From assembly GCA_007695095.1 (NCBI GenBank), contig REEL01000111.1:1-64000 (forward strand): 64,000 bases of DNA. The letters are read 5' to 3'. How positions within the stretch are numbered: position 1 is the stretch's first letter; every line of letters begins with the position of its first letter. This document shows positions 1 through 64,000 of the stretch, in pieces. Source of the DNA: Chitinophagaceae bacterium (GTDB lineage: Bacteria; Bacteroidota; Bacteroidia; Chitinophagales; REEL01). The notes under the pieces were generated by a model that searched no databases, had not been told where the DNA came from, and saw nothing but the letters and a program-made list of their open reading frames with translations. A program made the translations under genes and the position numbers.

Positions 1-17
1 TTTCATTTTACTTCACT

Positions 18-54
18 ATTCGATTGTTCGAATGTTCTATTATTCAATTATTTT
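18..54. repeat. AT-rich degenerate short repeat
   Basis: Imperfect units of 7 to 9 bases of the form ATTCGATTG, TTCGAATG, TTCTATT and ATTCAATT follow one another without a spacer. The stretch lies beyond the lysS stop codon and encodes nothing recognisable. Similar degenerate TTCAATT-type arrays occur between genes in other Bacteroidota; whether this one is functional is unknown. Confidence 0.5.
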
Positions 55-169
55 ATAACCCTGATTCTGTAACTGTTGATAGATTCATGCAGCAAATTAA
101 AAACTACTCCATGAAACAAAAATTTAGAACCTGGTGATCTATTGTGCAAAAGAGGGGTTTTGCTATAAG

Positions 170-1708
170 TTAATTAGCCTTCTCTTCTTTCTCTTTTGGT
201 TGTGCTGTTTTTTCCGGACGCATTTGGGGAAAGAAAATCACGTCCTGTATAGATTTAGCATTTGTCAGCAACATCGTCAAACGGTCGATTCCAATACCCA
301 ATCCAACTGTAGGAGGCATTCCATATTCTAAAGATCTCAGAAAGTCCTCATCCAGCATCATAGCTTCCTCATCTCCTCTTTTGCCTAATTCAAGCTGTTC
401 CTCAAAGCGTTTTCTTTGGTCTATTGGATCATTTAACTCTGAAAAAGCATTACATAACTCTTTACCATTGCAAATAACTTCAAATCGTTCAACAAGACCT
501 TCCTTACTGCGATGCTTTTTAGCCAGAGGTGACATTTCAATAGGGTAATCAGTGATAAAAGTGGGATTAATTAATTTCGGCTCACAATGCTCACCAAAGA
601 TTTCATCTATTATTTTTCCTTTACCCATATTGTCTTCTAATGGAACATTCAATTTTTTAGCAACCGCTCTTAAACCGGCTTCATCCAGATCATCAATCTT
701 TTCGCCGGTAAAGTGTTCGATTGCTTCAAACATAGTATATCTCTTCCATGGTCTTTTGAAGCTCACTTCTTTTCCGTAAATGTCAATTTCCGTATTATTA
801 TGAACCTTCAATAGTATGAATTCTATCATTTCTTCAAACAAATCCATCATCCAGTAGTAGTCTTTGTAAGCTACGTACAATTCCATCATTGTAAACTCCG
901 GATTGTGAGACCTGTCCATACCCTCATTTCTAAAATCTTTAGAAATTTCATATACCCCGTCGAATCCACCTACAATAAGCCTTTTTAAATACAACTCATC
1001 TGCTATACGAAGGTACAATGGCATGTCTAAAGTATTGTGGTGCGTCACAAAGGGTCTTGCAGCAGCACCTCCGTAAAGAGGTTGTAATACCGGAGTTTCC
1101 ACTTCCAGATAACCTCTTTCATTTAAAAAATCACGCATTGCCTGAATGATTTTTGTCCTTTTAACAAAGGTTTCCTTAATTTTCGGATTGATAACCATAT
1201 CTGCATAGCGCTGACGATATTTAAATTCCGGGTCGCTAACCGCGTCATAGACAACACCTTCTTTTTCTTTTACAACAGGAAGAGGCTTTAAAGATTTTGA
1301 TAAAAGTTTTAATGATGTTACATGTAGGGTTGTTTCTCCTGTTTGAGTAGTAAAAACATGACCGCTAACGCCAACAAAATCTCCTAAATTAAGAAGCTTT
1401 TTGAATACAGTGTTATACAGCGTTTTATCTTCACCGGGACAAATTTCATCTCTGTTTACATAAATTTGAATTTTTCCGGCACTATCCTGAAGCTCTGCAA
1501 AAGAAGCTTTACCCATAATGCGAATCATCATGAGTCTACCGGCCAAACTTACTTCCTTAAAATTTTCAGGATTCTCTTTAAAGTTTTCCTTTATTTCGGT
1601 GCTGAGGTGGGTAACCTCAAAGCTTTCTGATGGATAGGGCTTAATGCCCAGTTCTTCTATCTCTTTAAGAGCTTTTCGTCTGATAATTTCCTGTTCGCTT
1701 AGTGCCAT
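170..1708 (-). CDS. lysS: lysine--tRNA ligase, class II
   Basis: Charges tRNA-Lys with lysine in the cytoplasm. The 512-residue product has the normal length and architecture of bacterial LysS: an N-terminal OB-fold anticodon-binding domain (about residues 50-160) and a class II catalytic core. Motif 2 is visible around [15 protein letters not shown], and motif 3 in the C-terminal [12 protein letters not shown]. The product begins [14 protein letters not shown], a usual Bacteroidota LysS start. A TAATTTTG promoter element lies about 95 bases upstream at 1806-1813. The gene appears monocistronic, and a short AT-rich gap with a degenerate repeat follows it. The call is secure. Confidence 0.97.
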
Positions 1709-1805
1709 ATTGCCGCTTTAAAATATTATTAATTATTGATGCACGGAAAGATTCCTTTCATTAAAGAAAATTAAATTTCCATATAATACATCCTTTTGGG
1801 AGGTG

Positions 1806-1813
1806 CAAAATTA
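1806..1813 (-). promoter_or_regulatory. putative lysS promoter -7 element
   Basis: On the minus strand the bases read TAATTTTG, an exact match to the Bacteroidota TAnnTTTG element. It would give a leader of about 90 bases before lysS. No clear -33 TTG lies at ideal spacing, so the call is moderate. Confidence 0.45.
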
Positions 1814-1854
1814 GAAATAGTAATCCAAAAAAGATAATTTTAGAGAAAGTCTGT

Positions 1855-3876
1855 TTACTCGAGGATTTTAAACTCTGTTCTTCTGTTCATTTTTCTACCA
1901 TCAGGGTTGTCACTTCCGTCTTCTAATTGATTAGGGGCTACCGGATGTTCAGAGCCGTAACCTTTGGGGATAAGTCGGTCTTTATCTATTCCGGAATCGA
2001 GCAAATAGTTTACACAACTTTCAGCTCTTTTTTGTGAAAGGCTTTGGTTAAAAGCGTCACTTCCAATATTATCTGTATGGGAGCTTAACTCAACTTTTAA
2101 ATCCGGATTTTCTTTTAGTAATTCATAGAGTTCATCCAGAACTTCTTTTGAAGTTTCATTCAATTCATATTCATTGTATTCAAAATAAATATTTGAAAGA
2201 CTATAGGTTCTGCCGGCTTCCAGCGGCTCCAGATAAAAATCGAGGTAGAGGCTGTCCTGAACATGATTTCCGCTCAAAAAAACAGGTGTTGACTGCGGGA
2301 GAAATCCACTTTTTGAAATTTCCAGTCGGTAGTCTTTTCCTTTTTCAAGGGTTAGATATAAGATTTCATTAATGGCAGTATCCATTTTTTTAGGCATTAG
2401 TTCAGTAGTTTCCCAATTATGTGCAGAAACAACAAAAGATTCCAGCGCTTCTCTGTCACTCTGATTACTTGCAGACAATACTAAAACGCTGTGAGTAGCC
2501 GGTTTTCTCTCTACTTTAAAAATGTCATCACAACATGTTAGCCCTCTGAGAGACATGGTTCCCGGTCTGTTTGAAACAATATAAAAAGTGTTTGCATCTT
2601 CACCTTTTACAAAATACATATCATCTAATGGTGAGTTAAAAGGTAGTCCAAGGTTTTCAACTTGCGTCCACCGAAGCCAGTTATCATCCGTTTTAAACAG
2701 GTCAAACCCACCAAAGCCGGGGTGTCCGTCAGAGCTGAAATACAAAGTGTTTGTTCCCGGTTTAACATACGGGCTCCGTTCATTTCCTGCAGTATTTATT
2801 GGCGCTCCGAGATTTTTGGCTTCAGAGGCAACACCATTTTGTGAGATGACAGAGTACCAGATATCTAAGCCCCCTTTACCACCCGGTCTATCAGAAGCAA
2901 AAAATAAAACATCTCTTCCTTGTCTATCTGTCGTAACACTCGGGTCTGTTAAAGTGTAGCGTATATTATTTACATGATCATTTAGTTTTTCAGGTTCCTG
3001 CCAGGTATTATTTTCATAAGTTGTTCTAAAAATTCTACATCTGAGTCTGCCGCTCGGTAATTCTACGCAGCGGGTAAAGTAAAAACGCTTTCCGTCAGGC
3101 GTAAAGGATCCGTGTCCGCTGTGAATACCGGGTTCATTTACCGGTTGAGGAAGGAGCTGCCCCGGGGAATAAGTGCTGGCTTTGATTTTACTTCTGTAAA
3201 GGTGTGCAGTATAAGTCCACCTTCCAAATTGCGCTTTTCTTAAATTAGAATCTATATTTATAGAAGAATAAAAAAGGACTGAATCACCTAATACGAAAGG
3301 TGCAAACTCAGTATAAGGAGCATTTATGTTTTCCCCGACAGATTCTACCGAATATGGAAGTGTATCCTGTAAGTTTGACATTGCAAAAAGACAGTTTTGA
3401 ATGTTGTTTTCAGCGAGTAGTTTATATTCTTCTTTATTTCGGGGAAATTCTGAGTTTTTGAAATTAGTCAACCGAACAATCGCCCGATTATATTTTGCTT
3501 GTCTGAGTAAACTTACTCCGTATTTATAATTAAAAAGAAATGGCAATTCACTTTCAGCATCTTCAGAAGTAATCTTTTCCAGGAGGTCAAAGTATATTGC
3601 GGCATCTATAAAATTTCTCGTTTTAAAGTGCGCCAGTCCGATTTTCCAGATTGCTTCAGTATTTTTTTCATCCTGTTCAAGCGCTTTTTCAAAATAGTCT
3701 ATGGCATCGTAGTAATTTTCTCTTCGAAAATCACGGTTTCCCAACCTCAATAATGCCCGCAAAGGAATAAGCTCCTCTTCGACAACAGAAATTGAGTTTT
3801 CTGCGATTAAAGGACTTCCCGAATCCTCAAAAAGCTGAATGAAAAAGATTGTAAAAAAAAATAAAATAAACCGCAT
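1855..3876 (-). CDS. PorE-like OmpA family protein with TPR and propeller
   Basis: A 673-residue envelope protein with an N-terminal signal segment. Domains in order are tetratricopeptide repeats (about 35-165), WD40-like/PD40 beta-propeller blades (about 185-460, with recurring SPDG- and FSSD-like turns), a short carboxypeptidase-regulatory-like segment (about 470-555) and a C-terminal OmpA peptidoglycan-binding domain. The last contains SSHTDNIGSDAFNQSLSQKRA. This domain order matches PorE of Porphyromonas gingivalis, which links the type IX secretion machinery to peptidoglycan. The PorP/SprF-like gene lies 58 bases upstream on the same strand, the usual pairing. Many Bacteroidota carry several such pairs, so this may be a paralogue rather than the core PorE. 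No lipobox cysteine is visible. Confidence 0.85.
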   Translation of the reverse strand: MRFILFFFTIFFIQLFEDSGSPLIAENSISVVEEELIPLRALLRLGNRDFRRENYYDAIDYFEKALEQDEKNTEAIWKIGLAHFKTRNFIDAAIYFDLLEKITSEDAESELPFLFNYKYGVSLLRQAKYNRAIVRLTNFKNSEFPRNKEEYKLLAENNIQNCLFAMSNLQDTLPYSVESVGENINAPYTEFAPFVLGDSVLFYSSINIDSNLRKAQFGRWTYTAHLYRSKIKASTYSPGQLLPQPVNEPGIHSGHGSFTPDGKRFYFTRCVELPSGRLRCRIFRTTYENNTWQEPEKLNDHVNNIRYTLTDPSVTTDRQGRDVLFFASDRPGGKGGLDIWYSVISQNGVASEAKNLGAPINTAGNERSPYVKPGTNTLYFSSDGHPGFGGFDLFKTDDNWLRWTQVENLGLPFNSPLDDMYFVKGEDANTFYIVSNRPGTMSLRGLTCCDDIFKVERKPATHSVLVLSASNQSDREALESFVVSAHNWETTELMPKKMDTAINEILYLTLEKGKDYRLEISKSGFLPQSTPVFLSGNHVQDSLYLDFYLEPLEAGRTYSLSNIYFEYNEYELNETSKEVLDELYELLKENPDLKVELSSHTDNIGSDAFNQSLSQKRAESCVNYLLDSGIDKDRLIPKGYGSEHPVAPNQLEDGSDNPDGRKMNRRTEFKILE

Positions 3877-3934
3877 TATCCCTTTTTATAGGTGTTTATA
3901 AAAACTCAAAAGGGACTTATTATATTGTAAAAGA

Positions 3935-4957
3935 TTAAAATCGTGGGCAAAAGCGAACTGGCGTAATGCTTTGACGATCTTCCATACCGTGTATATAAAT
4001 CAGAGAAAGTTCAAGTCCACCATTCCCGCGACTTGCTGTTCTAAGGTCAGAAGTGTTTATGTCATAGCTGAAGCCTACTCTCAGGTCACTGATTTCAAAG
4101 CCTGTATACAAGATAATTGCATCCTGCAATCTGTGCCAGGCACCAAAAAATACAGTTGAATTTCCGGATAAGTCATAGCCTAAAGCAGAACCTATGCTAA
4201 TTTCTCTTGCTTCACTTTGCATCATAATTAGGAAACCGGGCATTATTGTAGCATAATCACCCACTCTGATGTCAAATCCACCATGACCTACATAACGGTG
4301 CTCTAATCTATTATCTGAGTTTTCAAGAAATGACTCTTCCGGTTGATTTATGTGATGCAATGAAAATCCACCATACCCTAAAGCTCTGTCAGAAATTACT
4401 GATTGCCATAAAATACCTGCATTAAAATCAGGATATAAAATAGAAGTGTTGGCAAAATTTTCACCGGAAGGCAGTCCGGTATTCACGTTTCCGTCTGCAT
4501 CAATCTGCGATTCAAAAATTAAACTGTTAACATCTACTCTTTTTTGAACTACTCCGCCCTGAACGCCAACTGAAATAGAGTGTCTGTTATATTCATCCAA
4601 CACCTTGTGATATGCAAAAGAAGCGGTAGCAGATTGAGTTGTAAGGTTCCCGTCTCCGGCTACGTCACTATAAACATTTAAGCCGACACCCATTTGGTCA
4701 AAATTGAGTTGGTTTCTAAATAATGAAGCATCAAAAGAACCTCCATAAGTGACATATGGTCTGGTGACAGAAAAGTATTGATTTCTGTATATTCCCGCAA
4801 CCCGAAAACTCCCGTTAAAATTACCTGTCATTGCAGGGTTCAAATTAAGGGGAGATGCAAAATATTGTGAAAAATGTATGTCTTGAGCTTTTACTTCTTT
4901 TAAAGTAAACAGACAACTAATTACTATTGCTACTAAACAAAATATGCGAATCTTCAT
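3935..4957 (-). CDS. PorP/SprF family type IX secretion membrane protein
   Basis: A 340-residue outer-membrane beta-barrel protein with a signal peptide ending near VKAQ. The mature start, DIHFSQYFASPLNLNPAMTG, is the signature of the PorP/SprF family, and barrel-type alternating strands run to the C terminus. PorP family members partner PorK/L/M/N-PorE in type IX secretion, and SprF is needed for SprB export in gliding Flavobacterium. The PorE-like gene follows on the same strand and is probably co-transcribed. Family assignment is strong. Which secretion or adhesin system this copy serves is inferred only from its neighbour. Confidence 0.9.
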   Translation of the reverse strand: MKIRIFCLVAIVISCLFTLKEVKAQDIHFSQYFASPLNLNPAMTGNFNGSFRVAGIYRNQYFSVTRPYVTYGGSFDASLFRNQLNFDQMGVGLNVYSDVAGDGNLTTQSATASFAYHKVLDEYNRHSISVGVQGGVVQKRVDVNSLIFESQIDADGNVNTGLPSGENFANTSILYPDFNAGILWQSVISDRALGYGGFSLHHINQPEESFLENSDNRLEHRYVGHGGFDIRVGDYATIMPGFLIMMQSEAREISIGSALGYDLSGNSTVFFGAWHRLQDAIILYTGFEISDLRVGFSYDINTSDLRTASRGNGGLELSLIYIHGMEDRQSITPVRFCPRF

Positions 4958-5051
4958 TCTTAGATAGTTTTAATCGAACTAAAATACAAAAAAACGAATA
5001 ATGTAATAGATATTTATACTTTAATCATTAAAATAAAAATAACTGCTAAGT

Positions 5052-5702
5052 CTAATCCTGTATTTTTTCTCCAAAAGCCAAATCTCCTGCATCACCCAAT
5101 CCGGGAACTATATAAGCTTTTGCTGTCAGCTCATCATCTATATCTCCTGCCCAAAGATGCACTTCAGGGAGGTTTTTCTTCATATGTTCAATTCCAACAG
5201 TAGAGGCTATTGCTGTTACAACATGTATCTTTTTTGGCTTGCCGTATTTGAATAGCTCTCTGATAGTTAAAACCATTGAAGCTCCGGTGGCAATCATGGG
5301 GTCAGAAACTATTAAAACTCTATTTTCAAGAGAAGGGCAGGAAGCATATTCTAATTTTATTGAGAAGTCGCCACTTTTATCATGTTTTCTAAAAGCAGAA
5401 ATAAAAGCCGAGTCCCCATTATCAAAAAAGTCAAGCAATCCGTTATGCAAAGGAAGTCCCGCTCTTAAAATTGTTGCCAGAACAGGCTGTTCTTTTAAAA
5501 CTTTACAATTTGCAATTCCAAGCGGGGTTACAACTTCTTTATCAGCCCACTCTAATTTTTTGCTGATTTCAATTGAAAAAATAGCGCCGAGCCTTTCGAG
5601 GTTTCGCCTGTATCTGAGACGGTCTTTTTGAATTTGAGCATCCCGAATTTCGGCCATATACTGAGAGGCTAAGGAATTTTTCAAGCTAAGGTTATGCACC
5701 AT
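5052..5702 (-). CDS. upp: uracil phosphoribosyltransferase
   Basis: Converts uracil and PRPP to UMP in pyrimidine salvage, in the cytoplasm. The 216-residue product carries the PRPP-binding loop VLIVSDPMIATGASM and the C-terminal PGLGDAGDLAFG segment that contacts uracil. The start codon is four bases from the stop of the upstream FemAB-like gene, so the two are probably co-transcribed, although no functional link between them is obvious. Length and motifs are normal. Confidence 0.95.
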   Translation of the reverse strand: MVHNLSLKNSLASQYMAEIRDAQIQKDRLRYRRNLERLGAIFSIEISKKLEWADKEVVTPLGIANCKVLKEQPVLATILRAGLPLHNGLLDFFDNGDSAFISAFRKHDKSGDFSIKLEYASCPSLENRVLIVSDPMIATGASMVLTIRELFKYGKPKKIHVVTAIASTVGIEHMKKNLPEVHLWAGDIDDELTAKAYIVPGLGDAGDLAFGEKIQD

Positions 5703-5706
5703 AATG

Positions 5707-6624
5707 TCAGTTTTTAAGCATTTTAAGATACCAAGGTAATATATTTCTTTTCAAATGCCAATATCTGGTCTCTTCGGCACCGAAACTTTTAAAAAAATTA
5801 GCAATAGATTCTATCATACTTCCCTCAAAATCAAGCGTTTTTTTAGTACCTGCATTGCTTAAAATAATATAATTAATCAAATGATGCATTGCACATTTTT
5901 CTTTTCCTTCCGCATTTGATGCCGGTAGAATATTGTAAATTCTTTTTTTGTCAAAGATAAAAAACCCGGCGGAAATCAACTCTCTGTTTTCATTTAAAAC
6001 CCCAATTACCTGACCCACTCCATAATAAATGCTGTGATGAATAACTCTATGTAAAGTGTGATACTCTTTGTCCTTTAGTGCTTTAACTTTACTGCCCGGA
6101 TTGTTTTTAAAAAGCTCTACCATTCTTTCCGGTGATATGCCGGCAGTAATATGCAGTTTATGCTTATCTGCCTTTTTGAGGTTTCTTTTCAAATTTTTTG
6201 AATAGGATTCAAAAAGTGTTTCATAACTCTTGTTGAGATTTAAAAGCAGGTTTACCCGGGGGGTTAGCTCATAATCAGGGTAGCGAAACTCATTCATCTC
6301 ATTGAGATAGATGTCTATATACTTATATTTCTCAGGGATATTTTCAAAAAACATTGTAAATAATGCTTCATTAAATCCAATTCTGGAAAAAATGCCCAAT
6401 TGCTGTGCAAAAAAAGGTTGAAAAAGATAATCTATTCCGAATTTTCTGTTGAACACCAACGGAAATACAGCATGATAATTACCGAGAACCATTCCTTCCC
6501 AATTCTCACAGATATTGTCGAGATACCATGTATATCCGTAAGGCCTTGGATTATGTGCAAAATGAACACAACCGTTCCATACCTTATCCTCAATATCTTC
6601 TCTTTTTAGTATTTTAATTTTCAT
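5707..6624 (-). CDS. FemAB/GNAT-like acyltransferase-fold protein
   Basis: A 305-residue cytoplasmic protein with no signal peptide. The central stretch (YETLFESYSKNLKRNLKKA, about residues 131-150) and the following GNAT-like region, with RELISAGFFIFDKKRIYNIL, resemble the Bacteroidota branch of FemAB-like or CelD-type N-acyltransferases (peptidoglycan bridge formation or lipid/amino-acid acylation). The substrate cannot be deduced. It sits directly upstream of upp with a four-base gap. The fold assignment is moderate and the enzymatic role is open. Confidence 0.6.
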   Translation of the reverse strand: MKIKILKREDIEDKVWNGCVHFAHNPRPYGYTWYLDNICENWEGMVLGNYHAVFPLVFNRKFGIDYLFQPFFAQQLGIFSRIGFNEALFTMFFENIPEKYKYIDIYLNEMNEFRYPDYELTPRVNLLLNLNKSYETLFESYSKNLKRNLKKADKHKLHITAGISPERMVELFKNNPGSKVKALKDKEYHTLHRVIHHSIYYGVGQVIGVLNENRELISAGFFIFDKKRIYNILPASNAEGKEKCAMHHLINYIILSNAGTKKTLDFEGSMIESIANFFKSFGAEETRYWHLKRNILPWYLKMLKN

Positions 6625-6721
6625 GAAGTCTTTTTTACTCTAAAAACCTAAACAAACAGTTATGGTTTCATTATTTTAAAAAGCTAACAACATTAAGAGT
6701 GATAAGTTTTTTAATTAAGAG

Positions 6722-7948
6722 TTAAAAGTCTTGTCTCCAAAGCGGCATTGTCATACATCTCGGGCCTCCAAGTCCTCGTGAAAGCTCCGCAGACCTAACT
6801 TCTAAAACATCTACACCGGCCTCACGCAAAGCTCTGTTTGTGTGCTTATTTCTATTGTATGAGATAACTCTGCGAGGACCAATTGCAAAAACATTTGCCC
6901 CGTCATACCATTGCTCCCGGGATGCATAGTCAGGGTTTCCGTCACCTGTAGAAATAACTTCAAGATGATCGATTTCATTTTTTAAAACCGAGACAAAGTC
7001 CTCTTTAACAGTTTCCGTTACTATACTCATTTCTCCACTGACACCTTTTTCGTCTGCCCGGTAAACTTTAGTTTCCAATATGGCCTCTAAAGCATCGGGA
7101 TAAGTTACAACCAGATTTTCATCAATGATTGTAAAAACAGTATCCAGGTGCATAAAATTTCTTTTATGTGGTAAATTAACTTGATAAACCCTTTCTACAC
7201 TGCTGTTTTTAAATAGATTTCTGGCAAGTTCCTTAATTGCTGATTCGTCTGTTCGCTCACTGTTACCTACCGCAAGTGCTTTTGATGAAAGTACTATTAC
7301 GTCTCCTCCTTCAATACAGGGCTTATCATCGTCAAAAGTAAACTCTCCCCCATCAAAAACGGGTACAAAATGCTCTTTGAAATCAGGATGGTGTTCAAAA
7401 ACATTTCTTAAAATAGCAGCCTCTCTATGTCTTGCCTTTGTTTTCATTCGACTGCATATAACTCCCCCCGGAGTAATTGCTGCAGGGTCTCTCATGAAAT
7501 ATAAATTAGGTAAGGGGTGTATCAAAAAAGTTGAGTCAGACTCATTTTTTAAAGTAGTGGTTTTAATTCTATGCTTTATTTCCCGTACTTTTAAACCTCC
7601 TATCATAGCGTTTGCACATTCGGCAGTCGAAAAACGATCGATAATTTCCTCCGCCAATCTAGCATGACTACTTCTTTTTAAAGCATCTTGAAAACATTTC
7701 AGCAAAAGATCATCATCTATAAAGATGTCAATGAGCAAATCTTTTAAGCGGTAAATTTTTGCGCCACAAGACTGACTTATTAAATTGGTAAATTCCTTAT
7801 GCTCTTCCTGAACACCTTCGAGATAAGGCACGTCTTCAAAAAGGTATTCTTTAATATTATAAGGAGTTAAACGGTCTATTTCTCTGCCCGGCTGGTGGGT
7901 TAAAACTGCTTTTAAAGTGCCAAATTCACTATTCAATTTGAGGTTCAT
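6722..7948 (-). CDS. arcA: arginine deiminase
   Basis: Hydrolyses L-arginine to citrulline and ammonia, the first step of the arginine deiminase pathway. The 408-residue protein has the full family layout: substrate-binding FMRDPAA, the EGGD motif within CIEGGDVIVLS, HLDTVF with the catalytic His, and the C-terminal nucleophile in GGPRCMTMPL (Cys398). No ornithine carbamoyltransferase, carbamate kinase or arginine/ornithine antiporter gene is adjacent, so this is an orphan arcA. A TAGCTTTG promoter element lies 15 bases before the start. Confidence 0.95.
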   Translation of the reverse strand: MNLKLNSEFGTLKAVLTHQPGREIDRLTPYNIKEYLFEDVPYLEGVQEEHKEFTNLISQSCGAKIYRLKDLLIDIFIDDDLLLKCFQDALKRSSHARLAEEIIDRFSTAECANAMIGGLKVREIKHRIKTTTLKNESDSTFLIHPLPNLYFMRDPAAITPGGVICSRMKTKARHREAAILRNVFEHHPDFKEHFVPVFDGGEFTFDDDKPCIEGGDVIVLSSKALAVGNSERTDESAIKELARNLFKNSSVERVYQVNLPHKRNFMHLDTVFTIIDENLVVTYPDALEAILETKVYRADEKGVSGEMSIVTETVKEDFVSVLKNEIDHLEVISTGDGNPDYASREQWYDGANVFAIGPRRVISYNRNKHTNRALREAGVDVLEVRSAELSRGLGGPRCMTMPLWRQDF

Positions 7949-7962
7949 GATTAGGTTTTTTG

Positions 7963-7970
7963 CAAAGCTA
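7963..7970 (-). promoter_or_regulatory. putative arcA promoter -7 element
   Basis: The minus strand reads TAGCTTTG, an exact TAnnTTTG match, and predicts a very short leader before the arcA start at 7948. No convincing -33 TTG/TTTG lies upstream; a TTATG about 20 bases away is the nearest candidate. Confidence 0.5.
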
Positions 7971-8171
7971 CAACTTTAAATTATCATAAGATATTTTGAA
8001 TGCCCGGAGAATATATTATAGTGTATAATGCCTGCCTTTAGAATATATAGTCTTGTAGAGTGATGCTTTCAGAGAAATTAAAATCTATTTTTTATACTAC
8101 AAAAGAAAATGTTTATGATGTCAATAATTTTTAAGATATTTGCAAACATTTAAAAATCTAAATACATAGAT

Positions 8172-9119
8172 TTGTTTGTTGAATTTAAAAAAACCTTGTT
8201 TTTTGTATTGCTGATTGCCTGCTTTACCCCATGGGCAACAGCACCTTTAGCCTTGTTAGCCGGCATTTTGTATGTAGCAGTTTTTGGATTTCCTTTCACC
8301 TTCAATGTGAGTACAGTTTCATCAAAACTTTTAAAAATAGCAATTGTTGGATTGGGTTTTGGAATAAGCGCTTCAGAGATTCTTAATATAGGTGTAAAAG
8401 GCTTACTATTAAGTTCGGGAGTGGTTATCTTTACTCTTTTAACAGGTTTGTTATTTTTAAGACTCTTCAGACTCCCCTTAAAAGCAGGGATATTGGTCGT
8501 AAGCGGAACAGCAATTTGTGGAGGAAGCGCAATAGCAGCAGTAAGTCCTATAATTAAAGCAGACTCAAAAGACATGGGCTTGTCTCTTAGTCTGGTATTT
8601 TTGTTAAATGCTGTGGCTATTTGGTTGTTCCCATATTTGGGTATGCTTCTGAATATGGAAAGTGTTTCATTCGGTTATTGGTCTGCTCTTGCGATTCATG
8701 ATACGAGTTCCGTATTGGGAGCAGCATCAGTTTTTGATGAAAAAGCACTGGAAGTAGCCACAACAACTAAATTGCTGAGAACTTTATGGATTATTCCACT
8801 CAGTATCGGAATTTGGATATGGTCAAAAAAACAATGGCCGGAAAAAAGTGGTAGCCGTGGAAAGATAGCTTTTCCTTATTTTATACTATTCTTTATATTA
8901 GCAGTGCTTATGAACAGTATTCTTACAGATGGAAATCAGATATTTGAGCAACTGTCAAATGTTTCCAGAACCTTGTTAGTTGTCGTGTTATTTCTAATAG
9001 GAACCGGCATCAATAAAAAGGACTTCAAAATGTCAAATCTAAGTATCATAATACTAGGTGTTGCGCTTTGGGTATTGCTAAGCACTACTAGTTACTTTGT
9101 GATAACATCCTTTTAAAAA
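8172..9119 (+). CDS. YeiH family putative sulfate exporter
   Basis: A 314-residue integral membrane protein of the YeiH/UPF0324 family, annotated elsewhere as putative sulfate exporters. About ten hydrophobic segments are visible. The family signatures GISASEIL and SGTAICGGSAIAAVSPII (about residues 58-130) and AIHDTSSVLGAASVF are present. The only plausible start is TTG at 8172: an in-frame stop lies at 8151, with no ATG or GTG between them. The stop codon at 9117-9119 directly abuts the convergent capA-like gene. The family is clear; the transported substrate is not known from sequence. Confidence 0.88.
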
Positions 9120-10460
9120 TTACTCCGTAAGTAAAATTTCATTCTTTTCTGTTATTCTGGACTCAAACTGAATTCCGGCAGCAGGAACCAAATCTTTTTC
9201 AATTATTTCTACACTCTGCCTAAAAGATTGTCTCAGCCTGTGTATTAAGTTTTCTCCGGAAACCTTAAAAGAATCTGCATTTACAATGACATCCGGCAAA
9301 GGCAAAATCTCATATACCGGCTTATTTTCCCGGTAGTATCTGTGTACCCAGGTTGGGGTATAAGTTATAGCTTTAATTTGTATCTGCCCTGTAGTGTGAT
9401 TTTTGTTTACTTCTATGTTTAAAATAACACCGTCTTCTGTGTATCTGTTATTTAACGTTTCATAGCGCTGATTGGAAATAAAATTCCCCAAAGAATAGGC
9501 CACAACTGTTATGTGGCTGTCTATTGGTGATTGAATAATTTTAACAGGTTGCAATACGTGTGGGTGACTTCCAAAAATTATATCAACCCCCATGCGGTTA
9601 AGAGAGTCTGCAATTTCCCGTTGAAAATGATTTTCGCTTCGATGGTATTCATTTCCCCAATGCAGGTAAAAAATAATTACCTCAGCCCCTTTAGATTTCA
9701 TGGAATCGACAGTTACTTTCATTTCCTTAAAAGCATCATTAAGCTTTTCATAATCAAAAGAGTTAATTAAGTTTTGATGTTCCTTTTTTACAATTAAACC
9801 ATTTATAGTTTTTTGGTTGTTGACTTTAGGGGATTCATAAGTATAAGAGGTAAAGCCAATCGTAATCTCGTTTTTATTTTTAAGTATAAAATTATCGGTA
9901 AGCGTGTCTTTTCGTGTACCTGCACTCAGTAACTTGTTTTTTTCCAATACGCTCAGTGTTCTCAACATACCTTCACCTCCCATATCATACAAATGATTGT
10001 TTGCAGTGGAAATAATGTGAAATCCGGCAATTTTAAGTGCTTCTGCCAATGCATCCGGAGTATTGAATTTCGGGTACCCGCTGTATGGTCTGCCGGATCC
10101 GGCAAGAGTTGTTTCCAGATTTCCAATCAGAATGTCAGAAGCATTAAAATACGGACTCAGAAAGGCAAAATTATTTGTAAAGTCATATGTGCTGTCGTTA
10201 ACTCTCTGGGCATTTATTTGCGTTTGATGAACCATTATATCTCCAACCGCACTAATCGTTAAAGTTGTGTATTTTGGCTGCCTCTCTTTCGTTGAATCTA
10301 CTACTTTGACAGAACTTACATACTCATCGAAAGTTGTGGTTTTAGTATCGGCAGAAGTGCAGGCATTTAAAACAGAAAAACCAAATGCTAAGACAAGAAT
10401 TAGCGATATTCTATAGTGGCCTGAAAACAGGCTTTTCCAAAAAATGATATTAGATAACAT
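9120..10460 (-). CDS. CapA family protein (metallophosphatase-like)
   Basis: A 446-residue protein with an N-terminal hydrophobic segment ending VLNACTS, which resembles a lipobox and suggests an envelope lipoprotein. The CapA core starts with ISAVGDIMVH, continues with GNLETTL and NNHLYDMGGEG, and ends with FGSHPHVLQP and AYSLGNFISNQ. These are the conserved metal-binding blocks of the calcineurin-like CapA/PgsA family, known from poly-gamma-glutamate and capsule synthesis. No other capsule genes are adjacent, so a role beyond the family level is not supported. Confidence 0.88.
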   Translation of the reverse strand: MLSNIIFWKSLFSGHYRISLILVLAFGFSVLNACTSADTKTTTFDEYVSSVKVVDSTKERQPKYTTLTISAVGDIMVHQTQINAQRVNDSTYDFTNNFAFLSPYFNASDILIGNLETTLAGSGRPYSGYPKFNTPDALAEALKIAGFHIISTANNHLYDMGGEGMLRTLSVLEKNKLLSAGTRKDTLTDNFILKNKNEITIGFTSYTYESPKVNNQKTINGLIVKKEHQNLINSFDYEKLNDAFKEMKVTVDSMKSKGAEVIIFYLHWGNEYHRSENHFQREIADSLNRMGVDIIFGSHPHVLQPVKIIQSPIDSHITVVAYSLGNFISNQRYETLNNRYTEDGVILNIEVNKNHTTGQIQIKAITYTPTWVHRYYRENKPVYEILPLPDVIVNADSFKVSGENLIHRLRQSFRQSVEIIEKDLVPAAGIQFESRITEKNEILLTE

Positions 10461-10533
10461 CTATAGGAGTCGTTTGTTAAGGTATACGAATTTAACAAAT
10501 AAAGGATATCTATCTAAGGATTATGATTTTAAG

Positions 10534-11244
10534 TTAATCAAAATATTCAGGGTTTAGCAATGCTACCGATCGAATAGATTGAAAATCTTTCAAGTGTATT
10601 CTGTAATATTCGATTAATTTATTCAGCAGGAAATTTTTTACTTTTTCATTAAAATGTAGTGTACTTTCTTTTTGTAGTAATGCATTTAGAAAAGAAGTAG
10701 CCGGACCTTCAATGATGTCTGCATAGTCAGGTTTTGAATCACAAAAAACACCCTCTCTCATGTCGAAATATCGTTTATTTTTCCCTTCGTTTTGAGGTTG
10801 AAAACCAAGAATTTCTGATAGGTTTAGTAAAAAGTGAAAGACAAAGTCATTTTGATTACCTGAATTTTCCAATGTAAGTATGTCTCCATAAACAAATTCA
10901 AAAATTTGCTCATTGAAGATGTCTTCAGGCAGGGAGCGATACAGAATTTCTGCGATAAAAATGGCAGTAGTACTTTTTGATATACTATTTGGAATTTTTG
11001 TTATAACCGGATTGGGGTAAGCCTCTTTTATTCGTTGAAGGGATCTGTTTTCTTTAAAATAAAAAACGATGTCCAGTGGTTGAAGGTGCTGGAAAAGACT
11101 GTTGTTCATTCGGCTTTTTGTTGTTCGAACTCCATTTATTATAAATGATTGTAACCCTTTGTCCTGTGTTAAAATCTTGCATATAATGCTGGTGTCACCA
11201 TATTTTATATGATGCAATACAATTCCTTTTGTTTTATGCAACAT
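10534..11244 (-). CDS. recO: DNA repair protein RecO
   Basis: A 236-residue protein with the RecO N-terminal OB-fold (MLHKTKGIVLHHIKYGDTSI) and the helical C-terminal domain of the Bacteroidota type. RecO loads RecA onto SSB-coated single-stranded DNA in the RecFOR pathway. It starts 14 bases after the porZ-like gene on the same strand. recO-porZ adjacency recurs in Bacteroidota, and this arrangement supports both calls. Confidence 0.92.
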   Translation of the reverse strand: MLHKTKGIVLHHIKYGDTSIICKILTQDKGLQSFIINGVRTTKSRMNNSLFQHLQPLDIVFYFKENRSLQRIKEAYPNPVITKIPNSISKSTTAIFIAEILYRSLPEDIFNEQIFEFVYGDILTLENSGNQNDFVFHFLLNLSEILGFQPQNEGKNKRYFDMREGVFCDSKPDYADIIEGPATSFLNALLQKESTLHFNEKVKNFLLNKLIEYYRIHLKDFQSIRSVALLNPEYFD

Positions 11245-11258
11245 ATAACAATTTCCTT

Positions 11259-13607
11259 TTAGCGGACAAAAAATATTTTACTAACCATAGTTTCTTCTCC
11301 GGTACTGTTTGTACTAAAAACCAGATAAACGCCGGATTTTGCTTGTCCTCCGTTGAGTCTGTTGCCGTCCCATATTGCCTGTCCGCCTAAAGCACGGGTT
11401 TGATAAACCAGCATTCCGTTCACATCTGTTATTCGTACATCAGCATTGTTTACTAAGCCTTTTATTGCAATGGGGCCGCTGTATTCAGGTCTGACAGGAT
11501 TAGGATATACCAGTACATTTTCGTGCGTTTCACCTCCTCCGGTTGCATCACTTTTATACGATACTATTCCTTTATCTGTACCAATAAATACCTCCCCATT
11601 TGAATCCTGTATAGATATTGAGGTTATTACATTAGAAAGTAGCGGACTGTTATTAACCGTAAAATGGTGAATTTCTTCTGTTCCATCGGCTGATACCAGA
11701 AATATTCCGTTATTGGTTCCTACCCATTTTCTGTTAGCTCCGTCTACGGCAATAGCATTTACTCTTTCTGCTTCAAAAAGATATCCTGCAAAGCCGTCAA
11801 CAACAGTGGTGATTTGCTGTGCATCACAACCCTGATCGCTTAATACTTGTCCGGCACAGAAAAAAACAGCCACCCCTTCGGCTGTTCCAACCCAGATTCT
11901 ACCCTCTTTATCTTCGGCTATGCTTAATACATCCGCTGAGGGTAAATTACCATTGCCGGAACCTGTTCCCAGTAATCGGGATTGATTATTTGAATTGTTT
12001 TCGAGGTCTCCATTTTCAGAAAAAACAAAAAGACCGTGAGTGTTAGATCTTGAAACAATAAACCATTTTTGATTTCTGCTGTCGACGATTACATCTGTTA
12101 GGGTATTTATACCGCCCGGTGGGCGAAAGTTAAACCATTTATCATCTGCCGTTTTAACTGCAACCGGGTCCGGTGCCAAAAAGTTACTTATCCACAGGTT
12201 TCCGTTTCTGTCAAAAGCTAATCCTGTAATGTTAGTTCTTAATGCATCACCCAAAGCAGCCTGTAAAGGACTGTTATATTGACTGTAGATAGATAATTCA
12301 TCATTTTTCCAGCGTATCAATCCATTGTAAAAAGAAGCAAAGTAGATTTCTTTTTCATTATTGGGATTAGGGGCAAGATTTATAATATTAAAAACGGTAT
12401 CCAAAATTGGGCGGTTAAAACGATTGTAGGAATTCCACCAATTTCCGGTATATTCTAAAAAGCCATCTCTGTTGAAGGTATAGTTCCATGAGAGATTTGC
12501 TCCACCCGGTGCAACATAAGTTCTGCCATTTCGGGAGCTCATTCTGAAAACCCTTGATGTCCCCGGACTGTTGGGCCGGATTTGACTAACTGAATTAGGA
12601 CTCAAGCGTACCAATCCTCTGAAAACATCTGCAACCCAAAGAACCCCACTTTCATCAAAAAGTGCATCTGAAGGTCTGACAATAGAATTATTTGTATAAA
12701 TTAAGCCATCTAAATCGGTGTCATATACCAAAATCCGACTGTCTATTACATCTTCATTGTCAATTTTTTCCTGCGGTAATATCAATTTATTATTGGAAAT
12801 GCGCATTCTGTTAGTACGCCAGTTTGCTTCATCAAAAACAATTTCCCATCCGCTACTTCCTTTTTTTAGCAAACGGTTATTCAACATTGCAAAAAGGCGG
12901 TTATCATAGGTAATAATGTTTTGCACTTCACCGGGCATTAAATCACCGGTATGTGGCTCCCATGACCAAAATTGAAAATTTGCTAAAATTGGGGCATCTA
13001 AAGGGGCCTTTCTAATTCCCTGAGAGGTAGCTGCATAAATAGTATCTTCCAAAAAACTCACATTATTTACACGTAGTGGGTCTCCATCTTCCCCTATATA
13101 GTAGGTATCAGCTATTTCATAAGACTCTAAATCAAGCAAAACAATTCCGAAAGCGGTCGATAAATAGGCAATTTCTTCTTTAATTGTCACATTTAAAATC
13201 CTTTTATCACCTAATATATTAGCTCTTAAAATATCAGAAACATTAGTAAACCGGCCATTTTTTAAAATGTCGATATTGCTGTTTTCGTAAATGATAATCA
13301 GCTTTTCAAGTTCTTCATGATACTTCAGTATGGTGACATCTGTATCGGCCAGACCACTGTTTTTATCAAATAGCTTGTTTGCCCTGTCAGACTTTCCATG
13401 AGAAAAAAAGAAAATGCTGGTTGCACAATACACATATTCGTTGTCTATGGCCAGAGAGTAAGCGTTTTGATGTGGTACATGAACATTCCAACTGCCTATA
13501 GGCCTTGAAAAACCAATAATAGTAGTAGAGAAGAAAAAAAATACAATTAAATAAAAGAATCTTTTGCTTCCTTTGTTGCGAGCCTGTCCGCTTTGATGAA
13601 TTAACAT
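11259..13607 (-). CDS. porZ: PorZ-like beta-propeller protein with T9SS sorting domain
   Basis: A surface protein of 782 residues from the ATG at 13607. A signal peptide is followed by two propeller domains (recurring LWVADVFRGLVRL-, LWISNFLAPDP- and RIWVGTAEGVAVF-like blades, as in two-component-regulator propellers). The C terminus is a type A sorting domain, VLVYPNPVRPEYSGPIAIKG. The architecture matches PorZ, a component of the T9SS attachment complex with PorU and PorV, and recO lies just downstream. The frame stays open to 13649, but a TATTTTTG promoter element at 13639-13646 falls inside that extension, which supports 13607 as the start. Confidence 0.85.
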   Translation of the reverse strand: MLIHQSGQARNKGSKRFFYLIVFFFFSTTIIGFSRPIGSWNVHVPHQNAYSLAIDNEYVYCATSIFFFSHGKSDRANKLFDKNSGLADTDVTILKYHEELEKLIIIYENSNIDILKNGRFTNVSDILRANILGDKRILNVTIKEEIAYLSTAFGIVLLDLESYEIADTYYIGEDGDPLRVNNVSFLEDTIYAATSQGIRKAPLDAPILANFQFWSWEPHTGDLMPGEVQNIITYDNRLFAMLNNRLLKKGSSGWEIVFDEANWRTNRMRISNNKLILPQEKIDNEDVIDSRILVYDTDLDGLIYTNNSIVRPSDALFDESGVLWVADVFRGLVRLSPNSVSQIRPNSPGTSRVFRMSSRNGRTYVAPGGANLSWNYTFNRDGFLEYTGNWWNSYNRFNRPILDTVFNIINLAPNPNNEKEIYFASFYNGLIRWKNDELSIYSQYNSPLQAALGDALRTNITGLAFDRNGNLWISNFLAPDPVAVKTADDKWFNFRPPGGINTLTDVIVDSRNQKWFIVSRSNTHGLFVFSENGDLENNSNNQSRLLGTGSGNGNLPSADVLSIAEDKEGRIWVGTAEGVAVFFCAGQVLSDQGCDAQQITTVVDGFAGYLFEAERVNAIAVDGANRKWVGTNNGIFLVSADGTEEIHHFTVNNSPLLSNVITSISIQDSNGEVFIGTDKGIVSYKSDATGGGETHENVLVYPNPVRPEYSGPIAIKGLVNNADVRITDVNGMLVYQTRALGGQAIWDGNRLNGGQAKSGVYLVFSTNSTGEETMVSKIFFVR

Positions 13608-13638
13608 AAATAAATTAAGTAACAAAAATCGAGTATAA

Positions 13639-13646
13639 CAAAAATA
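13639..13646 (-). promoter_or_regulatory. putative porZ-recO promoter -7 element
   Basis: The minus strand reads TATTTTTG, an exact TAnnTTTG match. Transcription would begin near 13632, about 25 bases ahead of the chosen porZ start at 13607, and would cover recO as well. Confidence 0.45.
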
Positions 13647-13746
13647 CAAACGAAATCTATCAATTACTATTATAATATGGTAAAGAGTTCGATTTTCTTC
13701 ATGTTTTTCATGCTTACTTTACCAATATATTTTCAGACTTCAATAG

Positions 13747-15768
<2,022 letters not shown>

Positions 15769-15794
15769 GAAGGTCTCAGAAATTTTAATTTGCT

Positions 15795-16379
15795 TTATAA
15801 TCCAACCATAAAGCCAACCCTTATAACAGGATTTCTGTTGACGGAATATTGGCTTTGTAAAAGGTCAAACAGAGCCATAAAGTAAAACGCAGAATTTCTT
15901 CCAACCGGTTGAGCATAACCTCCACCTAAATAGAAAGCATCTACGTTTAAGCGTCCTCTTTCTACAATTCCTCCTGTATTGTCAATTACAAAGCCTTCCA
16001 GGTTTATAACTTCATATTCCGCATGTGCAAAGAAGTTTTCTAAAATGTAAAAGCGGCTAAATACGCTGCCTCCGTAAATATTTGTGCTGAAATTATAAGG
16101 TCTGTAATTAAAATATTGATAAATTCCTCCTAAACCTAAAGCCAGACGGTCTGTTACAAAATAACCTGCCATGGGAGATACATTAACATAAGTATATGTA
16201 CCAAATCCGGCACCTATACCTCCGCCCATAAAAAATCTGTCCCATTGAAATCCCCTATCCCGCTGAGAAGGTCTGTCCTCTCGCTCCATTTCTTCTTCAA
16301 GGAATTCAATTTTTTCTTCTGCTTGCAATAAAAAAACAGAAGTAGTAAACATAAGAAAAGCTAAAAAAATGATGCGCAT
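15795..16379 (-). CDS. outer-membrane beta-barrel protein, hypothetical
   Basis: A 194-residue secreted protein with a signal peptide (MRIIFLAFLMFTTSVFLLQA), an acidic linker rich in Glu and Arg (about residues 20-45) and alternating aromatic/glycine strands to the end (GGGIGAGFGTYTYV, GLGGIYQYFNYRPY). The C terminus, VIRVGFMVGL, looks like a final barrel strand. The pattern fits the small outer-membrane beta-barrel class common in Bacteroidota. No specific function can be given. Confidence 0.65.
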   Translation of the reverse strand: MRIIFLAFLMFTTSVFLLQAEEKIEFLEEEMEREDRPSQRDRGFQWDRFFMGGGIGAGFGTYTYVNVSPMAGYFVTDRLALGLGGIYQYFNYRPYNFSTNIYGGSVFSRFYILENFFAHAEYEVINLEGFVIDNTGGIVERGRLNVDAFYLGGGYAQPVGRNSAFYFMALFDLLQSQYSVNRNPVIRVGFMVGL

Positions 16380-16442
16380 AGACTAAATTATAGGTGTAAA
16401 ACGGCTTTTTAAGAAAACAATTTTATAAAAACTCTTTTACTT

Positions 16443-16471
16443 TAAACTTACGAATTGAAAACTTTGTTCAA
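16443..16471 (-). promoter_or_regulatory. putative promoter of the beta-barrel gene
   Basis: On the minus strand a TTG (16469-16471) is followed after 18 bases by TAAGTTTA (16443-16450), close to the TAnnTTTG consensus with one mismatch. It lies about 65 bases ahead of the beta-barrel gene. Confidence 0.35.
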
Positions 16472-16522
16472 TATCTTTGATTTATTGCTTTTTTAAGCCG
16501 GAAATAATTATTCATTTAACAT

Positions 16523-16540
16523 AGTGATATGGGTATCACT
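16523..16540. promoter_or_regulatory. inverted repeat upstream of glyA, possible operator
   Basis: AGTGATA and TATCACT form a perfect 7-base inverted repeat around a 4-base TGGG spacer. It ends eight bases before the glyA TAAATTTG element and covers the expected -33 region. This is a typical size and position for a dimeric repressor or activator site. The factor is unknown. Confidence 0.45.
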
Positions 16541-16548
16541 TAATTTAT

Positions 16549-16556
16549 TAAATTTG
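16549..16556 (+). promoter_or_regulatory. putative glyA promoter -7 element
   Basis: TAAATTTG matches TAnnTTTG exactly and lies 22 bases before the glyA start codon. A dyad at 16523-16540 covers the position of the -33 element. Confidence 0.55.
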
Positions 16557-16578
16557 TTAAAAATACGAGTTTTTAGTC

Positions 16579-17850
16579 ATGAGAGATAATGAAATATTTG
16601 AAATCATCAAAGATGAATCACAAAGACAAAGAGAGGGGCTTGAGCTAATTGCTTCAGAAAATTTTGTCAGCGACCAGGTTATGGAAGCGATGGGTAGCGT
16701 AATGACCAATAAGTATGCAGAGGGATATCCCGGTAAACGATACTATGGAGGGTGTATTCATGTTGATCGTTCTGAGACACTTGCTATTGAAAGAGCAAAA
16801 ACTCTTTTTGGAGCAGAATATGCCAATGTTCAACCCCATTCCGGAGCACAGGCAAATGCAGCGGTAATGCTTGCTTTACTGAATCCGGGAGATTCTATTT
16901 TAGGTTTTGATTTATCTCATGGCGGTCACCTGACTCATGGTTCACTAGTGAACTTTAGCGGTAAGCTTTACAAACCCCACTTTTATGGTGTTGAAGAAGA
17001 AACCGGACTTATAGATATGGATAAAGTTGAAAAAACAGCTATGGAAGTTAAGCCAAAGCTGATTATCTGCGGGGCTTCAGCTTATTCAAGAGATTGGGAT
17101 TATGTAAGGTTTAGTGATATTGCCAAAAAGTGCGGAGCTTTCTTATTAGCCGATATATCACACCCTTCCGGAATAATTGCCAAAGGATTGTTGAATGATC
17201 CTTTACATTACTGCGATGTTATAACAACGACAACTCATAAAACCTTGAGAGGTCCAAGAGGAGGCTTAATTTTAATGGGTCAGGATTATGAAAATCCTAT
17301 GGGTCTAAAAACGCCTAAGGGTGTTGTGAGAAAAATGTCTTCGATCTTTGATTCAGCAGTTTTCCCCGGAACCCAGGGCGGACCATTGGAACACGTAATT
17401 GCTGCTAAAGCTGTTGCCTTTCACGAAGCACTGACAGATGAGTTCATGACATACACGGTACAGGTGTTAAAAAATGCAAAGGCAATGTCTGAAAGCTTTA
17501 TGGAAAAAGGCTATAAGCTTATTTCAGGAGGTACGGACAATCACCTTATGCTGATAGATTTGCGTTCAAAGAATATCACCGGAAAGCAGGCTGAAGCTGT
17601 TTTAGGAGAAGCGGATATAACCATTAATAAAAACATGGTTCCTTTTGACGATAAATCTCCTTTTGTAACTTCAGGAATGAGGTTAGGAACTGCTGCTCTT
17701 ACTACACGAGGAATGAAAGAGTCGGATATGAAGCAAATTGTAGAATGGATTGACACCTTAATTCTCAATAAAGAGAATACAAATACGATAGAAAAAACAA
17801 AAAAGGAAGTCCATGATTTTGCCATCAACTTTCCGGTTTTTACTTGGTAG
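16579..17850 (+). CDS. glyA: serine hydroxymethyltransferase
   Basis: PLP-dependent enzyme interconverting serine plus tetrahydrofolate with glycine plus 5,10-methylene-tetrahydrofolate. The 423-residue protein begins with [15 protein letters not shown], contains HLTHGS and the PLP-lysine motif [16 protein letters not shown] (Lys221), and ends normally. An exact promoter box and a possible operator precede it. Its last 38 bases overlap the start of the next gene in another frame, which suggests translational coupling. Confidence 0.97.
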
Positions 17851-18733
17851 ATTTATACTGATATTTCTAGTTTATTGTTTTTTTACTTTTAAAATAACCG
17901 CAAACTCTAAGTATGATTTCAGTTATGAATTTAGCCAACTGATAAAGGAAAAAAATTATACTGAAGCCTTAGAAGCTGTCCATAAAAGATTTCCTGTTTC
18001 AAGTGATTTGAAATTCTTCAATTTATCTTTAGTTGAAGTTCATGCAGGAAACGGGGATGCTGCACTTGACTATCTGAACCAAATTGTCTTTCCTGAAAAA
18101 TTGTCAGAATTCGTTTTTTTAAAGTCTTTTGCACTGTTTTTAGAAGCAAGCTTTGAGGAGACAAAAAACTATTTAGAAGAAAAATCGGGGATGCTAAATG
18201 AAAATAAAAAATTGGCAAATGTCTACCTGAAAAGCCTTTTAGAGCTTACTGACTATCAAAAAGCAGTTCTATTTTTAGATACCACACAAGCTTTTGACAA
18301 AGACCAAAAGCAATTTCACCTCTGGAGCATTATTTTTTATCACGGAATAGAAGATTGTAAAAATGTAGCTGCACATGCTATGGAACTTTACAATTCGCAA
18401 CAAAACCCGGGTTTCTATAAAGCCGGACTGCTAAGTCTTGCTTGCGCAAAAGAGTGGGAAATCGTTCAGCGTTATATTGAAAGGGAATCTGAAAATAATT
18501 TGAATGATACCGTTGCATTTATTAACTGGCTTTCTCATAATCAGTTTCAGCATAAAAATCAGGAAAATAAAGACAGGGCCTTTCGGTCTTATGTCAATTT
18601 TAAACAAAATCCTCAGCAGCTTTTAATGTTAGTACTGCACTTTTTGTATCAGCAATGGCTTTACCTTTTACTTATAAGTCTTTTATTTATCTGGTATTTT
18701 TTTCTTGTTCCGAAAAAAAAGAGCAAATTATAA
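17813..18733 (+). CDS. membrane-anchored TPR-like protein, hypothetical
   Basis: A 306-residue protein with an N-terminal hydrophobic signal/anchor (residues 5-30), a middle of helical TPR-like repeats ([40 protein letters not shown]) and a C-terminal transmembrane helix followed by a basic tail (VPKKKSKL). The ATG lies inside the end of glyA (38-base overlap) behind AAAGGAAGT, a good ribosome site, so it is probably translated with glyA. Nothing in the sequence ties it to one-carbon metabolism. The orientation, with the repeats in the periplasm, is inferred from the signal and tail. Confidence 0.65.
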
Positions 18734-18775
18734 TAACTATTTAAAGTCTTTTTAGCGATTTTTTCATCATAGTTG

Positions 18776-18807
18776 GGTGTAAAATTCCACACTTTTTTTA
18801 ATTTTAT
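18776..18807 (+). terminator. weak possible terminator after the glyA operon
   Basis: A short stem of about four base pairs, GTGT with ACAC, lies just before a run of T residues. It sits some 45 bases after the stop codon of the TPR-like gene. The stem is short, so the call is tentative. Confidence 0.25.
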
Positions 18808-18842
18808 TTATATAGATTAAAGACAATAAAATCAGCCAGGTA

Positions 18843-18850
18843 TAGCTTTG
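18843..18850 (+). promoter_or_regulatory. possible promoter element of the DUF4382 gene
   Basis: TAGCTTTG is an exact TAnnTTTG match about 85 bases before the DUF4382 start. No -33 TTG is found at the normal distance. The leader includes an AT-rich dyad at 18896-18912 (AAGAAAA, TTTTCTT). Confidence 0.35.
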
Positions 18851-18934
18851 AGTTTCAATGTTGTCTTTTGGCTGCATTATTGAACAGCATATTACAAGAA
18901 AAATATTTTCTTATATAATTTAAATGTATATCTG

Positions 18935-19690
18935 ATGAAAAAATTAATGATTGTTTTAGCTGTATTGGCTTTTGGTCTTGCAGCATGTAATAAGGATGAA
19001 AAAAATGGTGAAGCAAAAGTAGAGTTCCGCCTGATTGATGCACCTGAGCTTTATGATGAGGTGAATGTACACATTATTGGTCTGGAACTTATAAGACCCG
19101 GAGGGCCTGTCAGTTTAGCGGTTAACCCGGGGGTTTATAACTTATTGGACTTTACCAATGGGAACGATACTATAATTGCGACAGATTTTATTCCGGCCGG
19201 AAAATTAAATCAAATAAGATTGATTTTAGGTGAGGACAGCAATACGATTGTAAAAAATGGAGTCGTTCACCCTTTAAGTACTCCAAGTGCACAACAATCC
19301 GGTTTAAAAGTGAATGTAAACCATGATTTGGTAGAAGACATGGAATATGTTTTTTGGATAGATTTTGATGCTTCTAAATCTATAGTTGAAACCGGCGCAG
19401 GAGCATTTATTCTAAAACCGGTTTTGAGAGTATTTCTGGATGGTGTTTTTGGAACTCTTTCCGGCAATGTTTCTCCCGTCTTGCAACCGACTGCCGTCTC
19501 AGCTATTACAGGGTCGGATACTATTTCTACCTTTATAGACCCCAGTGGCGGATTTTATATTATGGGTCTTGATGCCGGTACTTATGAGGTTTTAATTACG
19601 CCTCCGGCTCCTGCTAATGATACGATTATATCAAATGTTGATATCGTAAATGGACAAAATACCGATTTAGGTACGGTACAACTAAACTAA
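18935..19690 (+). CDS. DUF4382 domain lipoprotein
   Basis: A 251-residue lipoprotein: the signal MKKLMIVLAVLAFGLAAC ends at a lipobox cysteine (Cys18). It is followed by a DUF4382 domain (about residues 25-170), with the family pattern VEFRLIDAPELYDEVNVHI, then YNLLDFTNGND and IPAGKLNQIRLIL. A C-terminal beta-rich segment (about 175-250) resembles a carboxypeptidase-regulatory-like fold (GGFYIMGLDAGTYEVLITPP). DUF4382 lipoproteins are common in Bacteroidota and have no assigned function. A strong terminator follows. Confidence 0.85.
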   Translation: MKKLMIVLAVLAFGLAACNKDEKNGEAKVEFRLIDAPELYDEVNVHIIGLELIRPGGPVSLAVNPGVYNLLDFTNGNDTIIATDFIPAGKLNQIRLILGEDSNTIVKNGVVHPLSTPSAQQSGLKVNVNHDLVEDMEYVFWIDFDASKSIVETGAGAFILKPVLRVFLDGVFGTLSGNVSPVLQPTAVSAITGSDTISTFIDPSGGFYIMGLDAGTYEVLITPPAPANDTIISNVDIVNGQNTDLGTVQLN

Positions 19691-19717
19691 CTATGTGGAC
19701 GGATATGCCAGTCTGAT

Positions 19718-19753
19718 AAAAATCAGGGTAAAAGCTTTTACCCTGATTTTTTA
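19718..19753. terminator. strong intrinsic terminator, palindromic
   Basis: AAAAATCAGGGTAAAAG (19718-19734) is followed directly by its exact reverse complement (19735-19751) and a T run. The 17-base arms give a stable hairpin ending transcription of the DUF4382 gene. The flanking A and T runs let it work in both directions. Confidence 0.85.
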
Positions 19754-19810
19754 TTTTACAATTTTACTGAAAGCTTACAGCTAAGTGTTATAAAAACTAT
19801 TATTTAATAA

Positions 19811-19866
19811 AAAAGAGTATGAGTTGTATCAGCTTTTGTTCACTGACCTAACCCATACTCCTTTTT
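19811..19866 (-). terminator. terminator of the large T9SS cargo gene
   Basis: Arms at 19815-19825 and 19850-19860 pair over 11 bases with one mismatch. On the minus strand the hairpin ends in CTTTTTT just past the stop codon region of the 1574-residue gene. The loop is about 24 bases. Confidence 0.6.
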
Positions 19867-19890
19867 CTAAAGCCTTATTTTCCTTACGGT

Positions 19891-22800
19891 TTATTCAACA
19901 ATAATCTTATTGGTTACAAAACGACCTGTTTCTAAATCTGTCAGTCGAATAAATAGTAAACCTTTTTGAGCATTTTCAAGATTTATCTCTAAAAACTGGC
20001 CATAAGTAACCGTCTCATAATAAAGACTTCCTTTCACATTATAAATTTGAACTTGCCAGTTTGTGTTAATACCTGTTTCTATAACAAACTGTCCGCTATT
20101 CGGATTTGGATAAACATTAATCTTCGATGTTAAGTCCGCTTCCTCAATATTGGTAATTACAAAACTTCCTGTAGACACATCATCTGTCAGATATAGTTTA
20201 TCCGGAGCACAATCAAACTCATAAATAGCATAGTAGTAGGTTGTGTTGGGTTGCATACCGGTTAGGTTTACAGATAATCCTGAACCTGAATAAACAACAA
20301 ATCCATTACCCAGTTCTGTACCTGCTGTGCCGTAAGCCTGATTAAAAGTATAAGCAGTGCCGTCAGTTGGAGGCGTATCAGGACTTGCACTTTCACTAAT
20401 AACTAACATTCTGCCTGTGCCGTCTCCATTTGTCCAGTTTAAAATAGCATCTGTTGAACTCAACGGATCGACAATCACATTAGAAGCATTAATTTCAGGT
20501 CTGGTACATGGAGGCAATACCTCTAAAACAATGGAACCGTCCAGCATAGGCGTTTGATCGTCTTCTGCAACTAAAAGAAAGCTTTCTGCCTCATCATAAA
20601 TGAGGGCAGTAAAATCGTAAACACCGTTTGTCATAGCAAATGGACCTAAGCCATTCGTACTGCTGAGAGTTCCGTTTCCGTTACCCTGAACTAAAGTAAC
20701 ACTTCTTGGAACATTTGAAATATTTCCAAACTCATCCGTAGCTCTGACAGTTATATTAAAAGGTTGACCTACTATGATTTGAGAAGGAACATTTGCAAAA
20801 ACTAACTCAGTAGCCTCTACAACTATCAGGTTTTCCATAGGGTCGGTAAAGATTGTACTTAGCTGAGCAATCCCTGAGCTTTCACAGTCATTAGCTGTTA
20901 CTATGTCTTCGGGTAATAAAGCCAGCTGCACTCTTTCACCATCGGGAGCTGTTCCGGCTAAGAAACTGATACGTAAAGTAAAGTTTGCTGAATCATTATC
21001 CTGAGCTATCATATCCGGTACTGATGTGAAGATGATCTCGTTACTTTCAATAACACCATTTCCTATTTTAGCTGTACCATTAAACAAAGCAACCGCTTGA
21101 AAAACCTGCGTAAAGTCACTGATAGTATTTGCCGGGCCGGGGATAAATTTCAGGTCCGTAATAATTGTTGGCAAATCATCCGGATCGGAAAGGTTTGCTC
21201 CGCCATCTCTAATTGTAAATTCCAGAATCTGAACACCATCTGTAATGTTATTTATAGGCCCTGTATTTGCCGGGTTAATAGTAGGACTGCCTGAGTTTGG
21301 TACAATTACCAAATCACTTTCAGGAGCATAAAAGTTTTCAGAATCTACTTCAATATTTCCAAGACCAATTCTTGGGCGGGTACCACCACCAGAGCCATCT
21401 GTATAATATAGCCATCTAAGGTGAACAACTTCTTCATTGTCAGCATCTGCCGGAATAATTACGTTTTCAAAACGAATGCTATCACCATTTGAAAGGCCAT
21501 CAGAAGAAAATTCAAGCGCACCCGGTATATCTTCAAATAGACCCTCATCTCCAACACGATACTGCAAGCGAATATTATAAATCCGGCTTCCTCCTGTTTG
21601 GGTTATTAAAGTTCCGGTCCAGCTCACGTTTAGATTTGCTCTGTTAGAAGCGTCTAAAGCAAGTAATGCACCACCCATAAAGATATTATTTACCGTAGCG
21701 CCACTTTGGCAATCATCAAACTGAGGACTGCCGGTATTGATAAAGCTAATACCATTGGAGCCTTCTCCATTTATTCGTGGCCTTGCAGATAAATTATATG
21801 CACAATTATAAGTACCGGCTAAATCATTGTATATCAAGCCGGGATCTTGCTGATTTGCATATTGAAAAGTCATACTTTCGGGATAAGTGCCTGCCGGTTC
21901 ACTTGCATCCCACTCAGTGAAACTATAAGCTCCTTCACATAGCTGAAAAGGTGTTGGTAAGTCAAGGTCAGGAAGCGTTTCACCAATTAAAATAATACTT
22001 GAAAAATTAATGTTTCCGGAGTTTATCAATAAAGAATCAAAATCAGTCGCAATCAGGTCTGCCAGATAGCGAACATAAATAGTTGTAGTATCAACTTCTC
22101 CGTTTGTTTGAGTTAAATTTAATGAAGTGCTGTATCCAAAAGCCTCTGTAAGAGAAATCTCAAACTTGGCAGGAGCATTCAAACTAAGGTTTTGAGTCAG
22201 GTTTTCAGCAGCGATTTCGAATGACTGTGCAGCAGGAGTAACTCCAACTATAGTTTCAAAACTGATGGTATCCATACTTGTCCATACTGTTGGAAGAGGA
22301 ACACTTGATTCAGAATAGGCTAAAATAAATTCCCCGGTTTGAGTAAAATTCACTGAAGAAGTGATGTTTCCACTGCCTGCAGCCGAGCCAAAACCACCTA
22401 AGTCAATCCAATCAGCGCCATCTTCCTGTGCGATACGTAAAATACCCGGATCAGAAACATTATCATCTGTTCCGTAACTTAACTGAATTTCTCCATTTAC
22501 TATTGATGGAGCACCTGAAGAAACTTCTAAAATGTAATGTCTTACAGAAGAAACAGAATCTAAAGTAGAAGGGAGAAATTTCAGCGGAGCCGAACCTTCT
22601 ATTTGCTCAAAAGTATATTTTGCAGCATTTGCAGCAGATTGAGTTATGCTGATAGAAGCCGGTCTGTAGTTTCCGGCTTTTCCGGTAGGGAAAGACAGTG
22701 TTACAGCTGTATCTGTATCTATAACTGCTGATGCAGGTCCATTGATAAATGAATTTATGCTGCCACCACTTAAAGCATAGCCGGGGCCAAAAATTAATTG

Positions 22801-24615
22801 AGCATTTTCGCTGGTATTTACATTTCCGGAGACCAAGTCCAGTCCTCCTTTTAAATACATATTGGTTCCGGCAACTAAGTTTCCGCTTGCTTTATCTACG
22901 ATTATATTATAAAGGGTATCAGCATCTGTGACCATCGAGTTAAAATTTTGATTTCCCGTTCCATTAAAGATAAGCGTGCTTTGGCCTTCATCTATTTTGT
23001 CAACCGTTTCGCCGTAAAAGTAATTACCTCCAATGTGAATATTATTATCGAAAAATCTTGCATTACCGGTAAATGCTCCCGATATGGTTAAGTTTGATTT
23101 TATAAAAATGTCATTGTTACCGCTATTGGGCCTGAAGTTTATATTATCTGCCTGAGTGCTGATATTCAAAATGTTCAGATGCGCTGCGATAGGCTCATTG
23201 TTGTTATTCCCCTGAATATTATGTGAGTTGTTATCATCAAAGCGGCTTAAAACTACAGCACCGGTAAGCGTATATCCGGATGAACTTCCGCCCATGGAAA
23301 GATTATTTCCTACTATAATCAGACTACCTCCGTCAACGAAAGATGCATTAGATCCATAATTAGTCGATAAACTATTTTCAATATAAAACTCATTAGCATT
23401 GATCATAAAAGAGCCTGAAGTTTTAGTGCTTTGAAAATTATACATCAAAAAGTCATTGTCTGATGCAAAAACCTGCATTCCATTTCCTGAGGTAGTTATG
23501 TCTAAATTTTCACTGCAAATAAGACTCATATTGCTGTTAGAGTCAATAAAAAAGCTACCTCCTATGGTAAGTTCAATACGACCACTGGCCGGTTCGGCTC
23601 CAAATGTATTCTCGTTGGTCAATAAAAGGTTTTCAGAAACCTGAAAATCACTCGTTGCAAATTTATAAGCTCCCGAAAGGACTAAGTTTGCATAAGCTGC
23701 TGCTTGAATTTCAGTAGAGTCAGTTTGGTTATAAGAAACTGTGCTTCCACCGGAAAGCTGTCCTAATTGGGGGATAAGTTCATTTTCTAAAATAAGAGTA
23801 GCTTCGTTTTGTACATCTATCAATGCATTTAATTCAAAATTATTGGGAACAATAAGTACAGTTGAGTTTGTACCGTCTCCTAAAATTGCTTTTGCATTTG
23901 AACCTGTAACTGTCCAGTCTGCGCTTAGCTGAAAGGTATCTCTGTTTACTATGTTAAATCGCTGATCGTTATCACTGAAGTTAAGCGGGCTGTTTCCGCT
24001 GCCGTCGGCATTTTCTCCCCAGGTAGTTACATCATTCAGGTCACCGGTGGTTTTGGAATAGAAATTAGTAAAAGAAGTGGCATCAATTCCGGTCAATAAA
24101 ACATCGTCAATTCGATAAGTACCCGGAGCATCAACGGTCCAGCGTAACTGTAAGTTGCTTAGATTTTCTGCTGACTGTGGTAGGTCTATAGAAACTCCGT
24201 TGTTTACCAAATCCCAGCTTCCATCATTGTCCACGTCATTAAAGGATACGCTGTTCCAGTTAATTCCATCTGCCGACCACTCTAAAGTTATTGGTGGTTT
24301 TGTGGCAGTCCTTCGGCCACCCCAAATTATACTTAAATTTTCAAAACCAACCGTTGAAAGGTTGTTGTTATAGACAAGGCTTCCAACCTGATTATTGGCA
24401 GAGCGGGCTTGAGCACCACCGGATGCACCCGGATAACCGCTTGAAGAACCGGTAGTTGCAACGCTCCAAACAGTTGCAGTATCACCGCCCCAACCGTCAG
24501 GAAAGGCAGCTACAGAACCGAAATCTTCATAAAACAGAGTGTCTTGAGCCTTACTTTCTAATAAAAAGCCGCTAAAAAGAAAGCTCAGTAAAATGACAAA
24601 AGTTAATTTTTTCAT
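19891..24615 (-). CDS. large T9SS-exported multidomain surface protein
   Basis: A 1574-residue protein: signal peptide MKKLTFVILLSFLFSGFLLESKAQ, then an N-terminal beta-sandwich (FYEDFGSVAAFPDGW, typical of cleaved-adhesin or jelly-roll modules). A long beta-helix-like region of short Asn/Gly-rich repeats (about residues 180-720) follows, then a beta-sandwich around FEIAAENLTQNL (about 785-860). Next come a second sandwich module, a fibronectin type III-like unit (about 1360-1480) and a type A sorting domain, INVYPNPNSGQFVIETG. This marks it as cargo of the type IX system, probably anchored on the cell surface. No catalytic motif was recognised; an adhesin or matrix role is inferred. A promoter box with -33 TTG lies about 100 bases upstream. 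Confidence 0.8.
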   Translation of the reverse strand: MKKLTFVILLSFLFSGFLLESKAQDTLFYEDFGSVAAFPDGWGGDTATVWSVATTGSSSGYPGASGGAQARSANNQVGSLVYNNNLSTVGFENLSIIWGGRRTATKPPITLEWSADGINWNSVSFNDVDNDGSWDLVNNGVSIDLPQSAENLSNLQLRWTVDAPGTYRIDDVLLTGIDATSFTNFYSKTTGDLNDVTTWGENADGSGNSPLNFSDNDQRFNIVNRDTFQLSADWTVTGSNAKAILGDGTNSTVLIVPNNFELNALIDVQNEATLILENELIPQLGQLSGGSTVSYNQTDSTEIQAAAYANLVLSGAYKFATSDFQVSENLLLTNENTFGAEPASGRIELTIGGSFFIDSNSNMSLICSENLDITTSGNGMQVFASDNDFLMYNFQSTKTSGSFMINANEFYIENSLSTNYGSNASFVDGGSLIIVGNNLSMGGSSSGYTLTGAVVLSRFDDNNSHNIQGNNNNEPIAAHLNILNISTQADNINFRPNSGNNDIFIKSNLTISGAFTGNARFFDNNIHIGGNYFYGETVDKIDEGQSTLIFNGTGNQNFNSMVTDADTLYNIIVDKASGNLVAGTNMYLKGGLDLVSGNVNTSENAQLIFGPGYALSGGSINSFINGPASAVIDTDTAVTLSFPTGKAGNYRPASISITQSAANAAKYTFEQIEGSAPLKFLPSTLDSVSSVRHYILEVSSGAPSIVNGEIQLSYGTDDNVSDPGILRIAQEDGADWIDLGGFGSAAGSGNITSSVNFTQTGEFILAYSESSVPLPTVWTSMDTISFETIVGVTPAAQSFEIAAENLTQNLSLNAPAKFEISLTEAFGYSTSLNLTQTNGEVDTTTIYVRYLADLIATDFDSLLINSGNINFSSIILIGETLPDLDLPTPFQLCEGAYSFTEWDASEPAGTYPESMTFQYANQQDPGLIYNDLAGTYNCAYNLSARPRINGEGSNGISFINTGSPQFDDCQSGATVNNIFMGGALLALDASNRANLNVSWTGTLITQTGGSRIYNIRLQYRVGDEGLFEDIPGALEFSSDGLSNGDSIRFENVIIPADADNEEVVHLRWLYYTDGSGGGTRPRIGLGNIEVDSENFYAPESDLVIVPNSGSPTINPANTGPINNITDGVQILEFTIRDGGANLSDPDDLPTIITDLKFIPGPANTISDFTQVFQAVALFNGTAKIGNGVIESNEIIFTSVPDMIAQDNDSANFTLRISFLAGTAPDGERVQLALLPEDIVTANDCESSGIAQLSTIFTDPMENLIVVEATELVFANVPSQIIVGQPFNITVRATDEFGNISNVPRSVTLVQGNGNGTLSSTNGLGPFAMTNGVYDFTALIYDEAESFLLVAEDDQTPMLDGSIVLEVLPPCTRPEINASNVIVDPLSSTDAILNWTNGDGTGRMLVISESASPDTPPTDGTAYTFNQAYGTAGTELGNGFVVYSGSGLSVNLTGMQPNTTYYYAIYEFDCAPDKLYLTDDVSTGSFVITNIEEADLTSKINVYPNPNSGQFVIETGINTNWQVQIYNVKGSLYYETVTYGQFLEINLENAQKGLLFIRLTDLETGRFVTNKIIVE

Positions 24616-24712
24616 AGGAAATGTTTTGGGTGTATTAGTTTTCAGGATTTATAAATACTGATTTTAAAGAGATAAAATAAGCTTGTTGTTAATATCAATT
24701 TTAAAATATATG

Positions 24713-24742
24713 CAAAAATAATCAAAGACTTCGATAAAACAA
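24713..24742 (-). promoter_or_regulatory. putative promoter of the 1574-residue T9SS gene
   Basis: On the minus strand TTG (24740-24742) is followed by 19 bases and TATTTTTG (24713-24720), a good -33/-7 pair of the Bacteroidota type. The leader would be about 90 bases. Confidence 0.55.
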
Positions 24743-25897
24743 TTAATAGAGGTTGAAAACCCAACCAATTCTTATTTGGTCCTCTGACCAGGGCAGTCCG
24801 GTTTGCTCTTCTTCCAGTCTGTGCCAGTATTGAAGGCGAATCAGGTTGTCGTCTCCATTAATTAAAAAGTTATATGCAAAGGAAATAGTTTTTCGTGTAT
24901 TTCCCACAATAAGGTCATGTGGATTTAACTCATCATATCTTACAGCAAAAACTGATTTAATAGGTTTTATGAAATATGAAGCCTGAGCCATATAGCCACC
25001 GGCTCTAAAAAAATCAGTTTCAGCATTGTATAATAGTGTTGGCTGATTGGGATAGGCCATAATTTGAAGCCATTCTAATTGAACATTCAAACCCATGTAC
25101 TGAAAGGAAGCATCTGCACCATAAGTATATTTTTCACCATCTACATTTAATAATTGATATCGGCTTCCGGCGGTAACATTTTTATCTGTATATCTGCCGT
25201 TTAAACCAACAGAAAACATAGGTAAGGGGCTCACATTTAAATCCATTTCTCTGTATCTGAAACGGGTAGGGTAAGAAAGGTCCGTCCTGAAAACATACTC
25301 CAGTTTCCCGCTCGGATCATTATCTCCTGCCAAACCGGTTTCTCCAAGTCCGGTATAAGCCCCTGCATAAACTCTTAGACGTTGTCTCCACATCGACCTG
25401 CTCAGCGTTACACCCAAATCTCTGCGGTAATAAACATCTCCCCGGTTCATTTCTGCACGTTGAAAGAAAGGCATTCTTCGAAAGGGAACCATTGAATTTC
25501 TGGAAAAAGGCACTTTCTGATAACCGACCTTTATATCGACAGGCAAACCGGTATATGAAACCCAGGCATCCATTAAAAAAGGATTTTCCCCATCATATTC
25601 ACTTAAGGCTAAGCCTGAAAAGTCAGCCTGCAACTCATAAGAAAAATCATGATAGTGTCTTCCGTCTATTTTAAGCTGAGCATCTTTCAGTCGGAATCTG
25701 TTCTTTCGAAAATTTGTTTCATCATCCGCATAAAAACGATAATTGTAGTAATTTGTAAAAGCCGCTCCTATTTCGATGACATGATCTTCTTTTGTAATAG
25801 TAAATTGCGCCTTTAAGGTTTGAGAAAACCCAATTACAAAGCCCAAAACAAGAAAGCAAGCAAGGCTGTTTCGATGAAAAAACCGTGTATAGAACAT
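24743..25897 (-). CDS. OprO/OprP-type porin
   Basis: A 384-residue outer-membrane protein with a signal peptide ending near LKAQ. Repeated amphipathic strands follow, with periodic aromatic residues and tight turns (YELQADFSGLALSEYDGENP, PVDIKVGYQKVPFSRNSMVP, GVTLSRSMWRQRLRVYAG). The KVGYQKVPFSRN segment is characteristic of the phosphate-selective porin O/P family. The C terminus, RIGWVFNLY, ends in the expected aromatic residue. The gene directly abuts the SdiA-regulated gene (25898), so the two share a transcript. Substrate specificity, phosphate or other anions, is inferred from the family only. Confidence 0.8.
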   Translation of the reverse strand: MFYTRFFHRNSLACFLVLGFVIGFSQTLKAQFTITKEDHVIEIGAAFTNYYNYRFYADDETNFRKNRFRLKDAQLKIDGRHYHDFSYELQADFSGLALSEYDGENPFLMDAWVSYTGLPVDIKVGYQKVPFSRNSMVPFRRMPFFQRAEMNRGDVYYRRDLGVTLSRSMWRQRLRVYAGAYTGLGETGLAGDNDPSGKLEYVFRTDLSYPTRFRYREMDLNVSPLPMFSVGLNGRYTDKNVTAGSRYQLLNVDGEKYTYGADASFQYMGLNVQLEWLQIMAYPNQPTLLYNAETDFFRAGGYMAQASYFIKPIKSVFAVRYDELNPHDLIVGNTRKTISFAYNFLINGDDNLIRLQYWHRLEEEQTGLPWSEDQIRIGWVFNLY

Positions 25898-26689
25898 TTA
25901 TGGAGTGTTTACCGGTGATTTAAAAATATACAATCTTTCCATATCATCACTAATTACATAGAGCTTATTATCCGGGCCAAAGACAAGTCCCTCCGGATTG
26001 ATTATTCTCAATGGAATTATGAGTTCCGGCATATATGTCAAAGGGTTAACTTTTATGATTTTTCTGTCCTCATCACTCAACAACCAAAGGCTGTCATCAT
26101 ACCAGGTAGCATCAGAAATATCTCTTGCCAACTGAATGATTACCTTGTTTGTAACCTGAAAGTCATGGTTTAATTCAAAAATGACAATGGGGTCTTTCTC
26201 GGTAATTAATATCCACTTAGATTTTGCATGATTATAAGTAAAAGACTCAAAGCCTTTATTTCTACCACCGGAATAAGGAACGTAAACCGTTCTTTGCAAA
26301 CTGAGATTCTCATGGTCGAAAAACCGGATTCTTCGATTGCTTTCTTCCACCACATAAACAAAATTACTGTCTACATAAACAGCTTCAAAATCTATACCCG
26401 TAAAGGAAGATTTGCGAATTATATCACCTCTGAGGTTTGTTTCATATAGATAGCCGTCATCGCTTACTATAAAAAACCCATCATTTGTTAGGTTCATTGT
26501 TATTCCTGAGGGCTCCGGAATAGATAAAAGGATAAATTCTAAATGTTTGGGCGTTGGCAAACGCTCTGTTTTTCTCATGTCACGCCTGTCCTGACTCCAC
26601 AAGTCAAGGGGCAAATGAAGTGAAAAAAGGAATAAGAACAGAAATAAAGCCTTGAATTGAAACACTTGGGTGTTAAGGAGTTTATTCAT
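25898..26689 (-). CDS. SdiA-regulated (phytase-related) beta-propeller protein
   Basis: A 263-residue secreted protein with an N-terminal hydrophobic segment and a six-bladed propeller of the SdiA-regulated/YjiK family. Acidic blade motifs are visible (GIDFEAVYVDS, KGFESFTYN, DISDATWYDDS, NPEGLVFGPDNKLYVISDD). The family is structurally related to phytase-like propellers, but calcium or phosphoester binding here is not demonstrated. It overlaps the upstream lamin-tail gene by eight bases and abuts the porin gene downstream, making a tight three-gene operon. Confidence 0.75.
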   Translation of the reverse strand: MNKLLNTQVFQFKALFLFLFLFSLHLPLDLWSQDRRDMRKTERLPTPKHLEFILLSIPEPSGITMNLTNDGFFIVSDDGYLYETNLRGDIIRKSSFTGIDFEAVYVDSNFVYVVEESNRRIRFFDHENLSLQRTVYVPYSGGRNKGFESFTYNHAKSKWILITEKDPIVIFELNHDFQVTNKVIIQLARDISDATWYDDSLWLLSDEDRKIIKVNPLTYMPELIIPLRIINPEGLVFGPDNKLYVISDDMERLYIFKSPVNTP

Positions 26690-27251
26690 TTGGTTTGCCC
26701 GGTGTAGGATTTATCAAAAAGAACCAGTTAGGACCGCCATCAGGAATTCTGCCATAGCTGACACCGGATTGCTGCGGACCAAAAGTCAGCGTATCTATTG
26801 CAATAAAAGTATTTTCATCTTTTTTATAAAAAATACCTATTTGCTCACCGTCTCCGGATAGTCTGAAGTTGGTGTGAATATTTGAAGCTACTGTATCATT
26901 ACCGTCAGCAAATAACACTATATACTCTTTTGCTTTTAATGTCATTTCAGGAAGCAGATACATGTCCGGCTCTTCTAAATCATCGGTTATATACCAACGA
27001 CCGGCAGCTAAGGTGACAGTATAGTTTCCGGGATAATACAGTTCTATCCAGTCTTCATCCTGACCAAATTCATTGGTGAGCCTGCTTCCGCGTGCAACAA
27101 ACTCATTGATGAATAAAAACCCCTTGTCAATTTTATCAGACCATACATCTTCGGACATTGGCACCGGTGCATTTACGCCTTCAAAAATTCTGTCTTTTGT
27201 ACATGCATTTAAAGCAAGCAAGATGACGAATAAAATTAAATACCTATGCAT
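26682..27251 (-). CDS. lamin-tail domain lipoprotein
   Basis: A 189-residue lipoprotein: the signal MHRYLILFVILLALNAC ends in a lipobox cysteine (Cys17). The mature part is one lamin-tail domain, with the family features LFINEFVARGS near its start, DWIELYYPG, and ITDDLEEPDMYLLP. Bacterial lamin-tail domains are surface modules, often attached to nucleases or phosphatases; here the domain stands alone. It is the first gene of an operon with the SdiA-regulated propeller and the porin. Confidence 0.82.
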   Translation of the reverse strand: MHRYLILFVILLALNACTKDRIFEGVNAPVPMSEDVWSDKIDKGFLFINEFVARGSRLTNEFGQDEDWIELYYPGNYTVTLAAGRWYITDDLEEPDMYLLPEMTLKAKEYIVLFADGNDTVASNIHTNFRLSGDGEQIGIFYKKDENTFIAIDTLTFGPQQSGVSYGRIPDGGPNWFFLINPTPGKPNE

Positions 27252-27347
27252 GATTTTTTTACAAAAATCGGCAAATATCAGCAGTTGAAAAGCTTCGGAA
27301 AGTTAAGTTAATATTAAATTTTGGACTAATGGAAAAGGAGGTTACGA

Positions 27348-29576
27348 TTACTTTTGGATTAACTCTCTCAAACGCCTTAGTGCCTGTTGGTTTTCAAGAT
27401 TTTCTACAGACTCTAAAATGTCATATTTTTCTTTAGTTGTCAGCCTGAGACTCAGGGCAACTCTTTCTTCTTTTTTACCCGGTATGTAGTTAAAATTTAT
27501 CAGGTCTGTGGGAACGTCTAAAACATCTTTTACAAACTGATACATAAAAGCATTATTATAATCATGTTCTTTACTCAGATTTGAATATAGATTTCCTACC
27601 GGGGTAAACATTCTTGAAAGAAAAGTTGGTCTTCCGAAGCTGCCAAAATCGTCTTCATGTTTAAACGCTCTGATTTGAACAAAAATAACCCCACCTGTAT
27701 GTTCATTAATCCAGTTTTTCATGGCATGCACATATCTGGTAGCTAATTGCAGTCCGAAGTTATCCCGAAAGCCGGCATCCATCACTTCTGTTTGCGGGCT
27801 TGTCGGTAAGCTTACATTTGGCAAAATATAGGGATACGTGCCATTCATTCTTACTGCGGAGATAAATCTTAAATTGCCACCTCCCTGTTCCTCAAATAAG
27901 TTTTTAAAATCGACAGCATCTACCACAAAGTTGTCAATTTGACCGCGGTTTAAAACCGGCCTCATTAAATATCTGACCGGTTGTGGAGAAATCAAAAGCT
28001 TTCTACCATCATTTATTATGGTAGGTGTAATAATCATTTTCGGGATAACTGCCTGAGCTTCATATTCCAGATATTCATCTAATCGCTTATCTAAGTAATA
28101 GCCATTATTTCTTAAAAAAGATTCTTCAAAAACAAATCCGCGGTCTTTATGATAAGTATGACCTCCCCATTCAAATTTTTGCCAGGGATAAAACAAATCG
28201 TTTACAACACTGGTAAAAATTAGCGGAGTTAATAAATCCTCCGCCACATTAAAACTATATGCCGGGTCATGAAAATCATCAATATTACCGAGTGTTTGTT
28301 GTAAATACATTTCCCGTGCTTGTGCAGCTCCAAACATGCCGCCACTGGCACCGGTTATCATAGTTGTATAATTAAACAATTGATTGTCCATCAGGCTGTC
28401 GGCTTTTTGTAAAATCCGGTATGTAAACATGGCAGCACTATTTCCACCTCCGCTGATAGACATTACTATCATTCTTGGTTTTTCTTTGCCTAACTTTTCT
28501 TTCCAGTTGTTTAAAATTTGCTCGTTGTGTCTGATATCTGCCTGCATATTTTCATATTCAGCCATGCCTTTGAGTTTTGCCAGAGAATACTCCGCCGGTG
28601 GAATATTGTAGTCAAGGCCATAAGCGCGATTATCAAAAATAAATAAATCGTATTTACTTACCTGATTTAGTCCAACCAGTAAAAAAATAAATAAAGCTGT
28701 CTTCCAGGAGCCCATCCAAAAAGAGAAAACCCCCGACAAAGACATCAATAAGGCAAAAAGCAGGAATATACTGGCTGCTGCCGGAATTCTAAAGGCCTCA
28801 TAATCAATTAAAACACCCAATGCGGCCAATAAAAAAATACTCACCAACTGTATAACTAAGGCATTGAAATGGTGTTGCTTAAAAACGCGTTTTAGTATAT
28901 TGTCATCATAGTGTTCAACACTTCGGGTGTGTCTGATTTTAAAGGTGCTGGTGATAAAGTAGTCCACCTTCATGATGTTGCTTGTTTGCTGCAGGTCTTC
29001 CCACTTTTGGGCTTTGGTTTTTGTGAGTTTTCTCAGTGGGCTGTCTTTAGGCATTCGAAAGCCAAACAATTGAAAAACATTTTTATTGGTGAAATAGAAA
29101 TAAAGGCTTGACAGCATAAGGCTTGCCACAATGCCCAACAGTAAGCTTAAGATGAAATAAATTGCATTTTCCTCCCCCCGAAATTCATTATTGATTTGAA
29201 AAACAAAAATGTAAAAGGAATAGCTGGCGATAAAAAATACAGGTAAAATAGAATTATTAAGAGAAAACATGGCAAACGGCCTCTTCAATGTAGCCATAAA
29301 GGGAAAACGGTGACTGTTCAGTACATAAGTTGTAATATTCCAGGTTATCAGGAAGCCTCCCAGAGTAAGGCCTACTAAGAAGAAACTAAGGAAATTCACT
29401 TCTCCGACATATTCCGGGTCTAAAAACAGAAATGAAATCCCGTGTGTTTTGCCAAAGCTTCCGGCAATTATAAACCACAACCAAAGCCAGATTAAAAGCA
29501 GAACCAGGTGATGCTTAACATGCAATACCAATAAACGAAAAGGGAAAAAATAAGGCAGACTTTTTAAAAATTGCAT
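27348..29576 (-). CDS. patatin-like phospholipase with N-terminal membrane domain
   Basis: A 742-residue membrane protein. The first 320 residues contain about seven to eight hydrophobic segments. The rest is a patatin-like hydrolase: the oxyanion loop MSISGGGNSAA (about 372-382), the nucleophile in GASGGMFGAA (Ser411, GxSGG form of the lipase box) and the catalytic Asp in DAGFRDN (Asp600). Patatins act as lipid acyl hydrolases with a Ser-Asp dyad, and both residues are present. Most bacterial patatins are soluble or beta-barrel fused, so the multi-helix anchor is unusual. A TATTTTTG element lies about 40 bases upstream. The substrate is probably a membrane lipid, by inference. Confidence 0.82.
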   Translation of the reverse strand: MQFLKSLPYFFPFRLLVLHVKHHLVLLLIWLWLWFIIAGSFGKTHGISFLFLDPEYVGEVNFLSFFLVGLTLGGFLITWNITTYVLNSHRFPFMATLKRPFAMFSLNNSILPVFFIASYSFYIFVFQINNEFRGEENAIYFILSLLLGIVASLMLSSLYFYFTNKNVFQLFGFRMPKDSPLRKLTKTKAQKWEDLQQTSNIMKVDYFITSTFKIRHTRSVEHYDDNILKRVFKQHHFNALVIQLVSIFLLAALGVLIDYEAFRIPAAASIFLLFALLMSLSGVFSFWMGSWKTALFIFLLVGLNQVSKYDLFIFDNRAYGLDYNIPPAEYSLAKLKGMAEYENMQADIRHNEQILNNWKEKLGKEKPRMIVMSISGGGNSAAMFTYRILQKADSLMDNQLFNYTTMITGASGGMFGAAQAREMYLQQTLGNIDDFHDPAYSFNVAEDLLTPLIFTSVVNDLFYPWQKFEWGGHTYHKDRGFVFEESFLRNNGYYLDKRLDEYLEYEAQAVIPKMIITPTIINDGRKLLISPQPVRYLMRPVLNRGQIDNFVVDAVDFKNLFEEQGGGNLRFISAVRMNGTYPYILPNVSLPTSPQTEVMDAGFRDNFGLQLATRYVHAMKNWINEHTGGVIFVQIRAFKHEDDFGSFGRPTFLSRMFTPVGNLYSNLSKEHDYNNAFMYQFVKDVLDVPTDLINFNYIPGKKEERVALSLRLTTKEKYDILESVENLENQQALRRLRELIQK

Positions 29577-29615
29577 ATTATGTCTGTGAAATAAGCATGA
29601 TTGTAATCAGTTTTT

Positions 29616-29623
29616 CAAAAATA
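29616..29623 (-). promoter_or_regulatory. putative patatin gene promoter -7 element
   Basis: TATTTTTG on the minus strand matches TAnnTTTG exactly and would give a leader of about 35 bases. No clear -33 partner is visible. Confidence 0.4.
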
Positions 29624-29976
29624 TAAGCTTTTTTATTAAATCAGTCTATTACGGAGGAAATGTCAGTCATTTTTTATGAAAAAAAGCACTTATCATTAAA
29701 AGCCTCATTAGTAATGTGTCTGATGTTATAAATATTAATTTTTACGTAAAAAGAGACTTTTTGTTTTTTTGGAAGAAGCTACTAAATCTTTTGGGATAAA
29801 AAATGAAAGAATATGAGTGGTAGATGTGGGTTTTAAGGCAGTTTTAAAGAATGTTTGAGGGGATTTCAACGACTAAAACAATGAGAAAAATCCGGTTTTT
29901 AATTAAGCAAAAAAAGCATGCTAAAAAAGGCTTAAATATTTTCGAACAGTTGTGTTTAATTTAAAATCATTTTTTT

Positions 29977-29984
29977 TATCTTTG
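29977..29984 (+). promoter_or_regulatory. promoter -7 element of the tRNA pair
   Basis: TATCTTTG is an exact TAnnTTTG match, 12 bases before tRNA-Ser, the distance expected for a stable-RNA promoter. It presumably drives both tRNA genes. Confidence 0.65.
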
Positions 29985-29996
29985 CGTCACCATTTT

Positions 29997-30086
<90 letters not shown>

Positions 30087-30103
30087 AGAATCAAAGAAAA
30101 TTT

Positions 30104-30178
30104 CGGGGTGTAGCGCAGCCCGGTTAGCGCACCTGGTTTGGGACCAGGGGGTCGCAGGTTCGAATCCTGCCACCCCGA
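30104..30178 (+). tRNA. tRNA-Pro(TGG)
   Basis: The acceptor arms CGGGGTG (30104-30110) and CACCCCG (30171-30177) pair perfectly. The anticodon TGG at 30139-30141 lies in loop TTTGGGA between CCTGG and CCAGG. The T-loop GGTTCGAATCC is present and CCA is not encoded. It follows tRNA-Ser by 18 bases and probably shares its transcript. Confidence 0.97.
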
Positions 30179-30185
30179 CTTTTTG

Positions 30186-30224
30186 AAACGCAAAGCTTTA
30201 TTTTTAAGGCTTTGCGTTTTTTGC
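30186..30224 (+). terminator. terminator of the tRNA-Ser/tRNA-Pro transcript
   Basis: AAACGCAAAGC (30186-30196) pairs over 11 bases with GCTTTGCGTTT (30209-30219), which runs into a T stretch. It starts eight bases after tRNA-Pro. Confidence 0.85.
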
Positions 30225-30616
30225 TTTTTGGGCAGTTTCTCCTGAATAGTGTTGGCTGTTTTTTTTGTGGAAATAGATTCTTTCTAAAGGGATTTAAGGA
30301 GACGCTTATATACCTGGAAGAAGATCTCCCGGAAGCCGGATTTTATTCGTTGGATATCCCTGAGCAAAGTGAAAGTCCTGTTCTGGCATTTAACTACGAC
30401 AGAAGTGAATCCGAAATGTCATTTGTCGATGCTGCAACGCTTAGAAATTATCTTCCGCAAACAAATTTTGAAATTCTTGAGGTTACTAAATTCGCTGAAA
30501 TTCAAAAGGCGATGGTAAGCCTTAACTTTGGTAGTGATTTTTGGAAATGGTGTATTGCTATTGCTCTGCTTTTTCTTGCTTTTGAAATTTTACTATTACG
30601 CCTTTGGAAAAAGTAG
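30212..30616 (+). pseudogene. C-terminal remnant of a BatA-like protein
   Basis: The open frame of 134 codons begins with TTG inside the tRNA terminator and has no ribosome site, so it is not a plausible intact gene. From about 30290 on it reads as the end of a Bacteroidota BatA/double-transmembrane protein: VLAFNYDRSESEMSF, a mixed alpha/beta stretch and a final helix, WKWCIAIALLFLAFEILLLR, followed by LWKK. The upstream 550 or so residues expected of the family (N-terminal membrane pair and VWA-like domain) are missing. It looks like the tail of a gene cut by a rearrangement beside the tRNA pair. Confidence 0.65.
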
Positions 30617-30619
30617 AGA

Positions 30620-30760
30620 GGGAGAGAGGAAAGAAGACCCAAGAGCCCAAATTCCAAGTAGACCAAGACCCAAGGGAAAGTAGGCAGCGGCAGTAGGCAC
30701 TAGGCAGGGTGAGAAGCCAAGAGACCAAGACCTAAGAGAGAAGTTGAAAGTAGAAAGTTT
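30620..30760. repeat. purine-rich degenerate intergenic repeat
   Basis: The stretch is made of imperfect short units such as CCAAGACCCAAG, AGGCAGCGGCAGTAGGCA and GCCAAGAGACCAAGACC, with a strong A/G bias on the plus strand and few T residues. It encodes nothing recognisable. It sits between the BatA remnant and the MFS gene. Its composition differs from all surrounding DNA. Confidence 0.6.
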
Positions 30761-30845
30761 ATAAAGTCTGAAAGGAATATGGTAGCATTTTATGGAAAAA
30801 TTATGATTGCAAATTTAAGGAGAGCACAGTGTATCTAATTGTCAC

Positions 30846-32075
30846 TCAGGTTTTTTCTATAATTTTTATTTCTTTAGGCATACGGAATTTGATTATGAAT
30901 GAAGAAATAATTGTCAGCCCACCAATCAGAAAAATAGCATATTCAACTCCGAATAAGTCGGCTGTAATACCGGAAATTACAGCACCAAAGGCATAACCTA
31001 AATCTCGCCAAAGTCTGAAAGTGCCTATACTTTCTGCTCGTTGTCCTGGACTTGTGGCTTGGGCAATGGTGCTGAGGAATGTGGGGTAGACCAATGCCGT
31101 TCCTAAACCTAAAATTGCCGATATGGAAGCTAAAACATAAAAGTCGTTACTAAAGGGAATGAGCAAAATAGCCAGACCTTGTAAAAGCATTCCCCAAAAC
31201 AGCATTGCTTTTTTTGAGTAATGGTCAGACATTTTACCTGTAAAAAGTTGTCCTATACCCCAAACAGTTGGATAAATAGCAGTGATTATTCCAATATTAG
31301 TATTGTCGAAATTAAGCGCAAACAAAACAATTGGGAGTAAACCCCAAATCATTCCGTCATTGAGATTGTTGATTAATCCTGCTTGTGTTACTGAGCTTAG
31401 TGTTTTGTTTTTAAATGTTGTATCAAAAAACACATTTTTAAGTTTTACAGTATTGTCTGTTTTGCCTTCTTTTTGGACAAAAACATTAGTATCTTTTACC
31501 CATAAGGCAGTTAATATAAAACCAACAATGGAAATAAAAATACCAATGTAAAATGGGTAAGGAGTGACTCCATACCTATTGGCTACATAACCTGTCAATA
31601 ATGCTACTAAGCCAACTGCAAAATACCCTGCAAACTCATTTAAGCCCATTGCTAACCCTCTGTTTTTTTCACCGACAAGATCTATTTTCATTACCACTGT
31701 GCTGCTCCAGGTTACACCTTGGCTTACTCCCAGTAGCACATTGGCAAAAATAACAAAGCTCCAATTGGGGGCATACATTAACATAAACGGAACCGGTATT
31801 GCGATTAACCAACCGTATAAAAGCAGATTCTTTCTTCCAAATTTATTAGCAAGCCTTCCCGTGTAATAGTTGGCAATGGCTTTTGAAATTCCGAAGGCTG
31901 TTATAAATGAAAGTATGGCTGTCTTTGAAGCTATCCCAAATTCTAACTCAGCAAATTGCGGAATAATAGTACGTTCCATTCCAATCATTCCACCAACAAA
32001 AGCATTGATGATTACCAAAATGGTGAATTGCTTCCAATTTTCTCTTAGTCCGAGCTTTATATTATCTGTATTCAT
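30846..32075 (-). CDS. MFS transporter
   Basis: A 409-residue protein with about twelve hydrophobic helices. The MFS motif between helices 2 and 3 is visible (YYTGRLANKFGRKNLLLYG), as is the matching loop between helices 8 and 9 (GKMSDHYSKKAMLFWG). The ATG at 32075 is preferred to an upstream TTG at 32096. It lies downstream of, and in the same direction as, a Crp/Fnr-type regulator, with a small 11-base palindrome between them (32109-32119). An efflux role is plausible for this subfamily, but the substrate cannot be predicted. Confidence 0.88.
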   Translation of the reverse strand: MNTDNIKLGLRENWKQFTILVIINAFVGGMIGMERTIIPQFAELEFGIASKTAILSFITAFGISKAIANYYTGRLANKFGRKNLLLYGWLIAIPVPFMLMYAPNWSFVIFANVLLGVSQGVTWSSTVVMKIDLVGEKNRGLAMGLNEFAGYFAVGLVALLTGYVANRYGVTPYPFYIGIFISIVGFILTALWVKDTNVFVQKEGKTDNTVKLKNVFFDTTFKNKTLSSVTQAGLINNLNDGMIWGLLPIVLFALNFDNTNIGIITAIYPTVWGIGQLFTGKMSDHYSKKAMLFWGMLLQGLAILLIPFSNDFYVLASISAILGLGTALVYPTFLSTIAQATSPGQRAESIGTFRLWRDLGYAFGAVISGITADLFGVEYAIFLIGGLTIISSFIIKFRMPKEIKIIEKT

Positions 32076-32108
32076 TTTTGATTTTATAGAATACAAAGGT
32101 CTGATGAT

Positions 32109-32119
32109 TTAGTAACTAA
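32109..32119. promoter_or_regulatory. short palindrome between regulator and MFS gene
   Basis: TTAGTAACTAA has five-base arms around a single A. It lies about 35 bases upstream of the MFS start and just after the Crp/Fnr gene. It is short enough to occur by chance. Confidence 0.25.
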
Positions 32120-32141
32120 TTATTTTACAAATGATAAATAA

Positions 32142-32705
32142 TCAACGAATTTCAGCTCTTATTCTGCTTAACGACACCTGGGTAATTCCAAGATAAGTAG
32201 AAATATATTTAAGAGGGATTTTTTGGACATAGTCAGTTGTTTCTAAAAGCTCTAAATATCTTTCTTTTGCCGTGTTAAATTGCAGACTTTCAATTCTTTT
32301 TACCGTATTCACATACTCTCTTTCAAAAAGCAGACGGAATAGCCTTTCTATGTCGTGGTGTTTATCGTATAACTTATTAAATAGAGAATCGGAATCAATA
32401 CTTATAATAGTTGTTTTTTCAATGGCTTGAATGCCTTTTAGTGTTGGCTCTCCGGTAAAAAGACTTTCAGCTCTCACGATAAGTTCGTTTTCAAAAGCAA
32501 AATGCTCGGTAATATCATTTCCATCCTTGTGATAAAAAATTCGAGCGCAGCCATCTTTAACTAAATAGACCGTTCGACACCTGCTTCCAACATCCTGTAT
32601 TAAATCATTTTTAGAGTAACTTTTTAAATAAATAATCTGCTCCAAGGCTTCTTTTGCCTCCTCTGAGACCTTATAAATGCTATCAAAAAAAGAATTAATC
32701 TCCAC
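32142..32705 (-). CDS. Crp/Fnr family transcriptional regulator
   Basis: A 187-residue protein with an N-terminal cyclic-nucleotide-binding-like domain (about residues 10-125; AFENELIVRAESLFTGEP resembles the effector loop) and a C-terminal winged helix ending IPLKYISTYLGITQVSLSRIR, the usual recognition helix of the Bacteroidota Crp/Fnr subfamily. There is no FNR-type cysteine cluster. It is followed on the same strand by an MFS transporter that it may control. The effector is unknown. Confidence 0.88.
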   Translation of the reverse strand: MEINSFFDSIYKVSEEAKEALEQIIYLKSYSKNDLIQDVGSRCRTVYLVKDGCARIFYHKDGNDITEHFAFENELIVRAESLFTGEPTLKGIQAIEKTTIISIDSDSLFNKLYDKHHDIERLFRLLFEREYVNTVKRIESLQFNTAKERYLELLETTDYVQKIPLKYISTYLGITQVSLSRIRAEIR

Positions 32706-32781
32706 AGCTAATTAATTTTAGTTTTTTCAATGTAAAATAGACAAAACCTAACGATACTTTTTATTTTTTCCCATATAGCAT

Positions 32782-32811
32782 AAAAAAGCCCCTGAATTCA
32801 GAGGCTTTTTT
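32782..32811 (-). terminator. terminator of the S9 peptidase gene
   Basis: AAAAAAGCC (782-790) pairs with GGCTTTTTT (803-811) around CCTGAATTCAGA, which is itself largely self-complementary, with one mismatch. On the minus strand it ends in a T run about 30 bases after the peptidase stop codon. Confidence 0.75.
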
Positions 32812-32839
32812 GTTTTTAAACGATTTATATTTCTAAAGA

Positions 32840-34837
32840 TTAAATCTCATCTTTCTGAAGGTGCATTCTTAAAAACCCTGACATAGCCTTGTAAAACTCG
32901 AAGCGATTTTCTTCATTCAGGAAGCCGTGTCCTTCATTTTCTTTTACAAGATATGGAACACTGATATTTCTTTCGCGAAGAGCGTTTACAATCTGATCGG
33001 ATTCCGCTTTGTTAACTCTTGGGTCTTTGGCACCCTGAGCAACAAATAACGGAGCTTGTATATTATCAACCTGATAAAAAGGAGAGTTTTCTCTAAACAT
33101 AATACTGTCTTTTTCAGGATGCCCAACCATTTCGTGCATCATATCCAATAATGGCTCCCAGTAAGGAGGAATCGTTTTCAGGAAAGTAAACAAATTGGAA
33201 ACGCCAACATAGCTGATGCCGCAAGCATATAATTCCGGGGTAAGTGTAAGTCCCGCTAAAGCAGCATAACCACCATAACTGGCTCCGTAAATTGCAATTC
33301 TGTCCGGGTCTGCAATACCTTCATCAATCAACCACTTAACGCCATCTGTTACATCGTCTTGCATGGTTTGTCCCCATTGCTTAAAAGAAGACATCCAAAA
33401 TTCTTTACCATATCCGGTAGATCCTCTGAAATTCATTTGAAATACAGCATAACCTCTGTTGGCTAATAATTGCACTTCAGGATTAAAACCCCAGTTGTCT
33501 CTTGCCCAAGGTCCACCATGAACATTCACTACAACCGGTAAATTTTCTGCTTCCTTGCCAACCGGTAATGTTAAGTATCCGTGAATAGTTAAACCATCTC
33601 TTGACTGATAAGTTACAGGCTTCATCTCAGCCATTTCTTCTTCATTTAATTCAGGGTTTACTTCTGCTAAAAACTCAAAAGTGTCAGCTTTTCTGTCATA
33701 CAAATAAAAGGAACCCAAAGACCTGTCAGAATAGGTTCTTACTACCATCATGTTCTCATCTTTTGTAGAGCTTGTAATGCCGTATTCATATCCGTCAAAC
33801 TCTCTGTCAAGTCTTTTGATAACATCCTTCATTTCATTGTCAATAACATATCTTTCTCTTTTCCAGGAAGTAAAACTTACTGTGGTTAATACTTTTCTTT
33901 TTCTTGAGTAATTTAGTCCTGAAACATCAAAATCCGGATTTTTGTAAATTTCCTCAATTTCCTCTCCGGTTCTGATATCCATCTTAACAACAGCTGTTTT
34001 ATCTCTGTTTAAGTTAGATAAAGCATAGACATTTTTGTTATCAAAGGTGAAAAACAAAGGGCTTATAGACTCCGTAAAAGGAACTGTTTTAACCGATTGA
34101 AATTCATCCTCTTCAGTTTCTCTGTAAAGCAAAGTAGTGTTAACTCCGCCTTCAATTTTTAATGCTACGCGTATTTTTCCGTCGTGATCAGTTAACCAAC
34201 CCATTATAGGGTTGAACATATCGGTGTTTTCGGCTAATTGTTCTAAATCACCGGTCACTATATTTAGTCTGTAAGGCTCATGAAGCTGAGGATTGTTTTT
34301 GTTAAGCCCAATTATCATTTCGTCTTCAATATCTTCCAGCTCATCTATGATTTGTGCTCTGACATCTTCAAATGGTGTTAAATCTCTTTGATTTGAACCG
34401 TCTTTATTAACCGCATAAATTCTGTAATTTTCATCTCCACCACGGTCGTTTAGGTAAACAAGTCTGTCATTATTTGCCCAAAAGTAGGCCATTATATCAC
34501 GATGCTCGCTATCCGTAATGCGCTTAACATCTCCGGTTTCTCTGTTTTTAACATGTATGTTTAAACGGTTTTCATAAGGACTCAAATAAGAAATATATTT
34601 GCCATTCGGAGAAATTTGAAATCCTGTCTCTACCGGGTTTTGAAAAAAGTGTTCAACAGGTATACTTCCTTCATCCATTTCAATTAATTTCAAAACTTCT
34701 AAAGAATCATTAACAGGATCAATCAAGGGAAAGTTTGATTCTCCGTTTTTAGCAGTTTTTTCTCCATCAGACTCATTACAGGCGGTAAAAAAGGGAACAA
34801 AGCTGACTATCATAAGTATTAAAAGGTTTCTTTTCAT
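32840..34837 (-). CDS. S9 family (prolyl oligopeptidase-type) lipoprotein peptidase
   Basis: A 665-residue lipoprotein (signal MKRNLLILMIVSFVPFFTAC, lipobox Cys20) with an N-terminal beta-propeller (about 70-390) and a C-terminal alpha/beta hydrolase domain. The catalytic triad is visible: Ser520 in YGASYGGYAAL, Asp605 in GAKDPRV and His637 in EGHGF. It belongs to the acylaminoacyl-peptidase/DPP-like branch of S9 and presumably trims peptides in the periplasm or at the outer membrane. A TAAATTTG promoter box lies about 25 bases upstream, and a strong terminator follows. It appears monocistronic. Confidence 0.93.
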   Translation of the reverse strand: MKRNLLILMIVSFVPFFTACNESDGEKTAKNGESNFPLIDPVNDSLEVLKLIEMDEGSIPVEHFFQNPVETGFQISPNGKYISYLSPYENRLNIHVKNRETGDVKRITDSEHRDIMAYFWANNDRLVYLNDRGGDENYRIYAVNKDGSNQRDLTPFEDVRAQIIDELEDIEDEMIIGLNKNNPQLHEPYRLNIVTGDLEQLAENTDMFNPIMGWLTDHDGKIRVALKIEGGVNTTLLYRETEEDEFQSVKTVPFTESISPLFFTFDNKNVYALSNLNRDKTAVVKMDIRTGEEIEEIYKNPDFDVSGLNYSRKRKVLTTVSFTSWKRERYVIDNEMKDVIKRLDREFDGYEYGITSSTKDENMMVVRTYSDRSLGSFYLYDRKADTFEFLAEVNPELNEEEMAEMKPVTYQSRDGLTIHGYLTLPVGKEAENLPVVVNVHGGPWARDNWGFNPEVQLLANRGYAVFQMNFRGSTGYGKEFWMSSFKQWGQTMQDDVTDGVKWLIDEGIADPDRIAIYGASYGGYAALAGLTLTPELYACGISYVGVSNLFTFLKTIPPYWEPLLDMMHEMVGHPEKDSIMFRENSPFYQVDNIQAPLFVAQGAKDPRVNKAESDQIVNALRERNISVPYLVKENEGHGFLNEENRFEFYKAMSGFLRMHLQKDEI

Positions 34838-34862
34838 TTTCCGGTATTTAAATTTTAAGTTG

Positions 34863-34870
34863 CAAATTTA
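34863..34870 (-). promoter_or_regulatory. putative S9 peptidase promoter -7 element
   Basis: The minus strand reads TAAATTTG, an exact TAnnTTTG match, 25 bases ahead of the start codon. No -33 TTG lies at ideal spacing. Confidence 0.5.
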
Positions 34871-34994
34871 ATAAAAACATTTTTATTCTTTCTAATTCTA
34901 AACAAAAACTAAAATGTAATGTATCTCAAGCTTTAAGATATTAAGCCGAATAGATTACTTTTATTTTTTTAAAAAAGCGTAAGTTCGTATTTAA

Positions 34995-35594
34995 ATGAAA
35001 AGCTATTATAAGAAAAAAGTCATTGAGGCAGGCTGTGATGAAGCCGGCAGAGGGTGTATTGCAGGTCCCGTTTTTGCGGCAGCGGTAATTCTGCCCGCTG
35101 ATTTAAAAATTGAGGGATTGAACGACTCTAAACTACTTTCAGCAAAGGAAAGAAGTCGATTACGCACAGAAATAGAAAAAAAAGCTATTGCCTGGTCTGT
35201 TGCAAAATGCAGCGAGGACGAAATTTTTAAACACAACATTCTCAGAGCTTCTTTAATGGCTATGCATAAAGCATTGAGGGGCCTATCTGTATATCCGGAG
35301 TTTATATTAGTGGACGGAAACCGATTTGTCCCTTTTGATGAAGTAGAGCATTTTTGCGTAATAAAAGGAGATTCAAAATTTACTTCTATTGCCGCGGCAT
35401 CTGTGTTATGTAAGTTTTACAGAGATGAATATATGCTTGCATTACATGAGAAGTATCCGGTTTATAAGTGGTCAAAAAATAAAGGCTATCCGACTATCGA
35501 ACACAGAAAAGCTATAACAACTTATGGTTCTTGTGAATATCATCGAAAGGGTTTTCGCCTCTTATCGGAAAAGCCGGTTGAAAAGCTGTTTTAA
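34995..35594 (+). CDS. rnhB: ribonuclease HII
   Basis: Removes ribonucleotides from RNA/DNA hybrids. The 199-residue protein has the first catalytic pair in GCDEAGRGCIAGPVFAAAVI (Asp15, Glu16), LNDSKLLSAKERSRL, then the third acidic residue in ILVDGN. The C-terminal tail is KGYPTIEHRKAI. Length and motifs are typical. It converges with the ferredoxin gene, whose 3' end is 11 bases away. Confidence 0.95.
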   Translation: MKSYYKKKVIEAGCDEAGRGCIAGPVFAAAVILPADLKIEGLNDSKLLSAKERSRLRTEIEKKAIAWSVAKCSEDEIFKHNILRASLMAMHKALRGLSVYPEFILVDGNRFVPFDEVEHFCVIKGDSKFTSIAAASVLCKFYRDEYMLALHEKYPVYKWSKNKGYPTIEHRKAITTYGSCEYHRKGFRLLSEKPVEKLF

Positions 35595-35605
35595 GCAGTG
35601 TTGAA

Positions 35606-35959
35606 CTAAGGTGATTTTTGCCAAATTTCAGCCGGTATGCTAAAATCAACGAGAAGCTTTTTAACAACATTACCTTTCACAATATGCTGATTCACAATTT
35701 CTTCAACATCCCCGGCTTCTACTTTTCCATAGACAATTCCCTCAGGGTAAATAACTACTATGGGGCCGTATTCACAAAAATCAAAGCATCCGGCTCGCTG
35801 GGCTCTCACTTCTGAATTCAGCTTTTTATCCTTCAACAATTTCTTAAAAGCGCCTACCAATAAAAGCCCGTTTCTTTCTCCGCAACAGGTTCGCCCCCCT
35901 TGCTTTCTTTCATTGGTACAGACAAAAATCTGATGATTATATGGTGTATTTGATTTCAT
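35606..35959 (-). CDS. thioredoxin-like [2Fe-2S] ferredoxin
   Basis: A 117-residue protein with the thioredoxin-like ferredoxin pattern. The first cysteines are in IFVCTNERKQGGRTCCG, the last in AGCFDFCEYGPIVVIYPEG, matching the four-cysteine arrangement of the (2Fe-2S) ferredoxin family found with NADH dehydrogenase subunits. It lies at the end of a probable operon with a YgjP-like metallopeptidase, hemD and DUF4271 (gaps of 5 to 18 bases). Confidence 0.88.
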   Translation of the reverse strand: MKSNTPYNHQIFVCTNERKQGGRTCCGERNGLLLVGAFKKLLKDKKLNSEVRAQRAGCFDFCEYGPIVVIYPEGIVYGKVEAGDVEEIVNQHIVKGNVVKKLLVDFSIPAEIWQKSP

Positions 35960-35964
35960 AAGGC

Positions 35965-36705
35965 TTAAAAATAAGTATTCGCTCCATATTTTTTTAACCA
36001 GGCTTCGCTTTCTCTATAATCAGGCATAACACTTTCCACGCATTTCCAATAAGCAGAAGAATGATCTCGGTGAATGAAATGTGCTAATTCATGGACAATC
36101 AGGTAATCAACTATCTTTTCGGGACACAAGAGTAATCGGGTAGAAAAACTTAAATTGCCCCGGCTGCTGCAACTGCCCCAAACTCGTTTGTTATTTCTGA
36201 AACGAACTTTTTTAACCTCTACCTGAAAGTGTTGACGATTTATGACATCGACTTTATCTACCATATAGGAGTTGAAAAACTTAGCCAAAGCTCTTGCTAA
36301 TGTTTCCGAAATTTCTTTTTTACTTCTTTGTATATGAGCCAGAATGTGAATCTCATTATTTTTAATACTTATTTTTTCCCGATTTTCTACTACTAAGAAA
36401 TTTATTGAATAGGTCTGCCCAAAAAGTTTTAGCTCGTTAATTTTAGAGTAATCTTTATAAAGTTCTTTTTTTCTTTCAAAAAAGTCAGGAATTTCTTGCA
36501 ATTTTTGATTTGCCCAATCTGTATACTTAGAAATGTAAAAGTTTTTTTCATGTTTATTCATTCCTTTCGGTAAACGAATAATAACACCTGTTTTACAAAG
36601 GGAAACACGGGAATTTGATCTTTTTTCAATGTAAACATAAATGTTTACTGCGTAGTTGTTGAAGTAGATGGTATCGTGAAGCGTTTTATTTATTGCTCCT
36701 GCCAT
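35965..36705 (-). CDS. YgjP-like zinc metallopeptidase (M48-related)
   Basis: A 246-residue cytoplasmic protein with the zinc-binding HExxH motif in VHELAHFIHRDHSSAYW, preceded by RNNKRVWGSCSSRGNLSFS, which is characteristic of the YgjP/DUF45 (M48-like) family. The function of the family is not firmly established. It lies in a dense same-strand cluster between the ferredoxin and hemD genes. Confidence 0.88.
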   Translation of the reverse strand: MAGAINKTLHDTIYFNNYAVNIYVYIEKRSNSRVSLCKTGVIIRLPKGMNKHEKNFYISKYTDWANQKLQEIPDFFERKKELYKDYSKINELKLFGQTYSINFLVVENREKISIKNNEIHILAHIQRSKKEISETLARALAKFFNSYMVDKVDVINRQHFQVEVKKVRFRNNKRVWGSCSSRGNLSFSTRLLLCPEKIVDYLIVHELAHFIHRDHSSAYWKCVESVMPDYRESEAWLKKYGANTYF

Positions 36706-36715
36706 TTTCTCTTCA

Positions 36716-37483
36716 TTATTTATTTACTTGATTGATATACTTTTCAATAGCCATTGTCATTGAAGGAGTGTCTTTGGTTGGGGCTTTTATCTGCATTTCG
36801 AGTCCGGCATCCTGAATTGCTTTTTCCGTGTAAGGTCCAAAGCCACCAATCCGGGTCTTGTTTTGCTTAAAATCCGGAAAGTTTTCAAAAAGAGACTTTA
36901 ATCCGGCAGGACTAAAAAATATGATTGCATCATAAGTAAGATCTTTGAGGTCAGATAGGTCAGTGCTGACTGTTTTGTACATAATTGCCATATCAAAGTT
37001 GACATCATTTTTTTTCAGGGTATCCAAAGCATCTTTCTTGTGCACATCAGAGCAGGGAAGTAAAAAGCGCTCTTTTTCTTTATGTTTGATAACCAGTTCG
37101 ATTAAGCTGGAATTGCTTCCGTTACCAAAAAACACTTTTCGTTTTCTGTATAAAATATACTTTTGCAAATACAGCGCAATTGATTCAGAAATACAAAAGT
37201 ATTTCATGTCCTGCGAAATTTTTAATCTTGATTCTTCACAAATTCTAAAAAAGTGATCAACGGAATTGCGGCTATTGAAAATCACAGCAGTGTATTCCGG
37301 TATTTCTATTTTGTTTTTTCTGAAATCTTTATAAGAAACGGGCTGAACTTCAATAAAAGGACGAAAGTCTACCTTTATCTTATATTTATTTGCAATGTCA
37401 AGAAATGGAGATTTTCCATTTTCAGGTGGGGGCTGAGATATTAGAATTGACTTTACTGGAGGTGCAGTCTTATTTTTTGCCAT
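36716..37483 (-). CDS. hemD: uroporphyrinogen-III synthase
   Basis: Cyclises hydroxymethylbilane to uroporphyrinogen III in haem synthesis. The 255-residue protein has the two-lobed HemD pattern of repeated alpha/beta units and the conserved segments FNSRNSVDHFF (about residues 69-79) and DAIIFFSPAGLKSLFENF. HemD sequences are divergent, and the assignment is helped by the upstream DUF4271 gene, a common neighbour in Bacteroidota. No other hem genes are present in the window. Confidence 0.85.
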   Translation of the reverse strand: MAKNKTAPPVKSILISQPPPENGKSPFLDIANKYKIKVDFRPFIEVQPVSYKDFRKNKIEIPEYTAVIFNSRNSVDHFFRICEESRLKISQDMKYFCISESIALYLQKYILYRKRKVFFGNGSNSSLIELVIKHKEKERFLLPCSDVHKKDALDTLKKNDVNFDMAIMYKTVSTDLSDLKDLTYDAIIFFSPAGLKSLFENFPDFKQNKTRIGGFGPYTEKAIQDAGLEMQIKAPTKDTPSMTMAIEKYINQVNK

Positions 37484-37501
37484 ACAAACTAAAGTTTGGT
37501 T

Positions 37502-38389
37502 TTATATCAATTGCGCATTTTGTAAAATTTTAATAAATAAAATCACGGGCACAATTTCAAGAGTGCAAATATACAAAAAAAACAACTTTTTTTCTGTTAA
37601 AATATAATTTTTCCCAATAATTAATCCTTTGATAACCCTCATAGCAATTACAAGAAACACTATTACAATTGATATGTAGGCTGAAATAGCAGAAACCTCA
37701 GGCGTAGAAAAGGCTATTAACAAGCTAAAAGGAATTAAAAGAATTCCGGTTGCCTTATATATTTGCCAACAGTTAAAGCTGAATAAGCGCAATGAACTAC
37801 CAAAAGGAAATATTAATGCCATAATCCGTATCAGTAGTGTTTTAGATAAAAATAACAATACGATTATTCCCAATATCCATAAGAAAACTGAAATACCCGC
37901 TTTGTTTAATGTAATGCCCAGCAAAGGAAGTAGATAAAACAGCCATAAGCTGAAGCTGATTAAAAAAACAATATTCAATAGCAGATAAGAAAACTGAACA
38001 CCTATTTTTTGGTCATAATAAATTTGCTTAGAAATGGTTACGCTGCTTAAAGAGCGCCAGATATTCTGATAGTTTCTGCCGGTGACGTTTTTTGTTATGG
38101 CAATCAAGAGAGTCAGTACAAGCAATATAAAAAAAGCAGTATTCTGATTGGTTTTTATTTGCCGGGCATTGATTACTAAAGTTGACGTTTTGCCTGGTTT
38201 ATTAAGTATGTCGTGTTCAAAAAAATGTTTGGGATATTCTTTAGATGGGAAAAGTATTTCCTTTGCTTCAAAGTCATCATAGGGCCCGTTATTTTCTACA
38301 GCTGCCTCAGCGAAAAAAAAAGTACTAAACAAAACTACACATAAAATTATGCTATATAATGAATTCATTTTTGGAAACATTATACACAT
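37502..38389 (-). CDS. DUF4271 membrane protein
   Basis: A protein of up to 295 residues with a possible signal peptide at the N terminus and about six hydrophobic segments from residue 80 on, typical of DUF4271. The start is uncertain: ATG codons lie at 38389, 38380 and 38368, the last giving MNSLYSIILCVVLF. It is followed 18 bases later by hemD, and the four genes to 35606 form a probable operon. The function of DUF4271 is unknown; the link with haem synthesis is contextual. Confidence 0.75.
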   Translation of the reverse strand: MCIMFPKMNSLYSIILCVVLFSTFFFAEAAVENNGPYDDFEAKEILFPSKEYPKHFFEHDILNKPGKTSTLVINARQIKTNQNTAFFILLVLTLLIAITKNVTGRNYQNIWRSLSSVTISKQIYYDQKIGVQFSYLLLNIVFLISFSLWLFYLLPLLGITLNKAGISVFLWILGIIVLLFLSKTLLIRIMALIFPFGSSLRLFSFNCWQIYKATGILLIPFSLLIAFSTPEVSAISAYISIVIVFLVIAMRVIKGLIIGKNYILTEKKLFFLYICTLEIVPVILFIKILQNAQLI

Positions 38390-38452
38390 AAGTTCATTTT
38401 TTTAATCTTTAAAGTTAGCAAAAAGCAATTATTGAGCTCATTCATTTTAATA

Positions 38453-40291
38453 TTAACGGACTTTATAAATTTTACGTGTCATAACATGATTACCATTGTT
38501 AATGCTAAGAATATATTGACCTGCAGGAATCCCGGTTAAGTCAATTTTAGATAAGTAATAACCCGGAGAATTCTCATTTAGCTGTTGTTTGAAAATCGTT
38601 TTTGCACCCATGTCCGTAACCGTCAACTTCAGATTTGCCTCTTCAAATAAATAATACTGTAAAGTAAAGTGATTTTCAAAAGGGTTAGGGTAAGTACCCA
38701 AAATAGTCATTGGAATTGATTTCTCAGGACTGCTTGAAAAAATAGAAGGTGCCGGTGCCAAAGAAGGGTTTGGAATATCCTGAACAGAACCCGTTGGTGA
38801 CTCCCTGAAAAAACGCTCCTGATGATTTACAAACCAGGATGCAGCCCTGCTATCTTCATAAATTCTTTCGGTAACTGTTGGCACATGATACCAATCTGCC
38901 TGGGTTCTGTCTTCTGTGATATCTAAAATTGTGTAACCTCTTTCTGTAATGTTGGCCCACTGAACATGACTATTGGCAGCTTGTATTAAGTTCAAAGGCA
39001 ACTGGAAAGGGAATCCGGGCGATGTAATGCTTGTTGTTACAACTTCTACAGCCACATTATTTCCACTGTTATCTATTAGGTTATTCGCCCATGAAGTGTG
39101 GATGTCACCGGTTAAAACCACAACATTCTCTACATTATTCCCTAAAATATCATTGTATAAATTAGCTCTTTCAGCCTGGTATCCGTCCCACTGATCGGCA
39201 TTTAAAACCTGACCCAAAGCCCTTAAAGGAGCCATCATCACCTGTTGCCCAATTATTTTCCAACGGGCATTTGAGTTAGTCATTTGATCTATCAGCCAGT
39301 TATACTGCACATCTCCCAACATAGTTCTGTTTGGGTCATTCAAATCTGAAGAAGTAACTCCTAAAGGTTCATCTCTTGCATATAAACGGGTATCTATCAT
39401 TATAAAATCGACCAAATCTCCAAAGGAAATATTTCGCCAGATTCGTTCAAAATCAGAAGGGTCGGGTCTTCTCATTGGCAACCATTCATAATAGGCGGTG
39501 ATAGAGTTACCTTTTCTATCAAACCAGTCACCCTGAGAAGCATCATGATTTTCTGCACCGCCAAACCATGAATCATTAGCACTTTCATGATCATCCCATA
39601 CAACTATCCAGGGGTAATTTTGATGTGCCAGTTGTAAATCCGGGTCTAAACGGTAATGTGAATAACGAATTCGGTAGTCTTCTAAAGTTACAGTTTCGTG
39701 ATCCGGATTATGTGCTCTTTCAGCAGTAAAGTAACCGTATCCGCCCGTTTCATATTCATATATATAATCCCCAAGATGAATCACCAAATCTATATCATTT
39801 CTGCTTGCCATTCTTTCATAAGCATTGAAATACCCTGCCTGATAGTTCGAACAGGATACTACAGCTACTCTTAATTGATCAACATTACCGCTTGGAGCCG
39901 TTCGTGTTCTGCCAATAGTGGAAGTTTCTCCTAATGCATTAAATCGAAAATAATACCAGGTATTCGCTTGCAATCCATCAGCATCAACATTAACCGTGTA
40001 ATCCTTACTTGCATCCGTTGATGTATTACCACTATTAACAATTTGGTTAAAGAGGGTGTCTAAGGCGATTTCCCATTCTACATCAATAAAAGCCGGGTCA
40101 TTGTCTCCGGGGGTTACTCTCGTCCATAAAATGACTCTGTCTGCCAATGGATCTCCACTGGCCACTCCATGATAAAACGGAGCAAGTTCAGGGTTTAAAC
40201 TAAATCTCTTAGCCGTTGCCTGCAAATCAAATATGCAGAGATAGATAAATAGGGCTGTAAAAACGAAATAAGTACTTTTTGTAAACTTCAT
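38453..40291 (-). CDS. PhoD-type alkaline phosphatase with T9SS sorting domain
   Basis: A 612-residue secreted phosphatase. It begins MKFTKSTYFVFTALFIYL; this ATG at 40291 is preferred to the upstream 40315 start. After a signal and an N-terminal Ig-like domain (HGVASGDPLADRVILWTRV) comes the PhoD catalytic domain with metal ligands in HLGDYIYE, VVWDDHESAND and LTGDIHTSWANN. The C-terminal PMTILGTYPNPFENHF segment is a type A sorting signal for type IX export. A second, longer PhoD gene lies 4 kb away on the other strand. Phosphoester hydrolysis outside the cell is the predicted role. Confidence 0.92.
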   Translation of the reverse strand: MKFTKSTYFVFTALFIYLCIFDLQATAKRFSLNPELAPFYHGVASGDPLADRVILWTRVTPGDNDPAFIDVEWEIALDTLFNQIVNSGNTSTDASKDYTVNVDADGLQANTWYYFRFNALGETSTIGRTRTAPSGNVDQLRVAVVSCSNYQAGYFNAYERMASRNDIDLVIHLGDYIYEYETGGYGYFTAERAHNPDHETVTLEDYRIRYSHYRLDPDLQLAHQNYPWIVVWDDHESANDSWFGGAENHDASQGDWFDRKGNSITAYYEWLPMRRPDPSDFERIWRNISFGDLVDFIMIDTRLYARDEPLGVTSSDLNDPNRTMLGDVQYNWLIDQMTNSNARWKIIGQQVMMAPLRALGQVLNADQWDGYQAERANLYNDILGNNVENVVVLTGDIHTSWANNLIDNSGNNVAVEVVTTSITSPGFPFQLPLNLIQAANSHVQWANITERGYTILDITEDRTQADWYHVPTVTERIYEDSRAASWFVNHQERFFRESPTGSVQDIPNPSLAPAPSIFSSSPEKSIPMTILGTYPNPFENHFTLQYYLFEEANLKLTVTDMGAKTIFKQQLNENSPGYYLSKIDLTGIPAGQYILSINNGNHVMTRKIYKVR

Positions 40292-40357
40292 AATTGCTTT
40301 AAAATTGATAAACAAGGTTGGTAATTATTTGATAAAAAGTGGTTTAATTGACTAAGG

Positions 40358-40942
40358 TTAATTTTTATTTACATCAAAGTCGCTCATGTCTGTTGCCTGA
40401 CTTGTGCTTTCAGAGGGTTCGAGCTCTTTTAATTTTGGTAAATCTTCCGGTCCGTTAATACCGAAATGTTCAAGAAATACTTCACTGGTTGCATATAAAA
40501 CAGGCCTGCCGGGGCTATCCGAGCGACCTTTAATGGAGATGAGTTCTTTCTCCAGTAATTTATGTATAGTATAATCAGCACTAACGCCTCTGATGTTTTC
40601 AATATCTGATTTCGTTACAGGTTGCTTGTAAGCGATAATTGCCAAGGTTTCTAGAGCTGCCGCAGACAGTTTCTTTTTTTCCTTTATGTTAATTTGCGTT
40701 TTAACTATTTGATAATAAGGTTCTTTAGTGTAGAACTTGTATCCCATATTGACCTTTTCTACTGAAAAAGGAAATTCATCACTATTGTATTTTGTAATTA
40801 TCTTTTCAAGTAATAGTTCAGTCTCCTCAAGAGAAAAAGTTTGTTGAAAACATTTTTCTAAAGCCTGCAAAATTTCTTCGGGACTGATAGACCCGGTGGA
40901 AGAAAAAATAAGGGCTTCTATATGTTGCTGTATGTTTTGCAT
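40358..40942 (-). CDS. scpB: segregation and condensation protein B
   Basis: A 194-residue winged-helix protein. The conserved region KLSAAALETLAIIAYKQPVTKSDIENIRG, followed by ADYTIHKLLEKELI and GRPVLYATSEVFLEHFGI, is diagnostic of ScpB, which with ScpA and SMC organises chromosomes. The ATG at 40942 is preferred to the earlier 40963 start, because a TATTTTTG element at 40951-40958 overlaps the extension. ScpA is not in the window. Confidence 0.93.
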   Translation of the reverse strand: MQNIQQHIEALIFSSTGSISPEEILQALEKCFQQTFSLEETELLLEKIITKYNSDEFPFSVEKVNMGYKFYTKEPYYQIVKTQINIKEKKKLSAAALETLAIIAYKQPVTKSDIENIRGVSADYTIHKLLEKELISIKGRSDSPGRPVLYATSEVFLEHFGINGPEDLPKLKELEPSESTSQATDMSDFDVNKN

Positions 40943-40950
40943 AACTCCAA

Positions 40951-40958
40951 CAAAAATA
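40951..40958 (-). promoter_or_regulatory. possible scpB promoter -7 element
   Basis: TATTTTTG on the minus strand is an exact TAnnTTTG match that would place transcription only a few bases before the ATG at 40942. It supports the shorter start but would leave almost no leader. Confidence 0.35.
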
Positions 40959-41131
40959 AACAAACTGTTTGAATTTTATGTACTTAAAAGCTTTATAGAG
41001 AAACACTTTTTTTTGAAATTAAGAAACAAAAACAAAACTGGCACATTATGTGTATTTTAGCATTCTGAAAGTTTTAATTAAGTGACTTGATTGTGAAATC
41101 AATCGGGTTTAATACATATAAAATTTAGTAT

Positions 41132-43489
41132 ATGAAAAACCTTATACTTTTAGTTGTCTTAAGTATTTTTACTTTTTCTGAGTCTGCTTATTCACAAAGC
41201 AGAGTCGTTTTTACAGAAGAAAGCAGCGAAACATATGTTTTCAGAAACCAACAGGCACAATCCCAGTCCGGGTCTCAGGTGTATGTAAACAGAATTATCA
41301 ATTTACTGGGCAGAGGCATTCAAAAACCGGTCAATCAAATACGCTTTGATGTAAAAGTAGATTATAAGCTGGAATATATAACTTCAAGCGGAAATATTGC
41401 AGAAATAGCCCTTTCAATTCCTGAAATGTCTATTGCAGGGGACTATCTCTACAAAGGTTTTCCCATAGCTGAAGAACTCAAGCCCTCCGCAATTGGAGCG
41501 GAAGTTTCTCTTCAGGGAAGAGGAGGAGAGTCTGTTTTTTATGAAATGCGTCCAATTATTTTTCAGGGCGTTCCATTTCAACTTTCAATAACAGAAATTC
41601 CGGATACATTCACAGTCAGGCGATTAAATTTGAACCGGATAAATCTGATTTATGATAATAATTCTTTAGGTGCATTAAGCCAAAGGGTTCAACTTATAGA
41701 TGCGTATTATTTAAGTGAAAGTCAATTGTATGATGTAAATAGAATTTTAAAAAGTATTGACCCATATAATCTGGAAAAGATTGATGAAAATCAACAAAAA
41801 TTGAGTCAGGCAGAGCTATTGCTTCAGCAAATGAGTAATTGGAGGTTTCCTCGCCTGTTGCCCTTAAGCTCCTATGATCCCGTGAGCTATGTACCAAAAT
41901 TTAATGCAGCGGGTATGCAGGCTGCTGAGGTGAGAAATGAGTTGCAAGAAGTAGCCGGAAATCTGGATAAAATGTATTACGACAGAGGTATGCAGGCATT
42001 AAACAGAAGTGATTTTGAAAGTGCTAAAAGTGATTTTCAACGGTCTCTTCAGTTCAATCCGGATGCTTCAATAGTTGTTTTTCAATACGGATTGACGCAA
42101 CTGGCAATAGGAGATACCTCAGATGCTATCACTACATTGTTAAGGGCTGAGAAAATGTCTCACGAAACAATGAGCATTCCCAGACAGATAAATCGTGCAT
42201 TGAAAGATATCTATGACGGAGATATAAAAACGGCAGAAGAAAAATTTCAAAAAGGCGATTTAAACGATGCCTATTACTATTTTGACAGAGCGCTTTACGT
42301 TTGTAATCAATCTCAACAGTTAGCTTGTACTCAGGCAGCAAGAGAGGGGTTTAGCAAAACTACTGAAGCAATATTTACCGCTTTTTTAAGTGATAAGGAA
42401 GCCGCAATGGGAAAGGAAAATTATAATGAGGCTAAAAGCATTTTGGATGAGGCCAAAAAGTTTGCCGGGGAGCACGATATAAGCAGAGGAGAGGCCAGAG
42501 TAGCTGATGCTGAAAAAAAGCTGCATCAAAATATTTTCGACGAAGAGGTACTACGAGCTAGAAGGTTTGTACAAAACAATGCTTATGAAGAGGCTTTTGA
42601 AGTTTTGGAAAGTGCATACAGCAGACAGGAAAATTATAACATTAAAGTTTCTGAAGATTGGAGTCAGTTAACAAAAAAAACAGCAGAAGAAAAAGTTTTA
42701 GCTTTAAGCAATCGCGGTCAATCTTTTCTGAATCAAAACGACTTAAGAGGTGCTGAAAGAATATTGAGTGATGCAGACAGAATCAGTAAAAAATATAGGA
42801 TTGAAAGTAAGCCAGAAATTAGTGAGGTATTACAGGATTTAAATCAGAACATTGTTGAATTGGTATGTCAGAATGCATCAAATACTATTGATAATTTATT
42901 GACTAACGCAAATGGATATGAAGCGGAGAAAATTTTTATTCTGGCAAGAGGAGAACTTGAGAAAGCGCTGAAAGTTGCTAAGGAAAACCAAAATTGTGCT
43001 TTATCAAGAGCAGATATTGAAAACAGAATTGAAGACATTGCTTCAGCAGCAATTTATCAGTCAAAGCTAATGGACGCAGCTAAAGATATTACAGCCAGAA
43101 GATATTCAGCGGCAATTGAAAAGTATATTTCAGCAGAGCAAATATTTATTGAAAACAGACTGGAATTAAAAGGAATTGAACATCTCAATTTGAATGAATA
43201 TGTTGAGTATAGGCGAAACAGACAACTCTCGGAGGCAACAGTTCAGTTTCACCTTAACAATAGTGACTACGAAGAGGCTTTGAGTATGATTCATTTTTTA
43301 GCAGATAACAGATACAGCAGTGCCACTATCAGAGATCTTCAGCGACAACTTGGAAAAGCATTTGCTCAAAGAGATTTTTTTCAGACTCAACCTCCACAGC
43401 CCAGAAATAAAGTTAGTGAGTATACAGAAGATAAGCGAAGACTACGTTTTTTAAGAAGAGCCTATATGAGAACATGGAAAAGCTTATAA
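41132..43489 (+). CDS. secreted TPR repeat protein, hypothetical
   Basis: A 785-residue protein with a signal peptide (MKNLILLVVLSIFTFSESAYSQ), a beta-rich N-terminal region to about residue 270 and then a long series of helical hairpins. TPR-type units are clearest at SDFESAKSDFQRSLQFNPDA and GDTSDAITTLLRAE. No catalytic motif is visible. Its last 16 bases overlap the start of the GDPD gene, so the two are translated together. A scaffold or substrate-binding role in the envelope is inferred. A small dyad TTGATT-N4-AATCAA (41087-41102) lies upstream. Confidence 0.7.
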   Translation: MKNLILLVVLSIFTFSESAYSQSRVVFTEESSETYVFRNQQAQSQSGSQVYVNRIINLLGRGIQKPVNQIRFDVKVDYKLEYITSSGNIAEIALSIPEMSIAGDYLYKGFPIAEELKPSAIGAEVSLQGRGGESVFYEMRPIIFQGVPFQLSITEIPDTFTVRRLNLNRINLIYDNNSLGALSQRVQLIDAYYLSESQLYDVNRILKSIDPYNLEKIDENQQKLSQAELLLQQMSNWRFPRLLPLSSYDPVSYVPKFNAAGMQAAEVRNELQEVAGNLDKMYYDRGMQALNRSDFESAKSDFQRSLQFNPDASIVVFQYGLTQLAIGDTSDAITTLLRAEKMSHETMSIPRQINRALKDIYDGDIKTAEEKFQKGDLNDAYYYFDRALYVCNQSQQLACTQAAREGFSKTTEAIFTAFLSDKEAAMGKENYNEAKSILDEAKKFAGEHDISRGEARVADAEKKLHQNIFDEEVLRARRFVQNNAYEEAFEVLESAYSRQENYNIKVSEDWSQLTKKTAEEKVLALSNRGQSFLNQNDLRGAERILSDADRISKKYRIESKPEISEVLQDLNQNIVELVCQNASNTIDNLLTNANGYEAEKIFILARGELEKALKVAKENQNCALSRADIENRIEDIASAAIYQSKLMDAAKDITARRYSAAIEKYISAEQIFIENRLELKGIEHLNLNEYVEYRRNRQLSEATVQFHLNNSDYEEALSMIHFLADNRYSSATIRDLQRQLGKAFAQRDFFQTQPPQPRNKVSEYTEDKRRLRFLRRAYMRTWKSL

Positions 43490-44325
43490 AATTAGTTTCC
43501 GGTTACGAAAAAGGCTGTTTATTTTTATTTTTTTTACTTTCCTGTAATAGCGTTTCTATGTCACATGATGCAGATGATATAAAGGTTATTGCTCACCGTG
43601 GAGCCAGTGGTGTGTTTCCTGAAAATACGATTGCAGCTATTCAGGCAGCCTATGAAATGAAGGTAGATTTTATTGAGATAGATGTTCATCAAACTGCTGA
43701 TAAAAAAGTTGTTGTTATTCATGACAAAACTGTTGACAGAACAACAAATGGAAACGGAAAGGTAGGAGAGCTCAGCATTGAATATATTCGAAGCTTAGAC
43801 GCAGGGCTTTGGAAGGACAAATCTTTTGCCGGCGAGAAAGTCCCGCTGCTTGAAGAAGTTTTTCCTTTTATTGATAACAACACTCAATTGTTATTAGAAA
43901 TAAAAAAAGGGGATGATTTTTATCCCGGAATTGAAGAAAATATTTTAAATATACTGCTAGAGCACAATATGCTTGACAAGGTTATTATTCAATCGTTTTA
44001 CCCGGAAGTTTTAGTGCGTTTAAATACACTTAATCCCGAACTCAGGTTGCATCAACTTTTAGTACTTTATGCCCCCGGACTGCCCTTTCATATAGACACT
44101 TCCCCCAGGTTTAGAAACTTAAAAACACTTGATTTTGTTGAGCAGGTTAATATTTACAGTAAGTTTGCTTTTCGTCCGGTAATTAATAATTTACGAAAAA
44201 ATAATTTTGGAACTTTTGTTTGGACTATTAATGAGGTAAAGGATCTGAAAAAGTTTATGAACAAACCAATAAATGGAATTATTACAGATTATCCGGAGAG
44301 AATGTTGGATCTTAAAAAGGATTAA
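43474..44325 (+). CDS. glycerophosphodiester phosphodiesterase lipoprotein
   Basis: Hydrolyses glycerophosphodiesters to glycerol-3-phosphate and an alcohol. The 283-residue protein has a short lipoprotein signal (LFLFFLLSC, lipobox Cys) and the GDPD TIM-barrel motifs: HRGASGVFPENT, then EIDVHQTADKKVVVIHDKTV (metal-binding Glu, Asp and catalytic His) and the end WTINEV with GIITDYPE. The start overlaps the TPR gene by 16 bases. The PhoD-SprB gene follows 86 bases downstream, so the pair may work together on phospholipid-derived phosphate. Confidence 0.93.
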   Translation: MEKLIKLVSGYEKGCLFLFFLLSCNSVSMSHDADDIKVIAHRGASGVFPENTIAAIQAAYEMKVDFIEIDVHQTADKKVVVIHDKTVDRTTNGNGKVGELSIEYIRSLDAGLWKDKSFAGEKVPLLEEVFPFIDNNTQLLLEIKKGDDFYPGIEENILNILLEHNMLDKVIIQSFYPEVLVRLNTLNPELRLHQLLVLYAPGLPFHIDTSPRFRNLKTLDFVEQVNIYSKFAFRPVINNLRKNNFGTFVWTINEVKDLKKFMNKPINGIITDYPERMLDLKKD

Positions 44326-44411
44326 ACAGATATTTTTCATGCTACCTTAATGTATTCGGTTATTTTTTTACAGAAAAGCTCATTATCTTTACAATTCAAG
44401 TACCTAATTTA

Positions 44412-47048
44412 ATGAAATCAATATTCTTAGCAATTGCTTCTCTTTTCATCAGTTCCGTTTTATTTGCACAAACTATCACGCATGGCCCCATCATTGGTGG
44501 CGTAACTGATAATTCAGCACGCATCTTAATAAGAACGGTTGTTCCTTTTTCTTATCAGTTACAAATATCACCAACAACTAATTTTTCTCAGGCAACAATT
44601 TATTACGGACAGACATCTACTTCAGATTACAATTTTTCCATAAAGGATGTCAGTGGATTACAATCCAACACACGTTACTATTACAGAGTAGTCATCGGAG
44701 GTTCTGTAGTAGCCGGTCCGGACTATTTTTATACCTTTCCCTGTGTAGGAGAAAGCATTGACTTTGCTTTTCATTTCGGGTCGTGTACAAATAATAATGT
44801 TCAAAATGATGTGCTTTTTGATGTGATGCAAAACTATAACGCTCGTTTTTTTCTGCATTTAGGAGATTGGTTATACCCGGATACAACAGATAATTTACCG
44901 AACAACACAAATTTTTATGCAAATGATTACGATTTGATTGTAGGTTCATATAAAGGTAGGTACAGTTACCCCAGAATGAGTGAATATTTAAAAAGAGTCC
45001 CTGTGGATTGGGTTTATGACGATCACGATTATGTTAATGATAATACTTCCCGAACTACAGCATCTTATACTAATTTTGGAGTAAGTCCAACCATAATGGA
45101 AATTCCTTTTCCTCCACAAACGAGAAGAAATCTTATAGAAGCTTATTACCGCTTTTTTCCGGGTTATGAGGAAGTTGATAGTACAGAAGGGATTTTCCAT
45201 AGTTTCCGATTCGGGAATACGGAGGTTTTTATGATAGATAATCGAAGTGCAAGGTCTCCAAATACAAATTCACTTAAAAATGTGAATGGGCAATGGGTTT
45301 TTGATCCGGATCCTGACCATACTATGCTGGGAGATGTTCAGCGGGCATGGCTGTTGGACAAGCTCAAAAATTCCACCGCAACCTGGAAATTTATTGGTTC
45401 AGGCACGGCTTTTAACAGAACCTATGGAGATGCGTTACAATCTGCTTTAAATCTTCCAAATTTAGCCGGATTGCCAATTTCAGCTTTGTTGGTTGATTCA
45501 TGGAGTGGATTTCCATTAGATCAGGATACGCTTATTAATTGGATTAATGCACATAATATAGACGGTGTGGTGATGATGAGTGGTGATACACATACATCCG
45601 CTATTGGCAATGCGCAAACAGGAGGCATCACAGAAATGATGGCCGGCTGTTTATCCCAAAGTAATTCTACGCTATACACTACTGTACCGTTATTAAATCT
45701 GGGATTAGTATGGTCTGAAGGCGGACAAGGAATAGATGGAAATTTAAATACAAACAATGCTTTTGGAAATGTAGAGGTTTTTGGAGACGATTCTGTAAGG
45801 CTCACTTTAATTGATGAACAGGAAAGTGTTTTAGCAACTTATACTGTTTATAGTTGCAGTTATCAAAGTGGCTTAACTATGCAGGTAGATTCAGTACAGG
45901 ATTTACGTTGTGCTGATATTGAGGATGGAAAAGTATATTTATCTGTACAGGGAGGAGCTGCACCCTATCAATTTTATGTAAATGGAGTTGAAAAAGGAAG
46001 TGAACCGGTTTTAAGCGGATTACCTGCCGGTCGTCACCTTATAGGACTTAGAGATTCTAATGGATGTTCTTTAGAAGCTTGTGTGGAAATTGAATCTCCC
46101 CCTTTACTGGAATATGCTGTAGAAGCTGAAAATGTTGTCTGTCATGGCGATACAAGCGGAAGTATTCAATTAAGCATTAATGGAGGTGTTCAGCCTTATC
46201 AGCTTAATTGGGAAAACGGCCAAACATCTCAAAACTTACAGGGGTTAAATGCAGGTTTGTATATTTTTGAAATCGAAGATGAAAATAATTGTGTTTATAC
46301 CGATACAGTAACTATTTCTGAACCTTTGGAATTAACAATCAATGCTCAGACCTTTTCCCCGAATTGTCATGATGAATCAAGCGGTAGAATTTTTATAAAT
46401 ACTCAGGGAGGAACTGCACCATACGGATATATCTGGGCAGATGGAAGTTTGCAAGCTAACCGACAGGGTTTATCTGCGGGGAACTATGCAGTTACCGTTA
46501 CAGATTCTAAGGGATGTGAGGCTATCGGTAAATACATACTTTCAAACCCGGATCCAATTGAAGTATCTATAGATACAGTTTTTCCAACTTCAGGTCAATC
46601 AAATGGTGCGATAGATTTAACTGTCAGCGGAGGCACAGCCCCTTTTTCATATAGCTGGAATACCGGTGAAACAGTATCGCTTTTAGAAAATCTTTCAAGT
46701 GGATTTTATCAGGTTACTGTTACTGATGCCAGAGGTTGTGAAAAAATCGTAGATGTCTTTTTACCCTTACAAACAGGGATTTCCGGGGATGTGGAAAGTC
46801 CTAAAATAAGTGTTTTCCCAAATCCGGCGGGTGAAATTTTTTACATAGCATTAAATGGTTTTCCTGAAACTAAAGCAGAGATAAAGCTTTTTAATAGTGA
46901 AGGGAAATTGTTGGTTGACTTTGTTGCAGAAACTTTTCAAAATGCATTGATTCCTATTGACATTAGTGATTTGCCGGGAGGTTTCTATCTGTTGCATTTT
47001 GATACTAATGAGCATATCTACAGAGAAAAACTTTTTATACAACGATAA
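44412..47048 (+). CDS. PhoD-type phosphatase with SprB repeats and T9SS sorting domain
   Basis: An 878-residue surface phosphatase. After the signal peptide (ending FAQT), an Ig-like domain (residues about 25-110) precedes the PhoD catalytic domain with FGSCTNNN, HLGDWLYPDT, WVYDDHDYVNDN and MSGDTHTSAIG. Residues 490-786 (45879-46769) are four SprB-type repeats of about 74 residues, with the consensus GG-APY-YxW-DG...L-AG-Y-V-V-D--GC. The last 80 residues are a type A sorting domain beginning ISVFPNPAGEIFY. PhoD hydrolyses phosphomonoesters and phosphodiesters. SprB repeats are otherwise known from the gliding adhesin SprB, so this joins an enzyme to adhesin-type modules. Confidence 0.9.
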   Translation: MKSIFLAIASLFISSVLFAQTITHGPIIGGVTDNSARILIRTVVPFSYQLQISPTTNFSQATIYYGQTSTSDYNFSIKDVSGLQSNTRYYYRVVIGGSVVAGPDYFYTFPCVGESIDFAFHFGSCTNNNVQNDVLFDVMQNYNARFFLHLGDWLYPDTTDNLPNNTNFYANDYDLIVGSYKGRYSYPRMSEYLKRVPVDWVYDDHDYVNDNTSRTTASYTNFGVSPTIMEIPFPPQTRRNLIEAYYRFFPGYEEVDSTEGIFHSFRFGNTEVFMIDNRSARSPNTNSLKNVNGQWVFDPDPDHTMLGDVQRAWLLDKLKNSTATWKFIGSGTAFNRTYGDALQSALNLPNLAGLPISALLVDSWSGFPLDQDTLINWINAHNIDGVVMMSGDTHTSAIGNAQTGGITEMMAGCLSQSNSTLYTTVPLLNLGLVWSEGGQGIDGNLNTNNAFGNVEVFGDDSVRLTLIDEQESVLATYTVYSCSYQSGLTMQVDSVQDLRCADIEDGKVYLSVQGGAAPYQFYVNGVEKGSEPVLSGLPAGRHLIGLRDSNGCSLEACVEIESPPLLEYAVEAENVVCHGDTSGSIQLSINGGVQPYQLNWENGQTSQNLQGLNAGLYIFEIEDENNCVYTDTVTISEPLELTINAQTFSPNCHDESSGRIFINTQGGTAPYGYIWADGSLQANRQGLSAGNYAVTVTDSKGCEAIGKYILSNPDPIEVSIDTVFPTSGQSNGAIDLTVSGGTAPFSYSWNTGETVSLLENLSSGFYQVTVTDARGCEKIVDVFLPLQTGISGDVESPKISVFPNPAGEIFYIALNGFPETKAEIKLFNSEGKLLVDFVAETFQNALIPIDISDLPGGFYLLHFDTNEHIYREKLFIQR
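45879..46769 (+). repeat. four SprB-type repeats inside the PhoD gene
   Basis: Four consecutive copies of about 74 codons encode related segments, each with a conserved GG-x-APY/QPY core, a GLxAG-like turn and a final GC or NC pair. The copies are diverged, so slippage at DNA level is not expected. Confidence 0.75.
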
Positions 47049-47145
47049 TTTTTTGCTTAATTTAATCAGGATTTTATAATTATTTAATACTGCAGAAATC
47101 AAATCCAATTATAAATTCATAATTTAGCCTTTCGATTGATTACTT

Positions 47146-48162
47146 ATGTATAAGAAAACGTACAATTTTTGGGTTTTAATTTTTGCTTTTTGCTTTTTAC
47201 TTGGAAAGGATACTAAAGCGCAATTATTACCTTCTTTTGGTGATTCAAGAGTGGGTTCAACCGGTTTTCAGTTTCTGAAAATCGAACCCGATGCAAGGTC
47301 AGCTGCAATGGGAGGAGCTTTTATTGCTGTTGTTGATGATGTATCTTCCCTGTATTGGAATCCGGCAGGACTAACCCAATTAGATTCCCAAAAACTTCAC
47401 CTTCAATTATCACATTCCAGTTATTATTCAGCCATAAATTATCAATATGCAGGAGTTGCATGGCGTTTGAGCAGTCAGAGTGTAATAGGTGCTTCTTTGT
47501 ATTATTTAAATACAGGAGACATGAATGTAACAACGGAGTTTATGCCTTTTGGAACAGGTCAAACATACAGGGCGGTCAATATGGCGGCAGCCCTTTCTTT
47601 TGCTCAGGTTTTGACTCAGAATTTTAGTTTTGGAATCACCGGAAAGTATATTAATGAAAGTATTGCAGAAGTTACCGCACAAACGGCCGTTGTTGATTTT
47701 GGTTTTCAATATGATGTAGGCTTGGCAAATTTAAGATTTGCTGTTGGAATTAATAATTTTGGTTTTAATACCCGCCCAAAAGGAGAAATTGAGCATTTGA
47801 CCTTAAACGGTCCTCAGTTAATAGATGAGTTTGAGGAAATTGCTGTTCCTGCTATATTCAGACTTGGTCTGGCTTGGGATCCTTTAGTTTTAGATGACCA
47901 TAGAATAACGGTTTCCGGGCAATTGAATCACCCGACAGACAATAATGAGACGTTTGCCTTTGGCACCGAATATACTTGGAATCGTTTTCTCTTTTTTAGA
48001 GCAGGATATGAATTCGGTGTGGATGAGGGAGGGTTTCCGGCTTTTGGTTTTGGTATGCAGTATGATCGTGATTTTGGCAGACTCAGTTTTGACTATGGTT
48101 TTACAAATAAAGCAAGTTTAGGCAATATACATAGATTCACTATAGGGCTTTCGCTCCTTTAA
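47146..48162 (+). CDS. PorV/PorQ family outer-membrane protein
   Basis: A 338-residue outer-membrane barrel protein: signal peptide ending TKAQ, then the family N terminus GSTGFQFLKIEPDARSAAMG followed by GAFIAVVDDVSSLYWNPAG. The remaining sequence alternates like a barrel. The family includes PorV, which shuttles substrates in the type IX attachment complex, and PorQ. The length fits PorQ or a paralogue better than PorV (about 390 residues). The NHL lipoprotein gene follows 12 bases downstream in an apparent operon. Confidence 0.82.
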   Translation: MYKKTYNFWVLIFAFCFLLGKDTKAQLLPSFGDSRVGSTGFQFLKIEPDARSAAMGGAFIAVVDDVSSLYWNPAGLTQLDSQKLHLQLSHSSYYSAINYQYAGVAWRLSSQSVIGASLYYLNTGDMNVTTEFMPFGTGQTYRAVNMAAALSFAQVLTQNFSFGITGKYINESIAEVTAQTAVVDFGFQYDVGLANLRFAVGINNFGFNTRPKGEIEHLTLNGPQLIDEFEEIAVPAIFRLGLAWDPLVLDDHRITVSGQLNHPTDNNETFAFGTEYTWNRFLFFRAGYEFGVDEGGFPAFGFGMQYDRDFGRLSFDYGFTNKASLGNIHRFTIGLSLL

Positions 48163-48174
48163 CAGAAGATTTAA

Positions 48175-49416
48175 ATGAAAAATTTGATAAAGATGAAAAG
48201 CAACTTACGCTTATATTTACTACTTGCAAGCCTTGGCGTATTCTTGCAGAGTTGTGATTTTTTGTTTGGTTCAAGAGAAGATGAAACAGTAGATGAAGTC
48301 TTTGAGCAAGGCAGGATAGACCCGAATCTCATTCCTGAAAATGTTGGTTATGTACCTATATTTCCTTATTGGGAAGGATTTGATCAACCCAGAGATGTTT
48401 ATGTCGGATACGATGAAATGGTTTATGTTATAGACAACCGGGGAGTTAATATTCTGGATAGAAAAGGAGAATTGCACAGAACTATAAATATCCCTAATGC
48501 AGGGAAGGTGGTTCAAAGTCGTCAAATGCATACTTATGTAACCGGAAGAGCAGATGTTGAAGTGGGTGGTCAAATGTTTAATTTAGCAGCAGTTTACAGA
48601 ATTTTGGGTGCTTCTACTTCCGGAACTCCGGAAATTATTGATACATTGATACATCCTTTTGCTGATGCTTCAAGAAACAACACTTCCTTCAGACCTAACG
48701 ACGATCCTCAGGTTGAGTTTACCGGAGTTACTACATTGGCGGACAATACCTTATATGTCTCCCGCAAAGGGCCGAGAAATGATTTGACAGCTATATCCAG
48801 ACCGGATAATACTATTTTGATTTTTAATAATGCCGGTGAAAATACCGGGCATACCTCAGGCTTAAATCCCGTAACATCAAACCTCAGGAGTGTACTTGAT
48901 GTGGGCGGTATTGCTTCGTTTGCAGCACCCCCGCAAAGTTTAGGTGGATTTTCTACCAGTGGGGACTTTTTGTTGGTACAGCAATCTCCGCAAGCAGAAT
49001 ATAAGGTTTTATGGATAAAGAGAGTCATTGACCCTGAAACAGGTATACGTTTTGAAGAAAATGCAAATTTAGTTCAGTTTGATTTTACTCGTGCTGACCG
49101 TTTTTTATATGAGCCTAATCGCTTTAAGAAGCCTTCAGATGTTTATGTAGCTACTGATGCTCAGGGCTATATTTTTGTAGTAGATGCCCAAAAAGATTCT
49201 TTATATCAGTTTACAAGATCCGGTGCTGAAGGTGTGAATCCACCCCCAAACTCTCCGGATACTAAGAATATAATTGTTTCTTTCGGAGGCTCCGGAAATG
49301 GCCCTTTTCAATTTAACGAACCGTCCGGGGTATGTTACCACAGAAGAGTTGTATATGTTGCAGATAAAGGAAATAACCGTATCGCACGCTTTAAGTTAAG
49401 TACCGACTTGGAATAA
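48175..49416 (+). CDS. NHL-repeat lipoprotein
   Basis: A 413-residue protein with a lipoprotein signal, LASLGVFLQSCDFL, and a propeller built from NHL-type repeats (FDQPRDVYVGYDEMVYVID, RFKKPSDVYVATDAQGYIFV, FNEPSGVCYHRRVVYVADKG). It has no catalytic motif and may bind proteins or sugars on the envelope. It is 12 bases downstream of the PorV/PorQ-family gene and probably forms a complex or export pair with it. Confidence 0.8.
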   Translation: MKNLIKMKSNLRLYLLLASLGVFLQSCDFLFGSREDETVDEVFEQGRIDPNLIPENVGYVPIFPYWEGFDQPRDVYVGYDEMVYVIDNRGVNILDRKGELHRTINIPNAGKVVQSRQMHTYVTGRADVEVGGQMFNLAAVYRILGASTSGTPEIIDTLIHPFADASRNNTSFRPNDDPQVEFTGVTTLADNTLYVSRKGPRNDLTAISRPDNTILIFNNAGENTGHTSGLNPVTSNLRSVLDVGGIASFAAPPQSLGGFSTSGDFLLVQQSPQAEYKVLWIKRVIDPETGIRFEENANLVQFDFTRADRFLYEPNRFKKPSDVYVATDAQGYIFVVDAQKDSLYQFTRSGAEGVNPPPNSPDTKNIIVSFGGSGNGPFQFNEPSGVCYHRRVVYVADKGNNRIARFKLSTDLE

Positions 49417-49549
49417 AATTACGTTACTTTTCGAAACGGATTTATATAGAAAAAAGACTTTTTAATTATCAACTTTAAAAAGTTTATATACTTTTATTAA
49501 AAAAAGTATCATTTTACCCGCTAACAATAAAAAGAAGATTAGACCCGGT

Positions 49550-51043
49550 GTGTTTTGGCCACCTTTCCTGCTATTATTGTTTGCTGTGCTTAGTTCTTTC
49601 TTTTATCCGGAAGCTTTTTTGAAACAAATTACCGGTATTAATGATTGGATACTCAATCAATTTTCATTAGTATTTTCCTTAGTGGCATTTCTAATGTTTT
49701 TAGTCTGCCTGATTGTTTCATTTACACCTTTAGGTAATATAAGAATAGGCGGTGAAGATGCCAAACCTATTTTAAGTAGATGGAAATGGTTTTCCATAAT
49801 TTTATGTACGACAGTCGCGATAGGTATTTTATTTTGGGGAACGGCAGAACCACTATTTCACATAACAGAACCTCCGGAATCTCTGGGTATTTTATCTTTT
49901 AGCAAAGAAGCTGAAAAATTTTCAATGAGCATTCTCTTTTTACACTGGAGCTTTACTCCTTATGCTATTTATTGTGTACCGGCTCTTATGTTTGCTCTTT
50001 GCTTTTATAATGCCGGTAAAGAGTTTAGTCTCGTATCTCCAATGTATCCAATCATAAAGGGTAAAGCCACAATCCATATTCGCCCATGGGTAGATAGCAT
50101 ATGTCTTTTTGCATTGGTAGCCGGCATGGCAGCTTCGCTTGGGGCAGGTATTTTAAGTTTAAGCGGTGGTATCAGGTATTTATTCCCATTAGGAGATACT
50201 TTTTGGCTAACCGGACTGATAACTTTTTTTGTTATACTGACATTTACAGTATCAGCTGCAACCGGTTTGTTGAGGGGTATTCGTTTTTTCTCGGATATTA
50301 ACCTAAAAGTTTTCTTAGGTCTTTTGATCTTTTTACTTTTTGCAGGCTCTGCTCCTGCCATATTCAAAGCCTTTATTCAGGGTACTACCGGCTATTTAAG
50401 CTATTTTTTACCCATTAGCCTTAATATTGGCCCTTTAGGTAATGACCCCTGGATAAAACTATGGTCTGTTTTTTACTGGGCCAATTGGATGGCATGGGCT
50501 CCGGTTACCGCATTGTTTCTTGGTAGAATTGCCTATGGCAGAACGGTAAAGGAGTTTTTACTATTTAACTGGGTGCTACCTTCTTGTTTTGGGATTTTTT
50601 GGATGTCTGTTTTTGGTGGGATGACTATTCAACTCGCTTCTGAAAATAATCTACTGTTCGGAGGTTTGCTTGAAAATCTGGGGCCGGAGTCGGTGATTTA
50701 CACTGTTTTAGAATTATTGCCTCTTGCTGTACTCAGTATTCCGGTTTTTATCATTGCAGTATTCGTTTCTTATGTAACTGCTGCGGACTCTAACACAGAA
50801 GCTATGGCAGCATTAAGTAGCCGGGGAATTGAGCCGGACTCACCGGAAGCCTCTGTTAAAGTTAAAGTAATTTGGGGAATCACTATAGGTTTGGTGGCCT
50901 GGATAATGATTAGTGCAGCAGATATTCAGGGCATAAGGATGTTATCTAACTTAGGGGGATTGCCGGCTATGTTTTTACTTTTTATCATTTCATTGGCATT
51001 GATTAGAGTTGCAATTAATCCCAACAAGTTTTTTAAGAAATAA
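49550..51043 (+). CDS. BCCT family transporter
   Basis: A 497-residue membrane protein with about twelve helices and the family signature LWSVFYWANWMAWAPVTALF around residue 305, as in betaine/carnitine/choline transporters. The annotated start is GTG at 49550. The same frame remains open upstream to a stop at 49463, and the codons just before it encode KKKIRPG, continuing into VFWPPF, which resembles the usual BCCT N terminus. Only ATT or ATC codons are available further up, so the true start is uncertain. The likely substrate is a quaternary amine, by family. Confidence 0.88.
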   Translation: MFWPPFLLLLFAVLSSFFYPEAFLKQITGINDWILNQFSLVFSLVAFLMFLVCLIVSFTPLGNIRIGGEDAKPILSRWKWFSIILCTTVAIGILFWGTAEPLFHITEPPESLGILSFSKEAEKFSMSILFLHWSFTPYAIYCVPALMFALCFYNAGKEFSLVSPMYPIIKGKATIHIRPWVDSICLFALVAGMAASLGAGILSLSGGIRYLFPLGDTFWLTGLITFFVILTFTVSAATGLLRGIRFFSDINLKVFLGLLIFLLFAGSAPAIFKAFIQGTTGYLSYFLPISLNIGPLGNDPWIKLWSVFYWANWMAWAPVTALFLGRIAYGRTVKEFLLFNWVLPSCFGIFWMSVFGGMTIQLASENNLLFGGLLENLGPESVIYTVLELLPLAVLSIPVFIIAVFVSYVTAADSNTEAMAALSSRGIEPDSPEASVKVKVIWGITIGLVAWIMISAADIQGIRMLSNLGGLPAMFLLFIISLALIRVAINPNKFFKK

Positions 51044-51044
51044 A

Positions 51045-51641
51045 TTAAAGATGTTTTTCAGCATCCCAGTTTTTAGACTTAAAGTATTTATTCGCAGAGT
51101 TTATTGCCGGTTCTTCAAGAGTTGTTGCCATTGAATCGTTCCATCTGTTCAAAAATCCAAAAAGACTTATCACACCTAATATTTCAACAATTTCCCCTTC
51201 ATCCCAATGTTTTCTAAGATTTTCAGAGATTTCCTGATCAACATGATTTGGTAAGCCTGAAGCAGCAATGGCAAAGTCTAAAGCGGCTATTTCAGAACTT
51301 TCAAAAGCAGGGTGTGTTTTGTATTCCCAAATGTTTTTTAATTTAACTTCCTGAACGCCATATCTTTCAGCGGCTCTTATGGTGTGCGCCTGGCAATATG
51401 CACAGCCGGCAGTAAAACTACAGATGTAACCGATTAATCTTTTTAATCCGCTGTTTACCCTTCCTTTGTTTTCCATCACGGACTTATTAAGTTGCACAAA
51501 TGCTTTTGCTATTTGAGGTCGGTGCGACATTGTTAGTACACTGTTTGGGCAGAACCCGAGAGTTTCATTGAAAAAAAGAATTAATTCTTCCAGTTCCGGA
51601 TTGTTTAAATTTTCAATAGGCTTAACTAATGGTTTGTTCAT
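51045..51641 (-). CDS. carboxymuconolactone decarboxylase/AhpD-like protein
   Basis: A 198-residue protein with the AhpD-like redox motif TAGCAYCQAHTIRAAERYGV (CxxC then His), typical of alkylhydroperoxidase-type CMD proteins that use the cysteine pair for peroxide reduction. The ATG at 51641 gives MNKPLVKPIENLNN; a longer start at 51659 would overlap the upstream DUF547 gene by eight bases. It lies directly downstream of that gene. The peroxide substrate is not known. Confidence 0.88.
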   Translation of the reverse strand: MNKPLVKPIENLNNPELEELILFFNETLGFCPNSVLTMSHRPQIAKAFVQLNKSVMENKGRVNSGLKRLIGYICSFTAGCAYCQAHTIRAAERYGVQEVKLKNIWEYKTHPAFESSEIAALDFAIAASGLPNHVDQEISENLRKHWDEGEIVEILGVISLFGFLNRWNDSMATTLEEPAINSANKYFKSKNWDAEKHL

Positions 51642-51651
51642 TTTTATTTTT

Positions 51652-52422
51652 TTAATCATTAAAGTTTTGAAGCTGAGTATCCCAATTATAATCGTTGTAT
51701 TTTAACTTATATTTACTGAAGTCAATATTAAATTGTTTGCTTAAAATCCTATTAATTCCTGACCTTCCTCCAAAGTCGGCTCTAAACCATAAAAAAAGCT
51801 TACTAACGTAAACGACTTTTTCCTCTTCATGAATTTTTGTATCTGTCTCTAAAAAAGATTCAGTAGCCAGTCTTAATTGCGCATCAATATCTTCGTAGTT
51901 GTAAAAGGCTATGGGCGGGCAACTCGTAGCTCCGCAGTTTAGAGCAAAATGTAGCCTGTAATCGGTCTTTTCCACAGCAAGATGTCTGATTTTTTTACCC
52001 GGAAAAGGATCCGGAAGATACCCTAAACCATATTTCCACCTGTATTTTCGAAGAATACCATGCTCTATTTCATCAAGACTAAAAAAATGATTCGCAATGG
52101 GGATTACTTTTTTAGTAAATATGGCAGGCTTTTCTAAATTTTTCTGAATGGCCAATATCTGAAAGTATGCATTGTAAATATTAATCCAAAAAGTGAGTTT
52201 AGCTTTGTCGGATGGAAGACCGATTCTCAGGCTTTCAAATGAAATGTCATTAAGCCTTTTTTCTATAGTTGAAGTAGGTTCTTCCATTTTGACCTGAAGT
52301 AACAGCTTTTCTGAAAGTTCAATTAGTTCATTATTTACAGAATCATCCACCGGTTTCTCCTTTTGAATATAATTTAGATGTATTCCCAAAAGCAATACTA
52401 TAATAAAAGTCAGTAACTTCAC
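51652..52422 (-). CDS. DUF547 domain protein
   Basis: A 256-residue secreted protein with an N-terminal signal (MKLLTFIIVLLLGIHLNYIQ) and a DUF547 domain. The family segments DKAKLTFWINIYNAYF (about 77-92), LDEIEHGILR and LHFALNCGATSCPPIAFYNY are present; the last includes two conserved cysteines. DUF547 proteins are thiol-protease-like in fold but not assigned a reaction. The gene is followed by the CMD gene on the same strand. Confidence 0.85.
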   Translation of the reverse strand: MKLLTFIIVLLLGIHLNYIQKEKPVDDSVNNELIELSEKLLLQVKMEEPTSTIEKRLNDISFESLRIGLPSDKAKLTFWINIYNAYFQILAIQKNLEKPAIFTKKVIPIANHFFSLDEIEHGILRKYRWKYGLGYLPDPFPGKKIRHLAVEKTDYRLHFALNCGATSCPPIAFYNYEDIDAQLRLATESFLETDTKIHEEEKVVYVSKLFLWFRADFGGRSGINRILSKQFNIDFSKYKLKYNDYNWDTQLQNFND

Positions 52423-52509
52423 CTTGTAATAATATGTATTTGAAAAGTTTATGCTAAGCTATGACAATTTAGTTTAACAATTGCATAACAAAAAAAGCCT
52501 ATAAGTGTT

Positions 52510-52887
52510 ATGAATGCAGTTGAAAATTTTATAATTGATTATGAGGGTCAACAAAAAGATATTCTTTTCTATCTACATGATTTGCTTATAAAAATTCCCG
52601 GGATAGAGCCCAAAGTACGCTATGGGATACCTTTTTATTATCGGAAAAGTTGGATTTGTTATTTAAATCCGGATAAAAAAGGAAATGTAGAATTTGCATT
52701 TCTCAGAGGAAATGAGTTAGAAAATAAAAGTGGTTTGCTTCAATCCAAAGGTCGCAAACAAGTTATGGGAATTACTTATTCAAAAGTTGAGGAGATTAAG
52801 TATGAAGCGGTCATTGAAATTATAGAGGAAGCTCTGAAATTGGATGAAAATGTGCCTTATGCCTCAAAAAGAAAACCAAAAGAATAG
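52510..52887 (+). CDS. DUF1801 (YdhG/YjbR-like) protein
   Basis: A 125-residue cytoplasmic protein. It shows the DUF1801 pattern: KVRYGIPFYYRKSWICYLNP (about residues 35-54), then VEFAFLRGNELENKSGLLQS and a final helix with IIEEALKLDEN. These small domains resemble the YdhG fold and have no assigned biochemical function. It is divergent from DUF547 and isolated. Confidence 0.82.
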   Translation: MNAVENFIIDYEGQQKDILFYLHDLLIKIPGIEPKVRYGIPFYYRKSWICYLNPDKKGNVEFAFLRGNELENKSGLLQSKGRKQVMGITYSKVEEIKYEAVIEIIEEALKLDENVPYASKRKPKE

Positions 52888-52980
52888 GGAAAGTAAAAAG
52901 AGATTGCCTTTTAACAGACAACCTCTTTAAACTGCTTGGTAGTGTATATAAATCTTTAGACTATATATAAAGAGGAGTGA

Positions 52981-54468
52981 TTAAAGTCTGAAGCCGACTG
53001 TCATAACAATCTGGTTTCTGTTTACCTCATTTAATGAGCCCACGCCACTGTCATCAGGCATGGTATAAAAACCTAAAAAGTCATTAGACATTCTTCTGGC
53101 AAAACCCAGATCTAAATAGAAGCTTTCTTCTCTAAATCCGATTCCTCCGGTAATAAATTGTTGTATTTGATCTCCTCCTGCTGTTTCTACATCATCTTTA
53201 AAAGGAGAACCATAGTATGCATAACCGGCTCTAAGACGGATGTTATCAATTACTCCTTCTGCACCAACTCTTAAGTTAGAAGCGGGACCATATAAATTTC
53301 TGATATTATTATTTTGCTGACTGGCTGTTAATTGGTTTCCGGAACCGAAGCTGTAAAATGATTCGCTGTAATCAACAAATTCATAATCTACAGAAAGAAA
53401 TCCATATTTACTGATTATGAAAGCAGCACTTCCAATAACTCTCCATGGAGTTGTCAGATTGTATGAAAAATTACCGTCCGGGGATTCGCGGGTAATAGTT
53501 TCCGAGTCTAATCGGTTTGTCATATTGCTGCTGTATTCATCTTCCAGTCTGAAATATGTCGGAGAATGAACGGCAGCACCTAATCTTAGCCAGTTAGCTA
53601 CTCTGTAAGCCATTCCACCCTTGAAGTTAATTCCCCATCCTTGTGTTTGTAGTTCTCTGTTTACATCCAAAGATCTAAAGCCGGGAATAGAATCCAGTAC
53701 ATCTCTTTCGGTAAAACTTAACTCATTTGTATAATTAACTCTTGGAAATCCAATTGTTGCTCCCATATATAGCCTGTCATCATAGTTTCCTGCAAAAGAC
53801 AAAGTAAATTCATTAATGCCGCCTCTTTCATCTATAGTTGCATTTTGCTCAACCATTCCATTGGGAATTCTTGAAACATAATTTGTCGAATCACCACTTA
53901 CCGGATCAACTAAAAAAGTTTCATAAGCTAATGATGGCTCAAAACCAACACTTCCAGGGTTTATGCCTGAAGGATGAGTTCCTCTGAGTTCATTGGCATA
54001 AAAATTAGATATTGAACTTTCAGCATTAAAACCACTGTAAAATTGTCTGCTTTGGAAATTATTGAGACGGTTAAATCCGAATGCAAATGAGTAAGCCCGC
54101 CATTTATCGTGCATATTATTTCCGCGACTGTCAACTAAAAGGTTTGTATGTACAAAACCGAAATTCGAAAAGTTTAAATTATAATGAATTTCTTCAGCCT
54201 GATTTCCCAAAAAATCACTACGATGATTTGTGACATTGAATCCGGGTGTAATCATAATTTCATTTCCTCTATAAAGTCCGAGACCTGCGGGATTAAATGA
54301 TGCTGAGGAAAAATCAGCTCCGAGGGCTCCGAAAGCTCCACCTACGGCTATACTTCTTGCAGTTCCGCCGAAGTTTGTTTGTGAATATCTTAGTGCGTCA
54401 ATTTCGTTTTGAGCTAACAAAGGGCAAGACAGTAGTAACCCCATAAATATGGACCAATATTTTCTCAT
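52981..54468 (-). CDS. OmpP1/FadL-type outer-membrane protein
   Basis: A 495-residue barrel protein: signal peptide ending LLAQN, then LRYSQTNFGGTARSIAVGGA and FGALGADFSSASFNPAGLGL, the FadL/OmpP1 N-terminal pattern (also seen in PorV-like proteins). Barrel-type alternation follows, and the C terminus, IVMTVGFRL, is a typical last strand. FadL members take up hydrophobic compounds. It follows the repeat-rich gene with a 53-base gap, so the two may share a transcript. Confidence 0.82.
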   Translation of the reverse strand: MRKYWSIFMGLLLSCPLLAQNEIDALRYSQTNFGGTARSIAVGGAFGALGADFSSASFNPAGLGLYRGNEIMITPGFNVTNHRSDFLGNQAEEIHYNLNFSNFGFVHTNLLVDSRGNNMHDKWRAYSFAFGFNRLNNFQSRQFYSGFNAESSISNFYANELRGTHPSGINPGSVGFEPSLAYETFLVDPVSGDSTNYVSRIPNGMVEQNATIDERGGINEFTLSFAGNYDDRLYMGATIGFPRVNYTNELSFTERDVLDSIPGFRSLDVNRELQTQGWGINFKGGMAYRVANWLRLGAAVHSPTYFRLEDEYSSNMTNRLDSETITRESPDGNFSYNLTTPWRVIGSAAFIISKYGFLSVDYEFVDYSESFYSFGSGNQLTASQQNNNIRNLYGPASNLRVGAEGVIDNIRLRAGYAYYGSPFKDDVETAGGDQIQQFITGGIGFREESFYLDLGFARRMSNDFLGFYTMPDDSGVGSLNEVNRNQIVMTVGFRL

Positions 54469-54521
54469 GTTTTATAGTTTCTAAAGTTTAAGAAATAGTG
54501 TTTTTCAATTGAAAAATAAAA

Positions 54522-56159
54522 TTATCTGGGACCTCCTGATCTTCCACCCCTTGAAGGTGCACTTCCACCACTCCTACTTGGACTACTTGAAGGGCTTGCA
54601 CTTCTGTTGGGAGAACTGCTTCTTGAAGGACTAGCATTTCGCTGCGGAGTACTTCTTGAAGGACTGGCACTTCTTTGAGGCTGAGTTCTCGAAGGACTAG
54701 CGTTTCTCTGTGGTGCAGACCTTGAAGGACTGGCATCTTGTCTTGAGGGACTCGGTGAAGGAGTCGCTCTGTTTTGAGGTCTCGATTGCTGCTGAGGCCT
54801 GGATTGCTGTTGCTGTGGTCTTGACTGCTGTTGCGGTCTTGACTCTTGTTGCGGTCTTGACTGTGGCTGCTGAGGCCTTGACTGCTGCTGTTGTTGCGGT
54901 CTTGATTGCGGCTGCGGTCTTGATTGTGGCTGTCTGTTTTGCATTTCAGGAGCAGACCTTCTTGGTGTAGTATATTCACGGCTTTCTCTGGTTTGCCCCC
55001 TATCTGGTCTCGAATAGTTATATTGTGGCCTTTGCTGTGCACTCCTTGAAGGCTGCTGTCCGGCCTGACCTCTTTCTGTATAAGAATCCGTAGTTCTGCC
55101 AGGCTGATATCTCTGAGGAGTAGTTTGTCTGCCTTCAGTTGCTCTGTCCTGCATTTGCGGATTAGACGCATTTGCATCTCTAACATTGCCTGTGCCCTGT
55201 GGAGCTCTTTCTGCAGGGGTAAATCTGTCTGCTCTTCCGGCTGTTGAAGCACCTCTGTCACTAACCCTTGGGTCAGATTGCATAGTTGAAGATTCTTGAT
55301 CTCTTCCACTTACATTTCTGTCGGAAGGACTGAATCTCTCAACATTATCTCTTGAACTAACTCTGTCAGACTGAGCTGCTCTACCTGCGTCAACTCCGCT
55401 TCTTTCTGAAGAAGATGTTGCTTGACGCTCGCTGGTTCTGGTATCTTCACCACTTAGACGAGCTGCTCTGACTGCCTGGCTTTCTGTTTCATATCTTCCA
55501 CTGGTACCAAATGCTGTATTCGTTTGTCCACTACCTGATCTGGGTCCATAGTAAGAAGAGGAACCTGTAGAACCGGGGTGCCATGTTGAACTGGCAAAAC
55601 TTCCGTCATAAAATCCGTGATTATAGCCTGCCCAGTAGCCATGGTTATAGCCGGACCAGTAACCGTGACGATATGAAGAGCCCCAGCCCCAGCCCCATCC
55701 GGAACCCCAGCCCCAAGATGAATAACTGTACCAACCTCTGGTATACCATGGACGGTGCCATGGAGAATGCCATGAAATATATACTCTCGGCCTCCATATT
55801 GACCATGGATTACAGTAGTAAATACTTGTACCCCAATAAAACGGGTCATAGCCGTAATAATATGGGTCTGTATAGTAACCGCTGTAAAAACTGTGAGTAT
55901 GATGAGTTCGGTGGAATCTTCTTATACGGGTTGTGTAGTAATAATCATGCCCGTAATAATTATTGTAGTAATTATTAGTAATATAAGTATTTCCATACTC
56001 ATCTTCATAAGACTCTGTATAACTATCTGTTGTATAAGATGTATTATAAGAACTTTGCCCGGGTGTATAATATAAGTCATCATACTGCGCATAAGCAGAG
56101 AGCGTTATGCCGAGCATAATGCTTGTTAGTAATAGTGATATTTGAGTAATCGTTTTCAT
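54522..56159 (-). CDS. repetitive secreted Trp/Tyr/His- and Gln/Arg/Ser-rich protein
   Basis: A 545-residue protein from the ATG at 56159 (MKTITQISLLLTSIMLGITL), which begins a clear signal peptide ending AYAQ; the longer frame to 56321 only covers upstream DNA and would overlap proS. Residues about 40-180 are dominated by Tyr, Trp, His and Gly (WGWGSGWGWGWGSS), residues about 190-350 by Ser/Arg/Asp, and the rest by QSRPQQ- and SPSRSxPQRNA-type repeats, ending in GGSAPSRGGRSGGPR. It has no T9SS sorting domain. The function is unknown; the composition suggests a disordered, cationic surface polymer. DNA-level tandem repeats make it length-variable in principle. Confidence 0.75.
   Translation of the reverse strand: MKTITQISLLLTSIMLGITLSAYAQYDDLYYTPGQSSYNTSYTTDSYTESYEDEYGNTYITNNYYNNYYGHDYYYTTRIRRFHRTHHTHSFYSGYYTDPYYYGYDPFYWGTSIYYCNPWSIWRPRVYISWHSPWHRPWYTRGWYSYSSWGWGSGWGWGWGSSYRHGYWSGYNHGYWAGYNHGFYDGSFASSTWHPGSTGSSSYYGPRSGSGQTNTAFGTSGRYETESQAVRAARLSGEDTRTSERQATSSSERSGVDAGRAAQSDRVSSRDNVERFSPSDRNVSGRDQESSTMQSDPRVSDRGASTAGRADRFTPAERAPQGTGNVRDANASNPQMQDRATEGRQTTPQRYQPGRTTDSYTERGQAGQQPSRSAQQRPQYNYSRPDRGQTRESREYTTPRRSAPEMQNRQPQSRPQPQSRPQQQQQSRPQQPQSRPQQESRPQQQSRPQQQQSRPQQQSRPQNRATPSPSPSRQDASPSRSAPQRNASPSRTQPQRSASPSRSTPQRNASPSRSSSPNRSASPSSSPSRSGGSAPSRGGRSGGPR
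54577..54760 (-). repeat. SPSR-type tandem repeat in the repetitive gene
   Basis: Near-identical 30-to-35-base units encode variants of SPSRSxPQRNA; the plus strand shows repeated CTTGAAGGACT blocks. The array belongs to the coding frame on the minus strand. Confidence 0.75.
54777..54945 (-). repeat. QSRPQQ-type tandem repeat in the repetitive gene
   Basis: Units of about 18 to 24 bases, seen on the plus strand as repeats of GGTCTTGACTGCTGTTG, encode QSRPQQ-type peptides on the minus strand. Confidence 0.75.
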
Positions 56160-56218
56160 AACTCTGTATTTTAAATTTAAATTAAAAATTTCTGGGCACT
56201 TATCCAAGTTTAAATTAT

Positions 56219-56226
56219 TAAATTTG
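56219..56226 (+). promoter_or_regulatory. putative proS promoter -7 element
   Basis: TAAATTTG matches TAnnTTTG exactly, 56 bases ahead of the proS ATG. The -33 element is not clear. The same gap must hold the divergent promoter of the repetitive gene. Confidence 0.45.
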
Positions 56227-56281
56227 CCATTCTGATTTAACACTTTTATAGAGGCAAATAGTGTGCCAATAACAAAATAAC

Positions 56282-57757
56282 ATGGGAAAAGAAATAACAA
56301 AAAAGTCTGAAGACTTTGCACAGTGGTATAATGACCTAGTAATAAAAGGGGGTCTGGCAGATTATTCTGCTGTTAGAGGTTGTATGATAATTAAACCATA
56401 CGGATATGCAATTTGGGAAAAAATGAAAGAAGTTTTGGACAAAATGTTCAAGGAAACAGGACACCAAAACGCATATTTTCCTTTATTTATTCCAAAGAGT
56501 TTCCTGAGCAAAGAGGCGGATCATGTGGAAGGTTTTGCAAAAGAGTGTGCAGTTGTTACACATTATCGTTTGAAATCGAATCCGGACGGCCCCGGAGTTG
56601 TAGTTGATGAAACAGCAAAGCTTGAAGAAGAATTAATCGTCAGGCCTACTTCTGAAACTATCATTTGGAATTCATATAAGAAATGGATACAGTCATACAG
56701 AGATTTGCCGTTGTTAATTAACCAATGGGCTAATGTTGTGAGATGGGAAATGCGTACCCGTTTATTTCTGAGAACTACTGAGTTTTTGTGGCAGGAAGGT
56801 CATACAGCGCATGCAAATAAGGAAGAGGCCGTACTTGAGGCTGAAACTATGCTTGAAGTTTACAAAACTTTTGCAGAAAACTGGATGGCAATGCCGGTTT
56901 TAACAGGACTAAAATCAGCGAATGAGCGATTTGCCGGAGCTGTTGAAACATATTGTATTGAAGCTTTGATGCAAGATGGAAAAGCATTACAGGCAGGGAC
57001 CTCTCACTTTTTAGGACAAAATTTTGCAAAGGCATTTGATGTACAATTTTCCAATAAAGAAGGTAAATTGGAGCATGTATGGGCGACTTCATGGGGGGTA
57101 TCTACCCGATTAGTAGGTGCTTTAATAATGGCTCATTCTGATGATGATGGTTTGGTTTTACCACCCAAGCTGGCCCCTATGCAGGTTGTGGTTGTACCTA
57201 TATACAGAAATGATGAACAAAGATTAGCTATTGCCGAAAAAATTGATCCTTTGTTAAAGGAACTGAGAGAAAAAGGCATAAGTGTAAAATTTGATGATGA
57301 TGATAAATATAAACCGGGCTGGAAGTTCAATGAGTACGAAATGAAAGGCGTTCCGGTTAGAATAGCTGTAGGACCAAGAGATTTAGAAAATAATACGGTA
57401 GAGTTAGCCCGCAGAGATACTAAAGAAAAACAAATAGTTTCTTTTGACGATTTATCTGCAAGGATTATCACACTTTTAGACGATATACAAGAAAATATTT
57501 ACAAAAAAGCATTAAATTTCAGAACAGAAAGTACTCGTCAGGTTAATTCTTACGAGGAGTTTAAAGAAGTTATTGAAAATAAAGGAGGTTTTGTAGAGGC
57601 TCATTGGGACGGAACTTCAGAAACGGAAGAGAAAATTAAGAATGAAACAAAAGCTACAATTCGTTGCATACCTATGATAGAAAAGCCTGAAGCGGGCACC
57701 TGTGTATACAGCGGTCAACCTTCTAAACAAAGAGTTGTATTTGCGAAATCATACTAA
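56282..57757 (+). CDS. proS: proline--tRNA ligase, archaeal/eukaryotic type
   Basis: Charges tRNA-Pro with proline. The 491-residue protein is the short form without the inserted editing domain: it has class II motifs around [10 protein letters not shown] and [13 protein letters not shown], an anticodon-binding domain ([19 protein letters not shown]) and the C-terminal zinc-domain-like tail ending RVVFAKSY. This form is the norm in Bacteroidota. A hypothetical gene follows 11 bases later on the same strand. Confidence 0.96.
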
Positions 57758-57768
57758 AAGGAAAAAAA

Positions 57769-58464
57769 ATGTCTAATCTTGAATCATCAAAAGATAAAAT
57801 CTTAAAAGCGCTGAACGAAAAAGCTTGTTTAAAAAAGAAGACTTATGAGTTAACAAAGTCTGTTTTCAAGGATTTTAAAGAAGTTATACATACTATAAGT
57901 AAGGAGTTAACCGAGGATGTCAAAAAAATGGATACCTCCTTAGAAATAGAGTATAAAGATAAAAGTGAGTATGAAATTGAACTAAAGTTTGCCGGAGACA
58001 CTCTCATTTTTTCTATGCATACAAATGTTTTTGCTTTTGATGATTCACATGAGATACACCGCTCAGAATATGTGAAGAATAACCCGTTGAATATCTATTG
58101 TGGAATGATCCAGGTGTATAATTTTTTATCAGATTCACTGAGATACTCCAGATTACAGGATGTAGGTTATATGGTCGGGAGAATCTTTATTAATAAAGAC
58201 AAGCATTTTTTTGTAGAAGGAGAAAGGCAACTCGGTTTTTTATACAATGACTTTGACAATGCCAAAATTAATAAGGTTTATATACGGGCAATTATAGAAA
58301 CAGCAATACTTTATTGTATAGATTTTGATTTGCTTGCACAACCTTTTAAAGAAGTAAGAGAAAAAAGCGTATTGCAAAAACTCAGTGAAAGCGGAGCTCA
58401 ATCGTCCAAAACCGGTAAAAGGGTTGGTTTTAAATTTGAATCAGAACGCCAGCTACCAAGTTAA
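57769..58464 (+). CDS. conserved hypothetical protein downstream of proS
   Basis: A 231-residue cytoplasmic protein with no signal or membrane segment. The first 55 residues are charged helix, followed by a beta-rich middle (YEIELKFAGDTLIFSMHTNV, FINKDKHFFVEGERQLGF) and a helical end (IIETAILYCIDFDLLAQPF). I recognise no family. It is probably co-transcribed with proS (11-base gap). The start has a good ribosome site (AAAAGGAAAAAA). It converges on moxR. Confidence 0.7.
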   Translation: MSNLESSKDKILKALNEKACLKKKTYELTKSVFKDFKEVIHTISKELTEDVKKMDTSLEIEYKDKSEYEIELKFAGDTLIFSMHTNVFAFDDSHEIHRSEYVKNNPLNIYCGMIQVYNFLSDSLRYSRLQDVGYMVGRIFINKDKHFFVEGERQLGFLYNDFDNAKINKVYIRAIIETAILYCIDFDLLAQPFKEVREKSVLQKLSESGAQSSKTGKRVGFKFESERQLPS

Positions 58465-58484
58465 TATGCTTGGTTATTAATTGA

Positions 58485-59450
58485 TTATAATAATTGAACA
58501 ACAATATCGTCAATACTTACCCCATCGGCTTCTGCATTGTAGTTTTTAACAAGACGATGTCTTAAAATGGGTAAAGCTACTGCTTTTACATCCTCTATGT
58601 CAGGAGAATATTTATTTCTGAAAGCTGCATGACATTTTGCTCCTAAAATTAAAAATTGAGAAGCTCTCGGACCCGCTCCCCACGATAAATATTTATTGGT
58701 AATTTCAGCAGCCTTACTTTGATTAGGTCTTGTTTTAGCTACAAGATTTACAGCATATTCCAAAACATTATCGGCCAAAGGTATTTGTCTTATAGCAAGC
58801 TGAAACTTTAAAATCTCTTCAGCACTCATAATTGAAGAACTTTTTCCCTGTTTACCGGATGTAGTGGCTTTTACAATTTGCATTTCTTCTTCAAAAGAAG
58901 GATATTCGAGTGTTATGTTAAACATAAATCTATCAAGTTGAGCTTCCGGTAAAGGATACGTTCCCTCCTGCTCAATTGGGTTTTGCGTAGCCAAAACAAA
59001 GAATGGTAAAGGCAATGCATGTCTCTGTCCTGCAGCAGTAACAGATCTCTCCTGCATGGCCTCTAACAGAGCTGCTTGCGTTTTTGGAGGAGTTCTGTTA
59101 ATCTCATCTGCTAAAATAATATTTGCAAAAACAGGTCCCTTGTTAAACTTGAATCCCTGCCCTTGCTCTAAAATTTCTGAACCACTTATGTCAGAAGGCA
59201 TTAAATCCGGGGTAAACTGTATTCTGCTGAATGAAAGATGCATGGTGTCAGACAAAGTTTGAACCAATAAGGTTTTTGCTAAACCCGGCACTCCAACCAA
59301 TAAACTGTGGCCGTTACAAAATATGGCTGTAAGCACTTGCTCTACAACTTTGTCCTGTCCAACAATTACTTTAGCAATTTCTGATTTAAGCTCACTAACT
59401 TTTTTGTGAAGACTGTCTAATACAGCCACTTCATTTTGTATTTCGCTCAT
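58485..59450 (-). CDS. MoxR family AAA+ ATPase
   Basis: A 321-residue ATPase with Walker A (LLVGVPGLAKTLLVQ), Walker B (NIILADEINRTPPKTQ) and the sensor/arginine-finger region (LATQNPIEQEGTYPLPEAQLDRF). MoxR ATPases act as chaperones, usually beside DUF58 and VWA/BatA genes, but none lies here: the next gene downstream is convergent and hypothetical. Upstream, four bases away, is the surA-like chaperone gene. It is probably the last gene of that operon. Confidence 0.93.
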   Translation of the reverse strand: MSEIQNEVAVLDSLHKKVSELKSEIAKVIVGQDKVVEQVLTAIFCNGHSLLVGVPGLAKTLLVQTLSDTMHLSFSRIQFTPDLMPSDISGSEILEQGQGFKFNKGPVFANIILADEINRTPPKTQAALLEAMQERSVTAAGQRHALPLPFFVLATQNPIEQEGTYPLPEAQLDRFMFNITLEYPSFEEEMQIVKATTSGKQGKSSSIMSAEEILKFQLAIRQIPLADNVLEYAVNLVAKTRPNQSKAAEITNKYLSWGAGPRASQFLILGAKCHAAFRNKYSPDIEDVKAVALPILRHRLVKNYNAEADGVSIDDIVVQLL

Positions 59451-59454
59451 TGAT

Positions 59455-60834
59455 TTATTTTATTCTACTTGTTACAGATGATTTATCTTTTAAATTATCA
59501 CAGTCCTGATACTTTTCATCAATTTTTATATATGTATCATTCATTCGGCTATGCATCCACCTAGCCATTTCTTTTTGTTGCTTAAAGTTCAGCGCAGCAG
59601 CCTGAATTTTATTATAGTCCTGTTCTAAATTTGCTACATGAGCTTCCGTTTCAGATTTAAGGTAAATTATTCTGTAGGCTTTTTCACCACGTGCAGACTC
59701 AAATAATAAAGGCTCCGAAAACTCCCCTGCAGAAAGATTTGAAACGGCACTGAATACAGGCCTGTCTAATTGGTCTAATTCAAAAAAAGTATCCCCGCTT
59801 TCCTGATTGACAAATAAGCCTCCGTTCATTCGGGTTCTTTCAAATTGACAATAATCAATAACCGCCTGATTAAAGCTAATTTCACCTGAAACTAATTTTT
59901 GTCTGACAGTATCTAATTTTTCTTTGGCTTCCCGCAAGTCAAAACTGGTTATTTGAGGTCTTATTAAAATATGTTGTAACCGAATTCTATCGCCCAAACG
60001 TTCGTTCACTTTGATGATATGATAGCCAAAATCAGTTCTAACTATTCCGGAAACTTCGCCCTCACCTAATCTGAAAGCAGCACCCTCAAATTCAGGTGCC
60101 AAACCCTGTCCTCTTTCAACAAAACCTAAATCACCGTCTTTTTCAGCAGAACCGGGATCTTGTGAGTATAATAAAGCCAGCATACCGAAATCTTCTCCTG
60201 CAGCTACCCTTGATCGGATTTCCGTAATTCTTTCACGAGCCATTTCTCTTTGTAAAGTACTTACTTCCGGTTTAATTACAATTTGTCCGACTTCCACCTC
60301 AGCATTAAAATACGGAAGACTGTCAGCAGGAATGGAGTTAAAAAATTCTTTGACTTCAGCCGGACTTACTTTTACATCCCTCACTATTTTTCTTTGCAGT
60401 TGGCTGGCCAGAAGCTGATCTTTAATATCTCCTCTGAATTCTTCTTTAATTTCTTCTATAGATTTGCCATAATATGCTTCAAGTCGCTCCTGAGATCCAA
60501 TCATTGAGATGAAATACCTTAATCTTCTTTCCATTTCACCGTCAACCTCTTCGTCACTAATTTCTACACTGTCTCTATCAGCCTGAACTAATAGCAACTT
60601 CTCCAGAATTAGGTCTTCCAGTAAATCACACTTAAAAGTTTCAGGTATTTCTTCATCCATCTGAGATTTTAATTGTTGAAACTGTAATTCAATGTCAGAA
60701 TCTAATATGATTCTGTTTCCTACAATTGCAACAATCTTGTCAGCAACAAAAGATTGCCCCTTTAAGGGACTTTGTATAAAAATAAATAAGAGCAAAGGCA
60801 AAAGGTAAAAAAGGATTCTTTTCTTTAAAAACAT
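59455..60834 (-). CDS. SurA-like periplasmic peptidylprolyl isomerase
   Basis: A 459-residue periplasmic chaperone: a signal segment (about 1-26, ending KGQS), an N-terminal SurA-type helical domain and two parvulin domains (about residues 180-275 and 285-385). The first has DLGFVERGQGLAPEFEGAAF and FGYHIIKVNER; the second has RLQHILIRPQ and MNGGLFVNQES. It assists outer-membrane protein folding. It lies in a minus-strand run with two further PPIase genes and moxR. Confidence 0.92.
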   Translation of the reverse strand: MFLKKRILFYLLPLLLFIFIQSPLKGQSFVADKIVAIVGNRIILDSDIELQFQQLKSQMDEEIPETFKCDLLEDLILEKLLLVQADRDSVEISDEEVDGEMERRLRYFISMIGSQERLEAYYGKSIEEIKEEFRGDIKDQLLASQLQRKIVRDVKVSPAEVKEFFNSIPADSLPYFNAEVEVGQIVIKPEVSTLQREMARERITEIRSRVAAGEDFGMLALLYSQDPGSAEKDGDLGFVERGQGLAPEFEGAAFRLGEGEVSGIVRTDFGYHIIKVNERLGDRIRLQHILIRPQITSFDLREAKEKLDTVRQKLVSGEISFNQAVIDYCQFERTRMNGGLFVNQESGDTFFELDQLDRPVFSAVSNLSAGEFSEPLLFESARGEKAYRIIYLKSETEAHVANLEQDYNKIQAAALNFKQQKEMARWMHSRMNDTYIKIDEKYQDCDNLKDKSSVTSRIK

Positions 60835-60927
60835 GTATTTTATTTAATTTCTAATTTTTTTATTAAAAAAAGATAGCCGCTTATTGAAATACAGCAATCT
60901 TTAAAATCTATTCAAACATACAGAAAA

Positions 60928-61806
60928 TTAGTCGTAAAGTTCAAAAACTCTTTCTCTTAACGCTTCATTATATAGCTTATTATAAGTAGAGTTTATGAGG
61001 TTTCTTTTTCTTAAATTGATAATTATTTTTCGAATATCAGACTTCACATATTCAAAAGGAGCCAAATCACCTATAGACTTAAAATCATTTACTTTTACCA
61101 GAAAAATTTGTCCGTTTTCTTCTAATTTCTCTGCCCGGTTAGAAGTGGCAAGGCTTTTATAATCTTCATCACTTATTGGTAAGACTCTTTTCCCTTTTGA
61201 AAGAGGAATCCAAAAAGATTCTTCCAGAGAGTATTCCATAGCATATTGCAGAGCATATTCATTCAACAATTGGCGGCTGTTATCATCCCCACCCTGAAGC
61301 CATTCGATTGCTTGTTCCTGATTGGGAGTTGCCACATCCAGTTTTAAAAATTGAAATGAAACGATATCTTCTTTTAAAATAAAGTTTGCTGAGTTTTCAG
61401 CATAATAATCTTTCAGGTCGTTATGCACTAACTGTGTATCTAAGTTTTGCTTTATCAATTCAGATTCATACAAATGGATGTATAGCGAAGCTCTGTATTC
61501 ATTAACCTGCTTCTCAATCTCGGGAATTCTATCCGGAAGATTTCTTCGGGCTGCTCTGAAAGCCAGTTTATTTCTAATCCAGTTATTGGTATAACTTTCT
61601 ATTAAAGAATTGCTGTCAGCTATATTGTGACTACTGTGCAACACATAGTCCAAATCTCTTAAGTAGAGAAAATCATTTTCAACTCTGGCCAGAACTTTGC
61701 CTTCTTCCGGTTCCGGTCTTGGCTGAAGAAATTCACAAGAAAAAAGGAATAAGGCCGACAATAAAGTAAAAACTAACTTTAAAGGAATAGATTTTTTTAT
61801 TTCCAC
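60928..61806 (-). CDS. PPIase-like periplasmic lipoprotein, degenerate parvulin
   Basis: A 292-residue lipoprotein (signal ending LFLFSCEFL, lipobox Cys). The N-terminal half resembles SurA/PpiC chaperone helices (NNWIRNKLAFRAARRNLPD), and the rest keeps only a weak parvulin-like outline (ENGQIFLVKVNDF); the usual GYHIIK motif is absent. Isomerase activity is therefore doubtful and a chaperone role is more likely. It overlaps the upstream PpiC gene by 10 bases and precedes the SurA gene by 93 bases. Confidence 0.75.
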   Translation of the reverse strand: MEIKKSIPLKLVFTLLSALFLFSCEFLQPRPEPEEGKVLARVENDFLYLRDLDYVLHSSHNIADSNSLIESYTNNWIRNKLAFRAARRNLPDRIPEIEKQVNEYRASLYIHLYESELIKQNLDTQLVHNDLKDYYAENSANFILKEDIVSFQFLKLDVATPNQEQAIEWLQGGDDNSRQLLNEYALQYAMEYSLEESFWIPLSKGKRVLPISDEDYKSLATSNRAEKLEENGQIFLVKVNDFKSIGDLAPFEYVKSDIRKIIINLRKRNLINSTYNKLYNEALRERVFELYD

Positions 61807-63767
61807 AGGGACTCTAATACCGTATGATTAATATTGACAGGGTATTTAGCTCTTAATTCTTTTACCCATTCTTTTTCCAAATGTTCCTGATAAGCTGAAA
61901 CAATAAAACCTCGTGCTTCATTTAGTTTTTTAGGTTCGGGTTTTCTGATTTCATTAAACTGCAGAAAAGTAACAGAACCATCAGGATTATTTATATTTTC
62001 AGTTATGCCGGTTTCCCATTCATACATATCAATTAAATTATGTCCGCCTCTTTCTACTAATTTATTTTCAATCTTTAGTTTGTCAGGGTTTTCATCATCA
62101 TTGACTCTGCTTAGCATTTCATCTTTAGATAAACGACCTCTGTTTGCCCATCTTTTTACGCGTCTAGCCGTACGATCCTCTTTAATGGTGTAAATGTTAA
62201 CATCTGCTCTTTCGTCCCACATAAAGCGGTCTTTATTTTTTTCGTGAAAAGTTTTTAAACCGGTAGTATCTTGTAAAGCCTGTGACCAAATTTTGCGGTC
62301 AGTAAGCTCAAAAAGTAAGATTCCGTTTCTGTATTCATTCATTAATGCTTTGAAGTTTGGATTTTTTTCCTCCAATAAAAACTCTTCAAATTCAATTATT
62401 TTATCATCCTGAAATTGATTATAAAGTTGTTTGAAAATGTCTTTCGGGTCACCGGATCTTCTGCGGATTCTTTGATTTTCAACATGATAAATAAAGTCTT
62501 TCTGCTGATAAGTAGTATCCCCTATTCTGAAAAGTGGTTTCGTATATTTTCCGGCATCCTGAACCGTCCACGCGCCGGTAAGCAGATTTTCATCTACTAA
62601 TTTTTCTAATTCTTCATAGTTTGCTCTCCAAAAACGGAAATTATTTTCAGATTTAATTCTTTCTATCAGTTCTTTTTTTGCAATGTCTGAACGGGTATCT
62701 CTTTCCACTCTGTTTCTCAGGTCGCTTCTAATAGCTTCCAATGTTGGCAAAGGATGAACATGTATTCTTTTAATAATATGGTAACCAAAGGGTGTTTTAA
62801 CCGGGTCACTTATATCTCCATCATTTTCTAAAGCATAAGCAGCTTGTTCAAACTCAGGAACCATTCTACCTGTTGAAAAAGGAGGTAACTCACCGCCCCT
62901 TCTTGAAGAGAACTGGTCGTCGCTGTGTTTCATCGCTAAACGCCTGAAATCCCCACCTTCATCCAACAAACTCTTTATATGGTTTATTTTCATCTCTGCC
63001 TCTTTCAGCTTTTCTTCATCCTCCCCTTCGGCACTGATTAAAATATGTGCAGCAACCATTTCTCCTCTGGCTTGTCTTCTTTCATGAACTTTTATAATGT
63101 GATATCCAAAACGAGTTCTGACCGGCATAGAAACTTCTCCTTCAGCAGTATTGTAAGCGGCTGTTTCAAAAGGATAAACAGTTCTGAATGCCGTCAAATA
63201 TCCTATGTCACCTTTGTTTTGGGAAACGGAAGGGTCCTGAGAATTTTCTACGGCAAGTTTGGCAAAATCTTCACCCCTCACTGCTCTCCTTCTTATATTC
63301 ATAATTTTTCTGTAGGCTTCTAAAGTGTCTGCCGGTAAGGCATTTTCAGGTAAACTGATAAGTACATGACTTACGCGCACTTCTTCTTTCATTCTCTCAT
63401 AAGCTTCCTTTATCAAAGATTCCGTAACATCTTTGTCAAATATAAAGGACCTGGCTAGTTGTTTGCGATAACCTTCTAATTCATCATTTATGTGAGAAAT
63501 GGTATCAATCCCTTCATTTTTTGCTTCTTTTACTTTTAGACGAAAGTTGATATACAAATCTAAATAGTCCTCAACATCTTTTTGGTCTGTATGAATATCA
63601 CTATTTGGATTGTTTCTTTGATAAACTCTTGAGAATTCATCTAATGTAATTTCAGTATCGCCAATGCTAAACAGCACATCTTCCTGAGCTCCTTCTGCAG
63701 CATGGAGATTTGTGGTATAAAAGCATGAGCCTAAAATCAGAACCAAAAAAAGGCTCTGTTTTTTCAT
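61797..63767 (-). CDS. PpiC/PrsA-type peptidylprolyl isomerase, two parvulin domains
   Basis: A 656-residue secreted protein from the ATG at 63767 (MKKQSLFLVLILGSCFYTTN). Signal and N-terminal helical domain are followed by two parvulin domains (VRVSHVLISLPE...FGYHIIKVHERR and VAAHILISAEGED...FGYHIIKRIHVHP) and a long C-terminal SurA-like helical region. The ATG at 63788 and the longer frame to 63872 are alternatives; 63767 fits the signal peptide best. It heads an operon of three chaperone genes plus moxR. Confidence 0.88.
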   Translation of the reverse strand: MKKQSLFLVLILGSCFYTTNLHAAEGAQEDVLFSIGDTEITLDEFSRVYQRNNPNSDIHTDQKDVEDYLDLYINFRLKVKEAKNEGIDTISHINDELEGYRKQLARSFIFDKDVTESLIKEAYERMKEEVRVSHVLISLPENALPADTLEAYRKIMNIRRRAVRGEDFAKLAVENSQDPSVSQNKGDIGYLTAFRTVYPFETAAYNTAEGEVSMPVRTRFGYHIIKVHERRQARGEMVAAHILISAEGEDEEKLKEAEMKINHIKSLLDEGGDFRRLAMKHSDDQFSSRRGGELPPFSTGRMVPEFEQAAYALENDGDISDPVKTPFGYHIIKRIHVHPLPTLEAIRSDLRNRVERDTRSDIAKKELIERIKSENNFRFWRANYEELEKLVDENLLTGAWTVQDAGKYTKPLFRIGDTTYQQKDFIYHVENQRIRRRSGDPKDIFKQLYNQFQDDKIIEFEEFLLEEKNPNFKALMNEYRNGILLFELTDRKIWSQALQDTTGLKTFHEKNKDRFMWDERADVNIYTIKEDRTARRVKRWANRGRLSKDEMLSRVNDDENPDKLKIENKLVERGGHNLIDMYEWETGITENINNPDGSVTFLQFNEIRKPEPKKLNEARGFIVSAYQEHLEKEWVKELRAKYPVNINHTVLESLWK

Positions 63768-63899
63768 TGAGAGAAAAGATGAATACATATTTGATTTTTT
63801 AAACTTGTACAAATAAAATGCTAAATTAAGAAGACTTTGCTTTTTTTTTATAATACTTGCTATATAAAGCAAAAATTAAACGAAGACATGGAGTTTGTA

Positions 63900-64000
63900 T
63901 TACAAAAGTCTGTCTTTTTTTAGATTCGTTATTTCTTCTGTTGCTTTTGATAGGTGTTCAAGTGCATGAATTTCCTTTAAAAAAGCCTCTCTACCGGCCT
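63900..64000 (-). CDS. partial CDS, C-terminal end of an unidentified gene
   Basis: On the minus strand a frame of 32 codons enters from the window edge and stops at 63900-63902; the peptide ends ITNLKKDRLL. It contains helical, charged sequence (AFLKEIHALEHLSKATEEI). The fragment is too short to assign. It probably lies upstream of, and in the same direction as, the chaperone operon. Confidence 0.45.
   Translation of the reverse strand, partial: AGREAFLKEIHALEHLSKATEEITNLKKDRLL

Follow-up and report, generated by a model that had tools for sequence, protein, structure and literature searches.

A predicted secreted PhoD-family phosphoesterase with four SprB repeats and a type A T9SS sorting domain in a Chitinophagaceae bacterium

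Introduction

The SprB repeat family (PF13573) is named after SprB of Flavobacterium johnsoniae, a 669 kDa cargo with a type B C-terminal tag that is held by SprF and transported along the gliding track, as described in the available parts of PMC9143113 and PMC12635249. In F. johnsoniae the tag dictates the behaviour of the exported protein: SprB given a type A tag becomes static or is released, and the amylase AmyB carrying the SprB type B tag moves helically, showing that this tag is enough for the track. Type A tags use PorV there, and the type A adhesin RemA has a mobile subpopulation that appears as non-helical foci (PMC12618676, in the sections consulted). An enzyme with a SprB repeat is described in the available text on the GH107 fucoidanase Fhf1 of Formosa haliotis, which consists of a catalytic domain, an Ig-like domain, a SprB repeat and a type A tag; an Fhf1 version from which the final 470 residues, with the SprB repeat and the tag, had been removed was active with comparable specificity (PMC7698502).

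For the phosphoesterase PhoD of Bacillus subtilis (structure 2yeq), mutation of C180, D207, D265, D266, N271, N272 or D436 abolishes or drastically reduces activity, and the equivalent of Asn-272 is sometimes Asp within the family, a substitution termed conservative (PMC4223295, parts consulted). Phosphate is freed from glycerophosphocholine in Pseudomonas by the joint action of secreted GDPDs and alkaline phosphatases, according to the portion of PMC5438359 consulted.

Here, we analysed a 64,000-nucleotide stretch of a Chitinophagaceae genome (contig REEL01000111.1, positions 1 to 64,000; referred to below as the window), in which one open reading frame joins a PhoD phosphatase domain to four SprB repeats and a type A sorting domain of the type IX secretion system (T9SS). 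The original prediction for this locus regarded the combination as undescribed. For PhoD this agrees with the open-licence PMC literature searched, mostly as titles and openings of abstracts, in which no description of PhoD with SprB repeats and a T9SS tag was found; the more general design of an enzyme with SprB and a type A tag is known from Fhf1.

Results

The 878-aa open reading frame is complete from ATG to stop, and its parts and neighbours are listed in Table 1. Its N terminus is hydrophobic, as judged by inspection. The PhoD domain (PF09423) was matched at residues 122-420 with 131.9 bits (gathering cut-off 27, E 3.9e-38), and SprB (PF13573) in four stretches with 106.7 bits (gathering cut-off 28, E 4.1e-31). 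At the C terminus, Por_Secre_tail (PF18962) was found at residues 801-876 with 64.8 bits (E 9.1e-18) and the NCBIfam family TIGR04183 at residues 801-877 with 52.6 bits against a cut-off of 23. These E-values exclude chance as the source of the domain matches. The GG-x-PY/PF motif starts at residues 514, 591, 666 and 740, with spacings of 77, 75 and 74 residues, and the repeat units span about residues 487-788. The four SprB-type repeats originally placed at residues 490-786 and the type A sorting signal at the C terminus are therefore both borne out, and the HMM comparison of the repeats with the SprB family, which had been proposed as a check, gave the significant PF13573 match.

Table 1. 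Positions of the phosphatase reading frame, its parts and other genes of interest in the window.
Feature	Position	Strand	Basis
Whole reading frame: probable signal peptide, PhoD, four SprB repeats, type A T9SS tag	44412..47048	+	
Probable signal peptide, residues 1-20	44412..44471	+	Sequence inspection
N-terminal region	44472..44714	+	Weak matches to PhoD_N, DUF7800 and the purple acid phosphatase N-domain, none reaching its curated cut-off
PhoD phosphatase domain, residues 122-420	44775..45671	+	Pfam, ligand positions, fold match
SprB repeat 1, residues 487-562	45870..46097	+	
SprB repeat 2, residues 563-637	46098..46322	+	
SprB repeat 3, residues 638-712	46323..46547	+	
SprB repeat 4, residues 713-788; first cysteine absent	46548..46775	+	
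Type A T9SS C-terminal sorting domain, residues 801-876	46812..47039	+	Pfam, NCBIfam, fold match
GDPD-family glycerophosphodiester phosphodiesterase gene, apparent lipoprotein signal	43474..44325	+	Lipoprotein signal by inspection
PorV/PorQ-family outer-membrane protein gene	47146..48162	+	NF033709
Second PhoD gene, canonical, with PhoD_N and type A T9SS tag, without SprB repeats	38453..40315	-	
PorP/SprF-family T9SS membrane protein gene	3938..4957	-	TIGR03519

The ligand positions of B. subtilis PhoD, including residues 210 (Tyr) and 438 (His), which we take to be metal ligands, map to C125, D152, Y155, D203, D204, N209, D210, D392 and H394 of the reading frame. At the seven B. subtilis positions with mutational evidence, six residues are identical and N272 is replaced by Asp (D210). 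The claim of complete PhoD metal-ligand motifs was thus confirmed for all nine compared positions, one of them through the substitution that the consulted part of PMC4223295 allows. Across the three full-length orthologues described below, eight of the nine positions are identical, and position 209 is Asp in one. The catalytic part of the full-length structure model matched 2yeq with Z 18.9 over 378 residues (rmsd 4.2), in a region of low model confidence; since the model is poor there, the assignment of the catalytic family rests on the HMM match and the ligand positions, and the fold match adds support. In comparison with B. subtilis PhoD, the catalytic domain, its fold match and the metal-ligand positions are common to both, whereas the C-terminal Ig-like array and the T9SS tag are added here and the catalytic sequence is distant. 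The canonical second PhoD gene of the window scored 376.7 bits.

The design recurs in relatives. Among 59 relatives compared, genomes G047 and G020 encode proteins of 878 and 876 aa, respectively, with PhoD, four SprB repeats and the tail, and in G021 a PhoD-SprB protein (L042) is cut by the contig end. A homologue at E 1e-60 was present in 45 of 396 genomes of the order sample, own genome included, with frames longer than 800 aa in four of them, namely the own genome, G471, G047 and G020; the G471 protein (L062) likewise has four SprB repeats. In the class sample, matches at E 1e-50 occurred in 43 of 395 genomes; in the phylum sample, 14 of 395 genomes had a match. The own genome is included in each, and all other frames were at most 733 aa and 746 aa, respectively. 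The three samples share genomes, scoring covered no more than four candidates per genome, and frames cut by a contig end would be missed by these counts. The architecture is accordingly found in three other genomes of the order, plus a fourth copy cut by a contig end. Among the relatives sharing it are MAGs titled Sphingobacteriales (L061) and Chitinophagales (L062; cut copy L064). Compared with the three full-length orthologues, sequence identity falls from 54-56% in the PhoD part to 27-39% across the repeats and 22-25% in the tag; the number of repeats is four in this protein and in all three complete orthologues.

Other spacers occupy the same place in related enzymes. We scanned 65 distinct homologues, which are the 70 loci at E 1e-70 or better less five duplicates and form a subset of the genome-search matches. 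PhoD was matched in all 65, Por_Secre_tail in 37, SprB in five and Big_9/cadherin in five, and in each of the five Big_9 homologues (L124, L128, L129, L131, L140) Big_9 sits between PhoD and the tag. Eight more homologues from the phylum sample have PhoD and the tag (L154 below the cut-offs) without a named spacer. In four homologues of 600-645 aa the catalytic alignment reaches residues 478-499, and it resumes at the tag in two of them. One homologue (G114:C1:2630644-2632185) has an in-frame TAG stop inside the match.

In ten more distant canonical PhoDs (L048, L049, L053 and L158-L164; 881-994 aa, PhoD 289.7-354.6 bits), Big_9 is matched between the PhoD domain and the tag, over the cut-off in eight and below it in two, within a gap of 320-420 residues; Por_Secre_tail passed the cut-off in nine and fell just below it in one, and no SprB match was found in any of the ten at E 0.001. 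These are ten of the eleven matches outside the subfamily with frames of more than 800 aa, G033:C8 (E 8.4e-4) being left out. The order of PhoD, Ig-like spacer and Por_Secre_tail is common to these proteins and the one studied here, but the spacer is of the Big_9 family there and consists of SprB repeats here, and the ten belong to the canonical PhoD subfamily. Because Big_9 and SprB versions both occur, a long Ig-like stretch before the T9SS tag is a recurrent PhoD design, of which the SprB form, found in a small group, is one version. The survey of PhoD architectures suggested at the outset returned the same SprB design in three other genomes and Big_9 equivalents elsewhere.

The full-length model (mean pLDDT 64.5, pTM 0.46) was preferred to a repeats-only model (mean pLDDT 42.3). 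Residues 491-780 form a run of beta-strands with mean pLDDT of 67-88 in ten-residue blocks, and much of the catalytic part is poor. The tag matched the T9SS domain of NucA (8glk) with Z 9.3. The repeat array aligned with fragments of GhpA from Aureispira with Z 8.5-8.7 over 285-290 residues at an rmsd of 9.7-11.2; the comparison tool itself warns that Z values around 8 are frequent for arrangements of this kind. A profile of 29 repeats, in which conserved positions are few and mainly G, D and C, matched among solved structures GhpA as well as phage decoration and whisker proteins, with a weak match to RemZ (20.7 bits); the GhpA match reached 109 bits over the whole length, its best single stretch 17.9 bits. 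The grappling hook GhpA (9flp and fragments) thus has an array of Ig-like domains and a related half-motif in common with the repeats here, but it is a hook protein of 5898 residues and its single-stretch sequence matches are weak. The objection that the repeats might form an ordinary Ig array unrelated to SprB is right in one part, since the model gives an Ig-like array, and wrong in the other, as the array also belongs to the SprB family.

In the host genome (3.49 Mb, 186 contigs, 98.6% complete), at least 147 PF13573 matches at E 1e-3 were found among the best 150 of 229 candidates scored, and the same search gave none in 14 control genomes. At least 27 host frames carry SprB repeats over the cut-off; among the matches listed, at least 13 of them have a type B tag, at least 10 a type A tag (best 150 of 213 candidates scored in the type A search) and four neither. 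In three of these four, the repeats lie near a contig end or on a 3.4 kb contig. Two other SprB proteins with type A tags contain peptidase domains over the cut-off, an S8 subtilase (L071) and an M43 peptidase (L085); the L071 repeat passes in the genome search (32.4 bits), but at 26.6 bits it falls short of the 28-bit cut-off when the whole protein is scanned. SprB repeats are therefore a generic module of exported proteins in this genome.

The type B domain TIGR04131 was not among the NCBIfam families matched by the phosphatase at E 0.1, and none of the 32 TIGR04131 matches in the host genome lies in its frame. The T9SS translocon component SprA is encoded in the host (TIGR04189, 2746.8 bits against 200), as is GldJ, which passed TIGR03530 (400.7 against 382.9 bits) and just missed TIGR03524 (450.8 against 458.2 bits). 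Since both are present, gliding of the host is possible. A PorP/SprF-family gene lies directly upstream of the host GldJ gene (L066 349-2934), and the PorP/SprF-family gene in the window scored 206.5 bits.

The gene directly downstream of the phosphatase encodes a protein of the PorV/PorQ family (214.6 bits). No PorP/SprF match was listed for it, so a cognate SprF/PorP is not found at that place. We rejected this gene as a dedicated partner of the phosphatase, as it stays below the PorV, PorQ and PorV2 equivalog cut-offs; by eye, no PorV-like gene was recognised beside the orthologues in L086 and L087.

The GDPD gene is located directly upstream of the PhoD gene, 86 bp away, and was the only PF03009 match found in the host genome. 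G047, from a different family of the order, has three GDPD genes, and one of them is directly upstream of the PhoD-SprB gene with an overlap of a few bases. Among 88 loci (duplicates included; flanks mostly about 1.5 kb), these two were the only sites whose flanks contained a GDPD. The single GDPD of G020 and that of G471 lie elsewhere in the genome, and a strict GDPD-PhoD operon was therefore rejected. The two linked GDPDs are 38% identical (199 bits), and that of G047 is the best match of the host GDPD among eight compared; the G047 protein is closer to the unlinked GDPDs of G034, G020 and G471 (239-243 bits), which leaves co-inheritance of the pair unproven. We estimate that adjacency in a second genome would arise by chance about once in a thousand, given one to three GDPD genes per genome.

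Discussion

In this study, a PhoD-family protein with four SprB repeats and a type A T9SS tag was characterised from its sequence and from comparison with relatives. Very probably it is a secreted phosphoesterase in which the SprB repeats act as a passive spacer, static on the surface or released, and which scavenges phosphorus together with the GDPD product. From the features above we infer its export route, final location, substrate and the role of the spacer. The predicted enzyme would be exported by Sec and then carried by the T9SS outer-membrane translocon, with the type A domain as its ticket and PorV collecting it, and would end up static at the cell surface or released into the medium. 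The four repeats would form an Ig-like chain and serve as a passive spacer between the catalytic domain and the tag, a job that in related PhoDs may be done by Big_9/cadherin-like domains or by nothing recognised. Outside the cell the enzyme would cleave phosphoesters through an Fe3+/2 Ca2+ centre like that of B. subtilis PhoD, and this cleavage is probably one step of organic-phosphorus scavenging with the product of the adjacent GDPD gene. The GDPD adjacency suggests phosphodiester scavenging as a reasonable inference and no more.

The reading of the repeats as a passive spacer and of the protein as static or released follows from the finding that in F. johnsoniae the tag decides the fate of the cargo and from the precedent of Fhf1. 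Fhf1 likewise joins an enzyme to Ig-like domain(s), including a SprB repeat, and to a type A tag; it differs in its enzyme class and in having, in the available description, one predicted SprB repeat and a cadherin-like domain (PMC7698502). SprB itself shares the PF13573 repeats with the protein here, but it is the giant type B cargo of SprF and the gliding track, and not an 878-aa type A enzyme (PMC9143113, PMC12635249, parts consulted). Among other F. johnsoniae proteins, RemA and AmyB have the type A tag in common with it and RemZ has the weak match to the repeat profile, but in the literature consulted RemA, RemZ and AmyB are not phosphatases.

That the four repeats are kept in every complete copy could mean a role more specific than that of a loose spacer. 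It is also what speaks, together with the alignment of the modelled array to GhpA and the profile match to GhpA, for repeats that would bind a surface, a polysaccharide or another cell and so hold the phosphatase at its substrate. We consider such an adhesive role unlikely, as the repeats are less conserved than the catalytic part, few of their positions are constant over 29 repeats and these are mainly G, D and C, related enzymes carry at that place other Ig-like domains or no recognised one, and Z values near 8 are common for such arrangements. Still more improbable, to the verge of negligible, is a PhoD domain that is degenerate or repurposed, leaving a structural surface protein without catalysis: its score is below that of the window's second, canonical PhoD, but the compared ligand positions are kept here and in the three orthologues save one N-to-D change in one of them, and every homologue scanned matches PhoD.

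Transport of the phosphatase along the cell by the gliding track would be conceivable in a host that encodes SprA and a GldJ over the TIGR03530 cut-off, and the mobile subpopulation of RemA means that movement is not strictly incompatible with a type A tag. By analogy with mobile RemA, the type A enzyme might then move on its SprB-repeat stalk and sweep the phosphatase over the substratum. We hold this to be very improbable, both as a track-borne enzyme in general and in the RemA-like form. The tag here is of type A, and in the consulted sections of PMC12618676 SprB stays static or is released when it carries a type A tag, and its own type B tag alone suffices to put an amylase on the helical track; moreover, the downstream gene is of the PorV/PorQ family rather than SprF, and the host GldJ is just under the TIGR03524 cut-off. 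A gliding-mobile phosphatase was rejected as the main reading because of the type A tag. Of the original picture of an extracellular phosphatase on an adhesin-like stalk, perhaps moving with the gliding machinery, there is good support for an extracellular phosphatase on an Ig-like stalk but not for the movement. Were it true, a moving phosphatase would couple surface motility to phosphorus foraging.

In conclusion, the predicted secreted enzyme with its probable SprB spacer is of a design ordinary for these bacteria, with no sign of an enzyme riding the gliding machinery. Different Ig-like spacers precede the T9SS tag of PhoDs in different Bacteroidota, and the link to a GDPD gene is a new detail for PhoD proteins of this design. 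The annotation 'SprB repeat' is a misleading name and does not mean gliding; in this genome the C-terminal tag is a better guide than the repeat to the final location of the protein.
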